Shown here piece by piece: positions 1 through 10,304 of a stretch of DNA of 10,304 nt. This stretch comes from Desulfonatronovibrio sp. (lineage in GTDB: Bacteria; Desulfobacterota; Desulfovibrionia; Desulfovibrionales; Desulfonatronovibrionaceae): NCBI GenBank assembly GCA_003558575.1, contig PWPY01000359.1, forward strand, positions 1-10,304. Direction: 5' to 3'. The stretch's first letter is position 1. Every line of letters begins with the position of its first letter. The notes beneath the pieces are model-generated. The model did not search any database. It saw nothing but the letters and a program-made list of their open reading frames with translations, and was not told the origin of the DNA. A program made the position numbers and the translations under genes.

Positions 1-137
1 TGTTGCTGCAAACTCCCAGCATGAGCCCGTAAGTCAAAACCAGTAATTTGTTCAAGTAGCCGAGAGTCTGTGTCCATTTCTTGCTTTTGACTAACGGACT
101 CAGGGCTGGTCAAACAGGCAGCAATGGCGAAAACCAA
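1..137 (-). other. Possible 5' part of a leftward lipoprotein-like reading frame, cut by the window edge
   Basis: On the minus strand a frame is open from position 137 (a TTG just after an in-frame TGA at 140-138) to the window edge. It reads LVFAIAAC, then LTSPESVSQKQEMDTDSRLL. IAAC resembles a lipobox, with its Cys at 116-114, followed by a polar stretch as in many lipoproteins. Only seven residues precede the Cys, too few for a signal peptide. The adjacent frame upstream reads ILSLLLKACILIGF, a good hydrophobic core, so a one-base shift near 125-130 would be needed to join them. A shorter alternative starts at ATG 77-75. No Shine-Dalgarno is visible for any start. This may be a damaged gene, a short-start gene or chance. 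Confidence 0.2.
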
Positions 138-172
138 TCAGGATGCAGGCTTTAAGCAAAAGTGATAAAATG

Positions 173-186
173 TAGTGAACAGTTAC
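173..186 (+). repeat. Solo copy of the MITE/IS terminal motif upstream of nnrDE
   Basis: TAGTGAACAGTTAC matches the right terminal repeat of the 2953-3105 element (TGGTGAATAGTTAC) at 12 of 14 positions and in the same orientation, so any element body would lie to its left. A weak partner, GTAATTTGTTCA, begins at 43, but the flanking octamers (35-42 and 187-194) do not match. It could be an old end, the right end of an element extending off the window, or a chance match. Confidence 0.3.
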
Positions 187-190
187 GACT

Positions 191-210
191 TTTTAAACAA
201 TTGGTTAAAA
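191..210. promoter_or_regulatory. AT-rich 20-bp imperfect dyad before nnrDE
   Basis: TTTTAAACAATTGGTTAAAA is symmetric at 18 of 20 positions: arms TTTTAA and TTAAAA around a CAATTG centre, with one mismatched pair. It ends 17 bases before the nnrDE start codon, a position suited to an operator. As RNA the stem would be weak, so a terminator is unlikely. It does not match the Rex consensus (TTGTGAA-N4-TTCACAA). The regulatory role is inferred. Confidence 0.25.
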
Positions 211-227
211 TATCGGGGGATGTAGTT

Positions 228-1805
228 ATGTATTTGCCCTTGCCTATACCTGAAGAAATGGCATCTTGGGACAAAAAAGCCATGGATGAAGTGGGAATCC
301 TTCCAGAGATTCTTATGGAAAATGCCAGCAGGGAAGCTTTAAATATAATTAAATACAGATTTGAGAATTTCAGAGGAGGATCAGCCCTGGTCTTTGCCGG
401 TTCCGGCAACAATGGTGGAGACGCCTTTGCCCTGGCCAGGCATCTCTGGAACCATGATGTCAAGGTAATGATCCTGCATTCCAAGCGTCTGAAAGAATAC
501 AAGGGTGCAGCCAAATACCATATGTCGCTGGTGAAAACCCTTGAAATTCCCCTTATGTATCTGCATGAGTATAATCTGGATTTTCTCAAAGATGTAGACA
601 TTATTGTTGACGGACTTTTGGGGACTGGATTTTCCGGGACTCTTAAAGCTGAATACGTGCAGTGGGTAAAGGCCATAAACAAGCTTGGCAAAAAAAGCTA
701 TGTCATCTCCTTGGATATTCCTTCGGGCATAAACGGAATAACAGGAGAGCCTTCCCCCGTGGCTGTAAAGGCAGACGATACCATTACTTTTGAAGAAGCC
801 AAGCTTGGGCTCATGCAGCCGGAGGCCAGGGAGTATTCAGGGTGTCTGTCCATTGGTAAAATTGGAATTCCCAAAAAAATAAAGCGTGAAAATCCTCCCC
901 AGCACTTTGGGCTCAACATTCAGGTTCTCGGGAAATTGCCTTTCCCACGTAAAACAATGCATAAGGGAAATGCAGGCCATGTGCTTGTGATAGGCGGGTC
1001 AACAGGTCTGTCCGGGGCAGCTGTTCTAAGCGCCCTGGGTGCTTTAAGGTCCGGCGCAGGTCTTGTGACCATTGCCTGCCCTGGTGCCTTGGCCAAAGAT
1101 ATCAGATTCGGCTGGCCTGAAATTATGGTCATGCCTATGGGAGAGGACGAAACATGGCATGCAGATCTCATGAAGGATTTAGAACCGAAGTTGGAGAATT
1201 TCGATTGCGTAATTGTGGGTCCGGGAATGGGCCGAGAGCCTGAAACACAGGAATTTATCAAAGCGTTTGTCCGGAAAGCTCCAGACAAAGTCCTTTTTGA
1301 TGCTGATGCCCTTTATTTTCTGGGTAGGGACCCAACCTGCCTTGAAGAACTCTCCAGAACAAGCGAGGTGATTGTCACTCCGCACCCAGGGGAACTTGCC
1401 CGTTTTTTTGATGTCACGGCTCAGGATATTAACCAGAACAGAACAGGTTTTGCCAGGAGCTTTACAGAAAAATATGGAGTAAGCTTAGTGCTCAAAGGCG
1501 CAGGAACCATTGTTGCTACTCCAGGGTCACCTTTTTATGTGTCTCCCTTTGCAACGCCCAGTCTTGCAGTTGGTGGGTCAGGGGATGTCCTGTCCGGTAT
1601 CATAGGCAGTCTCATGGGCCAGAATATGCCTGCGGTTGATGCTGCCAACGTTGGGGTTTACTGGCATGGATTAGCCGGGAAGCACTTGGAAGAAAAATTT
1701 CCTTTCAGGGGAAGTTTAGCAAGAGAGATTGCAGACGTTTTGCCAGAGGTCATGGCCAAGGCAAAACAGAGGGAAGAGTTTTGCTGCCCTGAGTCACTGT
1801 TTTAG
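228..1805 (+). CDS. nnrD: Bifunctional NAD(P)HX epimerase / ADP-dependent NAD(P)HX dehydratase
   Basis: Cytoplasmic metabolite-repair enzyme that epimerises and dehydrates hydrated NADH and NADPH (NAD(P)HX) back to usable cofactor. The 525-residue protein is the usual fusion of two domains. The NnrE (YjeF_N) domain covers about 1-215, with GSGNNGGDAF at 58-67, VDGLLGTG at 127-134 and DIPSGING at 163-170. The NnrD (carbohydrate-kinase-like) domain covers about 240-515, with HKGNAGHVLVIGGS at 245-258, GPGMG at 331-335, DADAL at 358-362, TPHPGE at 384-389 and the catalytic-region GGSGDVL at 449-455. ATG 228 was chosen because it follows a GGGGGA Shine-Dalgarno by seven bases and gives the normal family N-terminus (LPIPEEMASWD). 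A GTG at 162 would add 22 residues without a ribosome site. All key motifs are intact. It is first in the rightward block, 73 bases before the CBS gene. Confidence 0.95.
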   Translation: MYLPLPIPEEMASWDKKAMDEVGILPEILMENASREALNIIKYRFENFRGGSALVFAGSGNNGGDAFALARHLWNHDVKVMILHSKRLKEYKGAAKYHMSLVKTLEIPLMYLHEYNLDFLKDVDIIVDGLLGTGFSGTLKAEYVQWVKAINKLGKKSYVISLDIPSGINGITGEPSPVAVKADDTITFEEAKLGLMQPEAREYSGCLSIGKIGIPKKIKRENPPQHFGLNIQVLGKLPFPRKTMHKGNAGHVLVIGGSTGLSGAAVLSALGALRSGAGLVTIACPGALAKDIRFGWPEIMVMPMGEDETWHADLMKDLEPKLENFDCVIVGPGMGREPETQEFIKAFVRKAPDKVLFDADALYFLGRDPTCLEELSRTSEVIVTPHPGELARFFDVTAQDINQNRTGFARSFTEKYGVSLVLKGAGTIVATPGSPFYVSPFATPSLAVGGSGDVLSGIIGSLMGQNMPAVDAANVGVYWHGLAGKHLEEKFPFRGSLAREIADVLPEVMAKAKQREEFCCPESLF

Positions 1806-1878
1806 CCGGGATGCAGCCATTGAAAAAAAGAAACAGCTTACATTTAAGAACATTCAATTCTATTCAAGGAAAATAATA

Positions 1879-2334
1879 ATGATTACTGCCCAGGATATAA
1901 TGAGCACAGATCCAATAGTTGTCAGGCCGGACACTGAAATTCCCGAAGCCGCTGAGTTGCTGCTGGAAAAAAACATCAATGGCATTCCTGTAGTTAATGA
2001 GAAAAACGAACTGGTTGGCATAATCTGCCAGAGTGATCTTGTGGCCATGCAGAGAAAGATTCCTTTGCCTTCTCTTTTTACCCTGTTAGACAGCCTGTTG
2101 CCCCTGTCCTCTTCTTCAAAGATGGAAAAAGAGATCAGAAAAATTGCAGCTGCCAAAGTTGAAGATGCCATGACTCCCAACCCCAATTCTGTTCTTAGAG
2201 ATACACCCCTTGAAGATCTGGCAGAAATAATGGTTAATAAGAAGTATCATACCCTTCCGGTTGTGGAAGATGGCAAGCTTGTGGGTGTTGTGGGCAAGGC
2301 TGATGTCTTAAAAACCCTTATGAAGAAGAAATAG
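1879..2334 (+). CDS. Two-CBS-domain protein
   Basis: Small soluble protein of 151 residues made almost entirely of a tandem CBS (Bateman) pair: CBS1 about 7-60 (ending VGIICQSDL) and CBS2 about 96-149 (containing HTLPVVEDGKLVGVVGKADV). A roughly 35-residue Ser/Leu-rich and charged linker (61-95) joins them. Such pairs usually bind adenosine nucleotides (AMP, ATP, NAD, SAM) and act as energy or cofactor sensors. No catalytic domain is attached, so the partner is unknown. ATG 1879 has an AAGGA eight bases upstream and matches the common MITAQDIM-type N-terminus. The frame is open further upstream into nnrDE, but that extension overlaps a well-supported gene. Its position just after an NAD(P)H-repair gene makes a nicotinamide or adenylate ligand attractive, which is inference only. 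Confidence 0.9.
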   Translation: MITAQDIMSTDPIVVRPDTEIPEAAELLLEKNINGIPVVNEKNELVGIICQSDLVAMQRKIPLPSLFTLLDSLLPLSSSSKMEKEIRKIAAAKVEDAMTPNPNSVLRDTPLEDLAEIMVNKKYHTLPVVEDGKLVGVVGKADVLKTLMKKK

Positions 2335-2384
2335 TGTAGTTGTTGGCCATGCCTTAGTCTGACCCATAGGCTAAAGATAAAAAC

Positions 2385-2915
2385 ATGGTGAATAGATACA
2401 AAATAGCAGAGCCGGATAATCAATTGTTTTCAATCTTTCTACGTGATGAAAGTAAGACTCTGGCTTTTGGTCAGGGTCTGGCCAGATTGTTTCAGGAGTC
2501 AGGAATATACCCGGCTATTTTGTTTAAGGGGGAACTTGGTGCCGGCAAAACCACAATGATCAGGGGGATTGTAAATGCACTCCCTGGAGGACAGGATTCA
2601 GAAGTAAGCAGCCCAAGTTTTAATATTCTGAATATTTATCCTGTAGAGCCTGAGGTCGCTCATTTTGATCTGTACCGTCTGGAAGGCAGGAATATGGATC
2701 CCGAGAGTGAAGACATTCTTTTAGACAGAACACGGCTGGTTCTTGTTGAGTGGAGTGAATTTCTGCCTGAGTGGGCTGTGCCGGATAATGTATTGTTTAT
2801 TAATCTCAGGATTGACCGATCAGGGCGTCTGGCGGAAATTAAAGCCATCGGGGATACTGGAGATCTGGCAAAACACATTGAGAACAGCCTGCAATCTGAC
2901 CTCACAGCATTGTGA
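2385..2915 (+). CDS. tsaE: tRNA threonylcarbamoyladenosine biosynthesis ATPase TsaE
   Basis: ATPase that works with TsaD and TsaB, making and resetting the complex that places the threonylcarbamoyl group on A37 of ANN-decoding tRNAs (t6A). The 176-residue protein shows Walker A GELGAGKTT at 49-57, the switch-like SSPSF at 75-79, HFDLYRL at 93-99 and VEWSEF at 121-126, all hallmarks of TsaE. It is somewhat longer than the typical ~150-160 residues, and the excess is at the N-terminus before LRDESKTLAFG. The start is uncertain: ATG 2385 or GTG 2388 fit, but neither has a good Shine-Dalgarno. The start codon lies in a 14-base stretch nearly identical to the end of the downstream mobile element, so the first residues may be derived from an insertion remnant. 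It follows the CBS gene by 50 bases. Confidence 0.93.
   Translation: MVNRYKIAEPDNQLFSIFLRDESKTLAFGQGLARLFQESGIYPAILFKGELGAGKTTMIRGIVNALPGGQDSEVSSPSFNILNIYPVEPEVAHFDLYRLEGRNMDPESEDILLDRTRLVLVEWSEFLPEWAVPDNVLFINLRIDRSGRLAEIKAIGDTGDLAKHIENSLQSDLTAL
2386..2399 (+). repeat. Copy of the MITE/IS terminal motif over the tsaE start
   Basis: TGGTGAATAGATAC matches the right terminal repeat TGGTGAATAGTTAC of the 2953-3105 element at 13 of 14 positions, in the same orientation. No matching left end or flanking direct repeat is visible nearby. It is either a relic of an earlier insertion that now supplies the tsaE start region, or a coincidence. Confidence 0.3.
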
Positions 2916-2944
2916 ACGTTTAGTGATTGACACATTGATTGCTG

Positions 2945-2952
2945 CAAGAAAA
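2945..2952 (+). repeat. Left copy of 8-bp target-site duplication
   Basis: CAAGAAAA sits immediately outside the left end of the 153-bp element and is repeated exactly, in direct orientation, immediately outside its right end at 3106-3113. This is the expected footprint of transposition with an 8-bp staggered cut. Confidence 0.8.
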
Positions 2953-3105
2953 GTAACTATTCATCATGTTCCAGCAAGAAGACCTGGACCCCGGATCTGG
3001 TCCGGGGTGACGGTTAAAGCAAGCTGTTACTCTTTACCGTCATACCGGCGAAAGCCGGAATTCAGTGCCATTGAATAGCCATTTACGTATGTGGTGAATA
3101 GTTAC
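2953..3105. mobile_element. 153-bp non-autonomous element (MITE), IS66-like ends
   Basis: The element begins GTAACTATTCATCA (2953-2966) and ends TGGTGAATAGTTAC (3092-3105). The reverse complement of the right end, GTAACTATTCACCA, matches the left at 13 of 14 positions. Perfect 8-bp direct repeats flank it. It encodes no transposase. GTAA-starting inverted repeats and 8-bp target duplications are typical of the IS66 family, so a transposase of that type elsewhere in the genome probably mobilised it (inference). The interior is a pair of inverted REP-like palindromes, so the whole strand could fold into a long hairpin. It lies in the 265-base gap between tsaE and lysC and ends 75 bases before the lysC start. 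Confidence 0.8.
2984..3065. repeat. Inverted pair of REP-like palindromes inside the MITE
   Basis: Unit 1 has a perfect 8-bp stem, ACCCCGGA (2988-2995) with TCCGGGGT (3001-3008), and a five-base loop. Unit 2 has the stem CCGGC (3045-3049) with GCCGG (3054-3058) closed by a GAAA tetraloop. The units are diverged copies facing each other: TGACGGTTAAAG (3008-3019) is mirrored by CTTTACCGTCA (3032-3042), and the outer edges are CTGGA and TTCAG. Twelve bases separate them. The layout resembles REP doublets found between genes in many proteobacteria. No U-run follows, so it is not a standard terminator. Confidence 0.65.
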
Positions 3106-3113
3106 CAAGAAAA
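3106..3113 (+). repeat. Right copy of 8-bp target-site duplication
   Basis: CAAGAAAA directly abuts the right terminal repeat and is identical to 2945-2952. Its perfect conservation suggests a fairly recent insertion. Confidence 0.8.
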
Positions 3114-3180
3114 AATAAAAAACTTTCAGATACAGGCTTAGCCTGCACTATTTAATATTTATTTAAGGGAGAGTTTCCGG

Positions 3181-4416
3181 ATGCGAGTTCTGGTTCAAAA
3201 ATATGGTGGGACATCTGTTGCCAACCTTGAGTGTATGAATAAGGTCAGGGAGAAGGTTTTAATCAGCTTAGATAAAGGTTATAAAGTCATTGTTGTCCTT
3301 TCAGCCATGTCAGGGGAAACCAACCGTCTTATTGATCTGGCCAGGCAATGGTCACACAGGCCTGATCCCTGTGAGATGGATGTTTTGCTGGCCACAGGAG
3401 AGCAGACCTCTGTATCTCTTTTTGCCATGCTGCTTAAGGATTGCGGTGTGAAGGCCAGATCACTTCTTGGATTTCAGGTCCCTATACAGACGGACAAAAG
3501 TTTTGGAAAGGCCAGGATTCTTGATATTGACAACGAGCGCATTGAAGAAATTCTTGAGAAGTATGATGTCCTCGTTGTGGCAGGTTTTCAGGGATGTGAC
3601 TGCAGCCAGCGGATAACCACTCTGGGTCGCGGCGGTTCAGATACATCAGCAGTGGCCTTAGCAGCTGCCATTAACGCTGAAACCTGTGAGATTTATACGG
3701 ATGTTGACGGAGTGTATACAACTGACCCGAATATCTGTCCTCAGGCCAGAAAAATTAAAAAAATAGCCTATGATGAAATGCTTGAAATGGCCAGTATGGG
3801 GGCCAAGGTTTTACAGATCAGGTCAGTAGAATTTGCTAAAAAATACAATGTTCCCATTCATGTTCGTTCCACGTTCAGTGACGGACCAGGGACTTTAGTT
3901 GTTCAGGAGGATAAAAGCATGGAAGCGGCAATGGTTTCTGGTGTAGCTTATGATAAAGACCAGGCCCGGATAACCCTGGTAGGAGTATATGACGAACCTG
4001 GTGTGGCAGCCAAGATATTTGAGCCTATTTCCCGGGCCAATATTGTTGTGGACATGATTGTTCAGAACCCCAGCAGGGAAGGTAAAACAGATATGACTTT
4101 TACCGTACCCAAGGGCAATGTTGAAGACACTTTGAATATACTTAAAAAGGCCCAGGCCGATATCGGGGCTCAGGCTATTTTACATGATGTTGATGTGGCC
4201 AAAGTTACTGTAATTGGAGTGGGTATGCGCAATCATTCCGGTGTGGCAGCCATAGCATTTTCCGCACTCAAGAATGAAAATATCAATATTATGATTATCA
4301 GTACTTCAGAAATTAAAATTTCATGCCTTATTGAAGAAAAATACACAGAGCTGGCCATCCGGACTCTGCATGAGGCTTTTGGGCTGGATCAGGAAGCTCC
4401 AAGAAAGGAATGTTAG
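3181..4416 (+). CDS. lysC: Aspartate kinase with two C-terminal ACT domains
   Basis: Phosphorylates L-aspartate with ATP, the first step toward lysine/diaminopimelate, threonine and methionine. The kinase domain (about 1-235 of 411) shows KYGGTSV at 7-13, LATGEQTS at 70-77, TTLGRGGSDTSAVAL at 146-160 and TDVDGVYTTDP at 173-183. Two ACT domains follow, about 263-338 and 342-405. This length and layout match the LysC class that forms alpha2beta2 enzymes, often inhibited by lysine plus threonine together. The region before TTLGRGG carries CDC in place of the usual acidic/Gly residues, a minor oddity. AAGGGAGAG ends seven bases before ATG 3181. An in-frame internal start for a beta subunit is annotated separately. 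The MITE upstream separates lysC from tsaE, so lysC probably has its own promoter between 3106 and 3170, although I see no clear match. Confidence 0.96.
   Translation: MRVLVQKYGGTSVANLECMNKVREKVLISLDKGYKVIVVLSAMSGETNRLIDLARQWSHRPDPCEMDVLLATGEQTSVSLFAMLLKDCGVKARSLLGFQVPIQTDKSFGKARILDIDNERIEEILEKYDVLVVAGFQGCDCSQRITTLGRGGSDTSAVALAAAINAETCEIYTDVDGVYTTDPNICPQARKIKKIAYDEMLEMASMGAKVLQIRSVEFAKKYNVPIHVRSTFSDGPGTLVVQEDKSMEAAMVSGVAYDKDQARITLVGVYDEPGVAAKIFEPISRANIVVDMIVQNPSREGKTDMTFTVPKGNVEDTLNILKKAQADIGAQAILHDVDVAKVTVIGVGMRNHSGVAAIAFSALKNENINIMIISTSEIKISCLIEEKYTELAIRTLHEAFGLDQEAPRKEC
3904..3921 (+). promoter_or_regulatory. Internal ribosome site and ATG for a LysC beta subunit
   Basis: Inside lysC, CAGGAGG (3904-3910) stands eight bases before an in-frame ATG (3919-3921, Met247). 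Translation from there would give a 165-residue product containing both ACT domains and no kinase domain. In Bacillus subtilis and Corynebacterium glutamicum the aspartate kinase beta subunit is made from an internal start at the same place, between the kinase and the first ACT domain. The Shine-Dalgarno is stronger than most in this window. Production of the beta chain here is inferred. Confidence 0.55.
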
Positions 4417-4454
4417 TTTGAGAGTTATTAAGCTATAAGTATCTGTTCGCCATG

Positions 4455-4484
4455 TTGGAGATCAGTTCCTATCATCAATATAGT
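4455..4484 (+). promoter_or_regulatory. Possible sigma-70 promoter before cimA
   Basis: TTGGAG (4455-4460) and TATAGT (4479-4484) are separated by 18 bases, a fair match to a -35/-10 pair, in the 105-base gap between lysC and cimA. If real, cimA can be transcribed independently of lysC. The match is by eye only. Confidence 0.22.
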
Positions 4485-4521
4485 TGGCTTTGCAGAATTT
4501 TTGAATGTACAGAAGGAAATG

Positions 4522-6147
4522 ATGAAAGAAATAAAAGTATATGATACGACTTTAAGGGATGGGTCACAGGCTGAGGATGTTCATTTTTCAACAGAGGACA
4601 AGGTAAGGATTGCCTGCAGGCTTGATGAACTGGGGATAGATTATATTGAAGGCGGATGGCCGGCTTCTAATCCCACAGATCAGAAATTTTTTCATGAGAT
4701 CAAAAATTATGCTCTGAAAAACGCAAAAATTACTGCTTTTGGAAGCACTCATCCAGCAAAAAGAACTCCTGAGAGTGATCCCAATCTCCAGTCCTTGATC
4801 AATGCTGAAACAGATGTGGTGACCATATTCGGCAAAACATGGGATGTTCATGTACGTGATGCCCTGAGAACCACTCTGGAAAGAAATCTTGAGCTTATCT
4901 ATAATTCGCTGGCTTACCTCAGGCCTAAGGTTAAGGAACTTTTTTTTGATGCTGAACATTTTTTTGATGGATTCAAAGCCAATAAAGAATATGCTCTGAC
5001 CTGTCTTAAAAAGGCATTGGATGGAGGGGCAGAAGTGGTTGTGCTGTGCGATACCAATGGCGGCACCACTCCTATGGAAATCAAAGAAATTCTAACCCAG
5101 GTCAAGGAAGAAATTCCTAATATTCCTTTTGGAATTCATACCCACAACGATTCTGAACTGGCTGTGGCCAATACTCTCATTGCTGCGGATATGGGTGCTG
5201 TTCAGGTACAGGGAACCATGAATGGCTATGGTGAAAGATGTGGCAATGCGAATTTATGTTCAATCATACCCTGTCTTCAGTTGAAAATGGGAATAACATG
5301 TATACCCGAAGAAAATCTCAGTCTGCTGACCTCAGCAGCGTATTATGTTGCTGAGATAGCCAATATTGGCGCATTTCACCGCCAACCTTTTGTAGGCAGG
5401 TCTGCCTTTGCCCATAAAGGTGGAATACATGTCAGCGCAGTACGTCGTAACGCCCGGACATACGAACATATTGTGCCTGAAGTTGTGGGCAACAAACAGC
5501 GCATACTTCTTTCAGATCTGGCAGGGCAGAGCAATATTCTGTTTAAAGCCAAAAGATACGGGTTTCACTTAGACAAGGATGATCCTTTTGTGTTGGATCT
5601 TCTGTCCAAACTCAAAAATCTGGAGAGCCAGGGCTATGAATATTCTGCAGCAGAGGCTTCCTTTGAGCTACTTCTTAACAGAACCCTTGGTCGGGCCAGA
5701 AAATATTTTTCCTTAGATTCTTATCGGGTTCTGGAATCCAAAAGAGGTCATGAAGAAGAGCCAGTTTCCGAGGCCACTGTAATGGTCAGGGTGGGTGGGA
5801 TGCTTGAGCATACTGCAGCTGCAGGAAAAGGTCCGGTAAATGCTCTGGATAATTCTCTGCGCAAGGCCTTGGAAAAATTTTATCCTTCTTTGTCAGAAAT
5901 GCACCTTGTAGATTTCAAGGTGAGGGTGTTTTCCATTAACAATACCAATAATTTCTCAGGAACTGCTTCCAGAGTAAAAGTACTCATTGAGTCAGCAGAT
6001 CACTCAGCACAATGGGTTACTGTTGGTGTGTCTTTTAATATTATTGAAGCCAGCCGTCAGGCCTTAGAAGATTCCTTAAATTACAAGCTTTTTAAAGATG
6101 ACCAGGCCAAGCTGACCAAGGCCATAAAAGAGGCTGAAAAGGAATAG
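4522..6147 (+). CDS. cimA: (R)-citramalate synthase
   Basis: Condenses pyruvate with acetyl-CoA to (R)-citramalate, giving 2-oxobutyrate and then isoleucine without threonine deaminase. The HMGL-like TIM barrel (about 3-270 of 541) shows YDTTLRDGSQ at 7-16, the metal-binding HTHND at 206-210 and NGYGERCGNANL at 234-245. HKGGIHVSAV follows at 298-307, and a LeuA-type dimerisation/regulatory domain occupies about 410-530. Length and the YDTTLRDGSQ start fit the Geobacter-type CimA rather than LeuA. A homocitrate or isopropylmalate synthase is less likely but substrate cannot be proved from sequence. ATG 4522 is preferred (AAGGA four bases upstream). ATG 4519 is one codon earlier, and a TTG at 4501 has no ribosome site. 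Placement next to lysC groups two entry points of aspartate-family and branched-chain synthesis. Confidence 0.92.
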   Translation: MKEIKVYDTTLRDGSQAEDVHFSTEDKVRIACRLDELGIDYIEGGWPASNPTDQKFFHEIKNYALKNAKITAFGSTHPAKRTPESDPNLQSLINAETDVVTIFGKTWDVHVRDALRTTLERNLELIYNSLAYLRPKVKELFFDAEHFFDGFKANKEYALTCLKKALDGGAEVVVLCDTNGGTTPMEIKEILTQVKEEIPNIPFGIHTHNDSELAVANTLIAADMGAVQVQGTMNGYGERCGNANLCSIIPCLQLKMGITCIPEENLSLLTSAAYYVAEIANIGAFHRQPFVGRSAFAHKGGIHVSAVRRNARTYEHIVPEVVGNKQRILLSDLAGQSNILFKAKRYGFHLDKDDPFVLDLLSKLKNLESQGYEYSAAEASFELLLNRTLGRARKYFSLDSYRVLESKRGHEEEPVSEATVMVRVGGMLEHTAAAGKGPVNALDNSLRKALEKFYPSLSEMHLVDFKVRVFSINNTNNFSGTASRVKVLIESADHSAQWVTVGVSFNIIEASRQALEDSLNYKLFKDDQAKLTKAIKEAEKE

Positions 6148-6179
6148 AGCGCAAAGAAGCCCATTATATATTACAGAAT

Positions 6180-7382
6180 ATGCATAAACCCCTTGCCGAA
6201 CAGATACGTCCAGGAAGCATTGAAGAATTTGTAGGACAGGATCACCTTAAGACCAGGATCAAGGCTATGGTTCTGGGGAAAAGACTTCAAAGCACTCTGT
6301 TCTTTGGCCCTCCTGGATGCGGAAAATCTACCCTGGCCATGATCATTGCCAGGGGACAGGATAAAAAGTTTGTCAGGCTCAGTGCGCCTGAGGTTGGTCT
6401 GAGCGAGCTCAGGAAAAAGATTTTAGATACGGATATCCTTATCTTAGATGAACTTCACCGGTTCTCCAAAGCACAGCAGGATTTTTTCCTTCCTTTGCTT
6501 GAGACCGGCGAGATAGTCCTTCTGGGAACCACTACTGAAAACCCCTCCTTCAGCGTAACCCGCCAGCTTTTATCAAGGATGAATGTAATCAGGCTCAGAG
6601 CTCTGAGTCAGTCAGAGCTGATGGAAATAGCCCAAAGGGCACAGGCTGATTTTGAAACAGTCATTCCTGAAAAAAGTTTGGAAATGTTAGCCTCACTGGC
6701 TGGTGGAGATGCCAGGACATTTCTCAACCTTCTGGAGTACGTGCGCGATCTTGATCCCGACAATATGGAACCGGACAAGTTGAAAATGGCTCTGCCTGAC
6801 GCAGTAATCCGTGGAGACCGGGGAGGAGATTCCCATTATGAACTGGCATCGGCACTGATTAAATCCATCAGAGGCAGTGATCCTGATGCTGCTCTTTATT
6901 ATCTTGCCTGTCTGCTTGAGTCAGGCGAGGATCCCAAATTCGTCTGTCGAAGGCTCATCCTTTCCGCCTCAGAGGACATTGGCCTTGCAGAACCCATGGC
7001 TCTGCCTATGGCGGTATCCTGTCAGCATGCAGTGGAGTTTGTGGGCATGCCTGAAGGGTTTATTCCCTTATCTGAAACCGTTGTTTATCTGGCTCTGGCT
7101 CCCAAGTCCAATTCCACATATGCCGCATACCTGACAGCACAGAAAGAAATCCGTTTAAACGGAAGAAAGCCTGTCCCTCTGCACTTGAGAAATCCGTCCA
7201 CCAGTCTGCACAAAGAGTGGGGGTACGGACAGGGCTATAAATATCCTCATGCTTATCCTGAATCATGGATAGCCCAGGATTATTTGCCTGGAGAGCTTAA
7301 AGGGAAAAAGTTTTACCATCCCAAAGGTCAGGGTTATGAACCCCGCCTTCTGGCCTGGCTTAAGAAGAGAAAAAGAATCTAA
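6180..7382 (+). CDS. rarA: Replication-associated recombination AAA+ ATPase RarA (MgsA)
   Basis: Clamp-loader-like AAA+ ATPase acting at stalled or collapsed replication forks. The 400-residue protein starts with the family signature PLAEQIRP...EFVGQDHL (4-23). It has Walker A GPPGCGKST at 43-51, Walker B LILDELH at 87-93, sensor 1 GTTTENPSF at 116-124, LLSRMNVIRL at 130-139 carrying the probable arginine finger, and GGDARTFLNLLE at 175-186 for sensor 2. The C-terminal tetramerisation region includes RRLILSASEDIGLA (257-270) and YKYPHAYP (353-360). It is slightly shorter than the E. coli protein, mostly between the Walker motifs. ATG 6180 lies 32 bases after cimA but lacks a clear Shine-Dalgarno. 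The gene converges on radA with 16 bases between stops. Confidence 0.95.
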   Translation: MHKPLAEQIRPGSIEEFVGQDHLKTRIKAMVLGKRLQSTLFFGPPGCGKSTLAMIIARGQDKKFVRLSAPEVGLSELRKKILDTDILILDELHRFSKAQQDFFLPLLETGEIVLLGTTTENPSFSVTRQLLSRMNVIRLRALSQSELMEIAQRAQADFETVIPEKSLEMLASLAGGDARTFLNLLEYVRDLDPDNMEPDKLKMALPDAVIRGDRGGDSHYELASALIKSIRGSDPDAALYYLACLLESGEDPKFVCRRLILSASEDIGLAEPMALPMAVSCQHAVEFVGMPEGFIPLSETVVYLALAPKSNSTYAAYLTAQKEIRLNGRKPVPLHLRNPSTSLHKEWGYGQGYKYPHAYPESWIAQDYLPGELKGKKFYHPKGQGYEPRLLAWLKKRKRI

Positions 7383-7398
7383 CAGGATATTATCAAAG

Positions 7399-8724
7399 TC
7401 AGCTGAAAAGCATATTCTGCAGGTCCATGATTGTTCCAAGCCCGGTATCCCATGATCCTGATCTGGGGCATATGATGGGCTTATAGCCCAGTTTCTGTGC
7501 CTGTTTCATTCTCAGGTCATGACCAAGCACAGGTCTGATTTGACCGTTTAAATCAACTTCCCCCCAGAAAACAGATCTTTCAGGCAGGCTTATGTTTTGA
7601 AAAGAAGAAAGAGCAGCAGCCACCAGACCCAGGTCCATGCCAGGATCGGTCAGCCTCAGCCCCCCTCCGATTTTGGTGTAGATATCAGACTGGGCCATGT
7701 TTACCCTCAGTTTTTTTTCCATTACAGCCAAAAGCAGATGAAGACGATTCAGGTCAAAACCCAGGGCAGTTCGCCTGGGAATGGCCAGAAAACTGGAGCT
7801 TGCCAGGGCCTGTACCTCCACGGCAAAAGGCTTCTGGCCGTCAACAGCCATGACAACGGCAGATCCGCTGAGTTCGGGATCTCTGGCCTGGAGGAAAAAA
7901 GTGGAAGGGTCTTTGACAATGTTCAAGCCATTACTGCTCATTTCAAACATGACCAGCTCATTGGCCGGGCCAAATCTATTTTTTACTACCCTTAAGATTC
8001 TGAACAGATGTTCTTTGTCTCCTTCAAGGTAGAGAACAGTATCAACCATATGTTCAAGGAGCTTGGGGCCGGCAATTTGTCCGTCTTTGGTAACATGTCC
8101 CACCAGAATGACGCAGGTATCTGTTTCTTTGGCTTTTTGAATAAGGCGAGAGGATACGGTTCTAATTTGGGACGGAGTTCCTGGAATGGAGTCCAGAGCG
8201 TTGCTGCTTATGGTCTGCACTGAATCCACAATAATTAGATCAGACTTGTCTGCAGAGTCAAAAGCCCAGAGGATATCTTCTAAGGAATTGGTGGAAATGG
8301 CCATGGTCCCACTGTCAAGAAGATCAAGTCTGTGGGCTCTGGATCTGATCTGGGAAAGGGATTCTTCACCGCTTACATACAAAGATCCCCGGGCAGTTCT
8401 GGCAATGGCTGAACATAGCTGGAGCAAAAAAGTGGATTTGCCGATTCCTGGCTCTCCGCCGAGAAGAATGACTGAACCGGGAACAATACCTCCTCCAAGA
8501 AGTTCATCAAGCTCGGGCATTTGTGTTGATAGAAATTCAGCCGACTTTGTACGTACTTCTTTAATGTCCTGGGGGATATTTTCCGGATCGGTCTGTGCGG
8601 AAATCTTTTGTTCCAGGTTTCGCTGCTCAAGGCTGTTCCATTCTCCACACTTGGGACACTGGCCCTGCCATCGAGGAGTCTGGGCCCTGCAGAAGGTACA
8701 GACATAAGTGGTCTTAGATTTCAT
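7399..8724 (-). CDS. radA: DNA repair protein RadA (Sms)
   Basis: RecA-related ATPase/helicase that promotes branch migration during recombinational repair. All domains are present in the 441 residues. There is a C4 zinc finger (C9, C12, C23, C26), Walker A GEPGIGKST at 90-98 and Walker B LIIVDSVQT at 163-171. The RadA-specific KNRFG lies at 248-252. A Lon-protease-like C-terminal domain includes GGLRLTDP at 354-361 and WGEVDLNGQIRPV at 387-399. The ATG (8724-8722) comes six bases after the stop of the upstream zinc-ribbon gene, and no Shine-Dalgarno is visible in that gap, which suggests translational coupling. It is the last gene of the leftward block. No obvious hairpin terminator separates it from convergent rarA. 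Confidence 0.97.
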   Translation of the reverse strand: MKSKTTYVCTFCRAQTPRWQGQCPKCGEWNSLEQRNLEQKISAQTDPENIPQDIKEVRTKSAEFLSTQMPELDELLGGGIVPGSVILLGGEPGIGKSTFLLQLCSAIARTARGSLYVSGEESLSQIRSRAHRLDLLDSGTMAISTNSLEDILWAFDSADKSDLIIVDSVQTISSNALDSIPGTPSQIRTVSSRLIQKAKETDTCVILVGHVTKDGQIAGPKLLEHMVDTVLYLEGDKEHLFRILRVVKNRFGPANELVMFEMSSNGLNIVKDPSTFFLQARDPELSGSAVVMAVDGQKPFAVEVQALASSSFLAIPRRTALGFDLNRLHLLLAVMEKKLRVNMAQSDIYTKIGGGLRLTDPGMDLGLVAAALSSFQNISLPERSVFWGEVDLNGQIRPVLGHDLRMKQAQKLGYKPIICPRSGSWDTGLGTIMDLQNMLFS

Positions 8725-8730
8725 GGGAAG

Positions 8731-9543
8731 TTAAACCGGGTCATGGGCCTCAATAACCTCCAGGCCAAACTCCTGAACTTCTTCTGGAGGATTATAAAAT
8801 ACAACCATGAATGGAGTATAGCTGCCTGGTTCAACATGCTTATTGGTGGTGAGAATGCCCAGGCGGGCCTGAAGTGTTGATTCCAGTTCTTCTTCTGAAG
8901 ATACTTGAAGCTGAAAGAGTGATGCTACATTGCCGCAGAGGAAGTCTTTTTCCACTATGGCGTTGCCTGAGGCATCATAAAGTGACGCCTTGAGTTTGAT
9001 CATGGACTTGGGGTGGTCAAAGTTGTTAACAGCCTGTCCTTCAATGACAAACAGCTGTCCGATCTTGTCATTGCTTACAAAATACTGGCGTATATTGTCC
9101 AGAGTGATGTCTTTAACGTCTTCTTCTGTAAATTCCGTCTGTCTGAGTGTGTCTTCGTCTTCCTGGTCCGGGGTTAGAAAAGGAATATTCAAATTATTGC
9201 CCATATTGGGGACTACAAAAACAATAATAAGAGTAAGGGCAACTAAGGCTGAAAGGCCTATGGCGATGGTCCTGATTTTTTTGCGCCGGTCTCCTTTGGG
9301 ATCAGAGGACGGAGCAATATCCACGTTCATGTCATCTGGGTCCCATTGGGGTTCCTCAGGATTTTTCCTGGGAGCAGATTTTTTGTCTCCAAGGGAAAAG
9401 TCATCAAAAAAGTCGTCATCATCACTAAATGTTGAAAGCTTAAAGACATGTTCGCACTTTGTGCAGCGCACCTTAACTTCGTCTTTGAACTTGGATTCAT
9501 CAAAGTTGTATTTGGTACTGCAATTGGGACATTGGACTATCAT
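8731..9543 (-). CDS. Zinc-ribbon, single-membrane-span protein (DUF3426-like)
   Basis: Function unknown. The 270-residue protein opens with an MJ0042-type zinc ribbon, CPNC (5-8) and CTKC (27-30), then a very acidic, low-complexity region (about 40-80). A basic RRKKIR (86-91) precedes one hydrophobic span (about 93-112). The basic residues before the span predict that the zinc ribbon stays in the cytoplasm and the C-terminal half (about 145-268) lies outside the membrane. That half resembles DUF3426: a beta-rich, FxIEGxAVNN-type domain with a VEPGSYTPFMVVF segment near the end. The start follows CGGAG by seven bases. It sits between hpt and radA with gaps of 29 and 6 bases, so it is probably co-transcribed with both. 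A role in sensing or envelope organisation is only a guess. Confidence 0.85.
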   Translation of the reverse strand: MIVQCPNCSTKYNFDESKFKDEVKVRCTKCEHVFKLSTFSDDDDFFDDFSLGDKKSAPRKNPEEPQWDPDDMNVDIAPSSDPKGDRRKKIRTIAIGLSALVALTLIIVFVVPNMGNNLNIPFLTPDQEDEDTLRQTEFTEEDVKDITLDNIRQYFVSNDKIGQLFVIEGQAVNNFDHPKSMIKLKASLYDASGNAIVEKDFLCGNVASLFQLQVSSEEELESTLQARLGILTTNKHVEPGSYTPFMVVFYNPPEEVQEFGLEVIEAHDPV

Positions 9544-9572
9544 GGCAAATCTCCGGTTAAATGTCCGGTGTT

Positions 9573-10094
9573 TTATTCCTCTGGAGTCAGCTCGTAAATG
9601 CCGGACAGATTTCTGTATTTTTCCGCATAATCAAGACCGTAACCCACAATAAACCCCTTTTGCAAGACAAAACCGGCATAGTCTACTTTTACCGGGATTT
9701 CTCTTCTTTCATGTTTGTCAATAAGAGCACATATTTTTATGGAAAGAGGTCCTCTGGCTTCCAGAACACGACTCAAGTAGGATATGGACTTCCCTGTATC
9801 CACAATGTCTTCAACAATTATGACGTGTTTGTCCTTGATGGATAACTCCATGTCTTTGGAAAAATGTACCTTACCGGATGAAAATGTTTGCTGGCCATAA
9901 CTGGACATACGGACAAAATCCATTTCCGGATCCATTGACAGAGATCTGATGAGATCGGCATAAAAAATAAAAGCACCTTTGAGCACGCAAACCGTGATGA
10001 GGGGTTTACCCTGGAAATCACGGGAAATTTCATTTCCCATTTCCCTTATTCTTTTCTGAATGGCTTCTCCGGAAATAATCTCTTTTTTTTTCAT
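9573..10094 (-). CDS. hpt: Hypoxanthine phosphoribosyltransferase
   Basis: Purine salvage enzyme joining hypoxanthine (often also guanine) to PRPP to give IMP or GMP in the cytoplasm. At 173 residues it has the normal bacterial length. Motifs are VLKGA at 37-41, SSYG at 64-67, the PRPP-binding VIIVEDIVDTGKS at 91-103, DYAGF at 138-142 contacting the base, and VGYGLDYAEKYRNL at 150-163. These separate it from xanthine- or adenine-specific relatives. The start (10094-10092) has AGGA seven bases upstream. The start codon is followed by a run of nine A residues on the coding strand (MKKK), a possible site of slippage but common as an A-rich translation enhancer. It lies 59 bases after the upstream GNAT gene and 29 before the zinc-ribbon gene. 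Confidence 0.96.
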   Translation of the reverse strand: MKKKEIISGEAIQKRIREMGNEISRDFQGKPLITVCVLKGAFIFYADLIRSLSMDPEMDFVRMSSYGQQTFSSGKVHFSKDMELSIKDKHVIIVEDIVDTGKSISYLSRVLEARGPLSIKICALIDKHERREIPVKVDYAGFVLQKGFIVGYGLDYAEKYRNLSGIYELTPEE

Positions 10095-10153
10095 AGCAGC
10101 ATCCTGGTTCTAAGGGTTATCAGACTGACTAATAATGATTTTTCAACACGTTG

Positions 10154-10304
10154 CTACATCTCCATGAGCATGGCGATTTCATCACAGTCAGGGAATTTAG
10201 GACAACGCAGGCAGTCAGCCCATACCTTTTGAGGAAGAACATCCTTGGAAATTTCTACAAATCCCAGTTTTTCAAAAAAAGCGACCTGATACGTCAAAGT
10301 AAAA
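10154..10304 (-). CDS. C-terminal part of a GNAT N-acetyltransferase, probably short-type N-acetylglutamate synthase (partial)
   Basis: Only the last 49 residues are in the window; the gene continues past the right edge. The segment begins in the conserved end of the acetyltransferase fold (QVAFFEKLGF, as in A/V-xxFYEKxGF) and finishes with VWADCLRCPKFPDCDEIAM. The CxxCPKFPxCDE tail is, from memory of the family, characteristic of short single-domain ArgA-type enzymes in deltaproteobacteria and some Firmicutes. These make N-acetylglutamate for arginine synthesis without an amino-acid-kinase domain. The three cysteines (CLRCPKFPDC) might bind metal or form a disulfide. The catalytic core is outside the window, so the substrate is inferred from the tail alone. 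It reads toward hpt and probably leads or belongs to the same operon. Confidence 0.75.
   Translation of the reverse strand, partial: FTLTYQVAFFEKLGFVEISKDVLPQKVWADCLRCPKFPDCDEIAMLMEM

Follow-up and report, generated by a model that had tools for sequence, protein, structure and literature searches.

How did a short, hairpin-rich stretch of DNA come to lie between tsaE and lysC in this Desulfonatronovibrio contig, and what kind of enzyme could have placed it there? The window, that is the whole stretch of 10,304 nucleotides that was analysed, encodes tsaE (2385–2915, plus strand; Pfam PF02367) and, downstream of it, the aspartate kinase gene lysC (3181–4416, plus strand; Pfam AA_kinase and ACT domains), and the gap between them holds a 153-bp MITE at 2953–3105. 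Its left terminal inverted repeat, GTAACTATTCATCA (2953–2966, plus strand), is of the type that ends IS66 elements and pairs with TGGTGAATAGTTAC (3092–3105) at 13/14 positions, just as the original prediction had it; read on the minus strand the right terminal repeat is GTAACTATTCACCA, and both ends start with GTAAC. The 8-bp target duplication CAAGAAAA is indeed exact and abuts both ends, at 2945–2952 and at 3106–3113. Inside the terminal repeats lie a left arm (2967–2983) and a right arm (3066–3091), both conserved across other copies. The claim that no transposase gene fits inside also held, in that no open reading frame of at least 80 aa lies wholly within the element; a 111-aa frame (2743–3078) enters it from an alternative frame of tsaE.

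Under a looser structural rule (an exact 8-bp duplication around ends that match at 11/14 positions or better and lie 60–1000 bp apart) the window contains a single such structure; at least one also turned up in 3 of 200 first-order Markov simulations, so that the structure taken by itself is suggestive only. The stronger proof comes from the repeat family to which the element belongs, through the counts of its end pattern and the duplications around most of its resolved copies.

Copies of the element and their target duplications

The host draft genome comprises 1.76 Mb in 360 contigs and is 78% complete. The search for further copies that had been proposed for it returned at least 40 scored matches, of which 33 reach into the MITE arms, six cover the core only and one (C232) is ambiguous; this division follows the query range, matches extending beyond 31–121 being counted as arms and four short fragment rows being excluded, and the copy number is a lower bound, 40 of 62 candidates having been scored. 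In the host genome the end pattern GTAACTRTTCANCA has 66 hits, and its reversed control has none. Among the genus mates it was found 60 times in G003, 39 times in G004, once in G001 and not at all in G005, and beyond the genus 33 times in G009 (same family) and 25 and 20 times in G025 and G020, which belong to another family. The sequence of the element itself matches four of the five genus mates (G002–G005, not G001) and 16 of 150 genomes, with at most five candidates scored per genome and with the host itself and distant partial matches included in that count. Exact right-arm patterns gave no match in collections of genome contigs and viral contigs, a search that diverged copies escape and in which records near the host may be absent.

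Target duplications were assessed in 26 of the 40 scored matches (L024, L025, L028, L029 and rows lacking a locus were excluded), 19 of which were resolved with both ends and flanks and seven of which were incomplete. An exact 8-bp duplication flanks eight of the 19 resolved copies, and 12 of the 19 agree at 7/8 positions or better; the remaining seven fall below 7/8. Control flank pairs taken from different copies reached 7/8 in 4 of 342 cases and 8/8 never. Ends were aligned without gaps in this comparison, and L008, which scored 3/8, has an 8/8 duplication by eye once a one-base insertion in its end is allowed for. The terminal repeats, the duplication and the multicopy family thus confirm the intact MITE with an exact target duplication that had been proposed here. 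In one copy, L006, the sequence of the left end (AAAAATGGTGACTATTCATCA) reappears in the right flank, as though another left end adjoined it.

IS66 elements with matching ends

An IS66-type transposase had been proposed as the mover of the element, and this is well supported by IS66 elements with matching ends, by the 8-bp duplications and by a truncated relative within the genus. IS66-family transposases lie between GTAACTATTCA[GC]C ends, which exact 8-bp duplications often flank. In the same order as the host, G054 carries a 1727-bp IS66 element with the ends GTAACTATTCAGCA and TGGTGAATAGTTAC, whose transposase is a 407-aa open frame with its N-terminal part in another frame, and G317 carries a 502-aa IS66 frame in a 1717-bp element with GTAACTATTCAGCT ends; around these two elements, the first to be found in the order, a clean duplication is absent. 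Among 348 genomes of the order, a protein search found relatives of the transposase in 10, including the genus mate G003, where a 190-aa transposase piece, 56% identical to the G317 protein, lies behind a perfect end GTAACTATTCACCA that is identical to the right end of the window element over 14 bases. The G003 piece is N-terminal and lacks the DDE domain; its sole Pfam match is DUF6444, which the N-terminus of the G317 protein also matches. All three proteins tested against NF033517 (NCBIfam, IS66 transposase) exceeded its cut-off, and the PF03050 domain is present in L128 and L114. At an E value of 0.001 no solved structure was found by sequence for the transposase. Between the MITE and the IS66 elements the common sequence is limited to the ends.

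The comparison of the termini with IS66 ends was extended with an alignment of the G054 and G317 transposases; of the 337 related stretches that it yielded, the 80 highest-ranking were kept. These loci come from other genomes in several phyla, many of them metagenome-assembled, and several are copies within one genome and so are not independent. GTAA..TTAC ends, chosen by inverted repeat alone, flank 52 of the 80 loci, and the other 28 showed no such pair. (The count covers all 80 loci, and the duplication played no part in the choice of ends.) An exact 8-bp duplication is present at 26 of the 52 end-bearing loci, compared with 2 of 2652 mismatched flank pairs. The commonest 13-base end is GTAACTATTCAGC, at 55 of 104 ends, and GTAACTATTCACC accounts for 4 of 104.

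Matches to PF03050 occur in 13 of 61 genomes, the host being counted among the 61, and none was found in the host draft, where at 78% completeness a missing or unassembled copy is possible. A MITE can outlast its transposase. The IS66 elements of G009 were considered as parents and rejected: this genome has 16 PF03050 matches, but the two loci inspected, L108 and L121, each show one weak end site and no pair.

A close parallel is provided by ISDge4 of Deinococcus geothermalis, a single-ORF, IS66-family member of the ISBst12 group that has been seen to transpose and, according to the available text of PMC12898284, bears GTGACTACTCAGCA and GTAACTGCTCAGCA at its ends together with an 8-bp repeat. 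The window element resembles that group in its near-identical ends, its 8-bp direct repeat and the single-ORF IS66 transposase of its autonomous relatives, and differs from the autonomous ISDge4 with its 449-aa transposase in being gene-free and in holding a pair of REPs (PMC12898284, available text). Taken together, we consider it very probable that 2953–3105 is a non-autonomous IS66-family MITE of the ISBst12-like, single-ORF type, mobilised in trans with the REP pair as cargo. A DDE transposase encoded elsewhere would recognise the roughly 14-bp ends GTAACT(A/G)TTCA(C/G/T)CA and insert the element with an 8-bp stagger, mostly at A/T-rich sites, leaving the flanking copies of CAAGAAAA. The 82-bp CGTC REP pair would be copied along between the ends, whether transposition proceeds by copy-and-paste or by cut-and-paste. 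That an IS66-class transposase moved this particular copy in trans, and when it did so, we infer from these likenesses.

REP hairpins between the ends

The middle of the element, 82 of its 153 bases (2984–3065), is filled by two REP hairpins that went unnoticed in the first reading of the sequence. Hairpin A (2984–3013, minus strand), a match to the REP pattern, and hairpin B (3037–3065, plus strand), which carries two substitutions relative to the family consensus, face each other with inward CGTC tags over a 23-bp spacer (3014–3036). Each agrees with CGTC REPs as described in the available text of PMC3733652, having a CGTC tag, a stem of 8–9 bp, a loop of 4–5 and a CCA tail, and the likeness to the published repeats (8-bp stems, loops of 4 or 5) extends to their occurrence in pairs. 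By the written definition given there, inward tags make a tail-to-tail arrangement, which is rare for CGTC REPs; the window pair does not have the head-to-head arrangement that predominates among them. The same text reports no transposase associated with CGTC-tagged REPs and describes REP pairs within longer palindromes in H. neapolitanus (CGTC) and A. variabilis (GTAG). IS66 is unmentioned in that portion of PMC3733652, whereas the window pair is enclosed by IS66-type ends that 8-bp duplications flank.

A strict CGTC REP pattern matched 62 times in the host, 72 times in G003, 26 times in G004 and 12 times each in G002 and G005, and returned 0 in G001, G009, G019, G020, G025 and G317; its reversed control returned 0 in all 15 genomes. 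Not every REP pair has MITE arms. In the six core-only host matches and in many regions fetched from G003 the pair is flanked instead by AGTAACTT...AGTTACT, and such pairs outside MITEs may either have been released from MITEs or be the source from which a pair was captured. Where a REP copy sits inside a MITE, movement of the whole package by IS66 transposase is the simplest explanation.

The combination recurs in relatives. Of 29 loci examined there, 16 have a pair of ends and 13 have none, although among the 16 L060 and L074 are one element, L053 looks spurious and L056 has a different interior. REP-like pairs lie between IS66-type ends in G002, G003 and G004, of the same genus, and in G020, G025, G029 and G033, of a second family in the same order, where the REPs mostly have stems outside the strict pattern. 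By inspection the REP stems differ on both sides, for example CCCCGG/CCGGGG versus TACCGG/CCGGTA. In the relatives' elements, where the duplication had some influence on which ends were chosen, it is exact at L055, L060 and L081, agrees at 7/8 in L059, L068, L093 and L105, and reaches 2–5 of 8 elsewhere.

MITEs of IS66 type that retain an intact target duplication are already known; the novelty here lies in the REP cargo. In the literature, surveyed by titles and the starts of abstracts and with subscription papers outside its scope, no description of IS66-bounded MITEs with REP cargo was found. The element suggests one possible way in which REP hairpins, for which a carrier was previously unknown, could spread around genomes, and with 33 of the 40 scored REP-containing host matches extending into the arms of an IS66-ended MITE it offers a specific and testable candidate for the spread of CGTC REPs. 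A wider reading, on which the evidence seems to us evenly balanced, is that CGTC REP pairs spread in the Desulfovibrionales as cargo of IS66 (ISBst12-type) MITEs, and that IS66 ends repeatedly enclosed compact palindromes, REP pairs and unrelated ones alike, so that these MITEs serve as vehicles for hairpin DNA. If several hairpin families do ride IS66 MITEs, some dispersed bacterial palindromes would have been spread by a carrier rather than through any role that they themselves play.

Several further repeats were seen alongside these elements. Other MITE-like elements share the IS66-type ends and have different, strongly palindromic interiors of at least five kinds (L034, L049 and L044 in the host; L086, L085, L096, L083, L094, L079, L090 and L102 in relatives), and several of them show 7/8 or 8/8 duplications, their ends having been chosen partly on the duplication. 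The AGTAACTT...AGTTACT flank marks a second, mosaic repeat that holds the same REP pair (L024, L028, L029 and L157–L159 in the host, L161–L171 in G003) and often adjoins another small palindrome (AGTTACTCACAGG..CCCGGG..AGTAACTT).

The tsaE–lysC gap and the rival explanations

In all five genus mates tsaE immediately precedes lysC, the two being separated by 13, 38, 59, 68 and 253 bp, and in none of these gaps are the element ends, the hairpin motif or CAAGAAAA present. The window gap measures 265 bp, which leaves 104 bp once the element and one duplication are subtracted. The comparison of orthologous gaps suggested at the outset thus bore out the absence of the element from all five genus mates, but the relatives' gaps are too diverged to align, and for that reason no exact empty site could be shown. 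The element-free gaps support an insertion within the host lineage.

The age of the insertion is a different matter. Set against the consensus of the 19 resolved copies, the window copy shows 97.4% identity, and against the nearest of them 96.1%; the closest pair among the 19 is 98.1% identical, and identity to the consensus falls to about 79% in the most diverged copies (copy starts and lengths were set by hand, 155 for L008). A contig end lies within 25 bp of 12 of 31 checked matches, so near-identical copies may well be missing from the assembly. The description of the element as recent and possibly still mobile is unproven, since present mobility does not follow from an exact duplication alone, no pair of the 19 copies exceeds 98.1% identity and no IS66 transposase was found in the 78% complete draft.

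The lack of an IS66 match in the draft leaves room for another DDE-family transposase as the mover, since 8-bp duplications are also made by other transposase families. We regard this as highly improbable: elements of the IS66 family, the one family covered by the comparison of ends, bear these very termini (GTAACTATTCAGC and GTAACTATTCACC among them), and the IS66-type remnant within the genus has the 14-base end of the window MITE. The REP pair might instead be mobile in its own right, as a REPIN-like unit served by a transposase of the Y1/RAYT type, with the GTAAC ends as a merely associated repeat. The pairs without IS66-type arms (6 of 40 scored host matches and many regions of G003) would fit this, as would the Y1_Tnp proteins in 9 of the 13 genomes searched. 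Like the REPINs spread by RAYTs, the window pair consists of two opposed REP hairpins and is multicopy and intergenic (PMC3116915, available text). The duplications, however, adjoin the GTAAC ends and not the REPs, no CGTC REP lies within about 1.5 kb of Y1_Tnp at any of 20 loci, and G009 (same family, assembled in five contigs) has 31 Y1_Tnp matches, many of them partial, yet no strict CGTC REP. The tag is CGTC and not the GTAG of REPINs, the mobile boundaries are of IS66 type, and Y1_Tnp has no match in the host draft at its 78% completeness (REPIN features after the available text of PMC3116915). A RAYT as mover was accordingly rejected and is in our estimation very unlikely; one of the 20 Y1_Tnp loci, L273, has a single IS66-type end. 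G009 also has 16 IS66 matches, likewise alongside no strict CGTC REP.

A third account would make the element a fixed, non-mobile hairpin that regulates the tsaE–lysC unit as a terminator, an attenuator or a stabiliser of its mRNA. Its position between two co-directional genes and its strong predicted RNA fold (−63 kcal/mol, z −7.1, with none of 200 shuffles as stable) are in keeping with such a role. Against it stand the absence of the element from the gap of all five genus mates, its presence at many other sites of the host genome and the exact target duplication that flanks it. A scan of 2700–3250 gave no sigma-70-like promoter and a single terminator-like site, on the minus strand, and Rfam returned no match at the gathering threshold in the window; a promoter or terminator role and a known RNA family were both discarded as candidates. 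We find the account of a fixed regulator scarcely credible. The insertion would place RNA with a strong predicted fold in the stretch that separates tsaE from lysC, and an influence on lysC is possible but unsupported, the original suggestion that its expression could change having found a strong predicted fold and no promoter-like site.

As a multicopy bacterial MITE with one copy within an operon, Chunjie of Geobacter uraniireducens is comparable (PMC10969869, available text), at 235 bp as against 153 bp here; the comparison covers copy number, length and siting.

Two minor observations concern the neighbouring gene and the hairpins themselves. The lysC reading frame of G005 (L143) contains one TGA, possibly an assembly error or the mark of a broken gene. 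In five distinct REPs (L040, L048, L159, L153 and L066) a second hairpin sits in the loop, as against 134 distinct contexts of usual length among the loci scanned, and two of these five carry the same insert with an inner CGTC tag.
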